Shown in pieces: positions 1-64,000 of a stretch of 64,000 bases of DNA. The DNA comes from Nitrospira sp. (GTDB lineage Bacteria > Nitrospirota > Nitrospiria > Nitrospirales > Nitrospiraceae): the NCBI GenBank assembly GCA_024998625.1, contig JACOEL010000016.1, positions 1 through 64,000 on the forward strand. Direction: 5' to 3'. The position numbers were made by a program, and so were the translations under genes. Each line of letters opens with the position of its first letter. Positions within the stretch are counted from its first letter, which is position 1. The notes below the pieces were generated by a model. The model saw only the letters and a program-made list of their open reading frames with translations. It did not search any database and had not been told where the DNA came from.

Positions 1-2305
1 CGCCGGGCATGTGCGACATGGTCGCCTCCGCCAACGTGCGGCCGTCGAGCTGCAGGATGATCGTCTGGCGGCCGCCGCTGCGGTTGAGGCCGAGTTGATT
101 GGCGTGGCCGATGTATTCGGGGTTGCCGCGCGAGGCGCGTTCGCCCACGAGGGCCAGCGTCGGGCCGAACACGGCGCCGCCGTCGCCGAACGCCGGCAGG
201 GCGGAGGCCAGTGCGCCCACCCCGGCGGAGAGCAGCGCGCCCACGCCCGAGATCAACGCGGGCAAGGCGATAGACGCCGCCTCTACCAGCACCCCGGCGC
301 CAAACATGATTGCGCCCAGGATCTGGCCGATGATCGGGATCGACTGCACGGCGGCCGCCGCCGCGAAGATCATCTTGGCGATCGCCTGCAACGCGAATGA
401 CAGCACGAACGAAATCCCTTGCAGCACGACGCTGATGCCGCTCACGACCAGACCGACCACCGACACCACGGCATGGGCCAGCCCGAGCATAATCGTCTTG
501 ATGGCCGACCCTGCGGCCGAGAAGACGGCCGTCATGCCGGTGGAGGTCACGGCGGTGGATCCGGCAATGGTCGCATTCGCCGTCTCTGTGGCGGTCACGC
601 GTGTGGCCTCGGCGATGGCCCAGCTCGCCGCCATCGACAAACCGGCGTTGATGAAGGTGGTGAGAAAGCTGTTGAGGATCTGTTCGCCGGCCTGCTTCCA
701 GTTCGCCAGGCCGGTGACTCCCTGGGCGAGCGTGCTGCTCACCGTTTGAATCGCCGAGCCGGAGAAATAGGCCATGCGGTCGAGCAGGGTGCGGAACACG
801 TCGTCGGCGGTGACCTGCACGCCACGAAAGGCGTTCTCGACGCTGATGGCCGCGCTCCGCGCCGGAGCCGTGAGATTGTTGTCGAGTTTGCTCATGTGCT
901 GGCCGATTTCGTCGACCATGTCCGGCACGTAGGAGTGGCCGACGACGGCGTCGTACATGCCCCGGAACCAGCCGGTCGCTGCATCGATGGGCGCCTTGAT
1001 GCGTTCGAAGATCGCGGTGAGTTTCGCCCCGAGCCAGTCGCTGATCGCGGTCACCATGTCGGCGACGAACTTGATGGATTGATCCTTGAGTGATTTGAAG
1101 GCGGCGGCCGTGCCGAAGATGGCCTTGTCGATCGTCTGATTCATCGATTGCGCCCAGCCCTGAATGGTGCTGGTGATGGCGGTCCAGATGGACGAGGCCG
1201 TGGTCTTGATCGTGCCCCAATGCGCGATGAGCAGCGCCCCGCCGGCGACGATGCCGGTGATGACGGCGCCGGTGACGAGCATGGGGGCGGTGATGATGGC
1301 CATCGCAGCCATGAACGCCCCGACCGCCACCAGAATCGGCCCGCCGGCGGCGAAGGCGGCGGTGAGCGCGATCACGGTTTTCTTGGTGCCGTCGTCGAGG
1401 CCGCGAAACCAGGTCAACACGCCCTGCGCGAACGATTGAATCGAGCCGAGCACCTCGCGCAGTTGCAGCGTGTCGATGAGCTGCTGGCCGATGTCGGTGA
1501 GGATGAACCCGACCGTGTCTTTCAGGTTGGCGAGCGTGCCCTGAATGGTTTTCGATTGCTCCGTCATCATGCCGCCGAATTTCGTGACCATGTCGGCTTG
1601 GATGGCCGTGAGGGCGGTGGCGGCGTCGATCTGTCCCGCTTTCGCCTTGTCCATCGCCTCGGCTACGGTGATGCCGAGCACGTTCGCCACGGCCTGCCAG
1701 GCGTTGATGCCGGACTCGGCGAACTGATTCATCTCCTGCGCGGAGACCTTGCCCTTCGCGTCCATCTGGCCCATTGCGCGAATGATGCGGTCGAACATTT
1801 CGGAGCTACCGCCGAGCCCCGCCACCGCGTCACCCACCGTTCGCATAGTCGGGATAATCTTGTCGGCCTCGATGCCGAAGGCCGCCATTTTCTGCGCGGC
1901 GCGAATGAGCTCGGGAAATTCAAACGGCGTGGTCGCGGCGAACTGCTGCAGGTCTTTCAACATGGCGCGGGCCTTCTCGCCGCTGCCGAGCATGACGCCG
2001 AAGGCGATTTCGCTCTTGTGCAGATTGTCGGCCAGCATCACGGCTTCTTTGCCGAGGCCGATCAGCGGGGCCGTCACCATGTCGGTGATCAGGCGGCCGC
2101 CTTCGATCAGCAGCCCGCTTTTCAACATTGTGCCGATCTGCTCGACTTCCTTCCGCACGCCGGCCAGGCCGGTGGCGGCCTGTTCGCCTGACTGCTTCGT
2201 GCTCTCGCCGATCGACGAGAGCTGCGATTTCATGTCGTCGAACTTCTTCTGGAAGTCGGCGATGTCGGCGACGACCTGGACGCCCAGTTGGTTGTTTTGC
2301 GACAT
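1..2305 (-). CDS. Tail tape measure protein, C-terminus cut by the window edge
   Basis: At least 768 residues are encoded without a stop, starting MSQNNQLG and running off the left edge. The N-terminal 200 residues fit the phage tape-measure domain, including a stretch like MLGSGEKARAMLKDLQQFAA followed by TTPFEFPEL. Later there are long alanine/glycine/isoleucine-rich hydrophobic segments typical of tape measures, which are thought to enter the host membrane during DNA injection. The gene follows the tail chaperone pair with a 2-bp gap, the standard position in long-tailed phages. It would set tail length and plug the tail tube. The plus-strand open frames across it are GC-driven shadows. 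Confidence 0.9.
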   Translation of the reverse strand, partial: MSQNNQLGVQVVADIADFQKKFDDMKSQLSSIGESTKQSGEQAATGLAGVRKEVEQIGTMLKSGLLIEGGRLITDMVTAPLIGLGKEAVMLADNLHKSEIAFGVMLGSGEKARAMLKDLQQFAATTPFEFPELIRAAQKMAAFGIEADKIIPTMRTVGDAVAGLGGSSEMFDRIIRAMGQMDAKGKVSAQEMNQFAESGINAWQAVANVLGITVAEAMDKAKAGQIDAATALTAIQADMVTKFGGMMTEQSKTIQGTLANLKDTVGFILTDIGQQLIDTLQLREVLGSIQSFAQGVLTWFRGLDDGTKKTVIALTAAFAAGGPILVAVGAFMAAMAIITAPMLVTGAVITGIVAGGALLIAHWGTIKTTASSIWTAITSTIQGWAQSMNQTIDKAIFGTAAAFKSLKDQSIKFVADMVTAISDWLGAKLTAIFERIKAPIDAATGWFRGMYDAVVGHSYVPDMVDEIGQHMSKLDNNLTAPARSAAISVENAFRGVQVTADDVFRTLLDRMAYFSGSAIQTVSSTLAQGVTGLANWKQAGEQILNSFLTTFINAGLSMAASWAIAEATRVTATETANATIAGSTAVTSTGMTAVFSAAGSAIKTIMLGLAHAVVSVVGLVVSGISVVLQGISFVLSFALQAIAKMIFAAAAAVQSIPIIGQILGAIMFGAGVLVEAASIALPALISGVGALLSAGVGALASALPAFGDGGAVFGPTLALVGERASRGNPEYIGHANQLGLNRSGGRQTIILQLDGRTLAEATMSHMPG

Positions 2306-2307
2306 GG

Positions 2308-2538
2308 TCAGTGCGATCCTTCGTCGGCCGGTGAGAGTGTCACCGCTTTATCGACCCAGGCCAGGAATCGTGCCTGCCGTTCTGCTGCCAGTTCCGCCTC
2401 GGTCTTCGGCATGAAGTCCTCGATCTCCGCGTCCTTGTTCCCGCCCGCTTGGGCGACCACCATGCAGATCAGCGCCGCCCGTCGATCCAGTTGCCTGGTC
2501 AGCTGCCGCCGCACGGTGCAGAGGGCGTTCAGCTCCAT
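2308..2538 (-). CDS. Tail assembly chaperone, second (T-like) part, probably made by -1 frameshift
   Basis: This 76-residue open frame starts MELNALCTVRRQLTRQ. The same frame stays open upstream across the end of the preceding gene and reads FDWLELWSLGKLDLGLSDD followed by EFWGLT, which resembles the conserved helix pair of phage/GTA tail assembly chaperones. It therefore looks like the distal part of a fusion product, as in lambda G-GT. A G-GGA-AAC heptamer at 2583-2589 is in the right frame for a -1 slip. An internal ATG at 2538 with a G-rich stretch before it could also give a free short protein. Tail chaperones coat the tape measure before the tube polymerises. Confidence 0.65.
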   Translation of the reverse strand: MELNALCTVRRQLTRQLDRRAALICMVVAQAGGNKDAEIEDFMPKTEAELAAERQARFLAWVDKAVTLSPADEGSH

Positions 2539-2567
2539 GAGCGTGAGCCCCCAAAATTCGTCATCAC

Positions 2568-3023
2568 TCAGCCCGAGATCGAGTTTCCCGAGACTCCAGA
2601 GTTCGAGCCAGTCGAAGCCGACGGGGTCGCCGCCGTCGTCGGCTGCGGAGGGTCCGCCTGTGCGCCCTCTGTGCCCGCGCCGAGCTGCTCGCGTAGCGCC
2701 CGCCCCATTGCCTCCGAGACCACCTGGAGCGAGGCACCACTCGCCAACGCAAACGCTTGCTCGACAGTGAGTGACGGATCTTCGTGGTGCAGCCCGGCCC
2801 AGAGCAGGATGCAGAGATCGGCCACGCCCACGTCGCCGCCCTGGAAAATCTGCACGATCGAGAGCCGATCCTTGCGGTCCCAGAAGCGGGCGATCTCCCG
2901 CTCGGCCAGCGCGAGGGCGCGGAGGTCGAGCTTGATGGATCGAAGCTTGTCGAGTTGAATGGGAATCGGTGGCTGCACGCCCATGTGGTCAGATCCTTTC
3001 GTTGAGAACGAATGTCGGCGCAT
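2568..3023 (-). CDS. Tail assembly chaperone, first (G-like) part
   Basis: This 151-residue protein sits between the tail tube region and the tape measure, the usual place for a chaperone. A second possible start is Met14 (MGVQPPIPIQLDKL). Residues 20-110 are helical and charged (LRALALAEREIARFWDRK), and the C-terminal 40 residues are a low-complexity Ala/Thr/Ser/Pro/Gln tail. That tail overlaps the open -1 frame of the next gene, so the tail may be what is replaced after frameshifting. No sequence signature identifies the family by itself; the call rests on position, size and the frameshift arrangement. Confidence 0.6.
   Translation of the reverse strand: MRRHSFSTKGSDHMGVQPPIPIQLDKLRSIKLDLRALALAEREIARFWDRKDRLSIVQIFQGGDVGVADLCILLWAGLHHEDPSLTVEQAFALASGASLQVVSEAMGRALREQLGAGTEGAQADPPQPTTAATPSASTGSNSGVSGNSISG
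2583..2589 (-). promoter_or_regulatory. Candidate -1 ribosomal frameshift site G-GGA-AAC
   Basis: On the minus strand the heptamer GGGAAAC is phased as G GGA AAC with respect to the 2568-3023 frame, five codons before its stop. This is an X XXY YYZ slippery sequence, close to the lambda G-T site GGGAAAG. A -1 slip here continues as LDLGLSDDEFWGLT and into the 2308-2538 frame. Confidence 0.6.
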
Positions 3024-3029
3024 CCCGCG

Positions 3030-3470
3030 TTAGGGAATGCGGAAAATTAATCCCTTCAGCCCGGTCGCGCTGCAGTCGAGATAGACCTGCCCGCCTCCCT
3101 GATCCCACCCCACGAGGTTGCCGTACCAGAAGCTCATGAACTCACCGACGCCGAGGGAATAGGTCGTGATGTCGGCTTTGCGATTTTTGTCGTCCGCTGA
3201 ACTCGTGAGCGTGACGGTGATGGCGCCGGCGGTCGGGTTCTGAATCACCAGCAGATCGCGGCCGGTGCCGACCCACACGTTGCCATTGGTGTTGTCGAGC
3301 GTGAACGGCACGACGTCGAGGTCGTTGGCCGCGACGGTGCCGGGGTAGGGTCCTTTCGGCGCGACGACGCTGCTGGTGACCGACGTGCGCACGGCGAGTG
3401 CCTCGCCGGCCGAGAGCACGGCGCACACACCGACGATGAGAGCGATACTGAGTAGACTGATCCGTTTCAT
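3030..3470 (-). CDS. Exported protein of unknown function in the tail gene block
   Basis: 146 residues. The N-terminus MKRISLLSIALIVGVCAVLS followed by AGEALA is a classical Sec signal peptide with an AxA-type cleavage site near residue 26. The mature part is about 120 residues, beta-rich (VVPFTLDNTNGNVWVG, GAITVTLTSSADD, GEFMSFWYGN), and reads like a small decoration or fibre domain. It lies between the tail tube and chaperone genes, in the same direction, so it should be co-expressed with the tail. A signal peptide here is unexpected for a virion component. Function unknown. Confidence 0.8.
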   Translation of the reverse strand: MKRISLLSIALIVGVCAVLSAGEALAVRTSVTSSVVAPKGPYPGTVAANDLDVVPFTLDNTNGNVWVGTGRDLLVIQNPTAGAITVTLTSSADDKNRKADITTYSLGVGEFMSFWYGNLVGWDQGGGQVYLDCSATGLKGLIFRIP

Positions 3471-3524
3471 ACCTGCCTCCTTGATGGACGTTCGATGCCG
3501 ATGGCCTCTGTGCCGGGCTCTCGG

Positions 3525-3965
3525 TTACGGGTTCTCGTTGACGGTCTTCGTCACCAGGCCGGTGACTTTAATTTCCAGATCGGCCGAATAGAGCCCCTTC
3601 ACCGGGGCCTTCACCGGCACGCCGACGACGTACCCGGCGAACTTGATCCAGTAGGGCGTGGGGAAATTCAGCCGGACTTTCCAGTTGCGCTTCGTCCCAC
3701 TGGCCTCGTCGGCTAAAATCGCTAGGTGCACCGGATCGGACGTATCCAAATTGATGGGGCATTTGAGCGGCTCGGCGTCGAGCGTCGTCGGCTCGTATTC
3801 CTCGAAACCGCCGGTGTCGGCCGACGTGTGGGTCGTCGAGGTCTCAAAGTTGCGCTTCCCCGCCGGCACGTCCATGTCCCCGCAGTGCTTCACTTCTTGA
3901 AACGTCTCCGGGCTCTGTCCGTCGCCGCGATACAGTTTGGTGCCTAATGATGGTCTGCCCGCCAT
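3525..3965 (-). CDS. Tail tube protein (major tail protein)
   Basis: 146 residues. The start at 3965 (MAGRPSLGTKLYRGDG) is chosen because GGAGGGG lies just upstream; a longer frame to 4073 runs through a terminator hairpin and is rejected. The sequence (ETSTTHTSADTGGFEEYEPT, LDTSDPVHLAILADEASGTK, FAGYVVGVPVKAPVKGLYSA) fits the tail tube family of long non-contractile tails: a beta-sandwich with a long loop, ending in ADLEIKVTG. It forms the hollow tube through which DNA passes. No sheath gene is visible beside it, so a siphovirus-type tail is more likely than a Mu-type contractile one. Confidence 0.75.
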   Translation of the reverse strand: MAGRPSLGTKLYRGDGQSPETFQEVKHCGDMDVPAGKRNFETSTTHTSADTGGFEEYEPTTLDAEPLKCPINLDTSDPVHLAILADEASGTKRNWKVRLNFPTPYWIKFAGYVVGVPVKAPVKGLYSADLEIKVTGLVTKTVNENP

Positions 3966-3984
3966 GTGCGCCCCTCCTTGTGCC

Positions 3985-4045
3985 AATAAAAAAGCCCGAC
4001 TCGAACGGCCGTTGAATCCCTGTTCAACGCCGTCTGAATCGGGCT
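3985..4045 (-). terminator. Terminator or attenuator hairpin upstream of the tail tube gene (copy 1)
   Basis: On the minus strand a long imperfect hairpin opens AGCCCGATTCAG, closes GAGTCGGGCT and is followed at once by TTTTTTATT. It looks intrinsic, but only about 20 nt separate the T-tract from the ATG at 3965, leaving no room for a new promoter. The tail genes must therefore be reached by read-through. A related element lies at 22623-22671. Confidence 0.8.
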
Positions 4046-4090
4046 GTGGTGCTCCCACCGACCCGGTCGTCACTCGCTGCTGGTGTTAGC

Positions 4091-4576
4091 TCATCGATCC
4101 TCCTGGACGATCAACCGCAGCTCGAAAAAATGACAGAGCACCTGGCCGATCTGCAGATACTCGTTCCGGTCGAGCGTGGGCGTCAGCTGAAACGCGCCGC
4201 TGCCGATCTGAGGCTGCACGGTGCTCCCGGCCAGCCCCATCGTCGGATTGTTGTGAAAGGCGGCTATGACGGTCTCCACGATCGCCGCCGCGGCCTTCTC
4301 CGTGGCCGTCTCATCCTTCACGGAATGGAGAAACCGCAGCGCAAACGTATGGAGCGTCACCTCATCGGAATGCGTGAGCGGTTCTTTCGCGCTGCTCATC
4401 CACTTGATCAACCAGGCGCGGACATAATGGGCCTCGTCCGGCTGGTCGGCGGGAATGTACAAGGCCTTGAACGCGTCCGGCTCGTTTGCCCACCGCTCGT
4501 AGTCATGCACCAGCGACACGGGATCCGCGCCGGCGATCACGGTCTTGATGGCAGTCGTGATGGTGTCCAGGCTCAT
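4091..4576 (-). CDS. Probable tail terminator / tail completion protein
   Basis: 161 residues, no signal peptide. It is placed directly before the tail tube gene, downstream of an HK97-gp10-like gene, where long-tailed phages encode the tail terminator (lambda gpU-like). The N-terminal helix (SLDTITTAIKTVIAG) and the C-terminal beta strands (ALRFLHSVKDETATEK, GSGAFQLTPTLDRNEYLQIG) agree with that fold in general terms, but I see no diagnostic motif. Its ATG overlaps the stop of the preceding gene by one base, so the two are translationally coupled. The assignment is positional. Confidence 0.5.
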   Translation of the reverse strand: MSLDTITTAIKTVIAGADPVSLVHDYERWANEPDAFKALYIPADQPDEAHYVRAWLIKWMSSAKEPLTHSDEVTLHTFALRFLHSVKDETATEKAAAAIVETVIAAFHNNPTMGLAGSTVQPQIGSGAFQLTPTLDRNEYLQIGQVLCHFFELRLIVQEDR

Positions 4577-5100
4577 CAGTTGCTCAACAGCTCCCGGCTG
4601 ACTTCGCCCACGTTGCGCTCGAACGTCCGAATGATGTGCGGCATGGCCGACGCAAATCCGGAGGCAAACATCCGTTCACCGGGCGGACTATTGTCGCGAT
4701 AGGCCCGCGTGCCGCGTTTGCCGATCGACCGCGCGATCATGAAGGCCAGCCGCTTGGTCTGCTTCGGATCGCTGATCCCGAACCGCAGGCCCACCCAATC
4801 GAGCAGCGCCCGATAGGGCGGCGGCCTCTGACCAGGTCGGCGGCCGTATTCCACCGGCATCGCATAGGCCTTGTTGGTCCCGGTGATCGTCGTGATGCGC
4901 GTCCCCTGTTCCAGGACTTCGGAAAAGATCGAGGCTTTCAATCCGGTGCGCGCCCCGCCGACACCTTCCGGCGTCACCCGACCGATGTAGTGCTCCAACA
5001 ACGAGGCCGTCTCGCCGGCCGCCACGAGCATGCCTTTGTGCATCGCCTCCGGATGGACGTGCAGCGGCTTAGTGATGCGCATGCGGAAGCCGTAGCTCAT
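4576..5100 (-). CDS. HK97-gp10-like tail completion / neck protein
   Basis: 174 residues. Features such as LRFGISDPKQTKRLAFMIARSIGKRGTRA and the C-terminal helix (FASGFASAMPHIIRTFERN) match the general pattern of the HK97 gp10 / head-tail joining family: a basic mid-region with a G-x-R-G-T segment and an amphipathic C-terminus. Overlapping start and stop codons on both sides put it in a tight connector-to-tail operon. It probably joins the finished tail to the head. Confidence 0.6.
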   Translation of the reverse strand: MSYGFRMRITKPLHVHPEAMHKGMLVAAGETASLLEHYIGRVTPEGVGGARTGLKASIFSEVLEQGTRITTITGTNKAYAMPVEYGRRPGQRPPPYRALLDWVGLRFGISDPKQTKRLAFMIARSIGKRGTRAYRDNSPPGERMFASGFASAMPHIIRTFERNVGEVSRELLSN

Positions 5101-5417
5101 ACTTTTGCCCGCACCTTCAATTCGATCGGCTGGAGGCCCGTGAGAATCTTGCCCGTGGCATCGGTCACCTCGACTTCAGCGGTCAACGTGGATCCAAAGG
5201 GCGCGGCCGTCAGTTCGCCGTCCGTGAATTGGTACGTGACGACTCCTCCGACGGCGTCGACAATGGTCATGACGCGGATCACCAGCGCCGCGCCGTCGAT
5301 GCGCCATTTCAGGCGCACCGTGGAATCGGTCAGATCGACGAGCTGTAGCGACTTCCGCTTTTTCAGCGTGATACTCAGCTGAGTGCCCGTATCATTTGCC
5401 ACTAAATCAGCAGCCAT
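5097..5417 (-). CDS. Small BppU-like immunoglobulin-fold virion protein
   Basis: 106 residues. The pattern VRLKWRIDGAALVIRVMTIV, then DAVGGVVTYQFTDGEL, then LTAEVEVTDATGKILT and PIELKVRAKV matches the beta-sandwich found at the N-terminus of phage baseplate/fibre BppU-type proteins. It lacks a signal peptide, unlike its neighbour at 5452. It ends in a 4-base overlap with the gp10-like gene. A baseplate, neck or capsid-decoration role is likely; the exact one cannot be told. Confidence 0.6.
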   Translation of the reverse strand: MAADLVANDTGTQLSITLKKRKSLQLVDLTDSTVRLKWRIDGAALVIRVMTIVDAVGGVVTYQFTDGELTAAPFGSTLTAEVEVTDATGKILTGLQPIELKVRAKV

Positions 5418-5451
5418 GCGCGCCGTTCCTCGATCGAGATCCCTGCGACCA

Positions 5452-5952
5452 TTAATCTTCCGTCACGGTCGTCGTGGTCTTCAATCGCGGGATGGTTCCC
5501 ACCGTCATCGTGATGGCCGTGGACAACGTCCCCGCGTAAAGAATCTTCGACCCGCCGGATGCGGCCACGCCGACGCTCCAATGCGTCAGGTTTGACCCGC
5601 AGGAGGCCGTACATTCACCGGCATCGATGTTGGCCACGGGACTCACGCTGTTGCCGGTCACCGTCCAGCCACCTGTCGTGCGAGCCACGGCCACACGCGC
5701 ATATCCGGTATAGGCCGCTTCGCTCGCAGTCTGCACGCCGGCATCTGTCGGATCGGCCGTGTGAAACGCTACGTAGAGATTCGTCAACGGGCTGGTTGCC
5801 GCGTTGTCGGCGATGTTGGCAATCGCCGTTCCGTTAAAGATTAGTTTCAGCAGATCATTTTCGAAGGTGTCGGACTTACCAGCCGCATACACGTTCCCGG
5901 TCAAGGTGACGATCAGTCCCAGCACCACACCCAACTGCTTCAGCTTTTTCAT
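5452..5952 (-). CDS. Phage structural-type protein with an added Sec signal peptide
   Basis: 166 residues. Start 5952 is supported by AGGAGG eight bases upstream. MKKLKQLGVVLGLIVTLTG followed by NVYAAG is a signal peptide. The mature part reads ENDLLKLIFNGTAIANIADN, LYVAFHTADPTDAGVQTASE, AAYTGYARVAVARTTGGWTV, a known type of phage tail/fibre-associated domain that usually begins directly at the equivalent of ENDLLKLIFN without a leader. It also has a CTASC pair that could form a disulfide after export. The leader on such a domain is the notable point. Likely role: surface or virion decoration. Confidence 0.75.
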   Translation of the reverse strand: MKKLKQLGVVLGLIVTLTGNVYAAGKSDTFENDLLKLIFNGTAIANIADNAATSPLTNLYVAFHTADPTDAGVQTASEAAYTGYARVAVARTTGGWTVTGNSVSPVANIDAGECTASCGSNLTHWSVGVAASGGSKILYAGTLSTAITMTVGTIPRLKTTTTVTED

Positions 5953-5968
5953 AGATTCCTCCTGTGAG

Positions 5969-7978
5969 TTAGACCAACACCAATTCATCGATACACTCCG
6001 GCACCACTGCGTCTGCGGCCACCATCTGGGCGAGACTGACGTCATAGGGCAACGCGGCTGCCATGAAGACCGTGAGCTCAATGGTGCATGTGATCGGGAC
6101 CAAACCGGCCACGCCCAGAGCCTCTGCCTGTCCTTCGCTGGTGCCGGTTCGTGCTTCAACCGTCCGGGCGAAGCCGTCTGCCTGTGCAACGGATTCAGCG
6201 TGGCCAGACCGAGCCGCAATCTCAGCACTCTGTCCAGCCGCGTCCCCTTCGCCTCCAGCTGTACCGGATCGCTGATCAATCCTGGCGCTCTGCCCTGTTA
6301 CCGTCGCACTTCCAGCACTACTTGATTCTGCAGCTCCAACGTTCTCACTCTGCCCATCGATGGTACTCGTTCCCACGCTCGTGCCCTGCGCAGCTCCGAT
6401 GATCGCGCTCTGCCCAGCCGCGAGGCTGGATCCGTCAGCATTCCCTTGTCGCCCCACAATTTCGGCGCGTTCGGCTGTCGCATTGCCGACACCCTGAGCC
6501 GTCCCTGCCTGGCCTTCGATCCGTGCGCCCTGCCCCGTGACGCGAGCCTCTCCGGCGCTGCTCGCGTCGGCTCCGGCTGCCGCCGCATCGGTTGCCTCTC
6601 CCGATACCTCCGCATGTCCCTCGCTGATCCCCTGCACTCCATGCACACGGGCCGCTACTCCTGAGGCCTGAGCCTCAGCTGTACTCTCACCTGATTGCTG
6701 CTGGATGGCAGCGCTCTGTCCGGGGGCTGTGCCTTGACCTGCGCTCGTGCCGGTATTGGCTTCAAGGATCGCATCCTGTCCTGTGGCAGCAGCCTGTCCC
6801 GTTGCCGCTCCGGCTTGCCCTTCCGTGCGACCACTGACACCGGTTCCTATGGCCTCTCCTGCCGCAATCCCAGGCCGTGCTTCCGTGTGTCCGACCTGTC
6901 CGGCCGCCACACCTTGGCCGCTGGTTGAGCCGGGCACGGCCTGCGTTCGTCCAGGCTCGCCAAGTGCGGCACTCGACCCGGCAGCGGTCCCGTCGCCGTC
7001 GGCCGTGCTCGTTTTCGCCGCATCGGTGTATCGGCGGCCTGCACCAATATCTCCACCAATCGGTTGAGAGGTTTTTCCCACCGGCCTCGGCGCGGCCGGG
7101 GCTTTCGTCGGATCGCCGTACCGTTTCCCGGTTTGAATTCTCCCCGCCCGAGGTTGGGTCTTCTTGGTGCTGCCCCCCTCGACTTGTCCCGATGCCGAGG
7201 CAGACCCGGACGACGCGCCAACCTTCCCCGCAATGACACCGGTCTGCCCAGACACCGTCGCGGATCCAGATGCAGACCCATCCGCTTCCTCTGTGTGGGC
7301 CTTCTCCGTGTCGGTATAGCGGCGCCCTGCCCCGATCTCACCGCCGATCGGTTGCGAGGTCTTCCCGGTGGGACGTGTGGAGGCCGGCGCTTTCGTGCTA
7401 TCGCCATACCGCTTACCCGTTTGAATCCGGCCGGCCCGCGGCTGCGTTTTCTTGCTGTTCGACAGATCGTCCGCTTGTCCCGACCCCGCGCCCTGGCCTG
7501 AGGCGGACCCCACAGCGGCGTGCGTGCGAGCACTGGCCCCATCTACTGAGGCTTGCCCTGAGACCGTCCCTGGACGCGCCGCAATGGGCGCCGTGTTCCC
7601 GGTGGCGGTCGCGGCACCCTGGCTGGTCGCCGGCGTGCCTTCGGTCCTGGCGCTCTGCCCAGCCCCCGCGCTCCCGCCCGCCGCCGTCGCGGCCTGCCCT
7701 TCGGTGCGGCCACTCTGCCCGGTCGCCGTGCCCGTTCCCGATGCGGCGCCATCCACCTCAACAAGAGACTGGCTCTTGGCCGTGGGACCGTACCGCTTCC
7801 CGGTCTGGATTCTTCCAGCCCGCGGTTGCGTCTTCTTCACCTTGGACGCATCGTCGGACGCGCCAGACACCGTCGCCTGTCCGGCACTCGACCCGTCCAC
7901 CTCGGTGGCGCGGGTCGTCGGTCCATACCGTTTCCCGGTTTGGATGCGACCCGCGCGTGGTTGCGTCTTCTTCGCCAT
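5969..7978 (-). CDS. Giant repetitive low-complexity protein
   Basis: 669 residues, intact. Residues 1-300 hold four copies of KKTQPRAGRIQTGKRYG (two followed by GKTSQPIGG and a GAGRRYTD motif), separated by Gly/Ala/Ser/Thr/Gln-rich segments. From about residue 300 to 620 the protein is a run of degenerate 12-16 residue units of the form G-x-S-x-G-x-A-x-x-x-GQS-A-x-I. Only the last 45 residues (LVPITCTIELTVFMAAALPY onwards) are non-repetitive. There is no signal peptide. The regular small-residue repeats could form a beta-solenoid or a collagen-like extended fibre; the basic KKTQPRAGR units could bind nucleic acid or polyanions. Not recognised as a named family; a fibre is the best guess from position. 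Confidence 0.75.
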   Translation of the reverse strand: MAKKTQPRAGRIQTGKRYGPTTRATEVDGSSAGQATVSGASDDASKVKKTQPRAGRIQTGKRYGPTAKSQSLVEVDGAASGTGTATGQSGRTEGQAATAAGGSAGAGQSARTEGTPATSQGAATATGNTAPIAARPGTVSGQASVDGASARTHAAVGSASGQGAGSGQADDLSNSKKTQPRAGRIQTGKRYGDSTKAPASTRPTGKTSQPIGGEIGAGRRYTDTEKAHTEEADGSASGSATVSGQTGVIAGKVGASSGSASASGQVEGGSTKKTQPRAGRIQTGKRYGDPTKAPAAPRPVGKTSQPIGGDIGAGRRYTDAAKTSTADGDGTAAGSSAALGEPGRTQAVPGSTSGQGVAAGQVGHTEARPGIAAGEAIGTGVSGRTEGQAGAATGQAAATGQDAILEANTGTSAGQGTAPGQSAAIQQQSGESTAEAQASGVAARVHGVQGISEGHAEVSGEATDAAAAGADASSAGEARVTGQGARIEGQAGTAQGVGNATAERAEIVGRQGNADGSSLAAGQSAIIGAAQGTSVGTSTIDGQSENVGAAESSSAGSATVTGQSARIDQRSGTAGGEGDAAGQSAEIAARSGHAESVAQADGFARTVEARTGTSEGQAEALGVAGLVPITCTIELTVFMAAALPYDVSLAQMVAADAVVPECIDELVLV

Positions 7979-7985
7979 CGTCCTG

Positions 7986-8612
7986 TTACTGGATCATGAA
8001 GGTATCGCCACTCGCACAGGCCGTGCTCAAGGCGGAGACGGTCAAGACCCCACCGGATGTGCTGCCCGTGATATCGGTCACCTGGCCACGCAAATTAGCC
8101 GTCGTCGTGGTCGCTTCGAAGATCACGATTCTGCCCTTGAACTGATCCGTCACCGCCGCCGCCGGAGTCAGCGAGGAGGTGATGATGCTGGTCGTGGTGC
8201 TGGACGACCCGCACACCCCGCGCACCAAAATCAATTCCGGATACAGCACCAGCGGCGTCGTTTTGGCATTCGTCGTTGACGTCTTGACGATGATCGCCAC
8301 CGTTCTCGCGGTCATTTCACTTGCGGTCAGATCCAGGTAGTACATGCCGCTTGAGGTGGCGATTTCCGTGGCCTCGTTGGTCGCATCGGCAAACGTGCCC
8401 TGGTCTTTGCTGATTTCGGTATCGAGGCCGGCCGCTCCGGTCACCAAGGATCCGGTGTTGTCGAACAACGGAAAGACGACCCGATACGCCACCCCATAGA
8501 GCGGACGGGGCGAGGCATCGGTGCTGGCCGCATGAATCATCGCAACCGGCGCCAGAGACACCGGCCCGAGCAACAGGATACACGCGAGAATAAGACGTCC
8601 TAACTTCATCAT
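7986..8612 (-). CDS. Exported BppU-like / fibre-type protein
   Basis: 208 residues. MMKLGRLILACILLLGPVSL and the following APVAMIHAAS form a signal peptide. The mature domain (YRVVFPLFDNTGSLVTGAAG, LDTEISKDQGTFADATNEAT, SGMYYLDLTASEMTARTVAI) is a domain I associate with tail-fibre and baseplate-type proteins of many tailed phages, where it normally has no leader. The second half is Thr/Ser-rich and repeats the beta pattern. An AGGAGGG ribosome site precedes the first of two adjacent ATGs. It is 7 bases from the repetitive protein and overlaps the next upstream gene. Confidence 0.75.
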   Translation of the reverse strand: MMKLGRLILACILLLGPVSLAPVAMIHAASTDASPRPLYGVAYRVVFPLFDNTGSLVTGAAGLDTEISKDQGTFADATNEATEIATSSGMYYLDLTASEMTARTVAIIVKTSTTNAKTTPLVLYPELILVRGVCGSSSTTTSIITSSLTPAAAVTDQFKGRIVIFEATTTTANLRGQVTDITGSTSGGVLTVSALSTACASGDTFMIQ

Positions 8613-9430
8613 GGGAGTGGCCCTCCTAATCCGGTTGAGTTCATGCCAGGAATGCTAAAGCCTCGTCGAAAAATGGGTTGCGTGACTGTTGCACTAGACT
8701 GTTTCAGCGAGAGCGTCTGCACCGTCCATCCGACGCTCGCCCCGATGGCAAAATACGCTGTCTTCGCACCAGCGCTGGAAAAAATTTGATACTCCCATGC
8801 ATACGGCGCATTGCTAGTCCCCTCTATTTCGCCGAGAGCTGTCCACCCGCCACCTGTGTCTGCTGTGATAGTGATCGCGCCTCCGCCATGAGACATGCAG
8901 GCCAGCACGATGGCATCAGCCGCAGACGTCGTGATGCTGTCCGACGGAGCAGTGCTGTTCCCGGTTAAGTTGAGGCCATCCACATCGATAGGGCTAGACG
9001 TATCCACTCCGGAAAGCTCCACGATGCCCCAAGACCCGAACCAGCCTGTCCCGCCAGCTGGTGCTTGCGTCACCGTGTTGGCACCGGAAGACGGCACGAC
9101 ACCGTATGCGATCCATGTCTTGTTCGGGGTGCCGGCAGGAGGATTCACGCCGACCACTTCGGTGTAATCAGTGAGGACCGTATCTGTCAGCGCTTGGCCA
9201 GTCATGTTGCCGCCATTCCAGATAGCGCCGCAGGCGGCAACGACATTCCCGGGCGTGACATTGCTAGGAAAGGTGCACGTAGTGCTGGAGAAGTTGCCGG
9301 CCGTGCAATCGCCTTTCGATTGCACTACAGTAATCGCCGCATGAACGGACCCGAACGGTCCGATGAGTGGAATAGTGCTGACACTGACGGCCAAGACGAG
9401 GCAGGCTATCTTTCTGCGTAGCGTCACCAT
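8609..9430 (-). CDS. Exported beta-rich protein, fibre or decoration-like
   Basis: 273 residues from the ATG at 9430, preceded by GGGAGGAG. MVTLRRKIACLVLAVSVSTI plus PLIGPFGSVHAA is a signal peptide. The mature part (TCTFPSNVTPGNVVAACGAI, GTGWFGSWGIVELSGVDTSS, DAIVLACMSHGGGAITITAD) is a beta-sandwich of the type seen in phage and bacterial surface proteins. The C-terminus IFRRGFSIPGMNSTGLGG resembles the end of the upstream lyase-like protein (RNRRSIGVPGMKFDGRR), suggesting a shared assembly or attachment tag. The start codon lies inside the stop region of that gene, so they are coupled. Confidence 0.7.
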   Translation of the reverse strand: MVTLRRKIACLVLAVSVSTIPLIGPFGSVHAAITVVQSKGDCTAGNFSSTTCTFPSNVTPGNVVAACGAIWNGGNMTGQALTDTVLTDYTEVVGVNPPAGTPNKTWIAYGVVPSSGANTVTQAPAGGTGWFGSWGIVELSGVDTSSPIDVDGLNLTGNSTAPSDSITTSAADAIVLACMSHGGGAITITADTGGGWTALGEIEGTSNAPYAWEYQIFSSAGAKTAYFAIGASVGWTVQTLSLKQSSATVTQPIFRRGFSIPGMNSTGLGGPLP

Positions 9431-11004
9431 CCGTATCTCCTCCCGTCGAATTTCATGCCAGGCACGCCGATCGACCTCCGGTTGCGAGGCGCGAAGATGC
9501 TGCCCCCGCCGCTCCCATCGAGCGGAGCGATGTCCCCGGCTTTTTCCATGAGGAACCATTCAATATTCATAAAGTCTTCACCCAAACCTCGCGATTGCGA
9601 GATGGACGTGCTTAACGAAGCGACAGTGGTGTTGGATAGTCCCATGCGAGTAATAAATTCATCCGACATGCCGGACGGCGAGAGGATATCTGACGAACCA
9701 GTCGCGAGCGTGCAGAACGCATTCCCTCCATGCGTTTGTGCGTAGAGGTGCCCTGTTTCGTCGATGGGGTTGGAATACCCTGTAAAATTCGTATAGGCCG
9801 CAACATTGACTGCGTCGTTATCGTCCCGATTCGGGCGCGTGCAGCCCACCTTGGACAGCAGATCCGTCGCAAAGGCATCGGCTGAAGCCTGCGATGCAAT
9901 GCTAGTCACCGTCACGGGGATGATAGGGCTGTTGAGTTTGCTGCCAACAAGGGTCAGCGACCCGCCGCCCTGCACTTGCGTTCTGGCGGCTGTGAATCCA
10001 TACGGAGAAGGAAGCAGAGCTTTGTTGTCTGACAGATACAGATTGCCTGGCGCATACCCATGCACGATTTCCTTGCCCCACTGCGGGTCATCCCACCCGG
10101 CCAGATTGCCAAAGCCAGATGCCGGCCCCCACTTGAAGTAGTTCGAGATCACATCGTAGTTGGGTATAGGTGAGGTCGTGAAGACATTGAAGAACTCAGC
10201 GCCCAAACCCTGGAAGCCTCCCCAGTTGTAGTTCAGGTTATTGATGCTCTCGCCGTTAGAGTCTGAAAAGAGCGGAGTCCGCTGGAGGCAGGAGACAAAA
10301 TAGTTATGGTGATACGAGAGATACTTCCCGCCTGCGTGGTGATCAGACAACACGGCATGGCCGTCGCTAATCGTATCGGCGATGATGCTCCACTGAAACG
10401 TGACATAATCCGCCGCGTTCGCGTTCGCGTCATCCGTCGCGTAACTCAAGGAACAGTGATCGATGATGTAGTTCCCTAGCGAGCCCAGCCCCCAGAACGA
10501 GATGTTCCAGTTGTTCGTGCCGTCAGCCTTGGTGCCACGGTTACGTATATACCGCACGCAGGTTTGCCCTTGTCGCAGATAGAGAGCGCCATTGTTGGTT
10601 CCTGCCGATTGGCCCTTGAATGTGATGCCGTCTCCTGGCGCGCTCTGCCCTGCCACATAACAGTACCCAGCGCCTGCAGCTGCATTGCTCAGCTCCGTCA
10701 CGACCGGGATATATCCGGCAACCTGGAACAGAATAATGCGCGGCCCAGTCGTGTTCTGGTATGCCTGCCTGAAACTTCCCGGGCCCGAATCGTTCAAGTT
10801 TGTCACAAGAAGAATCTGACAGCTCGGATCGCGCCAGCCTTTGGTCTGCGCTCCATACCCTTCGGCCCCGATGAAGGCTCGCGAGGTATAGGCTTGCGCG
10901 TAGGCGCTCTTGCGCGAGGTCCAAATCCAGGGTGCGGCCGTCAACAGTCCGGCGCCTGCCATGCCCAGCACGAATTGGCGACGGGTGAGTGAGCGCCGCA
11001 TCAT
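9424..11004 (-). CDS. Tat-exported pectate-lyase-like (PL1-type) beta-helix protein
   Basis: 526 residues. The N-terminus contains the twin-arginine motif SLTRRQFVLGMAGAGLLTAA and an AxA site (SAYAQA) near residue 38. The mature part is a right-handed beta-helix of the pectate lyase superfamily: GAEGYGAQTKGWRD, LLVTNLNDSGPGSFRQA, DHCSLSYATDDANANAADYV, YHHNYFVSCLQRTPLF. These segments match PL1-type family signatures, including the DHCS(L/F) and HHN(Y/L)...R-x-P blocks. Such domains in phages are usually tail-spike depolymerases that digest capsule. A Tat leader is very unusual for a virion part; it may instead be an enzyme released by the lysogen. Catalytic residues were not assigned. Confidence 0.8.
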   Translation of the reverse strand: MMRRSLTRRQFVLGMAGAGLLTAAPWIWTSRKSAYAQAYTSRAFIGAEGYGAQTKGWRDPSCQILLVTNLNDSGPGSFRQAYQNTTGPRIILFQVAGYIPVVTELSNAAAGAGYCYVAGQSAPGDGITFKGQSAGTNNGALYLRQGQTCVRYIRNRGTKADGTNNWNISFWGLGSLGNYIIDHCSLSYATDDANANAADYVTFQWSIIADTISDGHAVLSDHHAGGKYLSYHHNYFVSCLQRTPLFSDSNGESINNLNYNWGGFQGLGAEFFNVFTTSPIPNYDVISNYFKWGPASGFGNLAGWDDPQWGKEIVHGYAPGNLYLSDNKALLPSPYGFTAARTQVQGGGSLTLVGSKLNSPIIPVTVTSIASQASADAFATDLLSKVGCTRPNRDDNDAVNVAAYTNFTGYSNPIDETGHLYAQTHGGNAFCTLATGSSDILSPSGMSDEFITRMGLSNTTVASLSTSISQSRGLGEDFMNIEWFLMEKAGDIAPLDGSGGGSIFAPRNRRSIGVPGMKFDGRRYGW

Positions 11005-11690
11005 CGTAACCTCCGTGGGTGGGTGAGCAGGTCGCCGCCGTCGCTGGCCTGGCGATCCTGATCGACGAAGCCGCCGGCGGGCGGCGCGTCCGATTGTTGG
11101 TCGAGCCCGAGATGTTTCCGGTACCGGGCTTTCAATTTGTCGGCGATCTCCAAATAGGTGCGGCTCTTGTCGCCATAGTTCACGCTGTCGGCCGTAATGG
11201 TCGCACTTTGCGTATTGGCATAGACGGCCGCCAGATCCGTGAGACCGATCGAGGCGGCGAGGTCGGCGACCGCTTCTTCGTCGAGCGCGCTCACAGTCGA
11301 TTGCGTCGCGTCGATGGTGTGCAGCTTCGTGAACACGATGCGCAGGGATTTGCCGGTTTCCGGCGTGAGCAGGATCAGCCGGATTTTCTTCCCGCTCGGT
11401 GCGACATAGAACTGCCAGGCCTCGGATTCCAAAAACGCCGGCAGGCGCTCGCCCGCCGGATATTCCACCTGTGCGATCGACGAGATGCCCTCTTGCCAGC
11501 CGGTCGGCAGGGCGAAGTCGAACGTGCTGCTGTCGCCGGGATAATCCTGTGCGGCCATCACCGGGCGGACCTGCGAATACTCTTTCAACGCCTGTTGAAT
11601 GGCCCGCTCTTTTTGCTGCGACGTGAACGGCGCGCCGGTCGCCCGCACGCGGTCATCGAAGAGGGTTTGAAATGTGGTTAAGGTGCTCAT
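11001..11690 (-). CDS. Probable head-tail connector (adaptor) protein
   Basis: 229 residues. The helical N-terminus (TLFDDRVRATGAPFTSQQKE followed by RAIQQALKEYSQVRP) and a central beta insertion (FDFALPTGWQEGISSIAQVE) are typical of phage adaptor/connector proteins placed between the capsid and tail completion genes. The C-terminal helix (YLEIADKLKARYRKHLGL) is followed by a disordered tail. It overlaps the lyase-like gene by four bases. No signal peptide. Function assigned from position and architecture. Confidence 0.55.
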   Translation of the reverse strand: MSTLTTFQTLFDDRVRATGAPFTSQQKERAIQQALKEYSQVRPVMAAQDYPGDSSTFDFALPTGWQEGISSIAQVEYPAGERLPAFLESEAWQFYVAPSGKKIRLILLTPETGKSLRIVFTKLHTIDATQSTVSALDEEAVADLAASIGLTDLAAVYANTQSATITADSVNYGDKSRTYLEIADKLKARYRKHLGLDQQSDAPPAGGFVDQDRQASDGGDLLTHPRRLR

Positions 11691-11733
11691 GTAAAGATGT
11701 TCTTATCCTCTTTGCATCGGCGTTCACTGAGAG

Positions 11734-11755
11734 CCGCGAGCCCGCGCTCGCGGCC
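11734..11755. other. Perfect 9-bp GC-rich hairpin between two late genes
   Basis: GCCGCGAGC and GCTCGCGGC flank a 4-base loop in the 85-bp gap between the 11776 and 11001 genes. No T-run follows on either strand, so it is not a standard intrinsic terminator. It could affect mRNA stability. Confidence 0.5.
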
Positions 11756-11775
11756 TACAGTCAAGGCCTCGCTGA

Positions 11776-12255
11776 TTACAGGCGCTTAAAAATCAGGATC
11801 ACCGTGGCGTCGTCTTGCGTGGGCGACGTGCCGGTGGCGGCGTAGTCCAGCGTCAGGCTGGCTTCGTCGGCGACGAGGGCGTCGCTGATCGTGCCTTCGA
11901 CTTCGGTGGCGGCCGTGGTCGGCGCGCACGTGGCCACGGTGCCGGCGGCCTCTTGCAGCGTCCAGGTGTAGGTCGGCGAGCCGGTGCCTCCGAAGGCGCG
12001 GCCGGAACATTTCATCGCGATCAGCCGCGCGGGCCAGGGGGCTTTCCATTGGGCTTTGTCGGCGACCGTGGCCGTCAATTGCGAATCGAAATGGAACGTC
12101 ATCATGTAGATGCCGGTCGCCCCTTGTGCCGGATTGTCCGTCGCACCCTGTACCGGCGCCGCGAAATAGCCAGGCGCGCCCAGCATCGCCGCCAGGGCGC
12201 AGACAATGGCCAGCACAACGGCTGCGCCCTGAAATGTGTTCTGAAATAGTTTCAT
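11776..12255 (-). CDS. Exported small protein, possible capsid decoration protein
   Basis: 159 residues. MKLFQNTFQGAAVVLAIVCA and LAAMLGAPGYFAAPVQGA form a long signal peptide. The mature part (IYMMTFHFDSQLTATVADKA, PARLIAMKCSGRAFGGTGSP, TYTWTLQEAAGTVATCAPTT, SQLTLDYAATGTSPTQDD-like C-terminus) is beta-rich and contains two cysteines. It lies directly after the capsid gene in transcription order, where tailed phages often encode head decoration proteins. As with its neighbours, the leader is not expected for such a role. Ribosome site GGAGGCACTC upstream. Confidence 0.7.
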   Translation of the reverse strand: MKLFQNTFQGAAVVLAIVCALAAMLGAPGYFAAPVQGATDNPAQGATGIYMMTFHFDSQLTATVADKAQWKAPWPARLIAMKCSGRAFGGTGSPTYTWTLQEAAGTVATCAPTTAATEVEGTISDALVADEASLTLDYAATGTSPTQDDATVILIFKRL

Positions 12256-12345
12256 GAGTGCCTCCCTGGTTCGTCGTTCGTCGTTCGTGAAGCGTCGCTC
12301 GCAGGACCGGCAGGCTCGACTCGGAGCCCGCCGGTCGCCGCACCG

Positions 12346-14571
12346 TTACACCACGCTCTTGTCCATCATGCGGAAGTCGGCAATCTCGCCGCCGTAGATG
12401 TGGCGGGTCTTGTATTGCAGCTTGTCGGCCATGAACATCTGGCCGACCTGCTGGTTGTCCGCCAGGAACAGTTCCGGCGATTCCTGCCCGTTCAAGAAGC
12501 CGACCTCGATCATTTCACCGTCGGTCGGCTGCCGGAGCAGGTACCAGTCGCTCGTGTCGGTGAAGAGGGGGTTGACGAGGATCCGCTCGGGGTTGTCAGG
12601 ATTGCCGAACAGGCCCGCGATCGGGTTGTCGCCCTGGTTGGCCGCGCCGGGAATGCCGCGCGATTGATTGAGCTGCTTCGCGATCGCCTGCAGCGCGGTC
12701 GGCACCGCGAGTTGCGGCCGCGCGTTCCACCAGGCGCCGCCGAGCCTTTCGGAGGTGCCCGGCTCGGTCTGGTTCATCAGCGCGTTCAGCCGGTTGACCA
12801 CCGCCGTGACCCCCGTCGCATCGGCAGTCAACGCCGTCGCGCCCAGGTTACCGTGCGAGGCGTGGAACAGGGCCACGCTGTCTCCGTCGTAGGTGGCGTT
12901 GCTCATCAGGAAATTCCAGACGAACCGCGCGAAGGTGCGGCGGGCCGCGCGGCCTTCGTTGCGCACCATGCGCTGCACGGCGGAGAGGTCATCGTTCATG
13001 ATGGTTTCCATCGTGATGGTGATGATCCGCCCGCGCTTGCTCACCTTGTAGTTCGCGCCTTCTTCGCCGATGGTCGCGAGTTCCGTATAGTCGGTGTCCT
13101 CGTTCACGCTCGGGAGGTCGGGCGAGTAGTTGATGCGATTGATTTCGACGGACCGGAAATCGATCACGCGGCGGCGGTTCGAAATGATCCGGCTTTCCAT
13201 GTAATCGACCTCGGCATATTCCTGGCTCAAGCGCCGGTAGAGCGTATTGGCCATCGCGAGCGGCCAGCTCGACGAGAGCTGCGCCTGCATGGCCCAGGTG
13301 GCATAGCCGGGCTTCGCCTGGCCGAACTCGTCGATGCTCTCGGCCTGGTAGGCGCGGGCGGCCTGCACCATGCGCTGGAGATATTCCTGCGCGTAGCTGG
13401 ATCGCTGGCCCGTCACGCCCTTGTCGCCGGTGATGTGCTCATAGGCCTGCCGGATGCCGACGAAGGCGGGCGCGTCGCTCTTGACGTCCTTCACGCCCAG
13501 CATCTTGTCGAGCGAGGCTTGGGTCCGCTCGAAGCTGCCTTCGACCGCCACCTCGCGTGCGAAGCCCAGGCCGGACACTTTGCCTGACTGCGAAATCGCA
13601 TCGATCTTTTCCCGCTCCGCCTTGATGGCCTGCTGGACCTGTTCGAGCTTGCCGGGTTGATCCATGAACCGGGCGCGCAAATCTTTGAGACAGGCTTCGG
13701 GCAGCTTGCTCTCGTCGAGCGCCTGGCGGACATCCCACTGCCACAATCTGAGATCGACCTGGCGGGCCTGGGCATCGTCGACCTGGCGGGCCGCCGCCTG
13801 CTTCTCTTCCGCGGGCTTGTTCTCTTCCTGCGGTTTCGGCTCCTCGGCCTGTTTCGCCGTGGCCTGCGCGAGGAGGGCGGCGAGCTTCTCGTCCGACACG
13901 GCCTCCAGATCCACACCCGTGAGCAGATCCGGCCGATTGGCCTGCAGGATCTGGATGATTTGCTTCTTGTCCATGCGCTCCTCCTCTGGTTGGTGACTCG
14001 TTGCGACGGCGTTCAACGCGCGTTGAAAGCCTCCTTTGGTGCCGGGATTCCAGACCACGTCCACCGTGGCCGGCTGCCGGATGCTGAGAAACTCCTGCAC
14101 GCTGATTTTCTCGCCGCCTTGCTGAATGGTCGTCGCGCGCGCCTCGCCGGGCGCATCGATCGAGAGGCCGAAGAGATCCGGCCGTTCATGGTGCGAGGCC
14201 ATGAGGCTCTGCCGGAGCCAGTCGCCGGTCGGGAGCAGGTTCAGCCGGCCGACCAGGCCCTTGCCGTCCTCGTAGCGCGTCTGGTCGATGTAGCCCACGA
14301 TCTGCTTTGCGGATTTGTCCCGCTTGCTCGCGTGCTGCTCGTCGTCGAGGCAGAAGACCCGGGCGCCCTCGAACACGGAGACGGCCTGCCGCAAGGTGGA
14401 TTCGGGGAAATACTGCCGGCCCGCGCCGAGCCCCGGCTTGATGATGAGCACCTCCCACTTCCAGCCCTGCTCATCCCCGGCGACGCGCTGCAACACCCGC
14501 ACGTCGCCGACCGAGACATGGAATTGCCCTTGCTCGGCCTGTCTCGCTCTCGCTTGATGACTCATGCTCAT
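12346..14571 (-). CDS. Fused prohead protease - scaffold - major capsid protein
   Basis: 741 residues. Residues 1-185 form a phage prohead-protease domain, with candidate active-site His in LDDEQHASKRDK and Ser in DLFGLSIDAPGE. Residues 200-330 are highly charged, Gln/Glu/Lys-rich and helical, as expected of a scaffold segment. Residues 380-741 are an HK97-fold major capsid protein of the type found in transposable phages (RRTFARFVWNFLMSNATYDG, DSVALFHASHGNLGATALTA, FLNGQESPELFLADNQQVGQ). The enzyme would cut itself free during head maturation. Mu uses separate I, Z and T proteins, so this fusion is distinctive. A start at 14565 fits the GGAG site slightly better. Confidence 0.85.
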   Translation of the reverse strand: MSMSHQARARQAEQGQFHVSVGDVRVLQRVAGDEQGWKWEVLIIKPGLGAGRQYFPESTLRQAVSVFEGARVFCLDDEQHASKRDKSAKQIVGYIDQTRYEDGKGLVGRLNLLPTGDWLRQSLMASHHERPDLFGLSIDAPGEARATTIQQGGEKISVQEFLSIRQPATVDVVWNPGTKGGFQRALNAVATSHQPEEERMDKKQIIQILQANRPDLLTGVDLEAVSDEKLAALLAQATAKQAEEPKPQEENKPAEEKQAAARQVDDAQARQVDLRLWQWDVRQALDESKLPEACLKDLRARFMDQPGKLEQVQQAIKAEREKIDAISQSGKVSGLGFAREVAVEGSFERTQASLDKMLGVKDVKSDAPAFVGIRQAYEHITGDKGVTGQRSSYAQEYLQRMVQAARAYQAESIDEFGQAKPGYATWAMQAQLSSSWPLAMANTLYRRLSQEYAEVDYMESRIISNRRRVIDFRSVEINRINYSPDLPSVNEDTDYTELATIGEEGANYKVSKRGRIITITMETIMNDDLSAVQRMVRNEGRAARRTFARFVWNFLMSNATYDGDSVALFHASHGNLGATALTADATGVTAVVNRLNALMNQTEPGTSERLGGAWWNARPQLAVPTALQAIAKQLNQSRGIPGAANQGDNPIAGLFGNPDNPERILVNPLFTDTSDWYLLRQPTDGEMIEVGFLNGQESPELFLADNQQVGQMFMADKLQYKTRHIYGGEIADFRMMDKSVV

Positions 14572-14594
14572 GTCTCCGTGGTGACGGCGCCGCG

Positions 14595-14858
14595 TTACTT
14601 CTTCTCGTCCTTCTTCTTTTTGCCCTTCTCGATCCGATGTTTCGTGCCGTCGTTCGAGATCACGACATAGTGGCTGTCAGTCTCATAACTGTTGAGCACA
14701 TCCTCTTCGGTCATGGGCCGCACGTGCGGCACGTACTGCACCTTCGGCTTGCCGTGAGTCATGACCGGCTTGCCCTCGCTGTCGCGCACCTCGATGGCCT
14801 GGTTCGTCCGGAACGTCTTGCCGGCCACACATTGTTTCAGGATGTCGTCTGCGAGCAT
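14595..14858 (-). CDS. Small conserved-looking phage protein of unknown function
   Basis: 87 residues, strong ribosome site AGAAGGAGG. It starts MLADDILKQCVAGKTFRTNQ and ends in a Lys-rich tail (GKKKKDEKK). It lies between the gpF-like gene and the capsid fusion. There is no recognisable domain. The charged tail and placement would suit a small head-assembly factor, but this is a guess. Confidence 0.6.
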   Translation of the reverse strand: MLADDILKQCVAGKTFRTNQAIEVRDSEGKPVMTHGKPKVQYVPHVRPMTEEDVLNSYETDSHYVVISNDGTKHRIEKGKKKKDEKK

Positions 14859-14876
14859 GGAGGTCCTCCTTCTGAG

Positions 14877-15761
14877 TTAGGCCGCCCGGCGGGCGGCAGT
14901 GGTCGCGGGCCCGATGTAGTCCGCGAGATCGCCGAATGCGTCACGCCAGCCCACGAACGTGCAGGTGCAGCCCGCCGTCTCGCCGATGTCGGCCGAGCGG
15001 TCGCGCGGAAAGGCCAGCTGCGCGCCGGTCTGCGGATTGGTGAAGTCCTCGTCGGGATGCCGCACCTGGCCGTGCATGGCGATGTGGTCCGGACGCGGGA
15101 CGCGCGGGTGCCCTTGGTGCAGCCAGACTTTCTTCAGGCCGGGCGCGTACTGGGCCGACTGGGCGAAGCGCCGGTATTTCGCGTCGGCGTAGGCCGCCGA
15201 CACTTCGTGCTCGTAAATGAATTTCGCCCGCGCGGCGATGGTGGCGAACTTGCCTTGCGGCTTGCCTTCGCCGGTGCCGTATTCCAGATGCCGCCCGATG
15301 CGATCGATGGTGGCCTCGCGCGATTCGCCGGTGATCAGGCTGAGCGCAATGGTCCGGTCGATCTGATCCTTCGCAAAATTCGCGAGCCCGCGCAGGGTGC
15401 GTGCGCCCTTGTCTTGCAGCGACTGCAACAGCGAGGTCGGCAATTCCGGCAAGGCCACGCGGACGTTCATCTGTGTAAAGAGCCGGTTCACGTCGGCCGA
15501 GCCCTGCTCCCAGTTCGTGGCCTGATCGCCGCTCAAATCTTTCAGGGCCAAGGTGCGCCATTGTTCCAAGTGCCGTTCGATCGAGGTCCGCAGGCGCGGC
15601 AGATAAAACCGCTGCCAGTCCGTTTCCATCACGTCCGCCACGATCCCGCGCCGCGCCTCATTCAACAGCGCAATCATCCGCCGCACACCTTCGAGCACCT
15701 GCCCGTCGCGAATCTTCTGCTGCAGCAACTGCAGCCGGAGCATGTCGTCACCGTTCGGCAT
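14877..15761 (-). CDS. Phage head morphogenesis protein (SPP1 gp7 / Mu gpF type)
   Basis: 294 residues. Helical N-terminus; the C-terminal half has the family features ATIAARAKFIYEHEVSAAYA, KKVWLHQGHPRVPRPDHIAM, HGQ, followed by a cysteine pair GCTCTFVGW. These match the minor head protein domain that in SPP1 gp7/Mu gpF associates with the portal inside the capsid. The gene overlaps the 3' end of the portal gene by 14 bases, the normal neighbour. It is probably needed for infectious heads and perhaps carried with the DNA. Confidence 0.85.
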   Translation of the reverse strand: MPNGDDMLRLQLLQQKIRDGQVLEGVRRMIALLNEARRGIVADVMETDWQRFYLPRLRTSIERHLEQWRTLALKDLSGDQATNWEQGSADVNRLFTQMNVRVALPELPTSLLQSLQDKGARTLRGLANFAKDQIDRTIALSLITGESREATIDRIGRHLEYGTGEGKPQGKFATIAARAKFIYEHEVSAAYADAKYRRFAQSAQYAPGLKKVWLHQGHPRVPRPDHIAMHGQVRHPDEDFTNPQTGAQLAFPRDRSADIGETAGCTCTFVGWRDAFGDLADYIGPATTAARRAA

Positions 15762-17310
15762 CGGTGCCCTCGTCGCCCGTTTGACGTTTCACGTTTGACG
15801 TTTCACCTTTCGCGTCGTTCACGTCTTTCGTTTCACCGTTCACGCCGTTCGTTTCATCCGGCTCCCGGTAGTCCGCGCTGGCATCGTTCAGGTCGCGCTC
15901 GGCTGCCTCGGCTTCGAGCTCGTCGTTCTTTTTGTCTTCGAGCTCGATGCCCATCGGCTTGATCGCGACGGCGTAAATCTTCCGGCCCTCTTCTTTGTTG
16001 ATCAGCCCCTGCGTGAGCATGGTGCCCACGCTGTTGGCGGTGGCCTGTGCGCTGCCGCTGAGTTTGGTGAGATCCGCCTTGACCATCTCGGGCATGGTGA
16101 TGTCGATCTTGTCGTCGGCCGACTGTTTCAAGGCGCCGGCGCGTTTGGCTTCCTGGATCTGATAGCGGGCCACGGTCTTGATGAAGGCCTTCACTTTATT
16201 CTGGCGCTGCTTGAAGACTTTATAGGTCGCTTCATCCATTTCGCCGGCGGTTGCGCGGTTCACGTCACCGCCGCCGCCGTACCAATGTTCCGGCGCGGGC
16301 GAAATCGCTTGGTGTTTGAACATGCGAGCGTCGGTCTCCGCGTCCTGCGCGTTGAGGTTCGGCGCCTTCATTTCCATCGTGATTTTTTCGTTGTGGATGA
16401 AGTGGCCGCCCGGCGGTGGCAATTGGAACGTTTTCATGTAGGCCGCCACCTGCTCGGGCGTGGCCCCGGTCATGGTCACGTCGCTCACGACACGGTTGGC
16501 GAGGTCGCTGCGCTCCAAGCGCTGAAAGAGAAACTGCTCGTAGCCGTCCATCCAGTCGGCCTTGCAGAGCAGATCGGACCAGCCGCGCGAGCCGTTACTG
16601 ACTTTGTTCACGGCAAAATAAAAACAGGCGCCGTCGGTGAACTTCTCGCGCTCCGCTTGCGCAGCGGGCGTGAGCTCGTCTTCTGGAATCAACAGCGCGG
16701 TCTTGTAGCGGCGCTGGCCGGTGCGGATCCCCTGGTAGTTATCTTTCGTGACCACGCCGATCGCCTGCTTGGCGTTCTCGGGGTCGATGACGACTTCCTC
16801 GATCAAACAAGGATCGAGATACCCGAGCCGGACGAGGCCGCTACCGGGGGAGACAAAGACCGGCCAGCATTGTTCGCCATACATGCCGAGCTCGCGGACG
16901 TAATCTTCGAGCGAAGCTTCCCAGGCGTTGGTGGCGTCTTCCCAGAACGCGTCGAGGACTTCCTGCACCTGCTCATCCTTTGATGCGAGGGTGACGCCGT
17001 CGCCAGCGACATAGGCGGCCTGCATGTTGGTGAACCATTGGGCCATCGGATTGGCGAGATAGAGCCAGTAGGCGATGTCTTGCATGCGCTCGTGGGTGGG
17101 GAGGGGGAGATCGCGCAGCGCGGCCTGATTCTCGCGGCCCGTGAGTCGCCGGAACCCATAGAGGGACGGATCGGCCAAGCCGAACGGCGCGGCGATCGCT
17201 TGCTGCACCCGAGCCTCCACCGTCTGCTGGATCACGTCGCCGAACAATCGGCTCGCCAGCTGCGTTTTAATGGCGGTCCATCGTTTCACGGTTTCCGTTT
17301 CACCTTTCAC
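15748..17310 (-). CDS. Portal protein (Mu gp29-like)
   Basis: 520 residues, GTG start at 17310. Portal features include QDIAYWLYLANPMAQWFTNM, YVAGDGVTL, LGYLDPCLIEEVVIDPENA, a tryptophan-rich DGACFYFAVNKVSNGSRGWS segment, and the long helices GEMDEATYKVFKQRQNKVKA. Twelve subunits would form the DNA channel vertex. The extreme N-terminus (MKGETETVKRW) and C-terminus (NGVNGETKDVNDAKGETSNV) are both encoded by GTGAAACG-like repeats, which look like a host microsatellite absorbed into the gene. It overlaps its neighbours on both sides. Confidence 0.9.
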   Translation of the reverse strand: MKGETETVKRWTAIKTQLASRLFGDVIQQTVEARVQQAIAAPFGLADPSLYGFRRLTGRENQAALRDLPLPTHERMQDIAYWLYLANPMAQWFTNMQAAYVAGDGVTLASKDEQVQEVLDAFWEDATNAWEASLEDYVRELGMYGEQCWPVFVSPGSGLVRLGYLDPCLIEEVVIDPENAKQAIGVVTKDNYQGIRTGQRRYKTALLIPEDELTPAAQAEREKFTDGACFYFAVNKVSNGSRGWSDLLCKADWMDGYEQFLFQRLERSDLANRVVSDVTMTGATPEQVAAYMKTFQLPPPGGHFIHNEKITMEMKAPNLNAQDAETDARMFKHQAISPAPEHWYGGGGDVNRATAGEMDEATYKVFKQRQNKVKAFIKTVARYQIQEAKRAGALKQSADDKIDITMPEMVKADLTKLSGSAQATANSVGTMLTQGLINKEEGRKIYAVAIKPMGIELEDKKNDELEAEAAERDLNDASADYREPDETNGVNGETKDVNDAKGETSNVKRQTGDEGTDAER

Positions 17311-17666
17311 GCCGACGCCGCGCAGCCGTTGCGGCGGAGGGCTTTCAGGATCTCTCCCTCGTCGGTGATGCCGAGGTTCTGGGCTGCTTCCCGCAGCAGA
17401 TCGGCCCGCTGCTCTAATGGGACGAGATTCAGAAACACGAAGCGGGAAACTTTTGCAGCGTTGTGAGACAGACCCTTTTTGCGGGCGGATTTCGCCTTGA
17501 TCAGTGCCGCCCCTTTGAGCCGTTGCGCGTTATGCCAGGCAGTCGTACATTTCCGCGAGCAGAACCGTGGACGGATACCATTTCGGTTCTTGGGTGCAAA
17601 TTCCGTCCGGCACTGCTCACACGTTAACGTTGTACAACGTTCCAGCTGCCCTTCAGACCTCTCCAT
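17307..17666 (-). CDS. Small zinc-finger protein upstream of portal
   Basis: 119 residues from the ATG at 17666, chosen because GGGGGTGAGG precedes it; an ATG at 17684 is also possible. Residues 14-40 hold CEQC-x(19)-CSRKC, a zinc-binding pattern like those of small HNH or FPG-type fingers, followed by TAWHNAQRLKG. The C-terminal 50 residues are helical. No nuclease motif follows. The stop overlaps the portal start by four bases. It may bind DNA or assist packaging. Confidence 0.65.
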   Translation of the reverse strand: MERSEGQLERCTTLTCEQCRTEFAPKNRNGIRPRFCSRKCTTAWHNAQRLKGAALIKAKSARKKGLSHNAAKVSRFVFLNLVPLEQRADLLREAAQNLGITDEGEILKALRRNGCAASA

Positions 17667-17680
17667 AGCCTCACCCCCGA

Positions 17681-17950
17681 TCATTCGGTCGTCCTCATCT
17701 GTCCAGGGTAGTCAGCGGGCAATTCCGAACCTTGCCGATACGGGAACCGGGTATTGCCCTTGTCGTCCTTGACTCGCTCCACCCAGAGCACCTGTCCGCA
17801 GTCGCACCGATTGAAGCCCTGGAAGATCCACCATTGGTCCTTGCCGCAGACCGCACAGGCGACTCCGCAGCGGATCCACTCCCGGCGTTTTTTCGGGACG
17901 GACCGCTCCTTCTCCGGACTGGCGACTGCGCTCGCTGATTCGTCGTTCAT
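17681..17950 (-). CDS. Small zinc-ribbon protein upstream of portal
   Basis: 89 residues from the ATG at 17950 (MNDESASAVASPEKERS), preceded by GGAGGAGG. A zinc-ribbon CAVCGKDQWWIFQGFNRCDC spans roughly residues 32-51. The remainder (GQVLWVERVKDDKGNTRF) is a beta hairpin. It overlaps the terminase stop by four bases, so it is co-translated with packaging genes. Function unknown. Confidence 0.65.
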   Translation of the reverse strand: MNDESASAVASPEKERSVPKKRREWIRCGVACAVCGKDQWWIFQGFNRCDCGQVLWVERVKDDKGNTRFPYRQGSELPADYPGQMRTTE

Positions 17951-19467
17951 CGTCGGCCTCCTCCTGCAAACCACAACCGCCCCCGGCGGTCGTAGTGGCG
18001 TTGGGCACCCGCGCCGGAGAGAATCTCCTGGCGGCGGGCGGTCCAGTCCAGCCGCCCGGCCTCACCCGACACCCCGGCGGCCGGAGGGCCGGCGGCGCTC
18101 GCCGCATGGGCGGCGAGGGCGCAGGACCAGAACTCGTCGGCGTGTCCGGTGGCCTCGGTGCGCTCGGCGTCGAAGCGGAAGTGCCCGGTACCGGTGGGCA
18201 GGCGCTTGATCGCGTGAAAGCTGTTGCGGATGTAGACCTCGGCAGGAATGACCGGCAGCCGGTCTTCCATCTTCTGTTTGAGGCCGGTGGCGAGCAGTTC
18301 CTTATTCGCGACGGTGAAGTCGATGCCTTCCACTCGATCGCCAAAGCGCTCGACGGCCGTCTCGGCCAACTGCAGCCCGAGGCCGGTCTGGTCCAGACAG
18401 GCGCGGCGCATGGAGGGATGGGCGAGCAGGGAGTGCAAGACGATCTGCTGGATGAAAAACGGCACCTTGCGCAGGCGGATGACGGCCACGGTGTCGAGTT
18501 TCTGGTCGAGTTTGCGGAACAGCCAGAATACGGTGTAGTCGCGCTTCCGGGCGATGTCGCCGCCGAGATAGAGATCCTCGGCATTGATCGCGCTGCGCAG
18601 CACCTCGCCCAGCACCTCATAGGAAGGCGGCAGGACTTTCGTGCGCAGGTAGATCCGGTGGACTTCTTCGGCGGCGGCCAGCAGGCCCGCGAGCCAGACC
18701 GGCTCGGCGGCGAGTTCCGGATCTTCGCAACTGGCGATCAGGTCGAGTGAGAGGTAGGCCGTCGCCTCGTCGAGATATTGGACGAGATATTCCTGATCCC
18801 AGGCGTCCTCGTCGCCGAGCGCGTCCTTGAGATGCTCCGGCGCCGTCACCTGGCCGTCTTCATCCACCAGGCGTAGACCCTGTCGCACAGCGTCGTAAAT
18901 GTCGAGTTTGTGGGTGTGATAGTGCCCGTCCCCCTCGGCCATCTTTTTCGACCAGGCGGTGTCGAGCTCGTAGAACTTGTTCTGCTTGCCCTGCGGCGTG
19001 CTGGTGATGCGGAGCTGGTACCCGCGCGTAATGATGGGGAACAACGCCGCCCAGATCGCCCGGCTGTTTTTGTGAAACGCGAATTCGTCGAGATAGACGT
19101 TCGCCGAGAAGCCGCGCGCCGTGTCGGGATTCGCCGGCAGGCCGAGGATCGACGAGCCGTTCGGCAGGTCGATGCGGGCGCTCTTGTAGGTACCTTCTTC
19201 GCCTTCCCAGGTATCGTTGAGGACCTGCGCGGCGGCGCCGTAGGCCTGCGAGTGCAGGGCGCATTGTTCGATGTTCTGTTTTGACTGCCGTTCGCCGCGC
19301 GAGAGAATCACCCAGCGCGTACGGCGGGCATGGGCATCTTCGACCAGCTCGCGGGTCTCTTCGAAGGTCTTCCCGCTCTGCCGGCACCAGCGCTTGAGGC
19401 GGAAGCGGGCATGCACGGCCGCCGAATCGACCTGGTACTGCGTGAGTTGTAACGCGGGTGTCGTCAT
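17947..19467 (-). CDS. Terminase large subunit (Mu gp28-like)
   Basis: 506 residues. ATPase domain: Walker A-like RWCRQSGKT at residues 26-33, Walker B VYLDEF at 124-129, coupling motif ITSTPQGKQNKFYE near 150. The C-terminal RNase H-like nuclease domain begins around residue 300 (LYLGGDIARKRDYTVFWLFR, with the catalytic Asp in GGDIA), followed by CLDQTGLGLQ and later acidic residues. It packages DNA into the prohead, cutting in flanking host DNA in Mu-like phages. The C-terminal 60 residues are Ala/Gly/Arg-rich and divergent. Confidence 0.9.
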   Translation of the reverse strand: MTTPALQLTQYQVDSAAVHARFRLKRWCRQSGKTFEETRELVEDAHARRTRWVILSRGERQSKQNIEQCALHSQAYGAAAQVLNDTWEGEEGTYKSARIDLPNGSSILGLPANPDTARGFSANVYLDEFAFHKNSRAIWAALFPIITRGYQLRITSTPQGKQNKFYELDTAWSKKMAEGDGHYHTHKLDIYDAVRQGLRLVDEDGQVTAPEHLKDALGDEDAWDQEYLVQYLDEATAYLSLDLIASCEDPELAAEPVWLAGLLAAAEEVHRIYLRTKVLPPSYEVLGEVLRSAINAEDLYLGGDIARKRDYTVFWLFRKLDQKLDTVAVIRLRKVPFFIQQIVLHSLLAHPSMRRACLDQTGLGLQLAETAVERFGDRVEGIDFTVANKELLATGLKQKMEDRLPVIPAEVYIRNSFHAIKRLPTGTGHFRFDAERTEATGHADEFWSCALAAHAASAAGPPAAGVSGEAGRLDWTARRQEILSGAGAQRHYDRRGRLWFAGGGRR

Positions 19468-19470
19468 GGG

Positions 19471-20016
19471 TTATGCGGCCGCCGGCACGATGCCGTAAAT
19501 TTGTTCACGGATCTTCGCAATCGTCGCGTCGTCGAGATTTTGCGCCCGGCCCACCTTCTCCACTTCAGCCGCGGCTGCTGCCACTTTCTGCTTGAGCACA
19601 TCCAACCGCTCGCGCTGAATGGCGAGGGCGTCGGTGGTCTGATCGAGGCGCTTCGCCTTGAGCAGCAGGTGCGAGAGCTCGACCATGTCGGCATCGGCGA
19701 AAGAGGCTTCGGCGTCGGCCATGCGTTGGATCAGCTTTTTCCAGAACAGGGCGAGTGCCCCCTGTTTCAGATCGAGATCCGGATCGGCTTTCAGCATCGA
19801 AGTGAGCCGGTCGAGCTGCTGTTCCATCGCCTCTTCGCTGGCGCGCTGCGCGTCCCAATGTTTGCGATAGCGCGAGAGGGCCGAGTCGCTGATCGGCTCG
19901 CCCGTTTCCTTTGCGACGGCCGCCGTGATGTCGGCATAACTGGCGTTGGCCTCGAACAATTGATTGACGAGGTCCCGCACGCCCAGCTTGTCCACTTTGG
20001 AGACGGTCTTGCGCAT
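19471..20016 (-). CDS. Mu gp27-like (DUF3486) protein, probable small terminase
   Basis: 181 residues from the ATG at 20016; the longer frame to 20376 lies over a lipoprotein gene and is rejected. The N-terminal helix-turn-helix region KLGVRDLVNQLFEANASYAD with ISDSALSRYRKHWD matches the gp27/DUF3486 family, followed by long coiled-coil helices (residues 75-150) for oligomerisation. It sits directly upstream of TerL, as in Mu. It should recognise the pac-like site at the prophage end and start packaging. Confidence 0.8.
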   Translation of the reverse strand: MRKTVSKVDKLGVRDLVNQLFEANASYADITAAVAKETGEPISDSALSRYRKHWDAQRASEEAMEQQLDRLTSMLKADPDLDLKQGALALFWKKLIQRMADAEASFADADMVELSHLLLKAKRLDQTTDALAIQRERLDVLKQKVAAAAAEVEKVGRAQNLDDATIAKIREQIYGIVPAAA

Positions 20017-20024
20017 GGCCCTCG

Positions 20025-20402
20025 TTACCAGCGCCCGTAGTGGCCGCGAATGTTCACTGCCTGATCCGCGCGGAAATTGGATGAGGCGTTGTAGTTGCTG
20101 CCGGACTTCGCGAGCCCGTCGCGGATCATGTCGGCCGCCACGATCATGCCGGCCGTCTGTACCATCGGGCCGAAGATGCTGGCGAAGAGTCCTGGCTGCA
20201 CGGTGATCATCGGCGGCCGGTACGGACAATCGCCCTTCTCGTCGCGCTCCAGGATGGCGCAGCTCTGCGTGCCGGAAATCGTGGAGCCTAACGCGCTCGG
20301 CATGTGGGCCGTTTCGTACTGCGTATTGCCGACCTGATATTTCGCGCTGGTGTTGCAGGCGGCGAGCGTGAGGCACAAACCGATGAGGGCGATGCGTCGC
20401 AT
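20025..20402 (-). CDS. Phage-encoded lipoprotein of unknown function
   Basis: 125 residues from the ATG at 20402, preceded by AAAGGAG. MRRIALIGLCLTLAAC is a lipoprotein signal with Cys16 as the lipidation site. The mature part includes SCAILERDEKGDCPYRPP, then PGLFASIFGPMVQTAGMIVA, a hydrophobic segment, and an Asn-rich C-terminus. Its place at the end of the lysis block suggests an envelope role, such as outer-membrane disruption or superinfection exclusion. No family recognised. Confidence 0.65.
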   Translation of the reverse strand: MRRIALIGLCLTLAACNTSAKYQVGNTQYETAHMPSALGSTISGTQSCAILERDEKGDCPYRPPMITVQPGLFASIFGPMVQTAGMIVAADMIRDGLAKSGSNYNASSNFRADQAVNIRGHYGRW

Positions 20403-20423
20403 GGCGGCTCCTTTCGTCATCCG

Positions 20424-20696
20424 TTACCGGCTCTCGTAGCGCGGCAGGCCCATGTCTTCCCGCAGGGCTTTGATCTCGCGGAGCAGGGCCTCGCGCTGTT
20501 GCTCGGCGTCCACCAGGCTATCGACCTCGACCCGCACCGAGGACACATCCATGTCGCCGATCGGGCTGTGCGGATCGGTCAGCCGGCGGATGCGATCGCG
20601 AATGCCGTGGATCTTGATCGCCAAGTGCTGCGCCTTCTGTTCCTTCTCCAGCAGCAGTCCCTGCCGCCGATAGAATTCATCACTTGCCATGTGCAC
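20424..20696 (-). CDS. Small coiled-coil protein in the lysis block
   Basis: 90 residues, almost entirely charged helix (LLLEKEQKAQHLAIKIHGIR, VRVEVDSLVDAEQQREALLR). No membrane segment and no known domain. It overlaps the upstream membrane protein gene by 17 bases. A second start, Met3, is possible. Its role in lysis or packaging is unknown. Confidence 0.55.
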   Translation of the reverse strand: MHMASDEFYRRQGLLLEKEQKAQHLAIKIHGIRDRIRRLTDPHSPIGDMDVSSVRVEVDSLVDAEQQREALLREIKALREDMGLPRYESR

Positions 20697-21090
20697 GCTC
20701 CATCGCTTCGAGTTTTTCCGCCAGCCGGGTTTGCACCTGCACGTTCAACAGCGTGGCCTTGTTGGTCTCGGCCGCCAGCTCCCGATAGGCTTCATTGATG
20801 TCCCGGAACGCCTGCAGGTGGGCGGCCGAGGAATCGCTGTAACGAGTGTTGAGCTGCTCCAGCCCCACCTGTCGCCGCTGGTCATAAATCCAGATAAAAA
20901 ACACCAGCCCGCCGATGCCGAAATTGCTGATCAACACCATGAGCTGGCCAAACGTGAGATCGCTGATGCTCGTCGGCTCGTGCGGCAGCGGCTGCACGCT
21001 CTGCGCGAGCGCCGACAGGCCGTAGCCGGTGGTGACGACCCAGACCCCCAACAACGCGCCCATCACCGAGAGGATCTGTCTCGTTTTCAT
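20680..21090 (-). CDS. Small membrane protein with periplasmic or cytoplasmic coiled coil
   Basis: 136 residues from the ATG at 21090 (AGGAG upstream). Two hydrophobic segments: residues 7-29 (leader or membrane anchor, with SALAQ that could be cleaved) and residues 48-66 (LMVLISNFGIGGLVFFIWIY). They are followed by a long helix (AAHLQAFRDINEAYRELAAE onward). This topology fits an i-spanin or an accessory holin. It overlaps the lipoprotein gene at 21087. Confidence 0.55.
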   Translation of the reverse strand: MKTRQILSVMGALLGVWVVTTGYGLSALAQSVQPLPHEPTSISDLTFGQLMVLISNFGIGGLVFFIWIYDQRRQVGLEQLNTRYSDSSAAHLQAFRDINEAYRELAAETNKATLLNVQVQTRLAEKLEAMERAHGK

Positions 21091-21383
21091 CGGGGCTCCT
21101 GTGCCTGCGTGGCGAGGCAGCTTTCTAATTGGCCGCGCAAGCCACGCTCCAGCTGATAGCGCTCCTGCAAAAAGCCGTCGCTCACTTTCCACCCTCCGCC
21201 GTCCAACCGTTCTGGCATGCGACTCTCCTGAATCACGAGCGGGCTATGGCAGCCAGCTGTCAGCAGGGCCAGACTGAGGAGGCACGCGCTTGAGCGTTTC
21301 GCGCCGTTCCCGCTCGAACCGGGCGCCGATGCTCGCTGCGTCCAAGTCCGCAATCGCCCGGTCCATTGCCTTGAGATCGTCAT
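21087..21383 (-). CDS. Small lipoprotein overlapping an inner-membrane protein gene, o-spanin (Rz1)-like
   Basis: 98 residues from the ATG at 21383 (GAGGCGG upstream); another ATG lies at 21395. The lipobox is KRSSACLLSLALLTAGC, with Cys about 45 residues in, so the n-region is long. The start of the gene lies in a different frame within the upstream membrane-protein gene (overlap 21244-21383). A small lipoprotein whose 5' end is buried in another frame of an inner-membrane protein gene is the Rz/Rz1 arrangement. Spanins fuse inner and outer membranes in the last step of lysis. Confidence 0.55.
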   Translation of the reverse strand: MTISRQWTGRLRTWTQRASAPGSSGNGAKRSSACLLSLALLTAGCHSPLVIQESRMPERLDGGGWKVSDGFLQERYQLERGLRGQLESCLATQAQEPR

Positions 21384-21495
21384 CCACCGCCTCATCCTGT
21401 TGCGCCCTGACCCGCGCCGGCGCCGTCCGCTTCCGCTGGTCCAGCAGGGCCAGCACTAAACTGATCACGCCCAAGAGCAGCGCGCCGATATCCAT
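21244..21495 (-). CDS. Inner-membrane protein, possible i-spanin (Rz-like)
   Basis: 83 residues. An N-terminal membrane segment MDIGALLLGVISLVLALL is followed by a charged helical domain (APARVRAQQDEAVDDDLKAM, DRAIADLDAASIGARFERER), as expected of an i-spanin. The 3' half overlaps, out of frame, the lipoprotein gene at 21087. It follows the holin-like gene by 3 bases. Confidence 0.6.
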   Translation of the reverse strand: MDIGALLLGVISLVLALLDQRKRTAPARVRAQQDEAVDDDLKAMDRAIADLDAASIGARFERERRETLKRVPPQSGPADSWLP

Positions 21496-21498
21496 GCG

Positions 21499-21747
21499 TT
21501 AGGCGAACGTGTTCCGGTCGCCGCGTGAGAGGGCCGCGACCTTCTGCTGCAGCTCCTCGGTCTGCGCCTGTTGCGTGGCGGTGGCGGCGCGAAGCGTGAT
21601 CACGCCGCCGAAGCCCAACGCCGTGAGCGCCTTGCCCGCGATCTGGTCGTCGATCAGGCCGAAGATCCAGAGGCCGACGACCACCAAGCCGAGGCCGCTC
21701 ATCAGGTACGTTTTTTTGCCGCTCAAAAATTCCAGGATCTGGCTCAT
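21499..21747 (-). CDS. Probable holin
   Basis: 82 residues from the ATG at 21747 (GGAGGACG upstream). Residues 13-33 (YLMSGLGLVVVGLWIFGLID) and 38-58 (AGKALTALGFGGVITLRAAT) are membrane segments connected by a short turn, and the C-terminus is hydrophilic with a Gln-rich helix. This is a class II-like holin layout and it sits next to the lysozyme. It would form the membrane lesion that releases or activates the lysozyme. Confidence 0.65.
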   Translation of the reverse strand: MSQILEFLSGKKTYLMSGLGLVVVGLWIFGLIDDQIAGKALTALGFGGVITLRAATATQQAQTEELQQKVAALSRGDRNTFA

Positions 21748-21760
21748 GACGTCCTCCGGT

Positions 21761-22063
21761 TCAGGCTCCGCACTTGGGTACATAGGTCTCGCGCAACTCG
21801 ACGTGGTAGCCGCTCTGCACTTCCGCGAATTGGTTCATGTAGAACCCCTGGCCGCTGCCGGTTTCCTCCAGGAGGAACGGGCGACTCCAGTAGGGGCGGC
21901 CGTCGAGGCAGCGCCGCGACCAGATGCGAAAGCGTTTGTCGCCGCAGGCATAATTCAAAATCTGAAAGCGCTCCAGTCCCACCCGTTGCTCGTCCGCCGG
22001 CAACGCCGTGCAGGCCTCGGAGAGATTCAGGAACAGCGCCATCATGAGACTGAGCGCATCCAT
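21761..22063 (-). CDS. Small protein between lysozyme and holin
   Basis: 100 residues from the ATG at 22063. The first 16 residues (MDALSLMMALFLNLSEACT) are hydrophobic and could be a weak signal or anchor. The rest is soluble with several Cys (YACGDKRF, SRRCLDG) and aromatic residues. There are 2 bases between it and the lysozyme stop. No family recognised; it may be a lysis accessory or inhibitor. Confidence 0.5.
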   Translation of the reverse strand: MDALSLMMALFLNLSEACTALPADEQRVGLERFQILNYACGDKRFRIWSRRCLDGRPYWSRPFLLEETGSGQGFYMNQFAEVQSGYHVELRETYVPKCGA

Positions 22064-22065
22064 CG

Positions 22066-22557
22066 CTACACCACCGCCCGCTTGATCCATCCATCCAGAA
22101 ACGCCAGTTGCGAGGCATCCTTCAGCGCGAGATCGACATAGTGCCGCACCTGGTGCGCGCGGACCGTTCGCAGAAATTGCCGCACCGGCATGAGATTCAC
22201 GACCATGAGGGTTTGCGCGCCGAACTGTCCATCCACATCGACATGCCCATGCGCCCCGCGCTCATCGTTGATGGCCCGCTGCAAGAGCGTGACGCCGCAT
22301 TTCGGCCCGAGGTTCACGCAGAGATCGAAGATCTTGTTCGCTTTGGCCTGGTCCGTGATGCGATCGAAGAGGGGATGCCAGTATTCGCCGTGATAGATGG
22401 CCTTCGCATCGGCTTCGGTCAATGCGGCGATGTCGAGATTCGGGTGCGACCGTTGGGAGATGCCGTACTTGGTCACGCCTCCGCGATCGGCCGGATGCTG
22501 CGAGAGCCCGCCTTCGAGGGAAATCACCACCTGTACCGCTTGCTCGAACTCCGCCAC
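22066..22557 (-). CDS. Lysozyme, glycoside hydrolase family 108
   Basis: 163 residues, GTG start at 22557. The GH108 catalytic signature is SLEGGLSQHPADRGGVTKYG, with Glu as acid, then the C-terminal peptidoglycan-binding features (VDVDGQFGAQTLMVVNLM). There is no signal peptide, so release must depend on the holin. It cleaves peptidoglycan glycan strands for lysis. The gene is the first after the hairpin at 22623, and the distance suggests its mRNA arises by read-through of that element. Confidence 0.85.
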   Translation of the reverse strand: MAEFEQAVQVVISLEGGLSQHPADRGGVTKYGISQRSHPNLDIAALTEADAKAIYHGEYWHPLFDRITDQAKANKIFDLCVNLGPKCGVTLLQRAINDERGAHGHVDVDGQFGAQTLMVVNLMPVRQFLRTVRAHQVRHYVDLALKDASQLAFLDGWIKRAVV

Positions 22558-22622
22558 CGCGCCCCCCGATCTCTTTCCACCCGCCCGCCCACCAGCGCGC
22601 CGAGACGCGCTGAATTCCTGGC

Positions 22623-22671
22623 AATAAAAAAGCCCGATTGAACAGGGAGAAAATCCCCATTCAACCGGGCT
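22623..22671 (-). terminator. Terminator or attenuator hairpin upstream of the lysis genes (copy 2)
   Basis: On the minus strand AGCCCGGTTGAATGGGG pairs with the segment ending CAATCGGGCT, followed by TTTTTTATTG. The closing stem, T-tract and an upstream GAGGAGCAC/GGGAGCAC-like segment match the element at 3985-4045. It separates the early/middle genes from lysis and packaging genes. Confidence 0.8.
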
Positions 22672-22714
22672 TGAGTGCTCCTCACGACCCGATCAGAAAT
22701 CTATGTGACTAGCG

Positions 22715-23074
22715 TCATGGCTCCAATGGCTGCACCGCGCCGGACGACTCCAGTTTCACCAGAGACCACCCGCCATCTCCAACCGGGTAGCGCTCCCTGA
22801 TCACAAATTGCCCCTGCACGGATCGCCGCTCCATCACGTCTGCCAACACTGCACATGCCGGGAAGGGAGCCACCTCGAAGTTCCAGCGCGCGACAAAGGG
22901 AGCCACCTCGAAGTTCCAGCGCGCGACAAGCGACACAGACGACCCCACCATCCAGCGCGCCCACTCATCCGCCGGCACCGCTATCTGCAGATCCAGGGCC
23001 GCACGTCCACGATCGTACTCAACCCCGATGCTCTCCACCATCGCCCGACTGTCCTCGCCATTCATCCGCACCAT
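22715..23074 (-). CDS. Small protein with an internal 11-residue duplication
   Basis: 119 residues with no known domain. The central part reads VARWNFEVAPF twice in tandem because of a perfect 33-bp direct duplication. The frame is kept. It is the last gene before the 22.6-kb hairpin, a position where Mu encodes the middle activator Mor, but no helix-turn-helix is evident. Function unknown. Confidence 0.55.
   Translation of the reverse strand: MVRMNGEDSRAMVESIGVEYDRGRAALDLQIAVPADEWARWMVGSSVSLVARWNFEVAPFVARWNFEVAPFPACAVLADVMERRSVQGQFVIRERYPVGDGGWSLVKLESSGAVQPLEP
22863..22928 (-). repeat. Perfect tandem duplication, 2 x 33 bp
   Basis: The 33-bp unit starting at 22863 is repeated exactly at 22896 and ends at 22928. 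The identity of both copies indicates a recent event. It adds 11 residues in frame to the 22715 gene. Confidence 0.95.
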
Positions 23075-23322
23075 CGTCGTTCCTCAGAGCAGCGGCGCGC
23101 CAAGGACGGCGCCGCGGCAGGTTTCCTTATACTCTTCGCGCCCGGGATCGCTCTGAATCCCACATCCCAGGTATCGCGCACCATGACGACTCCGCAGCGG
23201 ACGCAGACACAGCGCTCGACGGCTTCCTGCCTGCACACATCAATATAGACGAGATCATGCTCGTGCAGCGGCAGGTCGTTGGGGCTGAGACTCTTGGGGT
23301 GGTCGCACAATCCCATCATCAT
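23062..23322 (-). CDS. Small Cys-rich protein, possible zinc binder
   Basis: 86 residues. GLCDHPKSLSPNDLPLHEHD and CVCVRCGVVMVRDTWD supply Cys/His pairs compatible with one zinc site. The Arg-rich C-terminus is overlapped by the next gene (13 bases). The ATG at 23322 overlaps the stop of the gene upstream. No known family. Confidence 0.5.
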   Translation of the reverse strand: MMMGLCDHPKSLSPNDLPLHEHDLVYIDVCRQEAVERCVCVRCGVVMVRDTWDVGFRAIPGAKSIRKPAAAPSLARRCSEERRWCG

Positions 23323-23507
23323 TCCAACGGCTCCCCCGGAGTCATGCCGTGACTCCGATGCACATACGTAATCTTGCCATTGCGGAACGTCAGTTCGATT
23401 TTTCCGAAGATACTCTGTTTCTGTAATTTGTGCAAGTAGGCCGAGACCTCGGACAGCGTGTATTCATGCGGCTTTTCGACGCTCTTCAACATTTCTGCTG
23501 GCCTCAT
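23319..23507 (-). CDS. Small conserved-looking beta/alpha protein
   Basis: 62 residues from the ATG at 23507 (AGCAGGA upstream). The TLSEVSAYLHKLQKQSIFGK helix and following ELTFRNGKITYVHRS strands resemble a small phage family with a predicted nucleic-acid-binding fold, but I cannot name it. Its ATG overlaps the stop of the upstream membrane peptide (ATGA). Confidence 0.55.
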   Translation of the reverse strand: MRPAEMLKSVEKPHEYTLSEVSAYLHKLQKQSIFGKIELTFRNGKITYVHRSHGMTPGEPLE

Positions 23508-23671
23508 TCCTGCTGCTCCCCCGCATAGCCACCGCGCTTCATCTCGCGCCGGAGCTTCAGCTTCTCCCGCCAGACCAGCCGGACGAGGATGATGGTCATT
23601 GCGCCACCGGCCACCGCGCCGACCACGAATCCCACCTGAATGCCGTACAGCAGATTCGCATCGATCGTCAT
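23504..23671 (-). CDS. Single-span membrane peptide, 55 residues
   Basis: It starts MTIDANLLYGIQVGFVVGAV; residues 7-32 form one membrane segment, followed by a basic tail (REKLKLRREMKRGG). It shares ATGA overlaps with both neighbours, which supports it as a real gene. Likely cytoplasmic tail; function unknown. Confidence 0.6.
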   Translation of the reverse strand: MTIDANLLYGIQVGFVVGAVAGGAMTIILVRLVWREKLKLRREMKRGGYAGEQQE

Positions 23672-23838
23672 GCGGTCTCTCCCTCAAAGAGTAGGGCCCG
23701 CTCCATTGCGAGCAGCGCTTCTTCGGCGTCTTTCACCGCGAGCAACGACGGCAGCCGTTCGCCACGCTCGATGCAGTGCCGCGCCTCGCGCAGATGCCCC
23801 AGGCCTTCTTTCATCAACCGCTCCTGTTCAGCCGTCAT
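23668..23838 (-). CDS. Small helical protein, 56 residues
   Basis: It starts MTAEQERLMKEGLGHLREAR and continues as a charged amphipathic helix (LPSLLAVKDAEEALLAMERA). It is linked to both neighbours by 4-base overlaps. No family recognised. Confidence 0.55.
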   Translation of the reverse strand: MTAEQERLMKEGLGHLREARHCIERGERLPSLLAVKDAEEALLAMERALLFEGETA

Positions 23839-24362
23839 GCCTTCACCCCACTCATCGCGGGTGTCTCGTCGATGCTCGCCGCCGAGTCTGGCTGCGACGC
23901 TGCACGCGACCGCCAGCCGCGATCCCTCATCGCTTTCAATGCCTCAATGATTCGATTGCCCTGCGCCCTGGTCTGGGGCCAGGTGCTACCACAGGTGCGG
24001 CGGCAGAAGTTCATCCTGGCGAGGCCGACGCCGCTGATCGAGAGATCATCGAACAGGTGACAGATCATGCGGTTCTGCTCGACGCTCAACAGTTCCTCCG
24101 GCTGCCGTTCGTCGCGCCCGCGCCGTTTCGGCGGATGCAGGCGCGGCGGCATGGTGTCGTGCAGCACCGCCACGCGCTGATAGACCTGTTTCAATTGCGC
24201 GATCGACATATCGCGACAACTCTCCACGCCGGTCAAATTCCACTGCAGTTCCTTCCGCGTTTCGTCGTTCAGGTTGAGATCCCGCCCCATCGCGTGGATA
24301 GCCTTGATCAGCCCCTGCCGATCGGCCGGAATCTCCCGCTGGCGGATGGCCGCTCTCAGCAT
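23835..24362 (-). CDS. gemA: GemA / Mu gp16-like regulatory protein (DUF1018)
   Basis: 175 residues. It begins MLRAAIRQREIPADRQGLIK, and IHAMGRDLNLNDETRKELQW with SCRDMSIAQLKQVYQRV fits the GemA family (Mu gp16), a small helical protein whose product in Mu affects host gene expression and DNA supercoiling. The C-terminal half (ARMNFCRRTCG, NRIIEALKAM) resembles a second family helix pair. Position in the middle of the early block agrees with Mu. Confidence 0.75.
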   Translation of the reverse strand: MLRAAIRQREIPADRQGLIKAIHAMGRDLNLNDETRKELQWNLTGVESCRDMSIAQLKQVYQRVAVLHDTMPPRLHPPKRRGRDERQPEELLSVEQNRMICHLFDDLSISGVGLARMNFCRRTCGSTWPQTRAQGNRIIEALKAMRDRGWRSRAASQPDSAASIDETPAMSGVKA

Positions 24363-24736
24363 GGGGCCTCGTCGCTCGCTGCGGTGCGCCGTTTCCAGGC
24401 ACGGTGCGCCGCATTGGCTCGCTCCCGCGCGCCAGGCCGTTGGTTGTACGCCCGCATGTATTGCCGCATATAGATCCGCCTTTTCTCGCGCCGCTCCTCG
24501 GGCGTCATCCGCCGCCGCCCAGGCGTTGCCGGAGCGGGAGGCGGGACTGTGACATGATGCTGGGTAGGCGTCGGCGCGGGGCGCAGTCGTGTCACCGGCA
24601 GCGCAACGAACCCCTCCGGCAACGGTCGATAGACGGCCGCAGGCGGCGGCACAAACGCGGTGCGGTGTCCACAGTTGAGGCAGCGCTCTTCTTGATATTC
24701 ACGGATGATCAATCCCTGGCAGTGTGGACAGCTCAT
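24356..24736 (-). CDS. Zinc-ribbon protein with basic C-terminus
   Basis: 126 residues. CPHCQGLIIREYQEERCLNC at the N-terminus is a four-Cys zinc ribbon. A Pro/Thr-rich linker (residues 28-75) joins it to a strongly basic helix (TPEERREKRRIYMRQYMRAY). The combination suggests a DNA- or RNA-binding protein. Overlaps gemA by 7 bases. Confidence 0.6.
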   Translation of the reverse strand: MSCPHCQGLIIREYQEERCLNCGHRTAFVPPPAAVYRPLPEGFVALPVTRLRPAPTPTQHHVTVPPPAPATPGRRRMTPEERREKRRIYMRQYMRAYNQRPGARERANAAHRAWKRRTAASDEAPC

Positions 24737-24738
24737 CG

Positions 24739-25050
24739 TCAGCCCTCAAACGTGAGTGGCAGCTCGCCCTTCAGTGGCTGGCTTTTTCGCCTCTGTTCGA
24801 AACTCCAGTGCGCATTGCACCAATCACGGTCGGTCAGTCCCGGCACCGGATGCCGATGCTGTTCACACATGGGCGCGTCGCAGGTCGCGTGCTTTCCGTG
24901 CTCGTCGGTCACGGGATAATCGCAGAGCGCCACGGCAGGCTTGTTGCAAAATCCGACCCGACAGAACTTCTGCCTTCGCCCGCGCGTGCAGACGATGACG
25001 TTGACCGTTCGCCCGTCGTCGCCCTTAAATTGAACGTGCTCACAGCTCAT
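24739..25050 (-). CDS. Cys/His-rich zinc-binding phage protein
   Basis: 103 residues. Pairs CEHV, CTRGRRQKFC, CNKPAVALCDYP, ATCDAPMCEQH and HRHPVPG give two probable zinc sites, similar to small proteins seen in other Mu-like phages. Stop at 24739 lies 2 bases from the next start. Function unknown. Confidence 0.6.
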   Translation of the reverse strand: MSCEHVQFKGDDGRTVNVIVCTRGRRQKFCRVGFCNKPAVALCDYPVTDEHGKHATCDAPMCEQHRHPVPGLTDRDWCNAHWSFEQRRKSQPLKGELPLTFEG

Positions 25051-25058
25051 GACTCACC

Positions 25059-25409
25059 TCAATTCCTCTCCGGCGCCGGGAACGGCGGCGCGTATTGGGC
25101 GCGCCAGGCGTCGTACCCTTCTTTCGCGCTGCGCAGCATGATCGCGAGATTCATCTTGACCGACGAGTCGAACAGCTTCGCATCGGGAAAGGCCTGCTGC
25201 AGCGAGCGTGTCAACTCGCTCGTCCACCAGCGGCGCTGACCTTCGTCGGGGTGCGCCTGGATCACGACACAGACCTGCACGAGGGCGCGTGTCATCTCGG
25301 TTTGCGGAATCGTCCGCCAGGGCTGCGTGGTGAGGTCGAGCAGCATTTCGTCGAGACAATCGAACTTGGCGCGCTCGGCGGCGTTGGGCCGGTCAGTGGT
25401 GATGGACAT
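25059..25409 (-). CDS. Early-region protein of unknown function
   Basis: 116 residues from the ATG at 25409 (AAAGGCGGCG upstream). Helical and acidic (FDCLDEMLLDLTTQPWRTIP, ALVQVCVVIQAHPDEGQRRW). No recognisable motif. Its start lies inside the 3' end of the small membrane gene at 25393. Confidence 0.55.
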   Translation of the reverse strand: MSITTDRPNAAERAKFDCLDEMLLDLTTQPWRTIPQTEMTRALVQVCVVIQAHPDEGQRRWWTSELTRSLQQAFPDAKLFDSSVKMNLAIMLRSAKEGYDAWRAQYAPPFPAPERN

Positions 25410-25581
25410 CGCCGCCTTTCTGCGCGCCGCAGTCCGCCCGACATTCGACGCAGAGGGGCGGGCGGACGTAGACCGCCAGCCCCAGCAGCAAGAGCCCGAG
25501 CTCGCGGTGACCAAGCGCACAAAACACGATGAGGGCCAGCACCAAGAAACAGAATGACATCAGCAGTAGTTCCGTTCGCAT
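25393..25581 (-). CDS. Small double-span membrane protein, Cys/His tail
   Basis: 62 residues. MRTELLLMSFCFLVLALIVF and RELGLLLLGLAVYVRPPLCV form two possible membrane segments, followed by a short tail with CVECRADCG and HHH that could bind metal. Its 3' end overlaps the next gene by 17 bases. It may be a holin-like or exclusion protein. Confidence 0.55.
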   Translation of the reverse strand: MRTELLLMSFCFLVLALIVFCALGHRELGLLLLGLAVYVRPPLCVECRADCGAQKGGDVHHH

Positions 25582-25590
25582 GGATCGCTC

Positions 25591-25953
25591 CTATTGCAGC
25601 TCCAGCACGATTTGTCCGAGGACTTCCGCCGGCTGGTTGCGCTTGAGGCAGCCGAGCCGCCGGGCCAGTTCGATGATGCGGTGGCGCAGTTCGTTCTCCG
25701 CATGCGCTTGCTCGTCGGCCGTACAGATCAGGTAGTAGCCGTGGGGCTCGCCGGAGGTGCTGCCGATGGGCTCGCCGTGCTCCTCGATCAAGTGTTTGAT
25801 GACGCGCCGCACTTCGCGTTCGGGCATCCCGGTGATCTTCGCTAGTTCGCTCTTGCCGATCGCGGCCTGTCGTCCCTGCCGTTCGGTCAAGAGGGTCATG
25901 ACCTTGCGTTCCTGCTGCGAGCGATCGAGCGGTAGCGTCATGGTGTCGGTCAT
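25591..25953 (-). CDS. Probable winged-helix DNA-binding protein
   Basis: 120 residues from the ATG at 25953. Residues 16-65 (ERKVMTLLTERQGRQAAIGK, SELAKITGMPEREVRRVIKH, LIEEHGEPI) form a winged-helix fold, and GSTSGEPHGYYLICTADEQA matches the wing of replication or regulatory winged helices. The C-terminal helix is LRHRIIELARRLGCLKR. It could regulate middle genes. Start overlaps the ASCH gene stop. Confidence 0.65.
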   Translation of the reverse strand: MTDTMTLPLDRSQQERKVMTLLTERQGRQAAIGKSELAKITGMPEREVRRVIKHLIEEHGEPIGSTSGEPHGYYLICTADEQAHAENELRHRIIELARRLGCLKRNQPAEVLGQIVLELQ

Positions 25954-26399
25954 GCGAGCGCCTTTCGCACGGTGGATTCGAGATCGGGTGAGAGCGTCCA
26001 GAGGCCCAATCGCCCTGCGCAGGGAATCGGCTCGGCGAAGCGCACGCGGCCCGCGCGCGCGAGGTCCCACACAAAGCCGCCGTCCTGGTACCAGCCCAGG
26101 TGCCGTTCGAGCGGGGTGAGCGCGGCGATCAAGCGCGGGCTGATCGGCAGACATTCGTCGAGCTGTACGATCCCGAGCAACGCGCCGAGCGGATAGGATT
26201 TTTCGACCAGCGCGGTCGGCATCGCGCCGATGCGGCGCTCCAAGCGCATGAGGGCGTCCGTGCTCGTCTGTCCGCCGGTGGCGGCGGCATGGATCACCAG
26301 CTCGCCGCGATAGTCCGTGCGCCAGCGGCGCGTCTCGAATTGTTTGATCCCCAGCATGATGAGCGTGGCCCAGGGCTGGCGGATGCTCAGGACTTTCAT
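25950..26399 (-). CDS. ASCH-domain protein
   Basis: 149 residues from the ATG at 26399 (GGGAGCG upstream). MKVLSIRQPWATLIMLGIKQ and FETRRWRTDYRGELVIHAA are the hallmark start of ASCH (PUA-like) proteins, which bind RNA or modified nucleotides. YPLGALLGIVQLDECLPI and the C-terminal WDLARAGRVRFAEPIPCAGR complete the barrel. In phages such proteins may act on RNA or host translation; the ligand here is unknown. Confidence 0.75.
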   Translation of the reverse strand: MKVLSIRQPWATLIMLGIKQFETRRWRTDYRGELVIHAAATGGQTSTDALMRLERRIGAMPTALVEKSYPLGALLGIVQLDECLPISPRLIAALTPLERHLGWYQDGGFVWDLARAGRVRFAEPIPCAGRLGLWTLSPDLESTVRKALA

Positions 26400-26644
26400 G
26401 TGGTGCGCTCCCGATGGTCGAACGAGGCGACGCCACCACATGCGGCCTGCGCCGGTTCACGGTCCCGACTCAAGGCGTCCCAGCGGAGGATGAACGCGGC
26501 GAGTCCTTGCCCGATGGTCTCGCCCGCGCGGATCGAAAACGTCGAGCCGGTGTAGGCATCGGTGAACAAGTACAACGGCTCTGCGCCGGGGAACGCCTGC
26601 ACGCCGTTGAAGGTCAGGAGCGACATCCGCGTTTCGAAGGTCAT
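26396..26644 (-). CDS. Small early protein of unknown function
   Basis: 82 residues from the ATG at 26644 (MTFETRMSLLTFNGVQAFPG). The YLFTDAYTGSTFSIRAGETI segment suggests a small beta domain. It overlaps both neighbours by four bases. No family recognised. Confidence 0.5.
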   Translation of the reverse strand: MTFETRMSLLTFNGVQAFPGAEPLYLFTDAYTGSTFSIRAGETIGQGLAAFILRWDALSRDREPAQAACGGVASFDHRERTT

Positions 26645-26922
26645 CGTCCCTCCTGGTGCCGATCGCTCGCCTGCTGCATGGATTCGAGCGTGAGGCGTTC
26701 CTGTTCGGCCTGGTTCGGCAGATTGACGTACAGCAGGTCGCTGAGCGCGAGGACTTGCACGCCGTTGTGATGATGGAGTTCCGCGAACTCGCCCTGGATC
26801 TGCAGGCGGCCGCTGAAACAGACGAGACATTGTCCGACCGTTCGGATGGCCAGCGTGACCCAGCGTCCGAGCATGGGCTCCAAGACCGGTTTCCAGTTGT
26901 GCGGTTTGTGATCGTTCCACAT
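26641..26922 (-). CDS. Small early protein of unknown function
   Basis: 93 residues from the ATG at 26922 (GCGAGGCC upstream). MWNDHKPHNWKPVLEPMLGR, then TLAIRTVGQCLVCFSGRLQI and LLYVNLPNQAEQ suggest a small beta-barrel. The remaining frame to 27015 overlaps the Gam gene and is not counted. No family recognised. Confidence 0.5.
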   Translation of the reverse strand: MWNDHKPHNWKPVLEPMLGRWVTLAIRTVGQCLVCFSGRLQIQGEFAELHHHNGVQVLALSDLLYVNLPNQAEQERLTLESMQQASDRHQEGR

Positions 26923-26942
26923 CGTGGCCTCGCTGGTGACCG

Positions 26943-27440
26943 TCACGCTTCGCGCGCAACGATCTCCTGATAGTCCGGCTTCACTTCGAACTTCTCGCTC
27001 GGTTTCTTTCGGCAATGCACGGCGGCCAAGGTGGCGTCGTCGAGCCCGAGCAACACGTCCTTGTTGGGCTCTTCCACCGTGCGGATGCAGTTGGTGAGTT
27101 TCTTCGCCTTCAGCGCGGCCAAGACTTTCTCCACTTTCTTACGGAACTCGATGGCGGCCGGGCATTTGCGGAAGGCCAATTTGCCGAACGTACTCGTGAA
27201 GACCACCCCGGCGTCTTTTTTCTTGCTGGCCGGCCGCATGTCGGCGCGATGTTCACGGCAGAAGGTTTCCAACAGGCCGACGGCCTTCGCGATATCGGCG
27301 TCGATCGGGGCGAGCCGCCCGGCGTAGCGTTCCTTGACGGCCGTGATCTCGTTGTTCATCTTCAGTTCGATGGTCTCCCGGCGGATCTCCGCCAGGCCGA
27401 CCTCGCGCAGCAGTTGCTCAGCGTCGTTCCAGGTCTTCAC
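26943..27440 (-). CDS. gam: Host-nuclease inhibitor Gam
   Basis: 165 residues, GTG start. MKTWNDAEQLLREVGLAEIR, RETIELKMNNEITAVKERYA form the long N-terminal coiled coil, and GVVFTSTFGKLAFRKCPAAI plus LLGLDDATLAAVHCRKKP the Gam core. The family binds the ends of linear double-stranded DNA as a Ku-like dimer and protects the phage genome from RecBCD-type nucleases. Length agrees with Mu Gam (about 174). It is a reliable Mu-family marker. Confidence 0.9.
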   Translation of the reverse strand: MKTWNDAEQLLREVGLAEIRRETIELKMNNEITAVKERYAGRLAPIDADIAKAVGLLETFCREHRADMRPASKKKDAGVVFTSTFGKLAFRKCPAAIEFRKKVEKVLAALKAKKLTNCIRTVEEPNKDVLLGLDDATLAAVHCRKKPSEKFEVKPDYQEIVAREA

Positions 27441-27579
27441 AGACTTTCCTTTCCATTGCGCGATCGGCCAGGGCGGCGGCGCGGCACATCGCCCAGACCA
27501 TCACGAATCCCAGCGTGATCGTGCCGAAGGCGGCGCCGACAATCACAAGATCCCATTCGGTGGTGATCAGCGGAGACAT
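27418..27579 (-). CDS. Single-span membrane peptide, 53 residues
   Basis: From the ATG at 27579 (GGGAGGCGTGC upstream). SPLITTEWDLVIVGAAFGTI and TLGFVMVWAMCRAAAL give one long or two short membrane segments with a charged tail (MERKVCEDLERR). Its end overlaps the Gam start by 23 bases. Function unknown. Confidence 0.55.
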   Translation of the reverse strand: MSPLITTEWDLVIVGAAFGTITLGFVMVWAMCRAAALADRAMERKVCEDLERR

Positions 27580-27782
27580 TGCACGCCTCCCTTGATGAGC
27601 GGCAGCCGTTGCCGGATGACTTCGTTGCGACGATCTTTGCAGCTCCGGCACCGTAACGCCGTCGCGCCGCCAGGCGCGCAAATGCAATAGACCGCGTCGG
27701 TGGTCCGCCCGCAGCCCTGGCAGCGGTAGCGGTCGTGGCCATAGAGAATCTCGGCGCGGCGGTCGTGGAGTCCCAACCTCAT
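27567..27782 (-). CDS. Small zinc-binding protein
   Basis: 71 residues. CQGCGRTTDAVYCICAPGG and CRSCKDRR supply Cys pairs of a zinc ribbon; the C-terminus is basic. Four-base overlap with the upstream gene (ATGA). Unknown role. Confidence 0.6.
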   Translation of the reverse strand: MRLGLHDRRAEILYGHDRYRCQGCGRTTDAVYCICAPGGATALRCRSCKDRRNEVIRQRLPLIKGGVQCLR

Positions 27783-28237
27783 CGCTTCGCTCCTTTCCCT
27801 CTCGGCTGTCTGGCCGGCGCCGTGCCGGTGGCCGCCTGTTGACGATCAATCGCGGCACGCAGCGTCTGCACCTCGATCCCGGACTGCGCGAGCGCATGGG
27901 CCCAGCGCCCCGCTACCGGCGAGATGCTCAGATGGCGGCGCATCGTGGCGCTGCCGATTTTTGCGTGGGTGACAGCTTGCGCGTCGCCCCCTAACAGGAG
28001 ATGCGCCCACCAGAGCAGCGCGCGTTTGCCTGAGCGCATGGGTGTATCGCTCAGATCGCTAAACGTCCGCGCGCAGACACGACAGTGATACCAGTACAAT
28101 CCGGGGTGCCCTTCCAGCGGCTGCGGATCGTCGAGGTCGGCCCCGTCGTAACAGCAGGGGCAGCTCGGGCGGCCCTCCGCGCGGAACCACCGCGCGGCGC
28201 GGAAGGTCTCGGCCAGTTGTCGTTCGAGCTTGGTCAT
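27779..28237 (-). CDS. Zinc-ribbon / helix-turn-helix protein resembling a transposase N-terminus
   Basis: 152 residues from the ATG at 28237. CPCCYDGADLDDPQPLEGHP followed by WYHCRVCARTFSDLSDTPM is the zinc-ribbon typical of IS1595/IS1-type transposases, and the next part (KRALLWWAHLLLGGDAQAVT, HAKIGSATMRRHLSI) is a helix-turn-helix. No catalytic domain follows. It probably binds DNA next to MuB and may assist transposition or regulate early genes. Confidence 0.65.
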   Translation of the reverse strand: MTKLERQLAETFRAARWFRAEGRPSCPCCYDGADLDDPQPLEGHPGLYWYHCRVCARTFSDLSDTPMRSGKRALLWWAHLLLGGDAQAVTHAKIGSATMRRHLSISPVAGRWAHALAQSGIEVQTLRAAIDRQQAATGTAPARQPRGKGAKR

Positions 28238-29181
28238 GCGGCGACTTTCATCGCATCGCGGAGGTGCTTCACTTTGATTTTGCTCTCGCCGCTGCGATCG
28301 GATTCGGCGAGACGGCCCGCCACTTCGAGCACGTTGCAGGCGCGGCGCGGCGATCCCGCCGTGCGCGGATCGGCCCCGAGTAGTTCCATCACGGCCTCGT
28401 GATCGGCTGGGTGGACAATCGCCTCCAACAACAGCGCCAGGTCGGCTTCGTTGAATTCGGGGAGTTCGAAGATGCGGCCGGAGACGCGGGAGGCGAGCTG
28501 CTCGTGGAGTTCGCTGGTGCCGGTCAAGACTCGCTTCAGCCCCTTGATGCCCGCGAGCACCAGACCGCACCCGGTCTGGTCGTAAATCGTCCGCAGCACG
28601 TCGAGGGCTTTATCGCTGAGCGTGTGGGCATCATCGACGATGAGGCAGCGGCCGCTCCCGGAGAGCCGCGCGCGGATGCGCTTCAAGCAGGCGATCAGTT
28701 TGCCGTTCGACGATTCGCCGATGGCGTCGCAGAGTTCCTGCAACACGCCCGACGGCCCCATGATGCAATTCGCGCGGAGTAAAATGGCCGTTTTATCGGC
28801 CTCCAACGCCTGTTGAATGCTGCGCGTTTTGCCGAGGCCGGGGCCGCCGATGAGGGCCACGAGCCGCCCGTATTGCTGCGCGAATTGCACGGCCTGCAAG
28901 ACTTTCTTCGCTTGCCGCGTTTCGACGAAGGGGACGTGCATCAGCCCGGCGTCGTCTTTGGTTTCTTCGCGGTCGAGGTAGGCCTTGAGGCGCGCGCCGA
29001 TTTCTTCGACGTTGCCGATGTCTTTCCGGTGAATGAAATTGCTGATCGCGCCGGCGCTGTAATCCACGCCCATGCCGATTTGTTTCAGCGAGAGCGGCCG
29101 GCCTTTCGCCTCGCGCTTTTCGACGAGCTTGATGAGCCGTTCGCGGACCAGTTCGAGTTGTGGCGTGAAGAGTGTGGGCAT
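28234..29181 (-). CDS. MuB-like transposition ATPase
   Basis: 315 residues. Residues 1-70 are a helix-turn-helix region (PLSLKQIGMGVDYSAGAISN) used in DNA binding. The AAA+ core has Walker A GGPGLGKTRSI (around residue 115) and Walker B CLIVDDAHTL (around 200), with a sensor region further on. MuB selects target DNA, keeps transposition away from nearby sites and activates MuA. The stop overlaps the next gene by four bases; MuA ends three bases before its start. Confidence 0.9.
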   Translation of the reverse strand: MPTLFTPQLELVRERLIKLVEKREAKGRPLSLKQIGMGVDYSAGAISNFIHRKDIGNVEEIGARLKAYLDREETKDDAGLMHVPFVETRQAKKVLQAVQFAQQYGRLVALIGGPGLGKTRSIQQALEADKTAILLRANCIMGPSGVLQELCDAIGESSNGKLIACLKRIRARLSGSGRCLIVDDAHTLSDKALDVLRTIYDQTGCGLVLAGIKGLKRVLTGTSELHEQLASRVSGRIFELPEFNEADLALLLEAIVHPADHEAVMELLGADPRTAGSPRRACNVLEVAGRLAESDRSGESKIKVKHLRDAMKVAA

Positions 29182-29184
29182 CGG

Positions 29185-31143
29185 TTATCCGTTCAGCAAT
29201 TGGTCCATGATGGCGTCGTGATCCTGGTCGCCCGGGTCTGCGCTCGACGGGCGGAGGCCGGTCCGTGATCCCGTCGGGCGCAGGGGGGCCGCCGGACCTT
29301 GTGAGGCCCGGGCGGCGGCGGCGCGTTCGGTGCCGAGAATGGTCGGGACGACTCCGCCGCCTGGCTCGGGATTGACCGGCCCCGAGACGGGATTCGATTT
29401 CAATACGTAGACCTTCGACCGCCGGATGTCGTTGACGACCAGGTCGAGCGCCTGCTCCTGATCGTGCGCAATGGTCTGGGTCTGCCGGTAATCGGTGAGG
29501 ATCTGGCGCGCCGCCCTGCGGCGCTTGACGAGTTCCTTTCGCTCCTGCTCCGTGAGCGACATGGAGAAGGCCTTATCTTGCCGCGCCGTGCAGACAAAAT
29601 TGCGATCGACGAAACAGACCAGCTCGCCGATGTTGGCTGGGTCGTAGCGGATCTCGATGGTGCGGCCCTGCAGCGGAATCAGCGCCTCATGCCAGTAGCG
29701 GTTGGTCAGGCCGAACAGTCTGATGCCGTCCTGATAGACCTTCGCGGGTTTGTGTTTCATCAGCACCACATCGAGCGCGCGCGGATCCGGAATGCACTTC
29801 TGGACGCCCTGCCATTGCTGGCGCGGCGTGCCGTTCAGCGCGCTGTGTTCCGTGTCGTGGTAGCGTTCGATGCGATCGGTGAGGGCGGCGCGGAGTTCGT
29901 CGAGGGTGAGCAGCTGGCCGCTCGCGATTTCGCCGGCGAGTTTTTCGGGCCGCTCTTTGTTATCGCGCCCGCACCAGCCCTTCAATGTGCGCTCCCAGGA
30001 GGGGAACGTGTGGCCGAACCATGACTCGATCGCCTTCGCCCAGGGCGTGTAGGGCTGCGCGTGTGTCACGCCGACGTGGAGCTGGGCGAGCACCGTCCGC
30101 GTGTCGGCATCCATCTCGACAGACCGACTCTTGAGCGATTTGCCGCCCCAAAAATTCGCGGTGTAGTCCTTGCCGTTATCCATATAGAGCCGCTGCGGGA
30201 GGCCGAAGCGGAGGATGCCCGCGCGCATGGCGAGCGCGATGGTGTGGCTGTTCGGCACGAGATCGAGGTGCCAGCCCACGCAGGCGCGGGAGCGCAGATC
30301 GACCCAGGCGGTGAGCCAGGGCCGGAAGACTTTCAGCTTGCCGTTCGCATCGACGGCGCCTTTGACGAACAGATCCAACTCGCGATGGTCGCCCACCCAC
30401 ATTTCCCCCACGGCCAGGTCGGCATAGTCGCGCCGGATTTTCGGCTCGGCCTGCGCGCGGTAGGCTTTGGGGCCCAAGCGCTGGGCGATGACGAGCGGGC
30501 GCGGAATGGTGGCGAGAAACCGGTTGATCGTGGCGACGGACGGCGCCGGCTGCCGAATCTCTTCGCAAAGCGCCCAGACCGTGCGGTGTACGTCGGTGAC
30601 GGAGGGCCGCTCGGGCCGGAGATATTCCTGCGAGATGATGGCTTGGAGCGCGTCGGACAAGGCCAGGAACTTGCCCTTGTTCTTGCCGTACTGCGGCACG
30701 ATGCCCGCGACGCCGCGGGCGCGATAGGCCTTGATCCAGCGGTAGAGTGTGGCGACCGACAGGCCCGCCTCAATGGCCAGCATGGCGAGGCCCTTCGGAT
30801 TGCGCTCGATGCCGTCGAGCATGGCCAGGGCGCGATGCACGAGGCTGATGCGCTGTTGCGTCTCGGCGCGGGCCTGATCGGGAACTTCGGCCAGGTTGAG
30901 CGATTCCGGTTCGGCGGTTGGGATGACCTGTTGTGCGTGCCAGTAGCGGAGCTGCACGTCCGAGGGCAGCGAGGCCAGCCGGATGAGCGATTGCGCCTTG
31001 CCGTTGCCGCTGGACTGGCCGCCCGCTGGACCGCCCGGCTTGACGGCGAGGTCGCCCTCCGCGAGGCGACGATAGACGGTGGCGCGGGACCAGGCGGTCC
31101 AGCGCATGACCTCGTCGATCGTCAGATAGCGGTCGTCGTTCAC
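29185..31143 (-). CDS. MuA-like transposase (DDE)
   Basis: 652 residues. Residues 5-70 form the Mu-type winged-helix enhancer-binding domain (LTIDEVMRWTAWSRATVYRR); residues 95-240 are the end-binding helix-turn-helix domains (MLAIEAGLSVATLYRWIKAY). The RNase H-like core gives catalytic D252 (WVGDHRELD), D322 (LYMDNGKDY) and E373 (AKAIESWFG). The beta-barrel follows, then a flexible C-terminus ending DQLLNG-like, as needed for MuB contact. It cuts and joins prophage ends; predicted sites are at 35430-35818. Intact, so transposition looks possible. Confidence 0.95.
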   Translation of the reverse strand: MNDDRYLTIDEVMRWTAWSRATVYRRLAEGDLAVKPGGPAGGQSSGNGKAQSLIRLASLPSDVQLRYWHAQQVIPTAEPESLNLAEVPDQARAETQQRISLVHRALAMLDGIERNPKGLAMLAIEAGLSVATLYRWIKAYRARGVAGIVPQYGKNKGKFLALSDALQAIISQEYLRPERPSVTDVHRTVWALCEEIRQPAPSVATINRFLATIPRPLVIAQRLGPKAYRAQAEPKIRRDYADLAVGEMWVGDHRELDLFVKGAVDANGKLKVFRPWLTAWVDLRSRACVGWHLDLVPNSHTIALAMRAGILRFGLPQRLYMDNGKDYTANFWGGKSLKSRSVEMDADTRTVLAQLHVGVTHAQPYTPWAKAIESWFGHTFPSWERTLKGWCGRDNKERPEKLAGEIASGQLLTLDELRAALTDRIERYHDTEHSALNGTPRQQWQGVQKCIPDPRALDVVLMKHKPAKVYQDGIRLFGLTNRYWHEALIPLQGRTIEIRYDPANIGELVCFVDRNFVCTARQDKAFSMSLTEQERKELVKRRRAARQILTDYRQTQTIAHDQEQALDLVVNDIRRSKVYVLKSNPVSGPVNPEPGGGVVPTILGTERAAAARASQGPAAPLRPTGSRTGLRPSSADPGDQDHDAIMDQLLNG

Positions 31144-31715
31144 CGAAGGCGCTCCTGTTGGGCGAGCAGGGCCGAGACGGCCACGGCCCGCTGAATGACA
31201 TCGCGCAGTTCGCGGCGGATGCGCGCGGCTTCTTTCGGCGTGATCTCGCCGTCAGAGGCCGCATCTTCGACTGCGCCGGCCGCTTCGCCGAACTCCTGGG
31301 CGATCCGGATGACGCCGCTGCGCAATTCCGTCGAGAGATCCTCGGTCATGCCCACACAGATGGGCGTGAGGACGCAGCCGACGGATTCAGCCAGGACGTC
31401 GAGGGCGTCGATGGAATTCGTGGCGAGACAGAAGGCCGCGAGGGTGTCAGCGGGCGGGCGATGGGCCTCCGCGCTCTCGCTCGTATACTTGTCGAGCATG
31501 TCTTTCGAGACATCCCGGTCGAGCAATTCGCCCATCACCCCCGCGAGCTGAAACCGCGAGAGTGGGCTACGCTTGATGCTGGCGACCATCGCCGCACGGA
31601 TGGCATGCATGATGCCTGCGAGCCGCCCTTCGTCGGACACGGCGCCAGGGAGTGGCAGGGTCATCCAGGCCCCCTGCGGACCTGATGCTGTCTGAGGATT
31701 TTTTGACTTAGACAT
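31140..31715 (-). CDS. Early DNA-binding or regulatory protein upstream of MuA
   Basis: 191 residues. The first part (KSPLSRFQLAGVMGELLDRD, VSKDMLDKYTSESAEAHRPP) resembles a helix-turn-helix that is cut by a loop; the second half is a long helical region (EFGEAAGAVEDAASDGEITP, KEAARIRRELRDVIQRAVAV). The stop overlaps the MuA start by four bases. Seen in several Mu-like phages between Ner and transposase, to my knowledge; exact function unclear, maybe early regulation. Confidence 0.6.
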   Translation of the reverse strand: MSKSKNPQTASGPQGAWMTLPLPGAVSDEGRLAGIMHAIRAAMVASIKRSPLSRFQLAGVMGELLDRDVSKDMLDKYTSESAEAHRPPADTLAAFCLATNSIDALDVLAESVGCVLTPICVGMTEDLSTELRSGVIRIAQEFGEAAGAVEDAASDGEITPKEAARIRRELRDVIQRAVAVSALLAQQERLR

Positions 31716-31981
31716 TGATGGCCTTTCGTGAAGATGCGTAGCATGCGAGCATGGGGAAAGAGTCGTTGCGCCGATACGCAGAATCGCCTACAATCGGACT
31801 CCGACAAGACGAAGAGAGCGGGGGGCGCATGTGGGCACATGCGACGCCCCCCGGTCTCCGCCCACGGCAGACGCCAGCATGTCTGACGCCTGTGGTGTTT
31901 CTGCGTGTGGATTCGGTGAAGAACTGCGGCGAAACACCGCATGCAGACTGGGTGATGTGCCCGATCACCATAATGGTCCTA
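31716..31981. other. Gap with no gene between Ner-like and regulator genes; strong hairpin at 31820-31852
   Basis: No convincing coding frame on either strand. An inverted repeat at 31820-31852 (arms GGGGGGCG plus CATGTG, loop GG, with a 3-nt bulge in the right arm) lacks a following T-run. It may be an operator or a processing signal in the early transcript. Confidence 0.5.
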
Positions 31982-32278
31982 TTAGGAGGCGAGACGTTCG
32001 GGCCAGAGTTGGCCGACATCCACACCCAAGACATTCGCGATCCCCTGCCGGACGTCAGGTCGCTTGGTGAATCCGCGTACGACGTTCGCCACATTGAAGG
32101 CGCTACACGGAATGCCCTGCTGCTGCAGCTGCTCGGCGATGTGCGCGTAGGTCAGCCCGCGCTTCACGATCAGGAGTCGCGCGCGCGAATTGCAAGGCGT
32201 CCAGCTAGCTCGCTGTGGAATTGCCTGTTGTTTCCGCTGCGGTTTTGTTCGCTTTTGTGTTCGCATAAGTTGCAACAT
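31982..32278 (-). CDS. Ner-like / Cro-type early regulator
   Basis: 98 residues, with a second possible ATG at 32266. The core reads LIVKRGLTYAHIAEQLQQQG, AFNVANVVRGFTKRPDVRQG, IANVLGVDVGQLWPERL, a helix-turn-helix of the Ner/Nlp type with the characteristic VLG-x-x-x-x-x-LWPER end. In Mu, Ner is the first early gene and represses both early and repressor promoters. Here it is likewise the first gene left of the operator at 32287-32313. The first 30 residues are basic and could be an extension. Confidence 0.8.
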   Translation of the reverse strand: MLQLMRTQKRTKPQRKQQAIPQRASWTPCNSRARLLIVKRGLTYAHIAEQLQQQGIPCSAFNVANVVRGFTKRPDVRQGIANVLGVDVGQLWPERLAS

Positions 32279-32286
32279 GGTTGGGT

Positions 32287-32317
32287 CATATATGTACTAA
32301 ACGTACATGTATGTCAA
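32287..32317 (-). promoter_or_regulatory. Divergent early promoter with operator palindrome
   Basis: Inverted repeat CATATATGTAC-TAAAC-GTACATGTATG (10 of 11 bases match) at 32287-32313. On the minus strand TTGACA (32312-32317) is a perfect -35; a weaker -10 lies at 32287-32294 with 17-19 bp spacing, so the palindrome sits between the two boxes. On the plus strand TTGCAA/TGTACT (32270-32298) could drive the repressor. Confidence 0.65.
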
Positions 32318-32324
32318 TAGAAAA

Positions 32325-32921
32325 ATGGATCAAAAGTACACTCCCGCACAAGTGCGCGACATTATTGGGCGTTTGCGAACCGCGACAGGCTCACACTCAT
32401 CTCTCGATCTCGCCCGCGCCCTCGATATTGCCCCTACCATCGTCAGCCGAGCCATTCGCGAGAAGCGTGTTCCGGACCTCTGGATCTATAAAGTCGCCGT
32501 ACTGACCGGGCATCGCGTGGAGTGGCTCCGCGACGGCACGGAACCGCGCCATTACGTAGAAGTACTGAAGGATGCGGCGGCGGTGACGGACCACTTGTGG
32601 ACGCTGCAAGGGGAGATCGAACGGCTGGCGACGAGCCCGGAGCAGCGCCTCCGCCTGGTGCATACAGTGCAAGACGCGGCCTCGCTGATTCAGTCCGTGG
32701 CGGTGTCCGAAGCGGCCGCGCAGTACCAGGTGCATGGGGAGAACCAGGCGGAATTGTCAGCGCTCGACGCGGAGGGGAAGGCCACGGTCCACCGGCTGAT
32801 CCAGGCGCTGCTGCATGGCGATCAGCAGATCAAGACGCACCTGATCGGGCAGCTCAAAATCATTGAAGACGCCGTCGTGGCGCGGAAGAAAAAGGATCAG
32901 CCGACCTCGCACGCGGAGTGA
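32325..32921 (+). CDS. Lysogeny repressor (Mu c-like)
   Basis: 198 residues from the ATG at 32325 (MDQKYTPAQVRDIIGRLRTA). An ATG at 32307 lies inside the operator and is less likely. Helix-turn-helix: SSLDLARALDIAPTIVSRAI. The rest is helical, with DAASLIQSVAVSEAAAQYQV and a charged C-terminus, giving an all-helical regulator with no evident LexA-type peptidase, so induction is probably not by RecA-driven self-cleavage. It is divergent from Ner and separated by one operator, the classical phage switch. No ribosome site is visible; translation may be leaderless. Confidence 0.75.
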   Translation: MDQKYTPAQVRDIIGRLRTATGSHSSLDLARALDIAPTIVSRAIREKRVPDLWIYKVAVLTGHRVEWLRDGTEPRHYVEVLKDAAAVTDHLWTLQGEIERLATSPEQRLRLVHTVQDAASLIQSVAVSEAAAQYQVHGENQAELSALDAEGKATVHRLIQALLHGDQQIKTHLIGQLKIIEDAVVARKKKDQPTSHAE

Positions 32922-32923
32922 TC

Positions 32924-33166
32924 ATGCCGACGTTTCCGTTCCTCGAAACGGTCTGTCAGTTACGGAATGAGGAATGGGCTGTGCTGTGGCGGGTGGGGCA
33001 ACTGCTCGCGCTGGGGGATCGGGACCTCTCGGCGAACCTGGTCTCGACGGTCGATATTTTAGAGACGGTGAAAGAATCGCGCGGCTTGACAGCCGCCCGG
33101 AGTCGGCGTATCAAGGGAGTTCGTCTGCTGAAAGATGGGACGCTGGAGATTCTCTATCGCGACTAG
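32924..33166 (+). CDS. Small protein downstream of repressor
   Basis: 80 residues from the ATG at 32924 (GGAGTGATC upstream). Sequence FPFLETVCQLRNEEWAVLWR, LALGDRDLSANLVSTVDILE has no known domain. It begins 3 bases after the repressor stop, so it is part of the lysogenic transcript. Unknown. Confidence 0.55.
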   Translation: MPTFPFLETVCQLRNEEWAVLWRVGQLLALGDRDLSANLVSTVDILETVKESRGLTAARSRRIKGVRLLKDGTLEILYRD

Positions 33167-33182
33167 GGGAGGACGTCATGTG

Positions 33183-33512
33183 ATGCGGATCGGCCTGCTG
33201 CTGCTCGTCTCGTGGTTCTGTGTCTCTCCACTCGCGCTCTCCGCCGCTGACCAGCCGACCATTCTCACCGAGTCGGCCAGCGGCACGCGGAGCCTCAAGC
33301 CATTCACTGTCGGTGATCGCTGGGAACTCCAGTGGGATTCCAGCGAGGGCCTCATTATCTGGCTCATGACGGCCAAAGGGGAGGCCGTCCAACAATTGGC
33401 CGCCCAACACAAGCCTGGCAAGGGGAGCACGTTCCACCCGACAGGCGGCTCCTATTATTTACGGATCACGTCGTCGGGTGACTGGACGGTGCGGGTCGTG
33501 CAGCTGCCGTGA
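33183..33512 (+). CDS. Secreted 109-residue protein of the lysogenic operon
   Basis: MRIGLLLLVSWFCVSPLALS with AADQ is a Sec signal peptide. The mature domain (KPFTVGDRWELQWDSSEGLI, GKGSTFHPTGGSYYLRITSS, DWTVRVVQLP) is a small beta-sandwich. Its last four bases, GTGA, overlap the GTG start of the nuclease gene, so the two are made together. It might be a partner or inhibitor of the nuclease, or modify the surface. Not recognised. Confidence 0.65.
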   Translation: MRIGLLLLVSWFCVSPLALSAADQPTILTESASGTRSLKPFTVGDRWELQWDSSEGLIIWLMTAKGEAVQQLAAQHKPGKGSTFHPTGGSYYLRITSSGDWTVRVVQLP

Positions 33513-34003
33513 ACTCCCACCTATTATATAGCTGCCTCCTGATCCTGCTCCCGACGGCCGCCTGCGTCGCTCATCCGCTCCATACCTCGCCACTCCATCT
33601 GGCCCGGGAATCGCCGTTCATTGCCGTCACGGTGCACGATTGTTATGATGGCGACACCTGCACCGTGACCCTCTCTGATGGCTCGTTGCCCGCCGTGCTG
33701 GGGGAGCATCTGCCGGTCCGGCTCGCCGGGATCGATACGCCCGAGCGCCACAGCCATTGCGCCGCCGAGCGGGAGCTCGCCCACGCTGCGAGAAATTTCC
33801 TGCGAGAGCGCCTGGCCCGCGCGACTAGAATTGACCTCATCGCCCCGCAACGTGACAAATATTTCCGCCTCCTGGCGACATTGCGAGCCGACGGCCAGGA
33901 CCTCAATGCCGCCCTCCTCACTGCAGGCCTAGCCAAACCATACGCCGGCGGGACCAAATCTCCCTGGTGCCGGGCGGTGATCGCGCCCCCCACACCAGAA
34001 TAG
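33509..34003 (+). CDS. Secreted staphylococcal-nuclease-like (TNase) protein
   Basis: 164 residues, GTG start at 33509. An N-terminal hydrophobic leader (LLYSCLLILLPTAACVAHP) may be a signal or a lipobox (TAAC). The SNase core has HDCYDGDTCTVTL, VRLAGIDTPERH (catalytic Arg and the calcium-binding Asp), and ALLTAGLAKPYAG, matching thermonuclease motifs. It would degrade DNA or RNA outside the cytoplasm. Carried in the repressor operon, it should be expressed during lysogeny and could destroy incoming or extracellular DNA. Typical length for the family. Confidence 0.85.
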   Translation: MNSHLLYSCLLILLPTAACVAHPLHTSPLHLARESPFIAVTVHDCYDGDTCTVTLSDGSLPAVLGEHLPVRLAGIDTPERHSHCAAERELAHAARNFLRERLARATRIDLIAPQRDKYFRLLATLRADGQDLNAALLTAGLAKPYAGGTKSPWCRAVIAPPTPE

Positions 34004-34041
34004 CCCTCAAAAACGCCTATTTACGACCATGATTTTTTCAC

Positions 34042-34071
34042 TTGACATCGCTACGCCACGTAGCATATACT
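34042..34071 (+). promoter_or_regulatory. Strong sigma-70-type promoter with operator between boxes
   Basis: TTGACA (34042-34047) and TATACT (34066-34071) are separated by 18 bp. The spacer holds a perfect inverted repeat GCTACG-CCA-CGTAGC (34050-34064), a likely repressor site. Transcription would start near 34078 and run into the five small genes that follow. Confidence 0.75.
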
Positions 34072-34152
34072 CCCATCATGATGATTGCGCGACAGAGCCA
34101 GCCCAGCGAGCCCGACGGGGCGGCTCTCCACATTTCGGGTGAGGAGCTGAAC

Positions 34153-34443
34153 ATGCGACATGAGATGAGCTACAGTGATGGCAGAGTGTGGGGCGTCCTG
34201 ACCACTGAGCGGGCTGAGTCGAGCCGTAATATCCCGGTGCTCGTGGTGGCAGACGTAGCCTACGGGCCTGCTGATAGTGTGGCAGGGCTCCCTAATGCGG
34301 ATGTGTTTGGCGCGACCACAGCCGCGAGCCTGGTCGCAAACTGGGGCAGCGGCTCGAGGACCAATGATGAGCGGACGGCGGCGGATCGGTTTTGCAGGCA
34401 ATGGATTGACGGCCCGCAGGTATCGGGCGCGATCTATCGATGA
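34153..34443 (+). CDS. Small protein of the L-end operon, unknown
   Basis: 96 residues from the ATG at 34153, chosen for GAGGAG nine bases upstream; an in-frame ATG at 34078 would lie at the transcription start. MSYSDGRVWGVLTTERAESS, NIPVLVVADVAYGPADSVAG has no known domain. First gene of the operon. Confidence 0.5.
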   Translation: MRHEMSYSDGRVWGVLTTERAESSRNIPVLVVADVAYGPADSVAGLPNADVFGATTAASLVANWGSGSRTNDERTAADRFCRQWIDGPQVSGAIYR

Positions 34444-34448
34444 CCCAT

Positions 34449-34481
34449 CCCCTCCCTCTGCGAGCCCGATAGAGGGAGGGG
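34449..34481. other. Perfect 11-bp hairpin between two small genes
   Basis: CCCCTCCCTCT and AGAGGGAGGGG flank an 11-base loop. There is no T-run after it. It lies 26 bases before the next start and may protect or process the mRNA. Confidence 0.55.
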
Positions 34482-34506
34482 CCACCACTCGGGCGAGGAG
34501 AGACAG

Positions 34507-34761
34507 ATGACTATCTATGTGAGCCGGGGATACCCTGACGGTCTGATCCGAGTCCGGGAGATCAACCCAGATCGAGATCATCCAGATAGCTTCTGCTGGC
34601 CAGCGGAGGCAGAGCCTTTTGCCGCCCTCTGCGAGGGGGCTCATGAGATAAGCCGTGAGGTGTTTTTGGCCGCCAGGGATGCCGCGCAAGCCTCGCAGAC
34701 CGCCGCGAGGCGTCAACGAGTAGCGTCCTCCCGCGCATCCTACTCGCGTCATCAGCGATGA
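34507..34761 (+). CDS. Small protein of the L-end operon, unknown
   Basis: 84 residues with a good ribosome site (GAGGAGAG). MTIYVSRGYPDGLIRVREIN, CWPAEAEPFAALCEGAHEIS, then a helical Ala/Arg-rich tail. No known domain. Confidence 0.5.
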   Translation: MTIYVSRGYPDGLIRVREINPDRDHPDSFCWPAEAEPFAALCEGAHEISREVFLAARDAAQASQTAARRQRVASSRASYSRHQR

Positions 34762-34791
34762 TTCTGTACCGATCCACGGAGGGTAAATACT

Positions 34792-35055
34792 ATGGAAACA
34801 ATGCGCAAGAAGCCCCATATCTGCTGTACATGTCACCGAGAGCTAGATCCGAGCAGTGACGCCGTAGTGTACCTAGGGTGGGGTGATCGTCATGACGGTC
34901 ACCCGGGAGTTGGGTGGGTGGCCGCGCTCTGTGCACCCACCCCCGCACAGGTGGCTGGTGGCGGCAGCCCTTGCGTGCAATCGGCGCGGGACTGGGCCGA
35001 TCAGGAAAATATTGATCTCGTACCATCCGACTATGAGGCATGGTGCGGCGAGTGA
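34792..35055 (+). CDS. Small Cys-rich protein of the L-end operon
   Basis: 87 residues, GGAGGG upstream. HICCTCHRELDPSSDAVVYL and further Cys residues (ALCAPTP, SPCVQ, EAWCGE) suggest zinc binding. It overlaps the next gene by 16 bases. Function unknown. Confidence 0.5.
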   Translation: METMRKKPHICCTCHRELDPSSDAVVYLGWGDRHDGHPGVGWVAALCAPTPAQVAGGGSPCVQSARDWADQENIDLVPSDYEAWCGE

Positions 35056-35210
35056 CCCCCCTCTCCACCGAGTATGCGATCCGGGAGGCCGTGACACTCT
35101 TGCGGCTCTCCCGGCGCAATTTCCGGTCCCGGCAGGTGGCCCAGGCCGCCGAACTGCCGGAGCGCTCCCGGATACCTATCGAGGCCACGGCCCGCGTCGA
35201 GGAGCCATGA
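35040..35210 (+). CDS. Short basic protein, 56 residues
   Basis: The frame from the ATG at 35040 (GTG at 35043 or 35052 also possible) reads TPLSTEYAIREAVTLLRLSR then NFRSRQVAQAAELPERSRIP. It ends in ATGA, overlapping the start of the XRE gene. Size and basic helix recall phage excisionase or small DNA-binding proteins, without a firm match. Confidence 0.5.
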   Translation: MVRRVTPLSTEYAIREAVTLLRLSRRNFRSRQVAQAAELPERSRIPIEATARVEEP

Positions 35211-35380
35211 CCCCCACCGATCTCAAAACGCTCCGTTCCGCCCTCGGCCTCTCCCAGCAGGCCCTCGCCGATCGGCTCGGCGTGACCCGCAACACCGTCA
35301 CCCGCTGGGAGATGGGCCTGCACCCAATTCCGCCTCTCGCGGCAAATTTCCTCGCGACCATCCGCACGCCGAAAAAGTAG
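35207..35380 (+). CDS. Small XRE-family helix-turn-helix regulator
   Basis: 57 residues (GAGGAGCC upstream). TPTDLKTLRSALGLSQQALA, DRLGVTRNTVTRWEMGLHPI is a complete XRE helix-turn-helix. As last gene of the operon it could bind the palindrome in the promoter at 34050-34064 and repress its own operon. It lies directly before the transposase-binding end. Confidence 0.75.
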   Translation: MTPTDLKTLRSALGLSQQALADRLGVTRNTVTRWEMGLHPIPPLAANFLATIRTPKK

Positions 35381-35429
35381 CCATCGCCCGGCACAATTCT
35401 TGATGGGATAAAAACTCCATCGCCGAAAC

Positions 35430-35818
35430 CGTCCAAAACTGTGAGACTTGGATTTTCTTATCCACAGGCCAATTTTCATTTTCTCAATCACGTGATAAAC
35501 CGCTCCTGACGCGGCGTTGAAGGGGATTTGAAGGGCTCAGAAACGGCGTGAGAATTGGATGAGACTTGGATTTTGGATCGCGCCCGTAATTCACAGGCTC
35601 GAAAATGGCAATTTCGTGAGGATTCAACAGCACTTAGATGGAAAACCTTCAACCTGGTGATTCTCAAACTACTTGGAGGTTTGCCACGCTTTTTCCCGCC
35701 CCATTCTCAAACTAGATGAAGGTTCCCGCCGACGCAGACCCCCGAAAGCTCTGCACTACCGCAGCATTTCGCATTTTCCCGATTTTTCCAGGATTCTCAA
35801 TCTCCGTGAAGAATTACA
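35430..35818. repeat. Prophage left end with transposase-binding repeats
   Basis: Motif TGAGA(A/C)T occurs six times: three on the minus strand at 35793-35800, 35703-35710 and 35660-35667, and three on the plus strand near 35440, 35548 and 35560. The first three lie about 19, 109 and 152 bp from the proposed end, close to Mu L1, L2 and L3 as I recall them. The end itself (35818) reads TGTAATTCTTCACGGAG inward, similar to the Mu left end. No gene is seen from 35381 to 36033. Confidence 0.75.
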
Positions 35819-36033
35819 CTCGCGCCTGTCGGAGTTGATTCTGGAGGATAGCCTGGTAGAGGAAAGGAGTATGCGCCTCCCCGATGGCCGACGGCGACAT
35901 TTGCATTTTGCAGGCGTCCCGCAGAAGATGGACGCGTCGACGCGAAAATCAGCGCCGGGTGGCGCCGATGAAGTTGTGTAAACTATTGAGTGCCAAGCAT
36001 GGTCTGTTTGTCCTATTCGTCGGAGGTGGTGAG

Positions 36034-37065
36034 GTGTCGATCGGTTATCGTTTTGCAGTCATGAGCGGGATCTTCCTGATCTTATTCTCGTCCGCATGCA
36101 CGACTACCAGGTCTGAATCCGCTCCTGTCGTCGTGAAGCGAACGCAGATGCAGATGGGTACGCTCGTGACCATTACCTCGGTGGCGGCTGATCGCCGGCG
36201 GGCGCAGGATGCGGCATCGGCTGGATTCCAAGAAATCCATCGCTTGGAGGAGCTAATCAGTACTTGGATTGCGGCGAGTGAGCTCTCACGGGCGAATGCT
36301 GCCGCCGGCAGGGACGCCGTCTCGCTCAGCCGCGACACGGTGAAGGTGCTGGAGGCCTCGCTCGAAATGGCCCGGATGACGGAGGGAGGGTTTAATATTC
36401 TCGTCGGCCCGGCGGTTGAGGCTTGGAGTGTTCTCGATCGGCAGACCATTCCATCCGATGCGGTCTTGCAGGCGGTTCGCCCGCTGACGGATTTACGTGA
36501 GCTACATCTGAATGTCGCGGAAGGAACGGTCTATCTGGCCAAGCCTGGAATGCGTGTGGATGTGGGCGGGATCGGCAAAGGCTTTGCCGCGGATATGGCT
36601 GTCGCAGCCATGCAGGAGGCCGGAGCCACTGCAGGGGTCGTGGCCCTCTCGGGGGACATCAGGACCTTCGGCAGACTTCCGGGGGGTATGAAATTTCCCT
36701 TCGGCATCCGGCATCCGCGGCATGAAGAAGCTGTGCTGGCTTTTATTGATCTTCAGGATGAGGCGATTTCGACGGCCGGTGACTATGAACGGTACTTCGA
36801 ACGGGACGGGGTGCGCTATCACCACATTCTTGATCCGATCACGTTGCACCCGGCTCGTGACTGTCAGAGCGTGACCGTCGTTGCCCGTGATGGGATGACA
36901 GCGGACGGCTTGGATACCGGCATCTTTGTGATGGGGCGGGAGCGGGGGCTGGCGTTGGTTGAGCGGTTGCCGGGGGTCGGTGCGGTGATCGTCGATCGTG
37001 ACGGAAAAGTCTGGGTTTCTTCGTATCTCAAGGGGAGGGTGAGGATGAATGATGGTATCGAATGA
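36034..37065 (+). CDS. apbE: FAD:protein FMN transferase, lipoprotein (ApbE)
   Basis: 343 residues from the GTG at 36034, which has GGAGG seven bases upstream and gives the leader MSGIFLILFSSAC with a lipidated Cys. Family motifs: QMQMGTLVTITS, VGPAVEAWSVLDRQ, VDVGGIGKGFAADMA, VALSGDIRTFG, and DGLDTGIFVMGRERGLAL with the metal-binding Asp/Thr. ApbE uses FAD to attach FMN to threonine of flavoproteins such as NqrB/C or RnfG, or of periplasmic redox proteins. It is the first host gene beside the prophage; 215 bp of host DNA separate them. Confidence 0.85.
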   Translation: MSIGYRFAVMSGIFLILFSSACTTTRSESAPVVVKRTQMQMGTLVTITSVAADRRRAQDAASAGFQEIHRLEELISTWIAASELSRANAAAGRDAVSLSRDTVKVLEASLEMARMTEGGFNILVGPAVEAWSVLDRQTIPSDAVLQAVRPLTDLRELHLNVAEGTVYLAKPGMRVDVGGIGKGFAADMAVAAMQEAGATAGVVALSGDIRTFGRLPGGMKFPFGIRHPRHEEAVLAFIDLQDEAISTAGDYERYFERDGVRYHHILDPITLHPARDCQSVTVVARDGMTADGLDTGIFVMGRERGLALVERLPGVGAVIVDRDGKVWVSSYLKGRVRMNDGIE

Positions 37066-37420
37066 TTCCATCCAAGGCGGACGTTCCGGTTGTGTCTTGA
37101 TCCGTGGTTGGCGGTGGAAAGGTATGTGGGCAGGGGTGTCGCTCGGTCTGCTCGTGTTGAGCGCGTGCGGCGGCAGTTCCAAGTATTTTCAGGATGCCGT
37201 CAACGAGGCGACGCAGGAGATGGTCGGGAAACGCTATGGCACACCGCATAAGACACAGGCTGCCGCAGACGGGGGAGAAATCTGGACCTATTTCGAACGC
37301 GGCAGCGGGACGGCAGGCTTCAGCGGACAAGTGCGGGGAGGCGGCTGTCGGGCCTATGTCTTAACGTTCGACAAGCAGGCGGTCTTGAGACGTTCGGAAC
37401 AGCAACCTTGCCAGGGATAA
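37052..37420 (+). CDS. Small lipoprotein of unknown function
   Basis: 122 residues from the ATG at 37052 (GGGAGGGTGAGG upstream), overlapping the apbE end by 14 bases, so the two are one operon. Leader GMWAGVSLGLLVLSAC gives a lipobox. The mature part SSKYFQDAVNEATQEMVGKR, GGEIWTYFERGSGTAGFSGQ and GCRAYVLTFDKQAVLRR looks like a small SmpA/OmlA-like beta fold. Possibly linked to ApbE function. Confidence 0.65.
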   Translation: MVSNDSIQGGRSGCVLIRGWRWKGMWAGVSLGLLVLSACGGSSKYFQDAVNEATQEMVGKRYGTPHKTQAAADGGEIWTYFERGSGTAGFSGQVRGGGCRAYVLTFDKQAVLRRSEQQPCQG

Positions 37421-37430
37421 CTCCTCCGGC

Positions 37431-38393
37431 TTATCGCTCCAGGTAGTAGCCGAGGGGGATTTGCATCGTGACCGAGGGTTTTTCGAGCGGCTGGGACAAG
37501 GTGAGCGGTGAGGCCTGCCGAATGGTTTCCAGTGCGGCTCGATCGAGTGCATCGTGCCCGGAGCTCTTTGCAATTGTGGCTAACGTAATCTGTCCATCTT
37601 CCTGAATCACGATCCGTACGACCACTCGACCTTCCAGGCGATGCAGCCTCGCCGTGAGGGGATATTGTTTCAGCGCTTCAATGCGTTGCAACAAAGGCTC
37701 TGCGAGCCAGCTATAGTCCGGCTTTCGGGTGACGTGACTCAGACTGTTCGATGGAACGAGCGAGGCCACTTGAGCCGGAGCGGCGGGTTGCTCGATGGTG
37801 GGCGGTGGGCTGCTTGTCGCCAAGGACGGTTCTGCAGCGAGAGGTGTTGTTGTCACTGGGGGAAGTGTGGTCTGGGGCTGCGCATGGGCATCAGAGGGTG
37901 TCTCTACGTCCGCTGATGTTGCATGGAGTGTGGGCTGTGGCTCAATTTGCCTCTCCTGGGGTTCGGGAAGAGGTACTGCAGTAATGTGGTCAAGCGGCTG
38001 TCGTGGCTCCCGTTTCAGTGGGGCAGGGACCGACTCGACAATGTGATGCATATCCGTCGGCACGGAGGCCGGGGTAGTTTCCGTCATGGTCGGAGGTGTT
38101 GCTTCAACTAGGGAACGAACCGATGTCGCCGGAGCGGTACGCTGCGCAGGTTTGAAAGCCTTTGCAGCCGGTGTTTGTGTATCGGGTGTTGCCGGGGGAT
38201 TCGTCGCCGGAGGTTGGGAAGCGACGACCGTGACATCCCATTGAAAGGATGAGGATGGAGGGGCCAGACCGATCTTGGCGACGAAGAGTCCGGCCAGGAG
38301 AATGGCGCTGCCGTGCAGGCAGAGCGAGATGATCCACCCGCTCGCATGGAAACGGATGAAGGGGGCCGATATGCCGGGCTGGCGGGCCGTCAC
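37431..38393 (-). CDS. tonB: TonB energy transducer
   Basis: 320 residues. One N-terminal membrane anchor (residues 19-41), a long Pro/Thr-rich periplasmic linker (about 50-230), and a C-terminal TonB domain: LKQYPLTARLHRLEGRVVVR, IVIQEDGQITLATIAKSSGH, DALDRAALETIRQ, with YxP-like start and the conserved G-x-V-x-V strand. Together with ExbD and ExbB, encoded upstream with 4- and 17-base overlaps, it powers outer-membrane receptors. No receptor gene is visible in the window. Confidence 0.9.
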   Translation of the reverse strand: MTARQPGISAPFIRFHASGWIISLCLHGSAILLAGLFVAKIGLAPPSSSFQWDVTVVASQPPATNPPATPDTQTPAAKAFKPAQRTAPATSVRSLVEATPPTMTETTPASVPTDMHHIVESVPAPLKREPRQPLDHITAVPLPEPQERQIEPQPTLHATSADVETPSDAHAQPQTTLPPVTTTPLAAEPSLATSSPPPTIEQPAAPAQVASLVPSNSLSHVTRKPDYSWLAEPLLQRIEALKQYPLTARLHRLEGRVVVRIVIQEDGQITLATIAKSSGHDALDRAALETIRQASPLTLSQPLEKPSVTMQIPLGYYLER

Positions 38394-38764
38394 AGGCGTA
38401 CCACCTCCAGACTGACGGACTGAAATCCGAGACCTCGTATTTCGTCTACCACCGAGACAAACCGTTCCAGTAACGTGACTTTGTCGGCTCGTACGACCAC
38501 CAGCGATTCGCGAGGGTGCGCCAGCATGACAGTCTTCAGACCGTCCGGTGGGACGGGGCGGTCATTGAGGAACAAGTCGCCGTTCGCGGTTAAGGTCACT
38601 ACGACGGGGACATCTTTGTGATCTCCGGCCTCTTTGGCCTTGGCGAGATTCACAGGGATCTGGCCGGTGCTGATGAAGGTGGCGGTGGTGAGGACGATGA
38701 CGAGTAGCACGAGCATCACGTCGACCAGCGGAATGACGTTGATTTGATTAACCTCGCGTTCCAT
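38390..38764 (-). CDS. exbD: Biopolymer transport protein ExbD
   Basis: 124 residues. N-terminal NQINVIPLVDVMLVLLVIVL contains the membrane helix with the essential Asp of the proton path (LVDVMLVLL). The periplasmic part has PVNLAKAKEAGDHKDVPVVV, LFLNDRPVPPDGL, SLVVVRADKVTLLERFVSVV, typical of ExbD/TolR. It overlaps exbB and tonB. Confidence 0.9.
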   Translation of the reverse strand: MEREVNQINVIPLVDVMLVLLVIVLTTATFISTGQIPVNLAKAKEAGDHKDVPVVVTLTANGDLFLNDRPVPPDGLKTVMLAHPRESLVVVRADKVTLLERFVSVVDEIRGLGFQSVSLEVVRL

Positions 38765-39179
38765 GTTGCACCTTATAGATCGTCAGCAGTTCGGTGACCC
38801 GCCGGCGGAGAATATTGTTCATCACGACGCAGGGGATGGCGACGAGCAGGCCGACAGCCGTCGCCTTCAGGGCCAGGCTTAAGCCGATCATAATGGTATT
38901 CACAGCCATCGTGCCTGAGGTTCCCATCGTGTGGAAGGTCATCATAATACCGAGGACGGTTCCCAGCAATCCGATGTATGGGGCATTGGCGGCCACCGTA
39001 CCTATGATGACTAGGCGTTTGGTCAGCGCCATTTCAAATGTTTGGATGTCTGTGAATTGGGACAGGTCCACGCGGCGATAGTAGAGCCACCGCTCGACCG
39101 CCACCGCCACCGACCAGATGCTGAGCGCGATCAGCATGCCGATGATTCCATATTCTACCGCATTCTTCAGCAGATCCAT
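38748..39179 (-). CDS. exbB: Biopolymer transport protein ExbB
   Basis: 143 residues, short form of the family. Three membrane helices: residues 9-27, then APYIGLLGTVLGIMMTFHTM and LALKATAVGLLVAIPCVVMN, which include the conserved GLLGTVxG and the TAxGLxxAIP motif. With ExbD it forms the proton-driven motor for TonB. First gene of the minus-strand operon exbB-exbD-tonB. Confidence 0.9.
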   Translation of the reverse strand: MDLLKNAVEYGIIGMLIALSIWSVAVAVERWLYYRRVDLSQFTDIQTFEMALTKRLVIIGTVAANAPYIGLLGTVLGIMMTFHTMGTSGTMAVNTIMIGLSLALKATAVGLLVAIPCVVMNNILRRRVTELLTIYKVQHGTRG

Positions 39180-39266
39180 TCGTCGATCCTCCGCCTCTCG
39201 CTGTGGGTTATCTAGGGGGGCACCTCCGCCCTGCTCTCGGCATGGAGTTCTGGATTGAGCCCGGTT

Positions 39267-40445
39267 TTACGGGGGTGGGGCGTTGCCGAGTCCTGGTTCC
39301 TTCTTTCCCGGCGATTCGGGTGGTTGCGGGAAGATGACGGTATGGGTCGCCACCACTCGAAGCGCAATCGCCGTGCCGACTTGATAAATGCTCAGAGACG
39401 ATTCGCTGCTGTGAACGATCTGTCCGGAGGGGAGCTGAATCGTGTACACATTTTCAGAACCTTTGAATTGCCTTGCCAGAATATGGGCATCTGCGCCCTT
39501 GGTCGGGACGATATGAATGTCGTCGGGGCGAATCATCACGACCACGCTGGTTCCAGTCGCGAGCTGCTGCGTGTTGGGGAAGTCCCCGATCTCGGTGGTC
39601 ACCACAGCATTGACTGCGACCCCGGAGATAAAGTCTGCCTGCCCGACGAAGTCGGCCACAAAGGGCGTCGTGGGGACGTGGTAAATCGCTTCAGGCGTAT
39701 CGAATTGCTCCAGCCGCCCCCGGTTCAGGACCGCGACGCGGTCGGCCATCGAAAACGCTTCGTCGTGGTCATGCGTGACAAGGATGGCCGTGGTTTTGGT
39801 CTGTCGAAGCAGAGCGTGGAGATCTTGTCGCATGCGGCTTGCCATGTCGGGATCGAGATTGCTGAACGGTTCGTCGAGTAGCAACAACACCGGGCGCAGG
39901 GCGAGGGCGCGGGCGAGCGCGACACGTTGCTGCTGCCCCCCTGAGAGTTCATGCGGATACCGCTGCTCCAGCCCGCGCAAGCCGGTGAGGGTGAGGAGGT
40001 CATCGACGATGGCTTTCTGTTGTGGGCGGGAGAGGTGACTGAGACCGAAGGCGATATTTTTCTCTACGCGCAGATGTGGAAACAGTGCGTATTCTTGAAA
40101 GACCATACCGATGTGCCGCTGTTCAGTCGGCACCATCACGTCGCGCGACGACACGAGCCGGCCGGACAGAGAAATGCTCCCGTCGGTCACCCGCTCGAAT
40201 CCTGCAATCGCGCGGAGAATGGTGGTTTTGCCACATCCCGATGGTCCCAGGAGACAGAGAATTTCTCCCTGCTGGACCGTGAGCGTGATCTGTTCGACAG
40301 CAGGACGATTGGGTTCGTAGGCGCAGGAGATCCCGCGAAGTTCAAGGACGGGAGATTGTTCGACGGCGAGATCCATGAAGTCAGGATTTTTGACCAGAGC
40401 CTGTGCCGGGTGCTCGCGGATGTCTGGGTTGTTCACGGGGTTCAA
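39267..40445 (-). CDS. fbpC: Ferric iron ABC transporter ATP-binding protein (FbpC-like)
   Basis: 392 residues from a TTG that overlaps the fbpB stop; an ATG at 40376 (MDLAVEQSPVLELRG) is an alternative. ABC motifs: Walker A GPSGCGKTT, signature LSGGQQQR, Walker B LLLLDEPFSNLD, switch His in VTHDHDEA. A C-terminal TOBE-type regulatory domain follows (VVVMIRPDDIHIVPTKGADA). It hydrolyses ATP to import iron through the permease encoded upstream. The C-terminal Pro-rich tail is short. Confidence 0.85.
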   Translation of the reverse strand: MNPVNNPDIREHPAQALVKNPDFMDLAVEQSPVLELRGISCAYEPNRPAVEQITLTVQQGEILCLLGPSGCGKTTILRAIAGFERVTDGSISLSGRLVSSRDVMVPTEQRHIGMVFQEYALFPHLRVEKNIAFGLSHLSRPQQKAIVDDLLTLTGLRGLEQRYPHELSGGQQQRVALARALALRPVLLLLDEPFSNLDPDMASRMRQDLHALLRQTKTTAILVTHDHDEAFSMADRVAVLNRGRLEQFDTPEAIYHVPTTPFVADFVGQADFISGVAVNAVVTTEIGDFPNTQQLATGTSVVVMIRPDDIHIVPTKGADAHILARQFKGSENVYTIQLPSGQIVHSSESSLSIYQVGTAIALRVVATHTVIFPQPPESPGKKEPGLGNAPPP

Positions 40446-42046
40446 CTAACGACCTCTTGGTCACGTCCACGCCAATCTTTAGATACCAGTAGCAGCAAGG
40501 CCGGCAGGCTCAGGAACACGATCAACAATGCGGCGGGCGCCGCCAGCTGATAATACTCCTCGCTGGCTTCGAGCCATACACGAATCGCCAGTGTATCAAA
40601 TCCTACCGGCCGCAGCAGCAATGTGGCTGGAAGTTCCTTCATGGTCTGGAGGAACATCAGGACCCAGGCCGCAATAAAACCGTTACGAATGAGCGGAAGA
40701 GTCACGCGCCGGAGGGTCCGGTGTGTTGTGCAGCCCAGGGTGCGTGCCACCTCTTCCACATTGGGGGTGACTTGTTGGAGAGCCGGCTCCATCGACTGCA
40801 GGCCTACCGGGAGAAAATGGAGGATGTAGGCGACGAGCAACACCACGACCGTGCCGTATAAGACCGGTACGAAGTGCGTAAAGAGCACAAGGACTGCGAG
40901 GGCGGCGACGGGACCGGGTAAGGCATAGCCGGCATAGGCGGCTTGGAGACATGCGAGATTGAGTCGCGAAGGCCGACGGCTGGCGAGATAGGCCAGCGGA
41001 AGACCGATGATCACGGCCCCACTGGCTGCCAGCGCCGACAGGAAGCTGCTGTTCCAGATGAAGCCGAGAAAGCGCGCATCCAGGGCGCCCTGTGCCATTG
41101 CTTCGATACTCCACAGGATCAACATGGCCGCCGGAATCCCGAATGCGGCTCCGAACACCAGCACGACGTACCCGGTGATGAGTACCGTTCTGGCGAGGCC
41201 GGCATGCTGCCGGGTCGCCCGTCGATAGCGGCCGGATGTTTGGTAGAAGCGACTCCGCTGGCGAAACCATCGTTCCGTGACCAGGAAGATGATTGCCATC
41301 ACGACGAGGAGCAGGCTGAGAATGCTGGCGGCCGTATGATCGTAGCGGCTGGTCATCTGTTGATAGACCGCATAGGTGAGTGTCTGGTAGCGAAGCAGGG
41401 AGACCGCCCCGAAGTCCGAGATCACATACAAAATCACCAACGCCAGTCCTGCGGCAATAGCAGGGCGGATGAGCGGGAGCGTGACGCGCCAGAGGGTGGT
41501 CCAGGGGGAAATGCCGCAGACGCGTGCCACTTCTTCAAAGGAGATATTCAGATTCAGCAGTGCTCCTCGGACCAGCAGGTACACAAACGGAAAGGTATCG
41601 AGAGCCATGATCAGGGTGACGCCGACAAAGCTTTGCGGGGAGAGCAGTCGCGCGTCTGGGCCCATGAGCGTCTGCCATCCTTGTTCTATCGGGCCGCCCA
41701 TTCCAAGAAGATGAGCGTACACATAGGCCAGGACATAGGTCGGCATGGCGAGGGGCAAGGCGAGCGCCCATTCCCAGACCCGGCGACCAGGAAATTCATA
41801 TCGAACGGTGATCCAGGCGAGAGAGACGCCCAGCAGCAGTGTGGTCAAGGTGACGCCGGCAGCCAGGGAGAGGGTATTCCAGAGAAGTTCGGGAATGCGT
41901 GTCGACCAGAGGCGGCTCCACACGGTCGGTGCGGCGGTGAGCGCCACATAGAGGATGTAGCAGGTGGGGAGAACCAAAAATGTGGCCGTGATCAAGCTGA
42001 TCCATTGCAGCGCAGAGGGGGTGTGAGCTCTTGTGGCGGTAAGCAT
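40442..42046 (-). CDS. fbpB: Ferric iron ABC transporter permease (FbpB-like)
   Basis: 534 residues with about 12 membrane segments arranged as two fused BPD_transp_1 domains. Each half has an EAA loop: EEVARVCGISPWTTLWRVTL and EEVARTLGCTTHRTLRRVTL, both followed by PLIR. Such duplication is normal for FbpB-type permeases. It lies between the ATPase and the binding protein genes in one operon. Confidence 0.9.
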   Translation of the reverse strand: MLTATRAHTPSALQWISLITATFLVLPTCYILYVALTAAPTVWSRLWSTRIPELLWNTLSLAAGVTLTTLLLGVSLAWITVRYEFPGRRVWEWALALPLAMPTYVLAYVYAHLLGMGGPIEQGWQTLMGPDARLLSPQSFVGVTLIMALDTFPFVYLLVRGALLNLNISFEEVARVCGISPWTTLWRVTLPLIRPAIAAGLALVILYVISDFGAVSLLRYQTLTYAVYQQMTSRYDHTAASILSLLLVVMAIIFLVTERWFRQRSRFYQTSGRYRRATRQHAGLARTVLITGYVVLVFGAAFGIPAAMLILWSIEAMAQGALDARFLGFIWNSSFLSALAASGAVIIGLPLAYLASRRPSRLNLACLQAAYAGYALPGPVAALAVLVLFTHFVPVLYGTVVVLLVAYILHFLPVGLQSMEPALQQVTPNVEEVARTLGCTTHRTLRRVTLPLIRNGFIAAWVLMFLQTMKELPATLLLRPVGFDTLAIRVWLEASEEYYQLAAPAALLIVFLSLPALLLLVSKDWRGRDQEVVS

Positions 42047-42064
42047 GCGCGGCTATACAAAGGC

Positions 42065-43096
42065 TTAGCGAAGGCCGACCTGTTCGATCAGCGTAAGGGT
42101 GGCCTCCCGTAATTCAGCCAGTCGAGCCAGGGGGACTTGCGCCGCACGGAACGTGCGCCGGTCAACGAGTGTCGGATCGGCTTTCACGTCCGGATGGAGG
42201 GGGTATTCCTTGTCCAGATCCGCGAACATTTTTTGCCCGGCCTGGGCAACCAGGAACTCAATCAGGAGTTTGGCACTCTCAACGTGTTTGGACGCGCGGG
42301 TGACACCGATTCCGGTCACGTTCATGATGGCGCCCATGCCGCCTTCCTGCTGATCGGTCATGACCGCGGCGATCGGAGCAGTAGGCTGCGTGGCAAGGTG
42401 CCGATAGATATAGTAATGGTTCACAATGCCTGCCGCGATCTGCCCCTTCGCGACGGCGTCCACAATCTGCGAACTCTTTTGGTACACCTGTGTGCCCGCA
42501 TTGGCCTTGAGGCCTTGCAGAAACTGCTTTGTCCGTTCATCCCCGAAGGTGGCTTTGATAACTGAAACGCCGGCCTGAAGATACTCGCTGCCGGAATTGG
42601 GGACAGCGATTTTGTCTTTCCATTGCGGCTGGGCGAGGTCGAACAATGACTTGATTTGATCGGGCTTGACGAGATTGGTGTTGTAGACAACGATCCAGAA
42701 ACGGCCTGAGAGTCCGACCCAGCTGTTGTCGGCCGCGCGGAATTGCGACGGGATGGCTCGCTCAACTTCGCGCATATTCATGGGCCTGAGGAGTTTGAGC
42801 TCGCGGGCATGCTCAAGGCTCCCGGCATCGTTCGTCAGGAAGACGTCGGCCGGGGTATGGTCGCCTTCGGCTTGTAACCGGTTGACCAACTCGGTGGTCC
42901 CCGACGACAGTAATTCGATTTGGATGCCACTCTTGGCCTGAAATTCGTCCAGCACCGGCTTGATAAGCCGTTCTGCGCGACCTGAATAAACGACAAGTTT
43001 CTCGGCGGCCTCCGAGGTTCCGGCGCCCCACTGCGAAAGCGCCAGCATTCCGAGGAGTAGCGTCAGCGCCAAAAATGTGCGACAGGATGAACCCAT
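42065..43096 (-). CDS. fbpA: Ferric iron ABC transporter substrate-binding protein (FbpA-like)
   Basis: 343 residues. Signal peptide MGSSCRTFLALTLLLGMLAL, cut near AEA. Core: KLVVYSGRAERLIKPVLDEF, DVFLTNDAGSLEHARELKLL, and the paired tyrosines in GIVNHYYIYRHLATQ that ligate Fe(III) in FbpA proteins. Periplasmic iron shuttle. First gene of the fbpABC operon, with 18 bases before fbpB. The Fur gene lies just upstream in the same direction. Confidence 0.9.
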   Translation of the reverse strand: MGSSCRTFLALTLLLGMLALSQWGAGTSEAAEKLVVYSGRAERLIKPVLDEFQAKSGIQIELLSSGTTELVNRLQAEGDHTPADVFLTNDAGSLEHARELKLLRPMNMREVERAIPSQFRAADNSWVGLSGRFWIVVYNTNLVKPDQIKSLFDLAQPQWKDKIAVPNSGSEYLQAGVSVIKATFGDERTKQFLQGLKANAGTQVYQKSSQIVDAVAKGQIAAGIVNHYYIYRHLATQPTAPIAAVMTDQQEGGMGAIMNVTGIGVTRASKHVESAKLLIEFLVAQAGQKMFADLDKEYPLHPDVKADPTLVDRRTFRAAQVPLARLAELREATLTLIEQVGLR

Positions 43097-43148
43097 GCGG
43101 CATGCCTCCGGAGTGGGGATAGCCTGTATCGACCACTCCTAGTTGAAA

Positions 43149-43165
43149 TTGATAAGCTGTCTCAA
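43149..43165. promoter_or_regulatory. Weak candidate Fur-type site upstream of fbpA
   Basis: The segment TTGATAAGCTGTCTCAA has a short inverted repeat (TTGA/TCAA) and a half site like TGATAA. It lies 53-69 bases upstream of the fbpA start. The match to a Fur box is partial. Confidence 0.3.
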
Positions 43166-43192
43166 GATAGTACTGGATGCAGAAGCGATCCG

Positions 43193-43624
43193 TCAATGGC
43201 GGCAGCGGGCACAGAGGCCGTACAGCTCCAGTCGGTGGGTTTGGATCACAAAGCCGTTCTTGGTCGCGACCTCTTCCTGCAACCGTTCAATCTCGCAATT
43301 CTCGAACTCGACAATAGTCCCACAGCCGGTGCAGATAAGATGGTCGTGATGGCCTTTATGCGAGATATTGTCGTATTGCGTCTGGGTGCCGAAGTGGCGG
43401 GCTTGGGCGATACCTGCTTCGCAGAAGAGATTGAGTGTGCGGTAAATAGTGGCGAGTCCGAGGTGAGGATCCTTCTTCGCCAGCTGATGATACATCGTCT
43501 CGGCCGTGACGTGTTCTTGTCGCAGGAACGCCGTCAGGATTAGTTCGCGTTGACGAGTCAGCTTCAACTGATGCTTGGCCAGGTGCTGACGAAGCACGTC
43601 CATTTCTTTGAGGGTCTTACTCAT
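43193..43624 (-). CDS. fur: Ferric uptake regulator Fur
   Basis: 143 residues from the ATG at 43624; a longer frame to 43654 has no better ribosome site. Winged helix: LKLTRQRELILTAFLRQEHV, DPHLGLATIYRTLNLFCEAG. Metal sites: the GHHDHLICTGCGTIVEFEN segment and the C-terminal LCARC pair. Given its place before fbpA it probably controls the iron genes. PerR or Zur cannot be excluded by sequence alone, but the neighbours favour Fur. Confidence 0.85.
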   Translation of the reverse strand: MSKTLKEMDVLRQHLAKHQLKLTRQRELILTAFLRQEHVTAETMYHQLAKKDPHLGLATIYRTLNLFCEAGIAQARHFGTQTQYDNISHKGHHDHLICTGCGTIVEFENCEIERLQEEVATKNGFVIQTHRLELYGLCARCRH

Positions 43625-43777
43625 GGCGTGTGTACCGGCATGAAAGACGCCCATTAAAGACGAAAGTGCCTCGACGGGTCAAGAGGGGAGCCGGCCGACA
43701 GGATCATCAATTGACGAATCGAAACCTGCCTGTTTATAGTCCTGCCGGTTGTGGACGATTCAAAGGAGATTCAATAG

Positions 43778-44341
43778 GTGCGCAAATCTCACGAAATGAC
43801 GATCGATCGAGCGCTACTGCTGTACGCCTTATCGCTGGCCGAGCCCTATGGCTTGTTGAGTGACGTCAAGCTGCAGCAGCTCTGTTTCCTGTGCGAACTC
43901 CAGATGTTCGGGAAGGGGATGAAGGGGTTTCATTTCGAGTTCGTTCGGTTTGCCTATGGCGCGTTCAGCCGTGATCTGGACAATGACTTGACGTCCCTTC
44001 GACGCAAGGAACGGATCGAGAACTTCAGCCCGTCCGACCAGGTTCGCGATGAGGTCCTTCCTCTGCTGATGAAAGGCATCGACGGAAACGAAACCAATGA
44101 GAAAATTTGTGACCTCATGCAGGCGGTGATTACCACCTACGGGCCGCAGGATGTCACTGCCATTACACAGTCTGTCGAATCAGTCGAACTTAGTACCCCG
44201 CAGCAACCGGATTTCAAGATTCCCATCCGCGATATTGTGTTCCACACCACGCTGCTGGTTCCTGCCCGCATCGAAGCGTCGGCGGAGTTTCTCCTGCCTC
44301 CAAGCCAGTTGGCGAAGGTCAATACGGCCATGGGATACTGA
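43778..44341 (+). CDS. Panacea / SocA-like (DUF4065-type) protein
   Basis: 187 residues, GTG start with AAGGAG upstream. LLLYALSLAEPYGLLSDVKL followed by QQLCFLCELQMFGKGMKGFH, FEFVRFAYGAFSRDLDNDLT resembles the Panacea (SocA) domain, which in many toxin-antitoxin pairs is the antitoxin. There is no small toxin gene on either side, so it is an orphan or has another role. Divergent from fur, with a 153-bp intergenic space. Confidence 0.6.
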   Translation: MRKSHEMTIDRALLLYALSLAEPYGLLSDVKLQQLCFLCELQMFGKGMKGFHFEFVRFAYGAFSRDLDNDLTSLRRKERIENFSPSDQVRDEVLPLLMKGIDGNETNEKICDLMQAVITTYGPQDVTAITQSVESVELSTPQQPDFKIPIRDIVFHTTLLVPARIEASAEFLLPPSQLAKVNTAMGY

Positions 44342-44610
44342 ACCGGAGGCACCCGGCCGCTAGGTCCTCGGCGCTGATATCTTGTGACTCCGGTCGGATG
44401 GCGGGGACGTGGTGGCGGACGACCGGTGAAAGCGGGTCGATCTTGCCCGGACTATTCATGAATCGCTGCTCCGGCGTCCGATCCTGTCGCCCAGCGAGGC
44501 TGTTCTCGTTCGGCCTCCGCGATGGACTGCCAGTACGCCTGCGTCGGCCTTACGTGCGAGCAGCCTCGGCGGGCTTCCGTCTCCGCGACGGCATTCATGA
44601 ATAATCCGGG
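44342..44610. other. Intergenic stretch, no gene recognised
   Basis: A short plus-strand frame at 44398-44604 is Arg/Ser/Leu-rich with no ribosome site and looks like chance. No promoter or terminator is clear. Confidence 0.5.
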
Positions 44611-44997
44611 CTAGGGTCGTTTCGGAAGGGCGAGTGCCGACTGGATCGTATGGAGCATGGCACCTGTCTCAATCGGTTCCAGCAGACAATACTCGATGTG
44701 GAGTTCGCGGACGACGCGCTGAAATTTCTCGCCTTCCAGTGCGGGATCGTGCAGCGCCGCTGTGACGATCAGGCGAGCGGTGGAGAAGGTTTTGCGAAGT
44801 TCCATTAAGTCTTCCGGCCCTTGATCGTCCTCCGCGACGAATCGGTTGATCACCAGGTCGAGCTTGGACGACGTGGACTGAGCGCAGGCGGTCTGCAAGG
44901 TGGCACTGTGTTGAACAAAATGTTCCATGCCTGGTAAGGCCAGCTTGATAAGCCGCTTCAGATTCGTGTCGGCATTGATGATCAGAATATTGGCCAT
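44611..44997 (-). CDS. Receiver-like protein lacking the phosphoacceptor (pseudo-receiver)
   Basis: 128 residues. NILIINADTNLKRLIKLALP at the start and SKLDLVINRFVAEDDQG at the place of strand 3 follow the CheY fold, but the phosphoacceptor Asp is replaced (VINRF) and the conserved Lys near the end is missing (IEYCLLEPIETG). It would not be phosphorylated in the normal way. It lies downstream of a NarL-type regulator, in the same direction. Confidence 0.6.
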   Translation of the reverse strand: MANILIINADTNLKRLIKLALPGMEHFVQHSATLQTACAQSTSSKLDLVINRFVAEDDQGPEDLMELRKTFSTARLIVTAALHDPALEGEKFQRVVRELHIEYCLLEPIETGAMLHTIQSALALPKRP

Positions 44998-45127
44998 AGT
45001 CCTCCGATGAGAGGGTGCAGGGTATACTGACCGGCGGCCGTGGGAATCTGTACAGACCGATCACAGGTGCCCGTCCGCTTGGGGAAAATTGCTGTACCGG
45101 GTCGGTCAACTCGATCATCCTTCAGTG

Positions 45128-45835
45128 TCAGACCAACTGCTGGTCTAGGGCGTAGCGAATCAATTCTGCCGTGGTTCTCATTCCTAATTTGATGAGGAGC
45201 CGAGAACGGTAGGTGCTCACCGTTTTGATACTCAAATTGAGATGCTCCGCGATTTCCGTCAGGCGTCGTCCCTGTGCGATCCACTGTAGCACTTCAATCT
45301 CGCGATCCGAGAGTGTTGCCGGGAGGGTATCGGTGGAGGAGCTGTTCCGGTGCGGTGGTCCCTCGTCCTGGCTGTGTTCGGTTTCGGGAGACGGCAGGTA
45401 GTCTCCACCTTGAAGAATGCGTGAGACCGCCAGCCGAAGTTCCTGCGGTCCCCGCTCTTTTGTCAGGTATCCGAGTGCGCCGGCTCGGATGGCACGAGCC
45501 GAGTAATGTTCTTCGGCATAGATGCTGACAACCAGGACAGGCAAGGTCGGCCGTAACGATTTGAAAATGCGCAGGACTTCGAGACCCGGCATATCGGGCA
45601 GATTCAAGTCCAGGATGACGAGATCCCAGGTGTCTGTGCGAATGTGATCGATTGCCTGGCGGGCAGAAGCTGTTTCGACAATGTCGGGCGTTAATCCGTC
45701 CTCAACGAGGAAGTCTCGCAGGAACTCTCGCAGACCACGACGGAGTAAGGCGTGGTCGTCCGCGAGCAGAATTCGTACATCGACTTTCGCCGGGGGTAAG
45801 TCTTGGCATGCATCCGCAGCCAGCGTTCCGCTCAT
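45128..45835 (-). CDS. NarL/FixJ-family response regulator
   Basis: 235 residues. Receiver: RILLADDHALLRRGLREFLR, phosphoacceptor D76 in DLVILDLNLPDMPG, and Lys in GALGYLTKERGPQEL. C-terminal LuxR helix-turn-helix: LSDREIEVLQWIAQGRRLTE, IAEHLNLSIKTVSTYRSRLL. No kinase gene is adjacent, so the partner is unknown. A Ser/Glu-rich linker joins the domains. Confidence 0.9.
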   Translation of the reverse strand: MSGTLAADACQDLPPAKVDVRILLADDHALLRRGLREFLRDFLVEDGLTPDIVETASARQAIDHIRTDTWDLVILDLNLPDMPGLEVLRIFKSLRPTLPVLVVSIYAEEHYSARAIRAGALGYLTKERGPQELRLAVSRILQGGDYLPSPETEHSQDEGPPHRNSSSTDTLPATLSDREIEVLQWIAQGRRLTEIAEHLNLSIKTVSTYRSRLLIKLGMRTTAELIRYALDQQLV

Positions 45836-46323
45836 GGAGCACCCCGGAGCTCATCTCTGCCCGTTCCTGGCCGAGCGCAGGGAATGGGCCGAGCCACCCT
45901 CGCGTCGGTGTCGTTGTGGGGGGCCGTCAATGTCTGGGTCGTAAGCGGAGAGAACACTCGATAGGCTCCTGTATGTCGTCTAGTCGTGGCAGCCACTGAC
46001 TCGGACATCGACGCTGAAGACCTCGTTCTGCCGGAACCCATTCGGGCCGACGGGAACGTCCGAGGGCTTGCCTTTCGATTCCTAATCCCACGTGCTCAGC
46101 CGATTCATCCCCTGGAGCAGGGTAACAAACTAAGAGAAAATTCCTAATTCATATGGACTGGAGATCTACCACGAACACCGAGTGACCGAATAGAGCTAAA
46201 GGGCCCTATTGTGGCCCTGGAGCTATGCCTAACCTGTCGCAATTGTTGATTGAAAGGAACGGCTTCAGGGTGGGAGCTGGGGGCTAGTGGACTAATGGAG
46301 GTTGGCGAGAGTTCGCTCACAGG
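45836..46323. other. 488-bp intergenic stretch, no gene recognised
   Basis: Neither strand has a frame with a ribosome site or a familiar domain. The part near 46130-46260 is less GC-rich and may hold the promoter of the regulator gene. Nothing else seen. Confidence 0.5.
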
Positions 46324-47844
46324 TCAAAGGCGGTATAATTCCCCATACTTCGTTTCGAGATAACGGAGAAAGGGTTCCGGGTTCACCCCGTTACCCGTCA
46401 CCCGTCGGGCCAGATGGTCCGGTGTGAACATCCGTCCCCAGCGGTGGATCTTCTGCTCGAGCCATCGTCGCAGCGGCAAGAGGTGTCCTGCCCTCATGTC
46501 CTCCTCCATCTGCGGAAGTTCGAGTGTGGCTTGTTCGAAGAATTGGACGGAATACAGGTTGCCCAAGGTGTAGGTCGGGAAATAGCCGAAGGCGCCCATC
46601 GACCAATGCACATCCTGCAGGACCCCCTCGGCATCCCGTTCCGGCACAATACCCAAATATGACCGCATTTTCTCGTTCCAGAGGCCGGGCAGGTCATCTG
46701 GTTCTGCTCGTCCCTCGATGAGGGCCTGCTCAATTTCGACGCGTACCATGATGTGCAGGTTATAGGTCAATTCGTCGGCTTCGACGCGGATCAGCGAGGG
46801 GGCGGCCCGGTTGATGGCTGCGTAGAACCGGTCGAGAGGCACGTCGGCTAACTGCTGCGGGAACGTGTGCTGTAACATGGGGTAGAAGCAGTGCCAGAAC
46901 GCACGGGACCGGCCGACACAATTTTCCCAAAGGCGGGACTGACTTTCGTGAAAGCCGAGTGACACGGATTCGCCGAGGGGTGTGCCATAATAGCGAGGGT
47001 CCAAGCCTTGATCGTACAGGCCATGGCCCCCTTCATGGATGCAACTAAACAGGCATGACGGCAGATCGTGCTCAAAAACTCGTGTCGTCACCCGGACATC
47101 GGTCGGATGAAAAGAGGTCGTGAAGGGATGGGCCGAGAGGTCGAGGCGCCCGCGCTCGAAGTCGTAGCCCATGGCGGTCAGCACAAGCCGACCAAACTCC
47201 ACCTGCTTGGACTGGTCGAAGCTCTGGTGCAGGCAACGGTCGTCGATGGTGACGGTACTGCCCTGAACGCGCCGTAAGAGTGGGACAAGGCGTTCCCGCA
47301 ATTGTGTGAGGAGCGGCGCGAGTTGGGCGATGGTGACACCCGGCTCATACGTATCCAAGAGCGCATCGTAGGGCGAGTTTCGATACCCCAGATACCGAGC
47401 CTCATCGCGTTTGAGATCCAGGATGATCTTCAGTGAAGGCAGAAATTTTGAGAACCGGCTTTCTTCCCGTGCCGTCACCCAGGCCTGCTGGGCCAGGGAA
47501 CACTCGCGGCTGAGGCGGATCACAAAGTCTGATGGAAGTTTCTTGGCCCGGCTGAAGTCGCGCCAGGTTTCTCGCAACAGCGACCGGGAAGGTTCATCCC
47601 AACTGTCGGCGGCCTGTCCGGTGGCGGGGTCGATCCATTCGGTGAGCAGCGTTTCGAGCTCAGCGGATACGAGTCTTTGATGGGCAAGACCTTCGAGCGT
47701 CGCGATTTGTTCCGCGCGTGCCGCCCCGCCGCCGGCGGGCATATATGTCTCCTGGTCCCACGAGAGAACTGCGGCCGCGCTCTGGATGCGCCGGATTTCC
47801 AGCAACCGAGTCGTCAGCGGTTCCAATGTCGTCAGTGTCTTCAC
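46324..47844 (-). CDS. Carboxypeptidase Taq, peptidase family M32
   Basis: 506 residues from the GTG at 47844 (AAGGAG eight bases upstream); longer frames add an Arg-rich extension and are rejected. The zinc site HEGGH lies in FSCIHEGGHGLYDQGLDPRY, followed by the second Glu region GESVSLGFHESQSRLWEN, both M32 signatures. It is a cytoplasmic metallocarboxypeptidase with broad specificity. The size matches the family (about 500). Divergent from the methyltransferase gene. Confidence 0.9.
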   Translation of the reverse strand: MKTLTTLEPLTTRLLEIRRIQSAAAVLSWDQETYMPAGGGAARAEQIATLEGLAHQRLVSAELETLLTEWIDPATGQAADSWDEPSRSLLRETWRDFSRAKKLPSDFVIRLSRECSLAQQAWVTAREESRFSKFLPSLKIILDLKRDEARYLGYRNSPYDALLDTYEPGVTIAQLAPLLTQLRERLVPLLRRVQGSTVTIDDRCLHQSFDQSKQVEFGRLVLTAMGYDFERGRLDLSAHPFTTSFHPTDVRVTTRVFEHDLPSCLFSCIHEGGHGLYDQGLDPRYYGTPLGESVSLGFHESQSRLWENCVGRSRAFWHCFYPMLQHTFPQQLADVPLDRFYAAINRAAPSLIRVEADELTYNLHIMVRVEIEQALIEGRAEPDDLPGLWNEKMRSYLGIVPERDAEGVLQDVHWSMGAFGYFPTYTLGNLYSVQFFEQATLELPQMEEDMRAGHLLPLRRWLEQKIHRWGRMFTPDHLARRVTGNGVNPEPFLRYLETKYGELYRL

Positions 47845-47930
47845 CCTCAGACTCCTTCTCCGGGCACGTCCATGGTATGATCCGGCGGCCGGTGCGAATT
47901 GTCGCACAACTCTCTGCCGGAGTGAAACCG

Positions 47931-48581
47931 ATGACCGATCTCGTGTTGCCGAAAATTGATGCTTACGCGGCTGCCTATTCATTGCCCGAAACTCCCATCC
48001 GCCGCGCGCTTCGCGAGGAGACGGAACGGACGATGGAGTTTGCGCGTATGTTGGTGGGGCCGCTTGAAGGGGCCTTCCTGCATATGATGGCCCGCCTGGT
48101 GCAGGCCAAGCGAGTGCTGGAAATCGGCATGTTCACGGGCTATAGCGCGCTGTGTTTTGCCGAGGCGTTGCCGGATCAAGGGCGGGTCACGACGTGTGAA
48201 ATCGATGACGCGTCTGCAGCGGTTGCCCGGCGATTTTTTGCGCAATCCCCCCATGGTCGCAAGGTCGAGATCCATATGGGGCCGGCTTTGGAGACGATGG
48301 CGGGACTCAGGGGTCCCTTCGATCTTATTTTTATCGATGCCGACAAGCAAAACTATGTGAGTTACTATCGCCGCGCGATGGAGTTGTTGTCCCCGCGCGG
48401 GGTGATTCTCATCGACAATGTGTTGTGGGACGGCGGCGTGTTGCTCGAACCGCCGCCCGATGACCGTACTGCTGCGATTCAGGAACTCAACCGGGTCGTG
48501 AGGACGGACAAGCGGGTGTCCGCTGTGTTGGCGACCATCCGGGACGGGATCTGGATCATCACCCCGACACCATCCGCCTAG
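47931..48581 (+). CDS. O-methyltransferase, class I SAM (caffeoyl-CoA OMT type)
   Basis: 216 residues from the ATG at 47931 (CGGAGTG upstream). SAM-binding motif I VLEIGMFTGYSALCFAEALP, acidic loop VTTCEIDD, and metal-site motif LIFIDADKQNYVSYYRRAME with VILIDNVLWDGGV are typical of the cation-dependent family. C-terminus VSAVLATIRDGIWI. It methylates hydroxyl groups of small catechol-type substrates; the substrate is unknown. Confidence 0.85.
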   Translation: MTDLVLPKIDAYAAAYSLPETPIRRALREETERTMEFARMLVGPLEGAFLHMMARLVQAKRVLEIGMFTGYSALCFAEALPDQGRVTTCEIDDASAAVARRFFAQSPHGRKVEIHMGPALETMAGLRGPFDLIFIDADKQNYVSYYRRAMELLSPRGVILIDNVLWDGGVLLEPPPDDRTAAIQELNRVVRTDKRVSAVLATIRDGIWIITPTPSA

Positions 48582-48640
48582 AAGCCGGTATTCGCGGCCC
48601 GTGGCAACCCACGTGTGTCGTCGATTGAGGAATTGCGTCC

Positions 48641-49552
48641 ATGCAGAAGCCATCGGTATTTGCCGCCTATGCCGCGTTGACCACCTCGGCGCTAGTCTGG
48701 GGCGGGTCCATTGTGGGGCAGAAGCTGGCGCTCGGCGCGTTTTCGGCAGTGGAAACGTCCCTGTTGCGCAGCTTCGGCGCGCTGGTGATCCTGATTCCTC
48801 TCTGGTGGTGGAGCGAAGGCGGGCGTACGACGTGGACCGCTCGCGATCTCAAGCTGTTGTCGCTGCTGGGGCTGGGGGTCCTGGGTAACCATCTTCTGAC
48901 TCTCATCGGCCTGCGTTACATCGGCGCTGCGACCGCCGGCGTGATTATCGGCGCCAGCCCGGCCATTACGGCTTTGCTGTCGTCCCTGCTCGTGCGAGAT
49001 ATTCCGTTCAAAACGGTGGCGGCTGGTTGTGCGGTCTCCTTTGCCGGAGTCGCACTCGTGTCCGGTATCGGAGGAGAGGCGCCGAGTGGGGATAGTCCCT
49101 GGCTGGGCGGCATGTTGGTGTTGTTGGGATTGGTCAGTTGGGCGCTGTATTCCATCGGCGGTCGCCAGGTGATGGAGCGGCTGTCTCCGCTCACCGTCAA
49201 CTGGACGACACTGCTGCTGTCGCTCCTGTTGCAGATTCCTCTGCTGTGGACCGATCAGAAGTTGCTGCTTACGGGAGCGAGTGTGGTACCGGTCTCAGGG
49301 TGGGTGGCCTTAGGGTATCTCATCGTGTTCGCCACGGCATTGGGGCAGCAGGCCTGGTTGTATGGGGTGCAAGGGGTGGGTCCTTCGCGGGCCGGCGTGT
49401 TCGTGAATCTCATCCCGGTATCGGCTCTGCTTCTGTCCGCGCTCGTGTTGGGTGAGGCGATCGGCATCCGCGAGATCGTGGGTATTGTGCTCATCCTTGC
49501 CGGCGTCTGGCTGGTCGGTTGGCAATCGGCCCGGCTCAAGCAAGCCGACTGA
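48641..49552 (+). CDS. EamA/DMT-family transporter
   Basis: 303 residues with ten predicted membrane segments in two repeats. EamA features: TSALVWGGSIVGQKLALGAF, YIGAATAGVIIGASPAITAL, VSWALYSIGGRQVMERLSPL, and GPSRAGVFVNLIPVSALLLS with the second-repeat GExxxxxxxxG pattern. A metabolite exporter; substrate unknown. It starts 59 bases after the methyltransferase and may share its transcript. Confidence 0.85.
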   Translation: MQKPSVFAAYAALTTSALVWGGSIVGQKLALGAFSAVETSLLRSFGALVILIPLWWWSEGGRTTWTARDLKLLSLLGLGVLGNHLLTLIGLRYIGAATAGVIIGASPAITALLSSLLVRDIPFKTVAAGCAVSFAGVALVSGIGGEAPSGDSPWLGGMLVLLGLVSWALYSIGGRQVMERLSPLTVNWTTLLLSLLLQIPLLWTDQKLLLTGASVVPVSGWVALGYLIVFATALGQQAWLYGVQGVGPSRAGVFVNLIPVSALLLSALVLGEAIGIREIVGIVLILAGVWLVGWQSARLKQAD

Positions 49553-49867
49553 TGCGCCGTCCATTCTTTACACAGATGTTCTTCCCGCCCACAGATAGAC
49601 GCAGTAGGTTGTTGTAACATCATCGGTTTATCGACGCAGGTCGCACTTCCGTAAAGCAGCGGTTTCGACACTCATCTATTAATTAGGCCTTCCTGAAGCC
49701 GTGGCTCTGCTTTGCTGCATCGGTATGTCACGCAAGTCCACTCCGTGATTCGGGTCCGCATTCAGGAGTTGACTACTCATAGTCTTGCTCCCTTTTCGTC
49801 GTCTCACCTGATGAGATGGCGTGCCTGTCTACCGTGACTCCATGGAGTAGGGCCATAGTAGGGCCGA
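49553..49867. other. 315-bp intergenic stretch before the hybrid kinase
   Basis: No gene is recognised. A TGG...TTGCT sequence around 49693 is one base short of proper sigma-54 spacing. Nothing else seen. Confidence 0.5.
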
Positions 49868-52800
49868 TTGCCGGGGTTTACCTCAGTGAATCATGGGCGT
49901 ATCTTACGGAAGGTTATTGGAAAACCGACTTGCGAATCGGTTATCCGTTCGGAAAAGTTGAGGACACGATTCGAGATGCTCCCCGCAATTTGCTTTATAA
50001 CTTTCGGCGTCTTTGCCTTAGATGTGGCGATTCCGCTGGGGCATGGGATCTGGCTTCTGTACCTGTTCCCGCTTTGGCTGAGTTCACGACTGGCCTTGCC
50101 TGCGGCTCCTCTGCGATTGGCCTCGGTATGCACCGTCCTGCTCGTAGTGGGACTGTGGCTTGCGCCCCCCGGAGTCGATGTGACGACGGTGATGTTCAGT
50201 CGTGCCCTGGGTACCGTCATGATTTGGGGAGCCGCCTATCTGCTGTCGCAGCGGCGGGAAGCGGAGGACGCACTTCGTTCCGCCAATAGCCGTTTGGAAT
50301 TGCGAGTGGCGGAGCAGACGAAGAATCTGGTGTCCGTCAACGACCGGCTGAGGGCTCAATTGGTTGAGCAGCAGCGGATAGAGGCCGAGCTGCGTGAGAG
50401 TCGCCAGCGGTTCGAACTGGCTGCGGAAGGTGCGGATGTTGGGGTGTGGGAGTGGGACCTGCAGGAACACACCGCCTACTATTCCCCGCGCTGGAAAAGC
50501 CAGCTTGGATGCGCCGAATCGGAAATCGGGGGGACGGTCGCCGACTGGGAGGCGCGTCTTCACCCTGACGATCGCGCGCGGGCGCTGGCGACGGTCACGT
50601 TGTTTCAGGAAGGATATACCAAACAGTATCGTCTGGACCATCGCCTCCGGCATCACGATGGGTCCTATCGTTGGATTTCCTCGCTGGGCGCGGGAGTGTT
50701 CGATGAGCAGGGGCGGATGATCCGGATGACCGGCATTCACCTCGATGTTACCGCGAGGACACAGGCTGAGGAGGCGAGACGAGAAAGCGAAGACCGATAC
50801 CGCGCATTGGTGGAACAGGCCGGCGATATCATTTATCGAACCGATGCCGACGGGAGGTTCACCTACTGTAACCCGACCTCGCTTCGTGTCCTGGGCTATC
50901 TTCCGGAGGAGTTGCTCGGTCGGCACTACTTAGAGATCATTCTGCCGCAGTGCCGTTCGCAAGCCGCGCGGTTCTATGGCCGCCAGTTTATCCGTAAAAC
51001 GCCTCGTACCGTCTATGAGGTGCCGGTGGCTACCAAGGACGGCCGGGAAGTGTGGTTGGGGCAACATACGCAGCTGTTACTGGAGGGGGGCGTCGTCAGC
51101 GGCTTTCAAGTGGTGGCCCGGGATATCACCGAGCGGAAAGGGGTCGAGCAGGCGTTGCGCGAAAGCGAGGAGCGCTTTTCCAAGGCGTTTCACAGCAGTC
51201 CGGCCGGGATGGCGATCAGCCGACTTGAGGACGGTCGGGTGCTCGACGTGAATGAGGCATTCGTGCGGGTGTCCGGATTTTCCCGTGAAGAGCTGATCGG
51301 CATGTCCTCGCTCGACGTCGGAATCTGGGTGAATCCGGAGGATCGCCGGCACTTGGCCGAGATACTGAGGCGAGACGGGTTTCTGCGACATCTGGAAAAA
51401 GAGTTCCGCACGAAATCCGGCGAGGTGCGGCACGGGCTGTTCAATGTCGAGCCGGTTTGCATCGGCCGGGAGACCTGCGTGCTCACCCTCGTGCTGGACA
51501 TCACGAGACGCACGGAGGCGGAGGCGGCGTTGCGTCGCAGTCAATCAGTGCTGCAGGCGCACCAACATGCCTTGATGCGTCTGACAAAAAGCCAGCATAT
51601 CGGGTCGGGAGACTGGCAGTCGGCGCTGGAAGAACTGATGCAGACGTCGGCACTGGTGCTGGCCGTGGATCGGGCGAGTGTCTGGTTGCTGGATCGAACC
51701 GGAACAATACTGGACTGTGTGGAGCTGTATGAGCAAGGTCAGGCGCGGCATTCACGGGGGCAACGATTGAATGTGGCCGAGTACCCCCGCTACTTCGCAG
51801 AATTGCTCCAGGAGCAAATGGTCGATGCGCATGATGTCGCCGCTGATCCTCGCACGAGCGAGTTGGTGCAGCCCTATCTCGGGGCTCTCGGGATTGCTTC
51901 ATTGTTGGACGTGCCCATTTTCTTCGGCGGTCGATTGGCCGGCGTGGTCTGTCATGAGCGGGTCGGCGTGCCGCGCGAGTGGACGCGAGAAGAAGTGCAG
52001 TTCGCCACGTCCGTCGGGAATCTCGTGACCCTGGCCTACGAAGCGAAGCAACGGCTGGAGGCTGAAAATGCGCTCATGGCGGCGAAGGAGGCGGCCGAGT
52101 TCGCGAACCGGGCCAAGAGCGACTTCCTGGCGACCATGAGCCATGAGATCAGGACTCCGATGAATGCGATCGTCGGCATGGCGGATCTGTTGTCGGAAAC
52201 ACCCTTGAGCGAGGATCAGCGGGAGTATGTGCAGATTTTTCGCGACGCCGGGAGCAACCTGCTCAGCCTGATCAACGATGTGCTGGATCTCTCAAAAATC
52301 GAAGCCGGCCACTTGGATCTGGATTTGGTGGACTTCGATCTCAACGACCTGGTGCAACGGGCGGCTGAACTGGTTGCCGTGCGCGCCAGCGAGAAAAACC
52401 TGGAGTTGGCCTACCAGATTCAGCCGGATGTGCCGACGTCGCTGGTGGGCGACCCGAATCGTCTCCGGCAGGTGCTGCTCAACCTGTTGGGCAATGCCAT
52501 CAAGTTCACCGATGAAGGCGAAGTGGTCTTGCGTGTGGAACGGGACCCGCAGGCGGACGGCCCCGGGACCATCCTGTTTACGGTGCGGGATACCGGCATC
52601 GGAATTCCCACAGACAAGCTGGCTGCCATCTTCGAACAATTTACCCAGGTGGATTCCTCAACGACCCGTCCGTACAGCGGCACCGGGCTTGGATTGACGA
52701 TTTCCCGGCGATTGGTTGAGCGGATGGGCGGCAAAATGTGGGTGGACAGCGAGCTGGGCAGGGGGAGTACGTTCAGCTTCACCGCCAAGTTTGCCGTGCA

Positions 52801-53995
52801 TGTTCAACCCGCGCCGGCGGTTCCGCCGGCGCAGTGGGAGCAATTGGCGAGCTTGCGGACCTTGATCGTGGACGACAATGCGACTAACCGCCTGATTGTG
52901 CGGGAAACGCTGGCGGGATGGGGCATTCCCGCGGCCGAAGTCCCGGGCGGCGAGGAGGCGCTGTTCGAGCTGCGTCGCGCGTCGAAGGCCGGTGTGCCGT
53001 ATCGATTGGTGATCTTGGATGTGCGCATGCCGAAACTCAGCGGGTGGCAGGTTGCGGAGACGATTTCACGTACGCCGGGCCTGGCAGGGGTATCCATGAT
53101 CATGCTGACCTCCGAACGGCGCGCCGGGGACCAGGCGCGGGCCCGTGAGTGCGGAGTCGTGCGCTATCTCACGAAACCGTTTCGACGATCGGATTTGTTC
53201 AACGGCATGATGGCGGTGATCGGCAAGGCGGCGCTAGCTGAGGGGCATGCGCTGTTGCCTCAGCCGCTTGATTCGACCGGGGAAATGCCTGGGCTGAAGG
53301 TCCTGTTGGCCGAAGATTTTGTCGACAACCGCCGCATGATGGAGTTTTATTTCAAATCGACACCCCATCGGGTTGAGACGGCGGCCAACGGCCAACTTGC
53401 CGTCGAGATGTTCCAGAGGGGCTCGTACGATCTGGTGCTGATGGATATTCAGATGCCCGTGCTGGATGGGTATGCCGCGACGAGGGCGATCCGGTCGTGG
53501 GAGCAGGCGCAGGGCCGGAGTCCGGTACCGATTCTGGCGCTGACGGCCAATGCGTTGCAGAGTGAAGTCCAGCGGAGTCTGGATGCGGGGTGTACGGCGC
53601 ATTTGACGAAACCCATCCGTAAGGCCCGCCTGCTGGAAGCCATACAACTGTATTTCCATACGTCCGTTCCGGTCGCGTCGTCGTCGGATGCGTCAGCCGA
53701 ATCCATCGTGTTGCAGGTGAACGGAGAGTTTGAATCCCTGATGCCGGGGTTCCTGGAGCATCGACGGCAGGAACTCGTCCAGATTGCGGACGCATTGGAT
53801 CGAGGAGATTTTGAGACGATTCGCGAAATCGGGCATGGACTTAAGGGGGCCGGGGGGACCTATGGCCTCGAAGCAATCAGCGCCTATGGGCGAGCCTTGG
53901 AGACGGCGGCGGGTCAGAAGGACGGCGAGTGCGTTCGCGAGGCGCTTCATAGGCTCACCCGTTTTCTAGAGCGGCTGCAACTGGTCTATGTGTAA
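49868..53995 (+). CDS. Large hybrid sensor histidine kinase (PAS-PAS-PAS-GAF-HK-REC-REC-HPt)
   Basis: 1375 residues; a start at Met37 is possible. N-terminal membrane segments (about residues 37-125). Three PAS regions follow (about 175-300, 305-425, 430-550), a GAF (560-735), the HisKA box with His759 (MSHEIRTPMNAIVGMADLL), and a HATPase with N, G1 and G2 boxes (NLLGNAIKFT, DTGIGIP, GTGLGLTIS). Then come receivers with D1051 (VILDVRMPKLSGW) and D1193 (LVLMDIQMPVLDGY) and an HPt domain with His1323 (EIGHGLKGAGG). A complete phosphorelay in one chain. The sigma-54 activator 14 bases downstream is the probable output. Confidence 0.9.
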   Translation: MPGFTSVNHGRILRKVIGKPTCESVIRSEKLRTRFEMLPAICFITFGVFALDVAIPLGHGIWLLYLFPLWLSSRLALPAAPLRLASVCTVLLVVGLWLAPPGVDVTTVMFSRALGTVMIWGAAYLLSQRREAEDALRSANSRLELRVAEQTKNLVSVNDRLRAQLVEQQRIEAELRESRQRFELAAEGADVGVWEWDLQEHTAYYSPRWKSQLGCAESEIGGTVADWEARLHPDDRARALATVTLFQEGYTKQYRLDHRLRHHDGSYRWISSLGAGVFDEQGRMIRMTGIHLDVTARTQAEEARRESEDRYRALVEQAGDIIYRTDADGRFTYCNPTSLRVLGYLPEELLGRHYLEIILPQCRSQAARFYGRQFIRKTPRTVYEVPVATKDGREVWLGQHTQLLLEGGVVSGFQVVARDITERKGVEQALRESEERFSKAFHSSPAGMAISRLEDGRVLDVNEAFVRVSGFSREELIGMSSLDVGIWVNPEDRRHLAEILRRDGFLRHLEKEFRTKSGEVRHGLFNVEPVCIGRETCVLTLVLDITRRTEAEAALRRSQSVLQAHQHALMRLTKSQHIGSGDWQSALEELMQTSALVLAVDRASVWLLDRTGTILDCVELYEQGQARHSRGQRLNVAEYPRYFAELLQEQMVDAHDVAADPRTSELVQPYLGALGIASLLDVPIFFGGRLAGVVCHERVGVPREWTREEVQFATSVGNLVTLAYEAKQRLEAENALMAAKEAAEFANRAKSDFLATMSHEIRTPMNAIVGMADLLSETPLSEDQREYVQIFRDAGSNLLSLINDVLDLSKIEAGHLDLDLVDFDLNDLVQRAAELVAVRASEKNLELAYQIQPDVPTSLVGDPNRLRQVLLNLLGNAIKFTDEGEVVLRVERDPQADGPGTILFTVRDTGIGIPTDKLAAIFEQFTQVDSSTTRPYSGTGLGLTISRRLVERMGGKMWVDSELGRGSTFSFTAKFAVHVQPAPAVPPAQWEQLASLRTLIVDDNATNRLIVRETLAGWGIPAAEVPGGEEALFELRRASKAGVPYRLVILDVRMPKLSGWQVAETISRTPGLAGVSMIMLTSERRAGDQARARECGVVRYLTKPFRRSDLFNGMMAVIGKAALAEGHALLPQPLDSTGEMPGLKVLLAEDFVDNRRMMEFYFKSTPHRVETAANGQLAVEMFQRGSYDLVLMDIQMPVLDGYAATRAIRSWEQAQGRSPVPILALTANALQSEVQRSLDAGCTAHLTKPIRKARLLEAIQLYFHTSVPVASSSDASAESIVLQVNGEFESLMPGFLEHRRQELVQIADALDRGDFETIREIGHGLKGAGGTYGLEAISAYGRALETAAGQKDGECVREALHRLTRFLERLQLVYV

Positions 53996-54009
53996 GGAGT
54001 AAGCAAGCC

Positions 54010-55404
54010 ATGCGTGTCTTGCTGGTGGAAGACCACATCGATATCCGACGCCTGTTCGAACAGGTTATTGAGGCGCGGGGACATGATGTCACGGCTTGTG
54101 CGGACGGCGAGTCGGCCTGGGAGGCCTACAGTCGGCGGCCCTATGAACTCGTGCTGCTCGATTGGGAGTTGCGAGGGGGCGGAATGGACGGCCTGCAGGT
54201 GTGTCGGACCATTCGATCGAGTCCCGGCGGCGACCGCTGTGTCATCGTCATGATCACCGGGCATGATTCTCCGGAATCCTTGCGTACGGCGCTCCAGGCG
54301 GGGGTCAACGACTATCTGGTGAAGCCCGTCGGTGTCGAGTTCTTGAAGCTGCGGCTGACGATTGCGGAACAGTGGGTGGAGAGTGTGCGACGGCGCTTCG
54401 CGGCGGAAGATCAAGCGCAGGCCTTGCAGTCGCAGTTAGCCGATCACGGCAAGTTCCATGACTTGATCGGCCGGAGTCCGGCGATGGTGGTGCTCTACGA
54501 AGGGATCCAGAAGATCGCCGCCGTGGATGCGACCGTGTTGATCGAAGGCGAAACCGGCACGGGAAAAGAATTGGTGGCCCGCGCAATTCATCTCTCCAGC
54601 CGCCGCGCGTCCCACACCTTTTTAGCCGTCAATTGCGCCGGGTTCACCGACTCGATTCTGGGCAGCCAGCTCTTCGGTCATAAGAAGGGGGCCTTCACGG
54701 GGGCGATCGATAATCAGGAAGGTGTGTTTGAGGCCGCGCAGGGGGGCACCATATTTCTGGATGAGATCGGCGATATTTCTCCTGCCGTGCAGACCAGTCT
54801 CCTGCGTGTGCTGCAGGAGCGTGAAGTGACCCGATTGGGAGAATCCAAGCCGCGCAAGGTGGATGTGCGAGTGGTGGTAGCGACACACCACAACCTCGCG
54901 GAAGATGTGGAAAAAGGTACATTCAGACGGGACCTGCTGTATCGCATCAAGGTGGCTCGGCTCCAACTCGCCCCGCTTCGTGAACGGCCCACCGACATTC
55001 CGTTACTGGTCCATGCCTTTCTCGGACAGTTCCGGTCCGTGATGGAGAAGCCTGTGTTACAGGTGAGCCCGGAAGCGCTGCAGCTTCTCATCAGCCATTC
55101 GTGGCCCGGTAATGTGCGAGAACTCAAAAGTGCGGTGGAGTCGGCCCTGATTCATTGTAAGGGGACCGTGGTGCGGGTGGAGGATCTTCCGCCGGAGGTC
55201 CGGCATCCAGAGCCTCCGGCGACCTATGTGCCTCTTCAACGCCAGGACGAACGGACGCGCATGGTTGGGGCCTTGCAGCAAACGGGCGGCAACCGTTCGG
55301 AGGCGGCACGCTTGTTGGGGATGAGCCGGCGAACCTTCTATCGCCGCCTGGCTGAATACGATGTGTCTGCACTGGGTGATGGGGAGGATGCCTCGCTTCA
55401 GTGA
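54010..55404 (+). CDS. NtrC-type sigma-54-dependent response regulator
   Basis: 464 residues. Receiver with D51 (ELVLLDWELRGGG). The AAA+ domain has Walker A GETGTGKE (residues 180-187), the sigma-54 contact loop GAFTGA (227-232) and FLDEIGDIS. C-terminal Fis-type helix-turn-helix: GGNRSEAARLLGMSRRTFYR. The receiver has a short insertion (RGGGMDGL). It would activate sigma-54 promoters when phosphorylated by the adjacent kinase. Two candidate sigma-54 promoters lie at 55688 and 57665. Confidence 0.9.
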   Translation: MRVLLVEDHIDIRRLFEQVIEARGHDVTACADGESAWEAYSRRPYELVLLDWELRGGGMDGLQVCRTIRSSPGGDRCVIVMITGHDSPESLRTALQAGVNDYLVKPVGVEFLKLRLTIAEQWVESVRRRFAAEDQAQALQSQLADHGKFHDLIGRSPAMVVLYEGIQKIAAVDATVLIEGETGTGKELVARAIHLSSRRASHTFLAVNCAGFTDSILGSQLFGHKKGAFTGAIDNQEGVFEAAQGGTIFLDEIGDISPAVQTSLLRVLQEREVTRLGESKPRKVDVRVVVATHHNLAEDVEKGTFRRDLLYRIKVARLQLAPLRERPTDIPLLVHAFLGQFRSVMEKPVLQVSPEALQLLISHSWPGNVRELKSAVESALIHCKGTVVRVEDLPPEVRHPEPPATYVPLQRQDERTRMVGALQQTGGNRSEAARLLGMSRRTFYRRLAEYDVSALGDGEDASLQ

Positions 55405-55562
55405 ATCCTCCTCGATGGCGATCTAAAAGCGGGGGCCGGCACCTCCGCGCGTCAAATAAATCTTTCCCCCGGTCCACCATTCTTCTTTTTTCACCTGACG
55501 CGCCATCCGCGCGCATCAGATTCAGCCTGCGCGCTCCCGCGCGAGCAGGTGGCGCGACTGTG

Positions 55563-55703
55563 TTGAGGCACATGGCACAGGTCTGACACAACTCATTGCG
55601 CCATGTCCTTGACGCACGAAATGGACGGATTTTCTATTGATCGGCGTAAGTCCCTAGTATTTCTTGATGCTTCGTTGCCATCGCGGATGGCACGATCCTT
55701 GAT
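55563..55703 (+). promoter_or_regulatory. Candidate sigma-54 promoter and activator site, module A
   Basis: TGGCACGATCCTTGAT at 55688-55703 has -24/-12 spacing (GG, 10 bases, GA instead of GC). Upstream, TTGAGGCACA (55563-55572) resembles a motif ahead of module B and could be an activator site. The gene at 55782 follows. Confidence 0.6.
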
Positions 55704-55781
55704 ATGAGGAAGAGGCATGAGAGCAAGTTGCCACCGGCAGTAATGAGTCGAGCGACGAGGAGAGGCCAAGAGGGAACGCAT

Positions 55782-56048
55782 ATGGATGTCGCGGGATTTT
55801 TACTCTTATACGATGTGGGCTACGACGTGTTGGCGACGATTCCGCCCTCATCCTTCGGTCCCTTCGATCAGCCTGATGTGAAAGAACAGATTGACGGATA
55901 TGGGATCGATATGTCGCGAGTGCCGCACCGGACATGGACAGATCAAGCAAGGGCAGTCGGAGCTGTGCTGACATGCCTGCAAGGGTTGTCGCCCAGCTCA
56001 TCGGGATTTCCGACCGCGACTCGTGAAGGAATGAAGGGCCTGAACTAG
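55782..56048 (+). CDS. Small protein of module A, unknown
   Basis: 88 residues from the ATG at 55782 (GAGGGAACGC upstream). MDVAGFLLLYDVGYDVLATI, PPSSFGPFDQPDVKEQIDGY has no known domain. It stands first behind the sigma-54-type promoter and 18 bases before the LuxR-type gene, like the 57777 gene in module B. Confidence 0.55.
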   Translation: MDVAGFLLLYDVGYDVLATIPPSSFGPFDQPDVKEQIDGYGIDMSRVPHRTWTDQARAVGAVLTCLQGLSPSSSGFPTATREGMKGLN

Positions 56049-56066
56049 AACCAAGGAGAGAGCACC

Positions 56067-56387
56067 ATGTGGAGTGAACAACAGAATGTTGCGCAGGTCG
56101 AACATGAGGCGAATGTGCAAGCCTCGCCAGCTGGGATCGGGCAGGCGTTGGGCGGCGGCCTGGCGGTCAAGCGACGTCCCGAAGATTTGACTCCTCGCGA
56201 ACAGGAAATCTTGCAGTTGGTCTGGGCTGGACTGACCAATCGCACGATCGCGGAGCAGCTGCATATCAGCATCAAGACTGCGGAGGCTCACCGCGCCAAT
56301 ATGATGAAAAAATTGCGTGTGTCTAACATTGCGCAACTCTTGAAGACCGCGCTGGAAGAGGGGCTGCTCGCCACCCATGCGGGCTGA
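56067..56387 (+). CDS. LuxR-type helix-turn-helix protein, module A
   Basis: 106 residues. No receiver; the LuxR domain is DLTPREQEILQLVWAGLTNR, TIAEQLHISIKTAEAHRANM, MKKLRVSNIAQLLKTALEEG. About 65% similar by eye to the 58081 protein over 70 residues. It starts 18 bases after the 55782 gene (AAGGAGAGAGC upstream). As a stand-alone output domain its activity may depend on the partner protein or on amount only. Confidence 0.85.
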   Translation: MWSEQQNVAQVEHEANVQASPAGIGQALGGGLAVKRRPEDLTPREQEILQLVWAGLTNRTIAEQLHISIKTAEAHRANMMKKLRVSNIAQLLKTALEEGLLATHAG

Positions 56388-56500
56388 TGGGGTTCGCGGC
56401 GGCCTGCGTTCTCGGGGGAAGTCCCACTCCCGGCGGCGCAGCAGTTCCCCGCGAATCCGCCCCCTCACAGCATAAATGAGGCTCGCGCTGGCGAGGGTGT

Positions 56501-56929
56501 TTGCAGTACAATGCCGCACCGTTGCTGGAGCGAGCCGTGGTCGAACAGCGTATCGAAGAAATCACGCGCGCCAATCTCGCCTTTTATGCCGCGTTTGAAA
56601 GTCTGGACATGCTCCAGATGGACAAAGTGTGGGCGCATCTCGAGTACGTCACCTGCATTCATCCCGGGTGGAGCCTCCGCAGCGACTGGCCGGCGGTGCG
56701 CGATTCATGGGTACTCATCTTCAACAACACCTTCTCGATGAAATTTGAGCTGTCGGACGTGCAGGTTCAGGTCGCGGGGGATCTGGGGTGGGTCATCTGC
56801 ACCGAACATCTCACCAGCCGTCAGGACGACCAGCCGGTCGAAACGCGTGTCCTCGCGACCAATCTCTTTGAGCGTATCGGCGACGAATGGTTGATGATTC
56901 ATCACCATGGCTCGCCGGTGATGGGCTAA
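56501..56929 (+). CDS. SnoaL / NTF2-like protein
   Basis: 142 residues from a TTG at 56501; a GTG at 56537 with GGAG upstream is an equally good start. RIEEITRANLAFYAAFESLD, YVTCIHPGWSLRSDWPAVRD, LATNLFERIGDEWLMIHHHG are the usual cone-shaped NTF2-like pattern of DUF4440/SnoaL-like proteins. Role unknown: ligand binding or a small-molecule enzyme. Confidence 0.75.
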   Translation: MQYNAAPLLERAVVEQRIEEITRANLAFYAAFESLDMLQMDKVWAHLEYVTCIHPGWSLRSDWPAVRDSWVLIFNNTFSMKFELSDVQVQVAGDLGWVICTEHLTSRQDDQPVETRVLATNLFERIGDEWLMIHHHGSPVMG

Positions 56930-56952
56930 CCCCATCGCCGGGGAAATTCCGG

Positions 56953-57360
56953 ATGTCCGGCGAAGATCGAACCTCTGTCGGTGTTCGGTGGTTGGCGCTG
57001 GGACTCTTCTTGCTCACCGGCTGTACCACCGTGGCTCAGGTGACGACGTGGTCGGATGAATCCTGTCGTTACAAGGTCCGGGACCAGCTTGAATCCATCC
57101 TCACGGAGGAGGGCGAACAAGGTGATGTCGCCAATCGCCTGGCCGTGAATACCACCGTGGTGCTGGCGACCGGTTCTTTGGGCCCCCGTCCCTTCGGTGT
57201 CTCTTCGCCTTCCGGCGCCGACTATAGTTTCTTCGTGCAGCGTAAAGGCGAGGGCTGTCTCCTACGATTGTTCGGCCGTCAGAAGGGGTTTACCCGGTAC
57301 ACCAATAACCTGACCTATATTTCCACTCGTTCCCTCGACGGTTGTGCTTGTGCTGAATAA
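56953..57360 (+). CDS. Small lipoprotein of unknown function
   Basis: 135 residues from the ATG at 56953. Leader VGVRWLALGLFLLTGC gives a lipobox with Cys about residue 24. The mature part (YKVRDQLESILTEEGEQGDV, LATGSLGPRPFGVSSPSGAD, LRLFGRQKGFTRYTNNLTYI) has several Cys, including CACAE at the end. Family not recognised. Confidence 0.65.
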   Translation: MSGEDRTSVGVRWLALGLFLLTGCTTVAQVTTWSDESCRYKVRDQLESILTEEGEQGDVANRLAVNTTVVLATGSLGPRPFGVSSPSGADYSFFVQRKGEGCLLRLFGRQKGFTRYTNNLTYISTRSLDGCACAE

Positions 57361-57573
57361 CCGCCGTGTGACGGTTGCGCTTCCCGTTTTCCTGCCGTTC
57401 TCTTTGGTGCTGTAAACCGTCGCCACATCGGTCTCGCACAATTCCCTCTCGCTGTCTGCTTCCTCAAAGTTCCCCAGAATCCGTTCCTATACGGCGATGT
57501 ACCCAGCCAATCTGCCGCCTGACAGTGTCTCACGTTACTGTCTCAGGTTTGAATTCTGGCACACTCTTGTTGC

Positions 57574-57680
57574 TTGTGGCACAACTTGTGGTGTTGGGGA
57601 TGAATCGAGAATTCGTGCTCAACTTATTGTTTTATCTTGAACAATACCTTCTGGCCGGTTCTTGGCACAGGCCTTGATGT
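57574..57680 (+). promoter_or_regulatory. Candidate sigma-54 promoter and activator site, module B
   Basis: TGGCACAGGCCTTGAT at 57665-57680 matches the module A promoter in 13 of 16 positions with identical spacing. TTGTGGCACAA at 57574-57584, an 11-bp palindrome, could be the activator site. The surrounding 57361-57776 stretch has no gene. Confidence 0.6.
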
Positions 57681-57776
57681 AGTGTGGATATGTCTCGTAG
57701 GGCAAAAACCTTGGGGACTTTGATGGAGACGGGCAGTCGGGAGTCCTGACTGTGTGGAAACAAAGGAGAAGTGATC

Positions 57777-58022
57777 ATGATGGTGAAGGGGTTCTTACTC
57801 AAAGACAGGCAAGAGCAAGAGTATCTACTGGCTATTCAGCCGGCCACCCACGGCATGTTCGAGCGGTTGATTGTCCGCCAAAAGGTCGATGGGTGTTGGG
57901 TCGAGCTCAACGGGAATGCACAGGGGGCGTGGCAGCCGCGGACACAAGCCATTACCGCTGTGTTGGGGTATCTGCAGCGCCTTTGGGACACGTCCAAGCC
58001 TGTCTTGGCACGGGGGAATTAA
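57777..58022 (+). CDS. Small protein of module B, unknown
   Basis: 81 residues from the ATG at 57777 (AAAGGAG eight bases upstream). MMVKGFLLKDRQEQEYLLAI, CWVELNGNAQGAWQPRTQAI, LGYLQRLWDTSKPVLARG. No known domain. The 59 bases to the next gene contain GGAGG just before the start at 58081. Confidence 0.6.
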   Translation: MMVKGFLLKDRQEQEYLLAIQPATHGMFERLIVRQKVDGCWVELNGNAQGAWQPRTQAITAVLGYLQRLWDTSKPVLARGN

Positions 58023-58080
58023 AGAGGCGGCACCTACAGGGAAGTGAATCATGCGGAAAGGGTGACGAAGGAGGGACTTG

Positions 58081-58437
58081 ATGTTGGCTGAAAAAAAAGA
58101 CAGCCGGGTAGGGAGTCAAGAGGTGGCGGAGGACGGAGTCTTCACGACACATCGTCCATCGTCTGAGGCTCTTGCAGAGGCCGCCGTGAAGCGAAGGCCG
58201 GAGGATCTCACGCCGCGTGAGTTGGAAATTCTTCGCCTGATCTGGGATGGCCATACCAATCGAAGTATCGCAGAGCAGCTGAATATCAGCATGAAGACGG
58301 CGGATACCCATCGCTCGAACATGATGAAGAAGCTGCGTGCCTGTAACACTGCCCAACTACTCAAAGCGGCGCTGGAGGGAAATCTGCTGGAGACTGACTC
58401 GGGTCTGAGGCGTCCCGGTCGGGGAGGCCAACGCTGA
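58081..58437 (+). CDS. LuxR-type helix-turn-helix protein, module B
   Basis: 118 residues (GGAGGGACTTG upstream). An N-terminal 35-residue extension precedes DLTPRELEILRLIWDGHTNR, SIAEQLNISMKTADTHRSNM, MKKLRACNTAQLLKAALEGN. It is a paralogue of the 56067 protein, so the two modules appear to be a duplication. Stand-alone LuxR domain. Confidence 0.85.
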   Translation: MLAEKKDSRVGSQEVAEDGVFTTHRPSSEALAEAAVKRRPEDLTPRELEILRLIWDGHTNRSIAEQLNISMKTADTHRSNMMKKLRACNTAQLLKAALEGNLLETDSGLRRPGRGGQR

Positions 58438-58519
58438 GGGCCCACAGCCCGGAGACCGGTTTGAATTGCTGACCTTCCGTCCGGTGCAGGACAGGAAGGC
58501 CCAGGTGGAGTGGGGAGGC

Positions 58520-58756
58520 TTACAAGCCGGGAATGGGATGGGGCAGGTCTTTGGTGCCGAGGGTCTGGAGCCATTCAGACGCGATCACATCGCGTTCTTC
58601 CATTGTCATGCCGGCATATTTCCGAAACATCTGTGGGCCCCGTCGCCGCCTCCACGTGAGGAAGCCGAGAAAGTGATCCTTGCAGATAGCATGGGTACCT
58701 GCCGGCGCATACACTCTCGCCTGACATCCGTCGATTAAACAGCTCTGTCCGCTCAT
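58520..58756 (-). CDS. Small Cys/His-containing protein
   Basis: 78 residues from the ATG at 58756 (GGGGGGAT upstream). CLIDGCQARVYAPAGTHAIC and KDHF could form a zinc site; the C-terminal helix is YAGMTMEERDVIASEWLQTL. It is the only minus-strand gene between 49.9 and 59.9 kb. Family not recognised. Confidence 0.6.
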   Translation of the reverse strand: MSGQSCLIDGCQARVYAPAGTHAICKDHFLGFLTWRRRRGPQMFRKYAGMTMEERDVIASEWLQTLGTKDLPHPIPGL

Positions 58757-59007
58757 CGGTATCCCCCCTGATTGCCGCAAAGTATGCCGGAAATTGACCT
58801 GGAAATGCAATGTGGTGGCCCGGCGAGCGCAATCTGCCGACAGGCCGACGCAACGTGCCGGAGTGATGCTCCCTCACATCGGCACCAACCCATCAGCGTC
58901 TCCTTGTCTGCCTCTTCATGGGGAATTTCCGCTTGCAATCACATCCAGCAGCCAGGTACCGTACTCCGTTCTCACGCGACGTCCGACAAGGAATGCGCGA
59001 GCATACG

Positions 59008-59262
59008 ATGGCGATGCAGGTCATATCGGTGGTCGGAGCTCTGATGGTGCTCGTGGCCTATGGTCTCATTCAGGCCGGTACCTGGCGTGAACTGGACGCG
59101 GGGTATCTGGCGCTGAATATCCTAGGCTCGCTGTTGCTGGGAATTGTCGCCATTGAAGACCGACGGGTGGGTTTTGTTCTGCTGGAATTCGCGTGGGCCG
59201 GCATTGCGCTGGTCGGGGTCGCCCGGGCGATTCGCGCCAAGCGGGCCGCGCGTAGCCTCTAA
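59008..59262 (+). CDS. Small membrane protein, three segments
   Basis: 84 residues; ATGs at 58993, 59008 and 59014 are all possible. VISVVGALMVLVAYGLIQAG, GYLALNILGSLLLGIVAIED and GFVLLEFAWAGIALVGVARA are membrane segments resembling the CBU_0592-type family. Function unknown. Confidence 0.65.
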   Translation: MAMQVISVVGALMVLVAYGLIQAGTWRELDAGYLALNILGSLLLGIVAIEDRRVGFVLLEFAWAGIALVGVARAIRAKRAARSL

Positions 59263-59316
59263 ATCGCCCAGACACAATAGACAGCGGGAAGTCTTGTAAC
59301 GAAGGAGTAGGGAACT

Positions 59317-59799
59317 ATGGCAGGGTTGTTGTCAGCAGATGAGATCTTTGAACAGGCGAAGGACGCGGCGGTCGGGGCAACCACTGCCGATGAGAAGGCG
59401 CTGCAAATCGATTACGAAGCCTTGCAGCTCAAGTTCCGGGCAGCGTTAGGCGATCGCAAAGTGGCACGGTGCCATATCAATAAGTTCCTGCCCGAAGGGT
59501 ACGAAGATCAGGGACGGTTCAACCTGGTGCTGCTCACTGCCGGCAACGTGATTTTCGACATCGTCATCGGAGATTCCTATTTCCGCTACGATGTGGTGTC
59601 CGTCGGTCAGCTGGATAAGGTGCAGGTCATCGATGCCATGTGGGATAACCGAGAAAAGCGCCGGGAAGAGCCCTTCTTGAGCCTCCGGCTGATGCACGCC
59701 GAAGAGACGCATCTGTTGTTGGCATTGGATGACGAAGAGCGGAAGAGCCTGCTCGGGTTCGCGTCAGCCGTGTCGGCTGTGCGCAATCCTGAAAAGTAG
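59317..59799 (+). CDS. Conserved-looking cytoplasmic protein, unknown
   Basis: 160 residues with a strong ribosome site (GAAGGAG). LSADEIFEQAKDAAVGATTA, LTAGNVIFDIVIGDSYFRYD, LSLRLMHAEETHLLLALDDE. A two-layer fold with a PH-like pattern (beta strands, then a terminal helix) is possible. No motif identifies it. Confidence 0.65.
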   Translation: MAGLLSADEIFEQAKDAAVGATTADEKALQIDYEALQLKFRAALGDRKVARCHINKFLPEGYEDQGRFNLVLLTAGNVIFDIVIGDSYFRYDVVSVGQLDKVQVIDAMWDNREKRREEPFLSLRLMHAEETHLLLALDDEERKSLLGFASAVSAVRNPEK

Positions 59800-59966
59800 A
59801 ACACCACTGCCACTCGAAAAGGGTGGTCATCGGTTCGAGTGATTGAAGCCCCGAAGGATGTTTAAGATGGCGGTCCAGCAAGGCCGCAGCTGGTGAAGCG
59901 CTGACACTTACCCTCAGAGATACGTTGAGGCGCTGAACGACGCGAGCGGACGTTTTCAACATCCTG
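59800..59966. other. Convergent intergenic stretch
   Basis: Two converging genes end here. No gene and no clear hairpin with a T-run is seen. Confidence 0.5.
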
Positions 59967-61058
59967 CTACGAGTGCTTCTGGAACGGTAGGGCATGGACG
60001 GTAGCCTGATGGCGCGTCCCTGCCACTTCGACCGTCAGTGTGGTGTCAGGGGCCGAAAAGTCGCGCAACGGAAAACCGAATGCCAGTGCGGCATTGCGTT
60101 GCGGCGAGAAGACGGCGCTGCTGACCCATCCTACCTCCCGATCTCCGCTGAATAGCTTCGATCCCGCGGGTGGAACCGTTTTGTCCTGGATGACCAATCC
60201 GACCAGATGTCGGCGCACGTTCCCATAGGTATCCATCCGGGCCACGACTTCCTGTCCCGGGTAACAACCTTTTGAGAGGCTGAACGCCTTGCCTTCCAGG
60301 TTGGCTTCCGGCGGGACAATCTCCTCGTTGAGATCCGGACCGGCCTTGGGCAGACCGGCTTCGAGGCGTAACAGTTCGCGTGCCTGTGTGCCGACGGGCT
60401 TGATGCCGAACGGTGTGCCCGATGTCATGAGCTGGTTCCAGCCGGCGGGGACCGCATCGGCCGGCAGCAAGACCTCAAAGTCCTGTTCGCCGGTTTCTTC
60501 GGTACGCAGGATCAGCGCCTGCTGCCCGCCGATCGTGGCGGGGAGGGTGTGCAAGAGCTGAAGGGCGCGGACCTCGATACCGAATGCCGCAGCGACGGCC
60601 TCTGCTGATTTCGGTCCGCTCACCAGCAGCAAGCCCCAGCTTTCTCCGCAATTCTCCATCTTAGCCTTGGTGCCGTAGAGCAGAAACTTTCGCAATGCCT
60701 GAAATGTGGCATCACCCACCTCGCCCACATCTTCAACCCACACGGCATCGGCTTGCACATATACCCGGAAGTAGCCGAGCATTTTCCCCTTATGGGTCAA
60801 GAGGCTGGAGTAGCGTCCCTGTCCAGGCTGGAGCGGGAGAATGTCGTTACTGATGATGCTCTGGAGCCACTTGATGCGATCGTCGCCGGTCACCCGGATT
60901 TTCCCGCGGTGCGACAGGTCGGACAGCCCGACGGTGCCGCGGACGGCGGCATATTCCGCTGCGGGATCGCCGTAGTGGGTCGGCGTCGACCATCCTGCGA
61001 TGTCCTCGAAAATGGCGCCTAGTTGTTGGTGCTGATCGTGGAGTCGGGATTGTTTCAT
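59967..61058 (-). CDS. ygfZ: YgfZ-like folate-binding protein (GcvT fold)
   Basis: 363 residues. The signature KGCYPGQEVVARMDTYGNVR at roughly residues 263-282 identifies the YgfZ family; the N-terminal part GDDRIKWLQSIISNDILPLQ fits its GcvT-like domain. YgfZ supports iron-sulfur cluster enzymes and tRNA modification with folate. The neighbouring thiamine genes also need iron-sulfur repair, since ThiC is a radical SAM enzyme. True GcvT lacks the KGCYxGQE motif, so aminomethyltransferase is unlikely. Confidence 0.85.
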   Translation of the reverse strand: MKQSRLHDQHQQLGAIFEDIAGWSTPTHYGDPAAEYAAVRGTVGLSDLSHRGKIRVTGDDRIKWLQSIISNDILPLQPGQGRYSSLLTHKGKMLGYFRVYVQADAVWVEDVGEVGDATFQALRKFLLYGTKAKMENCGESWGLLLVSGPKSAEAVAAAFGIEVRALQLLHTLPATIGGQQALILRTEETGEQDFEVLLPADAVPAGWNQLMTSGTPFGIKPVGTQARELLRLEAGLPKAGPDLNEEIVPPEANLEGKAFSLSKGCYPGQEVVARMDTYGNVRRHLVGLVIQDKTVPPAGSKLFSGDREVGWVSSAVFSPQRNAALAFGFPLRDFSAPDTTLTVEVAGTRHQATVHALPFQKHS

Positions 61059-61078
61059 TGGATTCTTGCTCTCTGCTC

Positions 61079-61492
61079 TCAGCCTTCAGCCTTCAGTTCT
61101 GAGCGGGCAGCTGATTGCTGACAGCTGGTGGCTATGATTTCTTCAACCAGTTCTCTGGTCCGTGCGGAGAACTCATTTCTGGAGACAATCCTCGTCACGC
61201 CCAATTCCTTGGCGCGGCGCCAGGTGTCCACTTCTTCGTGATTGGCAAAAGCCAGGATGGGAAGCGCACGCAACGCGGGGTTGGCCTGGAGGGTTTCGAG
61301 CGCTGTGAAGGCATCGATCGTCAGGTCGTTCATGTTGAGAATCAGGGCGGCAGGCGAAGCCGAGGCGGTTTTTCCCACCACCTCGTCCTGGTTGCGGATC
61401 CGCTCCAGCGTGTAACCCTGCGGCCGCAACGCATCGCGTACCTTGGTGTAAAAGAAAATGTCGGTCACGGCCACTAAAATCGTGGTGCTCAT
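61079..61492 (-). CDS. Receiver-like protein without phosphoacceptor Asp
   Basis: 137 residues. ILVAVTDIFFYTKVRDALRP, then AALILNMNDLTIDAFTALET, where Asn replaces the phosphoacceptor Asp, and LPILAFANHEEVDTWRRAKE. The usual Lys is Arg or Ser (RIVSRNEFS). Phosphorylation is unlikely. The C-terminus (SCQQSAARSELKAEG) is encoded by an imperfect intergenic repeat that recurs near 62080. Next to a TPR protein and ygfZ in the same direction. Confidence 0.7.
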   Translation of the reverse strand: MSTTILVAVTDIFFYTKVRDALRPQGYTLERIRNQDEVVGKTASASPAALILNMNDLTIDAFTALETLQANPALRALPILAFANHEEVDTWRRAKELGVTRIVSRNEFSARTRELVEEIIATSCQQSAARSELKAEG

Positions 61493-61513
61493 CCGGTTCC
61501 TGTCCTATGGTCT

Positions 61514-62029
61514 CTAATTCAGTGAGCTGATGAGCCGACCCAGAGCCTTCTTGGCCAAGGCGTAGTCCGGGTTCAGGGCGAGCGCCTGTTTGTAGCAGTC
61601 GATCGCCTCGCTCCACTTGCCCTGGCGCTCGTAGACCCGGCCCAGATTCAGATGCGGGAAAGCCGGGCTCTCATACCGTCTGGCCTGCATGGCTTTTTGA
61701 AACCAGGGAATCGCCTCGTCGAGATCACCCTTCTCGATCAAGTAGGCGCCGATGTCGTTATAGGGGTTGCCGAAGTGAGGATCGCAGGCGATGGCCTTGT
61801 GGCATTCGTCGATCGCCTCGTCCAGCTTACCCATGAAGCTGTAGGTCCATCCGAGGAACGTATAGGCCTCGGCGGTCTGATGCGTCGCGAGCGACAGCTT
61901 GTAGAGACTGACCGCTTCCTCCAGCTGCCCCTTCATCTGCTGTTCATAGGCTTGCTGGAAGAGCTGCCAGGCTTCGCGCTTGTCTTCTTCGCTGCCGTCG
62001 CCCTGTATAAGAAAGTCCTGAACATCCAT
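61514..62029 (-). CDS. Tetratricopeptide repeat protein
   Basis: 171 residues. At least four TPR units: residues 20-50, 54-87 (AYTFLGWTYSFMGKLDEAID), 88-121 (PYNDIGAYLIEKGDLDEAIP), 126-160 (HLNLGRVYERQGKWSEAIDC). No signal peptide. Protein-protein adaptor of unknown partner. Confidence 0.85.
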   Translation of the reverse strand: MDVQDFLIQGDGSEEDKREAWQLFQQAYEQQMKGQLEEAVSLYKLSLATHQTAEAYTFLGWTYSFMGKLDEAIDECHKAIACDPHFGNPYNDIGAYLIEKGDLDEAIPWFQKAMQARRYESPAFPHLNLGRVYERQGKWSEAIDCYKQALALNPDYALAKKALGRLISSLN

Positions 62030-62135
62030 GGTACGTCAATGGTCATTCGTCAGTAGTTAATCGAGTGTGAAAGCGATCAGCCACCAGCTCTCAGCATTTC
62101 GTTTTGAAGCTGATAGCCGACTGCTGACGGCTCGG

Positions 62136-62936
62136 CTACTTGCTCTTCAGCTTTTTTTGAATCAACTCCGCGCCATAGCGGCCGGAGAGCAACATTGATC
62201 CGAAGGCCGGGCCCATTCGTGGTGTGCCGAACACGGCCGCGACGGCCAGCCCGATCACAAAGCAATTGGGGGAGACTTCCCCGGTCCGGTCCATCACTTC
62301 TTCTTCCGACCGCGACACCCACATCGCGCCGTTGCCCGGCACCTGCTGGTAGAGCCCCCGCTTATGCAGGAGGTTGACTACCACGGCATCATGTCCGGTG
62401 GCATCAACCACGATTTTACTCTCCAAGGCGATCGGATCGACATGAATAATATCGTGGCCCGCCATTTCGGCGGTGGTGCTGTTGACGACGACGCCTTCGA
62501 GCACGCCTTCGCGGCGCAAAATCAGATCGACGACCCGGGTCAGGTTCATGATTTTGGCGCCGGCGTTGTAAGCGGCAGCGATCAGCGCCCCGGTGGCATG
62601 CGGAGGATCGACCATGTACATGCCCGGGCATTCCTTGATCTGCTTGCAGGGCACGCCCACTTCTTTGAGAATCTTATGCGCGGGGGCGCAGATGGTGGCT
62701 TTGTTCATCAAATACCCGCCGGACCAGAAGCCGCCGCCGAGGGCCAGGCTCTGCTCTACGATGAGGGTCTTGATGCCCATCCGGCCAAGATCGTGGGCGC
62801 AAATGAGGCCGGACGGCCCGGCGCCGACGATGATGACGTCGCTCTCGATCAGCTGATCGAACTCCTTATAGTACTCCCGCGCAATCTGACGGGTGATATC
62901 GCGCTCGCGTAACGGTGCCGGTTTTGGCTTGCCCAT
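62136..62936 (-). CDS. thi4: Thiazole synthase, Thi4 family (sulfide-type)
   Basis: 266 residues. FAD/NAD-binding start SDVIIVGAGPSGLICAHDLG (residues 32-51), then GGGFWSGGYLMNKA, PPHATGALIAAAYNAGA and RMGPAFGSMLLSGRYGAE. At the site equivalent to the sulfur-donor Cys205 of yeast THI4 this protein has His165 (HDIIHVDP), so it is expected to use free sulfide catalytically instead of giving up its own sulfur. It makes the thiazole half of thiamine from NAD and glycine. Upstream lies thiC in the same direction. Confidence 0.85.
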   Translation of the reverse strand: MGKPKPAPLRERDITRQIAREYYKEFDQLIESDVIIVGAGPSGLICAHDLGRMGIKTLIVEQSLALGGGFWSGGYLMNKATICAPAHKILKEVGVPCKQIKECPGMYMVDPPHATGALIAAAYNAGAKIMNLTRVVDLILRREGVLEGVVVNSTTAEMAGHDIIHVDPIALESKIVVDATGHDAVVVNLLHKRGLYQQVPGNGAMWVSRSEEEVMDRTGEVSPNCFVIGLAVAAVFGTPRMGPAFGSMLLSGRYGAELIQKKLKSK

Positions 62937-62987
62937 GCGGTATTTCCCTTCAACGGCTGTTGAAAATAGCTTCCGGCTTCGTGCTCA

Positions 62988-63040
62988 GCTCTTCCACCCC
63001 CTTACCGTACTCCTAAGGTACGGTGAGGGGGTGGAAGAGC
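62988..63040. repeat. Near-perfect 22-bp inverted repeat between thiC and thi4
   Basis: GCTCTTCCACCCCCTTACCGTA and its complement (one mismatch, 63019-63040) flank a 9-base loop. It is not followed by a T-run. It may limit read-through from thiC or be a mobile intergenic repeat. Confidence 0.7.
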
Positions 63041-63069
63041 CTGCGGCCTGGCCGCCATGTTGACCAGCC

Positions 63070-64000
<931 letters not shown>

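Follow-up and report, generated by a model that had tools for sequence, protein, structure and literature searches.

A putative XRE-regulated counter-defence cassette of Nitrospira phages, with circularly permuted type I-G CRISPR-repeat units in sibling operons

The five-gene operon at 34042-35380 of the window, i.e. of the whole 64,000-nt stretch of Nitrospira DNA analysed here, belongs to a family of operons which on balance is probably a mobile counter-defence cassette that Nitrospira phages carry and that represses its own expression; the likeliest kind is an anti-CRISPR locus of acr-aca-like design. For the window copy this role would follow from the family, the architecture and the host context, not from its own cargo. 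Three sibling operons also contain a unit that appears to be a rearranged type I-G CRISPR repeat, and a more specific proposal, put forward tentatively as somewhat short of an even chance, is that phages possess a circularly permuted type I-G crRNA gene which in Nitrospira has been wired into an XRE-autoregulated anti-CRISPR operon with pseudoknot-Shine-Dalgarno cargo. The inner half-repeats would pair, and the resulting helix would serve both as the Csb2 site that yields the 5' handle and as a 3' cap; with one helix in both roles, a single self-contained crRNA, acting as decoy or as guide, could be made without an array.

The operon lies in a Mu-like prophage which occupies 12-35 kb and encodes MuA- and MuB-like proteins, a CII-like protein and a repressor, a head protease and a portal. 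The right boundary is at 35818/35819, homology to the prophage-free genomes G023 and G015 running from 35819-35821, and this boundary and the gene content together bear out the placement of the operon between the repressor arm and the prophage end in the first-pass annotation. A gene for a signal-peptide-like SNase-domain protein (33509-34003, + strand; Pfam SNase, 1.7e-11) lies on the lysogeny side of the prophage, in the interval that separates the repressor from the operon, and a 33-bp perfect tandem duplication is present in the prophage at 22863-22929.

The same annotation had described a promoter enclosing a perfect palindrome and five short genes, of which the last encodes an XRE protein, and when coordinates and frames were re-derived the description proved exact; that the five genes form one operon ending in the XRE gene is likewise supported. 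The features are all on the + strand. The sigma-70 type promoter at 34042-34071 was read from the sequence, has equivalents in 7/7 readable promoters of the family and, by a script check of coordinates, consists of a -35 box TTGACA (34042-34047), an 18-bp spacer and a -10 box TATACT (34066-34071). Between the boxes, at 34050-34064, is a perfect 6+3+6 dyad (GCTACG, 34050-34055; CCA; CGTAGC, 34059-34064), confirmed in the same way and presumed to be the XRE site. A leader frame beginning ATGATGATT (34078-34152) opens 6 nt past the -10 box in frame with gene 1, and is a possible leaderless start from which an N-extended gene 1 product could be made. Cargo gene 1 (34153-34443, 96 aa, in frame from 34078), gene 2 (34507-34761, 84 aa) and gene 3 (34792-35055, 87 aa, cysteine-rich with CCTC...C...C) belong to no known family. 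ORF4 (35040-35210), delimited by family alignment, encodes a helical protein of 56 aa (AIREAV..LSRRNFRSRQV) and is an internally shortened copy of a core gene that is paired with the XRE gene; its position was recovered by a search with relatives at E 7e-16. The XRE regulator itself (35207-35380, 57 aa; HTH_31 2.8e-10, HTH_3 7.6e-10) is presumed to be an Aca-like autorepressor.

None of genes 1-4 could be assigned with confidence to a family of Pfam, PHROGs, NCBIfam or PADLOC, in agreement with the earlier view that the four non-regulator genes fall outside known families, and in the same databases gene 5 is an HTH_3/HTH_31 protein. The XRE protein matches many HTH families alike, the match to PF08965 (Aca2_YdiL) having an E value of 0.0066 and 17.1 bits against a cut-off of 23.8, and it is at most a candidate member of the Aca families. 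No relative of gene 1 was found in IMG/VR, nor any of the leader region or gene 2 among phage GenBank records, and a search of IMG/VR with ORF4 returned two loci only, both already known. AlphaFold without alignment produced a model of gene 1 at pLDDT 40, which is not usable, and one of gene 2 at pLDDT 75 with no PDB match at E<=0.001.

A survey of related prophages, proposed in the first-pass annotation, yielded nine related loci, eight of them in phages or prophages and one on a short contig. A DNA search revealed a second copy in the window's own genome (G000:C9), with the same promoter architecture and leader and other cargo, in which the 3' part consists of a shortened ORF4 followed by the XRE gene; neither this copy, nor the RNA elements and CRISPR-repeat-derived unit described below, had been noted in the first-pass annotation. 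Further loci come from the genomes G031 (L007/L042), G154 (L008/L043), G028 (L040) and G099 (L041) and from viral contigs (L045, L047/L048, L190), L047 and L048 being identical in promoter, leader and element sequences and counted once. The XRE gene was found in 8/9 loci, always last and downstream of the cargo (it was not found in L040), and its products of 53-75 aa can be aligned across loci. ORF4 is seen in 7/9 loci, being missing from L048 and L040, with L042 judged by eye and the C9 copy heavily shortened. What varies from locus to locus is the upstream cargo, which has been swapped; the constant parts are the promoter architecture, the RNA elements, ORF4 and XRE. To the eye the window locus, L041 and L045 have similar Mu-end-like sequence downstream, C9 is in an integrase-type prophage beside a lysis/tail region (the integrase again judged by eye) and L042 adjoins a putative small-terminase gene (also by eye). 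Because the setting differs between loci the cassette is not bound to one place, and the earlier tie to the prophage end is not supported. A remnant ORF4-XRE pair with a broken XRE gene lies outside any recognisable operon at L286:1480-1733 (G050), which suggests decay of the cassette in the chromosome. The helical motif of ORF4 (AIREAVEVMERTRSSFKSKEIGALRQRLE) also occurs at the end of response regulators in the genus (L287:814-1620 in G013, and similar loci), hinting that ORF4 may be a borrowed interaction module. The first RNA-element pattern scan of genome contigs gave, among the matches listed, mostly chance GC-rich ones; only L084 and L133, on the same contigs as the G028 and G099 loci, were kept on the basis of stem and context, and L009, L010, L044, L046 and L049 were dropped as chance matches.

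A dyad of 6-7 bp is present between the -35 and -10 boxes in 7/7 loci with a readable promoter, all seven promoters being distinct, against a frequency of 0.55% for dyads of at least 6 bp in random 18-nt spacers. The arms and loops are GCTACG-CCA, CTCTACG-CCG, GTTGCC-GCT, TGTTGCG-TGA, TGATACG-CCG, GGGGCC-AAT and CTATGCG-CCG, each followed by the mirror arm, and over the seven loci the arms pair at 6.57/7 positions within a locus and at 3.74 if arms of different loci are combined. Both arms change together, as expected if the operator is co-evolving with the XRE repressor. The XRE proteins of L041 and L042 have GWSQNRLAQ in common and both loci have a TGTTGC-type operator. This covariation supports autorepression through the dyad, in which XRE would bind the operator and repress, and the retention of a dyad in 7/7 promoters while its sequence changes makes the suggestion in the first-pass annotation that the XRE protein binds the palindrome very likely to be correct.

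In front of most cargo genes, and of the XRE gene too in L048, there is a hairpin that has CCCGA in its loop and, beyond its 3' side, TCGGGNGAGGAG, which is the Shine-Dalgarno sequence; the first gene of L041 is an exception without a hairpin element. Sixteen elements were found, four of them in tandem in L040. The two in the window, at 34094-34146 (+; stem 34094-34104/34116-34127) and 34449-34500 (+; stem 34449-34460/34470-34481), both end in the Shine-Dalgarno sequence GAGGAG, and in each the loop GCCCGA (34110-34115 and 34464-34469) can pair with the bases next to it (TCGGGT, 34135-34140, and TCGGGC, 34489-34494). The P1 stems differ yet stay paired, with duplex energies of -18.4 kcal/mol for own arms as against -7.5 kcal/mol between arm classes, a control that covers 14/16 elements since C9_1 and L045_1 have the stem arms of W_1. 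The pairing of loop and Shine-Dalgarno region is likely to form a pseudoknot, the pairs of which are mostly invariant; since CCCGA and TCGGG were built into the later search patterns, the core pairs are mostly uninformative, and the informative set consists of the six elements known before that pattern plus the sixth pair, which over the 16 elements is G-C in 13, G-U in one, U-A in one and a G-G mismatch in one. A search of Rfam gave no match to the leader elements, two unrelated sub-gathering-score matches being returned in L007. An ATG start, ATGATGAT, is found 6 nt past the -10 box in 7/7 promoters, and in 7/8 loci the leader frame runs without a stop into the frame of gene 1 despite varying leader length, whilst in L043 it stops at a TGA overlapping the gene start; the in-frame leader suggests an additional leaderless, N-extended product. 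The leader peptide MMI..QSQPSEPDGAALHISGEE was rejected as a conserved protein because in other loci the DNA diverges with pairing kept, and on the same grounds leader-peptide conservation would mostly reflect RNA structure, by which the in-frame leader (7/8) is left unexplained.

In the genome of the window (G000) the type I-G locus is complete (Cas3g, Cas8g/Csx17, Cas7g, Csb2, Cas4g/Cas1g and Cas2) and is accompanied by an array of 27 copies of the repeat GCTTCAATGGGGCCACGGCATCTGAGCCGTGGAATC, and Cas1 is present in 20/29 genomes of the genus. Within this locus, between cas4g/cas1g and csb2, is a gene with a match to the NCBIfam anti-phage protein ProA (2128.8 bits, cut-off 1500; L213:11710-17001, - strand). 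Comparison of the 26 spacers with nine phage and prophage loci gave nine alignments with <=9 mismatches: four are to L043, three are to the C9 prophage and differ from it at 1-2 positions, and the remaining two, to the window prophage, have 5 and 8 mismatches. At 6/9 there is a TTN PAM, the PAM reported for type I-G (PMC9638904). In a BLAST control using 288 spacers from many arrays the best E value was 6e-12 with the real targets and 0.002 with reversed ones. In the two G000 prophages the matches have 1-8 mismatches, several of them near the PAM (positions 2-7), which look to be of the escape type, and mutation may have allowed both prophages to escape. I-G pressure therefore acts on these phages, but the genome alone does not demand an inhibitor. 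Host spacers also match L043, a phage of G154, at 10388-12966, and since this phage is from another genome the two hosts probably share related phages.

Upstream of ORF4 in 3/9 loci (C9, L043 and L190) is the sequence GCTYCAATGGGGCCGCG, part of a crRNA-like unit encoded on the opposite strand to the operon; no such unit was found in the window copy. The 14-mer GCTTCAATGGGGCC occurs in 23/175 family genomes, almost always as arrays, and stands alone in C9 and L043 (with one mismatch in L190); of the few other solitary occurrences, that in G138 is a piece of an array edge and the one in G078 is unexplained. A half-repeat end (GCGCGGAAA) is found 40 nt upstream of GCTYCAATGGGGCCGCG, and between the outer arms there is perfect pairing of 10-11 bp. 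In the crRNA sense, for which the cas genes, the PAM side and the ATTGAAGC handle give the orientation, the order within the unit is arm-CGCGG-CCCC-ATTGAAGC-36 nt-ATTT-CCGCG-arm', with CTTT for ATTT in C9 and ATTGGAGC as the handle in L190. Csb2 is reported to cut the native I-G repeat 4 nt 3' of the hairpin, which gives an 8-nt handle (PMC9638904). Judged by its sequence the unit is a circular permutation of this repeat, in which the helix base, the Csb2 cut site and the 8-nt handle are kept and the connectivity is changed. In each of the three operons the arm is preceded, at a distance of 5-6 nt, by the end of a crRNA-sense promoter (TTGCAT-17/18-TATTAT, TATACT or CATAAT); these promoters are homologous and so not independent.

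Two scans of IMG/VR and the three operons together provided 68 distinct sites with enough flank, of which 13 are permuted, 20 array-like, 12 followed by a normal downstream hairpin and 23 of other kinds. Ten further permuted units, with different covarying stems, are thus known from viral contigs. Over 14 units the outer helix has a mean of 6.1 bp with own arms and 0.66 bp with exchanged arms (n=182), this control covering 14/16 units with L245 and L258 omitted and the phage group represented by L246 and L251. The native hairpin is reduced in the 13 permuted units to <=4 bp downstream and <=5 bp upstream. The crRNA-sense promoter score reaches p<=0.07 in 5/13 units (the three from Nitrospira, L267 and L270) as against 0/13 on the opposite strand. 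The derivation from a repeat, the stem covariation and the crRNA-sense promoter are results of sequence comparison, from which we infer that the unit may be expressed, bind and inhibit. Four contigs (L245, L246, L251 and L258) and related ones in IMG/VR have the same I-G-like flanks and a different spacer or guide, and the guide of L251 resembles a coding stretch for a Walker B ATPase. At L279:3567-3680 the guide of a permuted unit nearly duplicates (30/36) the neighbouring sequence in which a putative tail gene ends; this partial self-match was rejected as a guide target, being a neighbouring duplication without a TTN PAM. No convincing guide target was found in the sequences searched, and 14 guides had no seed and PAM match within the searched stretch of their own contigs. 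The guide regions of C9, L043 and L190 are self-folding. The part of the literature searched contained no description of circularly permuted crRNAs, CRISPR repeats or half-repeat units in this arrangement.

In the proposed cycle of the anti-CRISPR cassette the strong promoter would fire upon infection, perhaps giving a near-leaderless mRNA, and small cargo proteins would be translated from it, mostly from hairpin/pseudoknot elements ending in a Shine-Dalgarno sequence, until XRE, the last product, bound the dyad between -35 and -10 and shut the promoter. Cargo would be exchanged among phages with promoter architecture, RNA elements, ORF4 and XRE retained. Sibling operons would in addition produce a crRNA-like RNA from the permuted type I-G repeat unit, which should engage Csb2/Cascade since the helix base, the cleavage site between CCCC and ATTGAAGC and the 36-nt guide length are kept; the window copy, having no such unit, would rely on its proteins. 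This reading is favoured by the presence in one genome of two cassettes that differ in cargo, the seven distinct covarying operators, the complete host I-G system with spacers matching its own prophages and the permuted units in siblings. Against it, the cargo genes show no resemblance to known Acrs or to any other family, the XRE protein matches many HTH families equally, the unit is missing from the window and present in 3/9 loci, and self-targeting is imperfect. The earlier suggestion of a role for the lysogen, defence included, is refined, counter-defence (anti-CRISPR) being likelier than defence of the lysogen.

It is possible, at a probability well below one half, that the permuted units are not inhibitors but true guide RNAs, mini-array-like or CreA-like, which direct the host I-G Cascade at rival phages or use it to control genes. 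The handle and Csb2 site are intact, L246, L251 and L258 have like flanks and different guides, that of L251 being Walker B-like, and there are published precedents in phage mini-arrays directed against relatives (PMC11656645) and in CreA, which directs Cascade to repress CreT (PMC9458426); set against these are the lack of a convincing target for any guide in the sequences searched and the self-folding of the guide region in L043, L190 and C9. Rather unlikely, but deserving of some weight, is a self-regulated early cassette of mixed small genes for host takeover or other counter-defence (against restriction, BREX, ProA and similar systems) with no specific link to CRISPR, in which the repeat-derived unit of three siblings would be one cargo among many. 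The highly variable cargo, unrelated to known Acrs, the window copy without a CRISPR-derived unit and the anti-phage ProA gene of the host would all accord with this, but the unit is at the same place, upstream of ORF4-XRE, in three siblings and the host array targets both prophages.

Two other explanations have little probability. The prophage-end position and a weak similarity of XRE to antitoxin regulators of the MqsA, HipB and NadS types would suit a toxin-antitoxin system or defence moron serving the lysogen, with XRE as antitoxin or regulator, but no cargo matches a toxin family, genes 1-4 have no PADLOC match, and the swapping of cargo while XRE stays is the reverse of a co-inherited pair. 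It is similarly improbable that the hairpin elements are mainly DNA recombination sites for integron-like cassette exchange and not RNA regulators. There is one element per small gene, with four in tandem in L040, and cargo is swapped between loci; the stems, however, diverge with pairing kept (-18.4 against -7.5 kcal/mol), so that structure is favoured over sequence homology, and every element ends in a Shine-Dalgarno sequence beside a start codon.

To our knowledge Nitrospira phages have hardly been studied, and no anti-CRISPRs against type I-G were found in the literature searched. The family supplies a concrete list of small candidate cargo genes, and more may be found through the dyad promoter, the Shine-Dalgarno element and XRE. 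The mechanism of the permuted RNA is open to direct study with the type I-G effector, which has already been reconstituted, and should the RNA be processed it would offer a one-helix design for crRNA production.

The cassette resembles the acr-aca operons (Aca1-10), which have small variable genes, an HTH gene last and the Aca inverted repeat within the core promoter (PMC9410906), in that an HTH gene lies downstream in one operon (8/9 loci) and there is an inverted repeat in the core promoter (7/7). It differs from them in having no known Acr among its cargo, genes 1-4 showing no family match to a known or proven anti-CRISPR gene, in an XRE protein that is at most a candidate Aca, in the hairpin/pseudoknot translation elements before the cargo and in the permuted crRNA-like unit of some members. 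The sibling units are like Racr, which is encoded beside acr, and other solitary repeat units in being phage mimics of a CRISPR repeat with their own promoter beside counter-defence genes (PMC10651486), and in C9, L043 and L190 the unit derives from a repeat of the host's subtype (G000 being I-G). The published solitary units are single repeats, those with other partial repeats having been set aside in that report, whereas the sibling units are of type I-G and consist of two paired half-repeats flanking about 36 nt. The repeat-like, spacer-like, repeat-like order of the permuted units recalls psiR-psiS-psiR of CreA/CreTA (PMC9458426), but they have only the inner repeat halves, share one stem and are phage-borne; no toxin RNA was found with them, and within the searched contig stretches no seed and PAM match of the 14 guides pointed to the partial complementarity to a toxin-RNA promoter that marks CreTA. 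The full repeats that flank the spacer of a mini-CRISPR array are absent from the 13 permuted units. Finally, the Shine-Dalgarno elements are like the SAS/ESAS of cluster K mycobacteriophages, a repeated Shine-Dalgarno element with an inverted repeat just upstream that accompanies small non-structural genes (PMC3203893), from which they differ in sequence, in a loop that can pair with the bases adjacent to the Shine-Dalgarno sequence as a putative pseudoknot and in stems that covary.

Follow-up and report, generated by a model that had tools for sequence, protein, structure and literature searches.

The window analysed here, a stretch of 64,000 nucleotides of Nitrospira DNA (contig JACOEL010000016.1, positions 1 to 64,000), comes from a 4.4 Mb genome of the Nitrospira type, a genus of nitrite-oxidising bacteria. 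It carries, all on the plus strand, a gene for a hybrid histidine kinase, a gene for an NtrC-type activator (bEBP1) and two modules, each made up of a promoter, a small open reading frame and a gene for a LuxR-type protein, at the positions that a first-pass annotation of the same DNA had given for these modules (Table 1). The assignment of bEBP1 to the NtrC-type enhancer-binding proteins follows from its receiver, AAA+ and Fis domains, which all score above their cut-offs. The GAFTGA loop can be read in the translation, and the closest named matches of the protein are Nitrospira metagenome assemblies.

Table 1. Features of the two-module locus, in positions of the window.
Feature	Position	Strand	Description	Basis or remark
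Hybrid histidine kinase	49868..53995	+	PAS x3, GAF, HisKA, HATPase, two receiver domains, Hpt	Pfam; start codon approximate
bEBP1, NtrC-type activator	54010..55404	+	PF00072 receiver, PF00158 AAA+ sigma-54 activation domain, PF02954 Fis helix-turn-helix	Pfam
P1 upstream repeats	55573..55604	+	TGGCACA 55573-55579, TGACACA 55584-55590, inverted TGCGCCAT 55597-55604
P1, sigma-54-type promoter	55688..55703	+	TGGCACGATCCTTGAT; A for C at -12	Most conserved block of its region
sm1, small protein	55782..56048	+	88 aa; homologous to sm2	Purifying selection, weaker than sm2
lux1, GerE-only LuxR-type protein	56067..56387	+	106 aa	Pfam PF00196 only
P2 upstream repeats, putative bEBP2 type	57526..57545	+	TGTCTCA 57526-57532 and 57539-57545
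P2 upstream repeats, putative bEBP1 type	57557..57583	+	TGGCACA 57557-57563 and 57577-57583
P2, sigma-54-type promoter	57663..57678	+	TGGCACAGGCCTTGAT; A for C at -12	GGCA and TTGA invariant, 22/22
P2 transcript 5' leader block	57697..57717	+	GTAGGGCAAAAACCTTGGGGA	13 invariant columns in 23 sequences
sm2, small protein	57777..58022	+	81 aa	At least 89% identical in two-module genomes; dN 0.02-0.06
lux2, GerE-only LuxR-type protein	58081..58437	+	118 aa; paralogue of lux1	Pfam PF00196

The gene order kinase, bEBP1, sm1, lux1, SnoaL-like protein, small lipoprotein-like protein, sm2, lux2 is kept in some 20 Nitrospira genomes, a count that includes loci with local losses and contig ends, and the kinase adjoins bEBP1 in nearly all orthologous loci. 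A single module only is present in G001 and G007, and in G004 lux2 is present but no sm2 is recognisable. No protein of the locus is better conserved than the SnoaL-like protein between the modules (56537-56929), with 95-100% identity across all genomes compared.

The published sigma-54 consensus consists of GG at -24 and TGC at -12 (PMC3844500, PMC4641369). Here the GG at -24 is found, correctly spaced from the -12 element, in all 67 aligned sequences, which comprise 21 of P1, 22 of P2 and 24 of a third promoter of the same type, P3, located elsewhere in the genome. GGCA and TTG are invariant in these sequences and their spacing is constant; in P1 and P2 the base after TTG is always A, in P3 either A or T. 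The -12 element of P1 and P2 is thus always TGA, and that of P3 TGA or TGT, rather than TGC, so that P1 and P2 would work like sigma-54 promoters with a variant -12 element. The A in place of the usual C, which the first-pass annotation had pointed out as unusual, is present in every aligned orthologue of both promoters, with P1 intact in every one of the 24 Nitrospira loci read (the 21 aligned and three more) and P2 in all 22 aligned orthologous loci. The exact string TGGCACN5TTGAT occurs at three sites only in the genome, two of which are P1 and P2; the third, on contig C17, was rejected, as a long open frame spans the site and repeats are missing. A genome-wide search for promoter and LuxR pairs had been suggested as a check, and the genome has a further such pair, P3 and its own LuxR gene, lux3. 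The consensus-like string TGGCAYN5TTGCW is found 24 times in the genome, against nine for the reversed control, and some of these strings lie just before open reading frames, which indicates that consensus-type -12 elements probably coexist with the TGA variant. One rpoN gene is present in the genome.

A TTG(A/T)GGCACA motif had been described upstream of each promoter, and one of the two contains a conserved repeat. Upstream of P2, TTGTGGCACA at 57574 includes the conserved TGGCACA at 57577, whereas for P1 the conserved element is not TTGAGGCACA at 55563 but the repeats that begin beside it, TGGCACA at 55573 and TGACACA at 55584. The TGTCTCA repeats of P2 at 57526 and 57539, which are conserved too, had been overlooked. 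In the orthologues, the P1 repeats, which are of a TGRCACA type, are conserved, near -117, -106 and -93 relative to the promoter. In P2, every one of the 22 orthologues carries one or more repeats of each type, those of the TGTCTC type near -138 and -125 and those of the TGRCACA type near -107 and -87. These distances are fixed and typical of activator sites, which usually lie 70-150 bp upstream of sigma-54 promoters (PMC3844500). With one mismatch allowed, TTGWGGCACA is neither rarer nor commoner in the window than expected by chance and was discarded as a rare motif; what speaks for the upstream elements is that they are conserved and fixed in position, not the string as such. Between the repeats and the promoter, the P1 region has two additional conserved blocks, TTGACGC (55609-55615) and TAAGTCCCTAGTATTT (55647-55662), which are perhaps a candidate site for the LuxR protein itself.

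P3 lies between lux3 and the gene for bEBP2 (L164, 2409-4865, contig C4 of G000), a paralogue of bEBP1 that has the AAA+ and Fis domains without a receiver and is 65% identical to bEBP1 over the AAA+ domain and the helix-turn-helix. The lux3 gene behind P3 is a third GerE-only LuxR gene and has no small protein, and an array of TGTCTC/GAGACA with almost no TGRCACA is found upstream of the promoter. In G012 and G017, both the small protein and a close bEBP2 are missing. In pattern searches of the genome for a wider regulon, 21 TGGCAYN5TTGA sites were found, and among those whose upstream DNA was readable, paired or arrayed repeats occur only at P1, P2 and P3. The other TGRCACA or TGTCTC pairs in the genome have no such promoter close downstream.

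The LuxR proteins had been taken as paralogues that consist of a helix-turn-helix domain alone, and this is borne out for both lux1 and lux2. The GerE domain PF00196 is found at 70.5 and 68.4 bits (cut-off 23.5), which places them in the superfamily, and no match to an autoinducer-binding or receiver domain is seen in their 106 and 118 residues, so that they are neither quorum-sensing LuxR proteins nor of the NarL/FixJ type. LuxR proteins with the helix-turn-helix only include PedR and GerE, which the lux1 and lux2 proteins resemble in having the GerE helix-turn-helix without a sensor domain; the Nitrospira genes differ in lying behind a sigma-54-type promoter and in being paired with a small protein. 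In NCBIfam they match best to response regulators of the SsrB, TtrR, MctR and FixJ types, over the helix-turn-helix only and below the curated cut-offs. In a LuxR tree, built on few columns, lux2 and lux3 each form one group and lux1 nearly does, groupings that fit one duplication within the genus. Two further GerE-only LuxR genes are present at L161 and L162 (contigs C14 and C12 of G000), with no sigma-54-type promoter within 700 bases upstream.

The small first proteins of the two modules had been reported not to resemble each other clearly, which proved wrong. The local alignment of sm1 and sm2 scores 91, while shuffled sequences score 22 +/- 3.8 and none out of 2000 reaches as high, and the two align end to end, at 31% identity, within a family of 40 sequences; this rules out that they are unrelated. 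As sm1 and sm2 are homologous, the duplication involved the whole module, consistent with an origin by tandem duplication inside the Nitrospira genus. The proposal that the promoters and regulators form the conserved unit is only partly upheld. It applies to module 1, where at least three genomes (G024, G016 and G006), perhaps others, have a broken sm1 but an intact P1 and lux1; it does not apply to module 2, where sm2 is strongly conserved and under strong purifying selection, with dS above 0.7 or saturated at the dN given in Table 1. The constraint on sm1 is looser and the gene is decaying in several species, with the reservation that many of the genomes with a broken sm1 are draft assemblies, in which single frameshifts could be errors. 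The window's own sm1 is without two aromatic residues that are conserved in the family.

Searches of the small proteins against Pfam, NCBIfam and the PDB sequences gave nothing significant. The predicted fold is beta-beta-beta-beta-alpha with a mean pLDDT of 80, and as neither Foldseek (E below 0.5) nor VIA-align (Z of at least 5) gave a match, I claim no fold for them. Among 198 genomes of the phylum, the only match outside Nitrospira is in a genome of another genus (G117).

From the anatomy, homology, conservation and site positions, which are directly observed, the locus is probably a signal-responsive sigma-54 circuit that runs from the kinase through bEBP1 to P1 and P2, and from there to the pairs of small protein and LuxR protein. 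The hybrid kinase would phosphorylate bEBP1, a pairing suggested by their adjacency, and bEBP1 would bind the TGRCACA repeats that precede P1 and P2 by about 87-117 bp, and would drive sigma-54 RNA polymerase at both promoters. The output would be two related pairs of a small protein and a GerE-only LuxR protein. As the latter are without a receiver or ligand domain, their activity would be set mainly by the amount produced, with the co-produced small protein perhaps tuning it; that the small protein modulates its LuxR protein is a guess from the operon order. Sigma-54 control by bEBP1 is, at the level of sequence, well supported by adjacency, by the complete NtrC-type activator, by the 67 promoter sequences and by the fixed repeats. 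Counting against the circuit, the usual C is missing from the -12 element, and in G024 the kinase and bEBP1 are absent beside lux1, yet both promoters and their upstream sites are retained. In the genus search only bEBP2 was found in G024, which would fit bEBP2 acting on its promoters; a recent loss or an assembly gap are the alternatives.

P2 has both types of site, whereas P1 and P3 have mainly one each, and P2 therefore looks like a composite enhancer. Its TGTCTC repeats are of the type found alone before lux3, next to bEBP2, and P2 may, as a tentative reading, integrate both activators. It is doubtful that the whole of a more extended proposal holds, namely that P2 is a composite enhancer at which bEBP1 (on TGRCACA) and bEBP2 (on TGTCTC) would together control a duplicated output, that the promoters form a conserved class with a non-consensus -12 element (TGA/TGT), and that the small proteins would be a new family of LuxR partners or modulators.

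Alternatively, bEBP1 may read TGRCACA and TGTCTC/TGAGACA alike, so that P2 would just have more and looser sites and there would be no integration of two activators, an explanation that deserves serious weight even if I would not favour it. Three P1 orthologues have TGAGACA at the position where others have TGGCACA, so that the two types of site may not be distinct, and this, together with the similarity of bEBP1 and bEBP2, the recognition helices of which are near-identical by eye, means that one protein may read both. However, the site types are almost fully separated among the promoters, with one TGTCTC-type repeat in only 3 of 21 P1 and one TGRCACA in only 2 of 24 P3, and both types in all 22 P2.

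A different explanation concerns the function of the circuit, as the LuxR proteins could switch surface polysaccharide genes and thus control the envelope or exopolysaccharide; this I consider unlikely. The sole hint of function is the neighbourhood of the remote small-protein homologue in G117 (L288, contig C23), which belongs to another genus of the same family. This homologue has a promoter of the same type as P1 and P2, TGGCATATGAATTGA, 66 bp upstream, with a TGTCTCGTTGAGACA dyad further upstream, and is directly followed by genes that encode an XrtA-type ATPase, an HD-GYP-like protein (by eye), polysaccharide export and chain-length proteins. Open reading frames for OmpA-like and other membrane proteins, also read by eye, lie beside bEBP2 and lux3, and sigma-54 is generally tied to the bacterial exterior (PMC3162934). 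However, this concerns one genome and a homology that is weak by itself (E 4.7e-4), and the ATPase of G117 is matched at only 30% in the window's genome, the polysaccharide-type cluster of which, on contig C9, was found without such a promoter. That another factor binds the conserved P1 and P2 blocks, and that transcription starts at promoters of the sigma-70 type, is very improbable, as a sigma-70 scan of 55300-58700 gave no plus-strand promoter and the -24/-12 geometry is repeated at three loci with an activator gene upstream or in the locus, as well as at the G117 homologue, even though the -12 base differs from the consensus C and P1 has the additional TTGACGC and TAAGTCCCTAGTATTT blocks.

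The circuit proposed for the locus is of a familiar kind, and the locus itself is real, conserved and apparently undescribed; no paper on the system was retrieved from the library searched. The PrsK/PrsR system, acting on the sigma-54 promoters of PEP-CTERM genes, is similar in that a kinase and an NtrC-like activator were inferred from conserved upstream sites and a -24/-12 promoter (PMC1569441). However, bEBP1 is not a PrsR, with 329 bits against an NCBIfam TIGR02915 cut-off of 502.6, the Nitrospira -12 element is TGA and not TGC, and the targets are LuxR-type regulators instead of PEP-CTERM proteins. An experimentally known precedent for two related activators on one sigma-54 promoter is that of LuxO and SypG on qrr1 in Vibrio fischeri (PMC10162802), where the convergence of DctD and NifA on dctA is also cited. 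At qrr1 the shared sites overlap and the output is a small RNA, whereas at P2, as predicted from sequence alone, the site types stand side by side and the output consists of protein regulators. Nitrospira has many sigma-54 activators, with about 34 full-length domain matches in this genome; the locus would offer a defined circuit of three promoters for which activators, sites and outputs are predicted, and in which the cell may be able to integrate the signals of two activators through very well conserved promoters, if the reading is true. It also brings to light a small-protein family without significant database matches and a genus-wide class of promoters with a non-consensus -12 element.

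The leader of the P2 transcript was considered as a structured RNA and rejected: its sequence is conserved, but its covariation is no better than in shuffles, and Rfam gave no match for it. The conserved block within this leader is retained even in G004, where no sm2 can be recognised before lux2.
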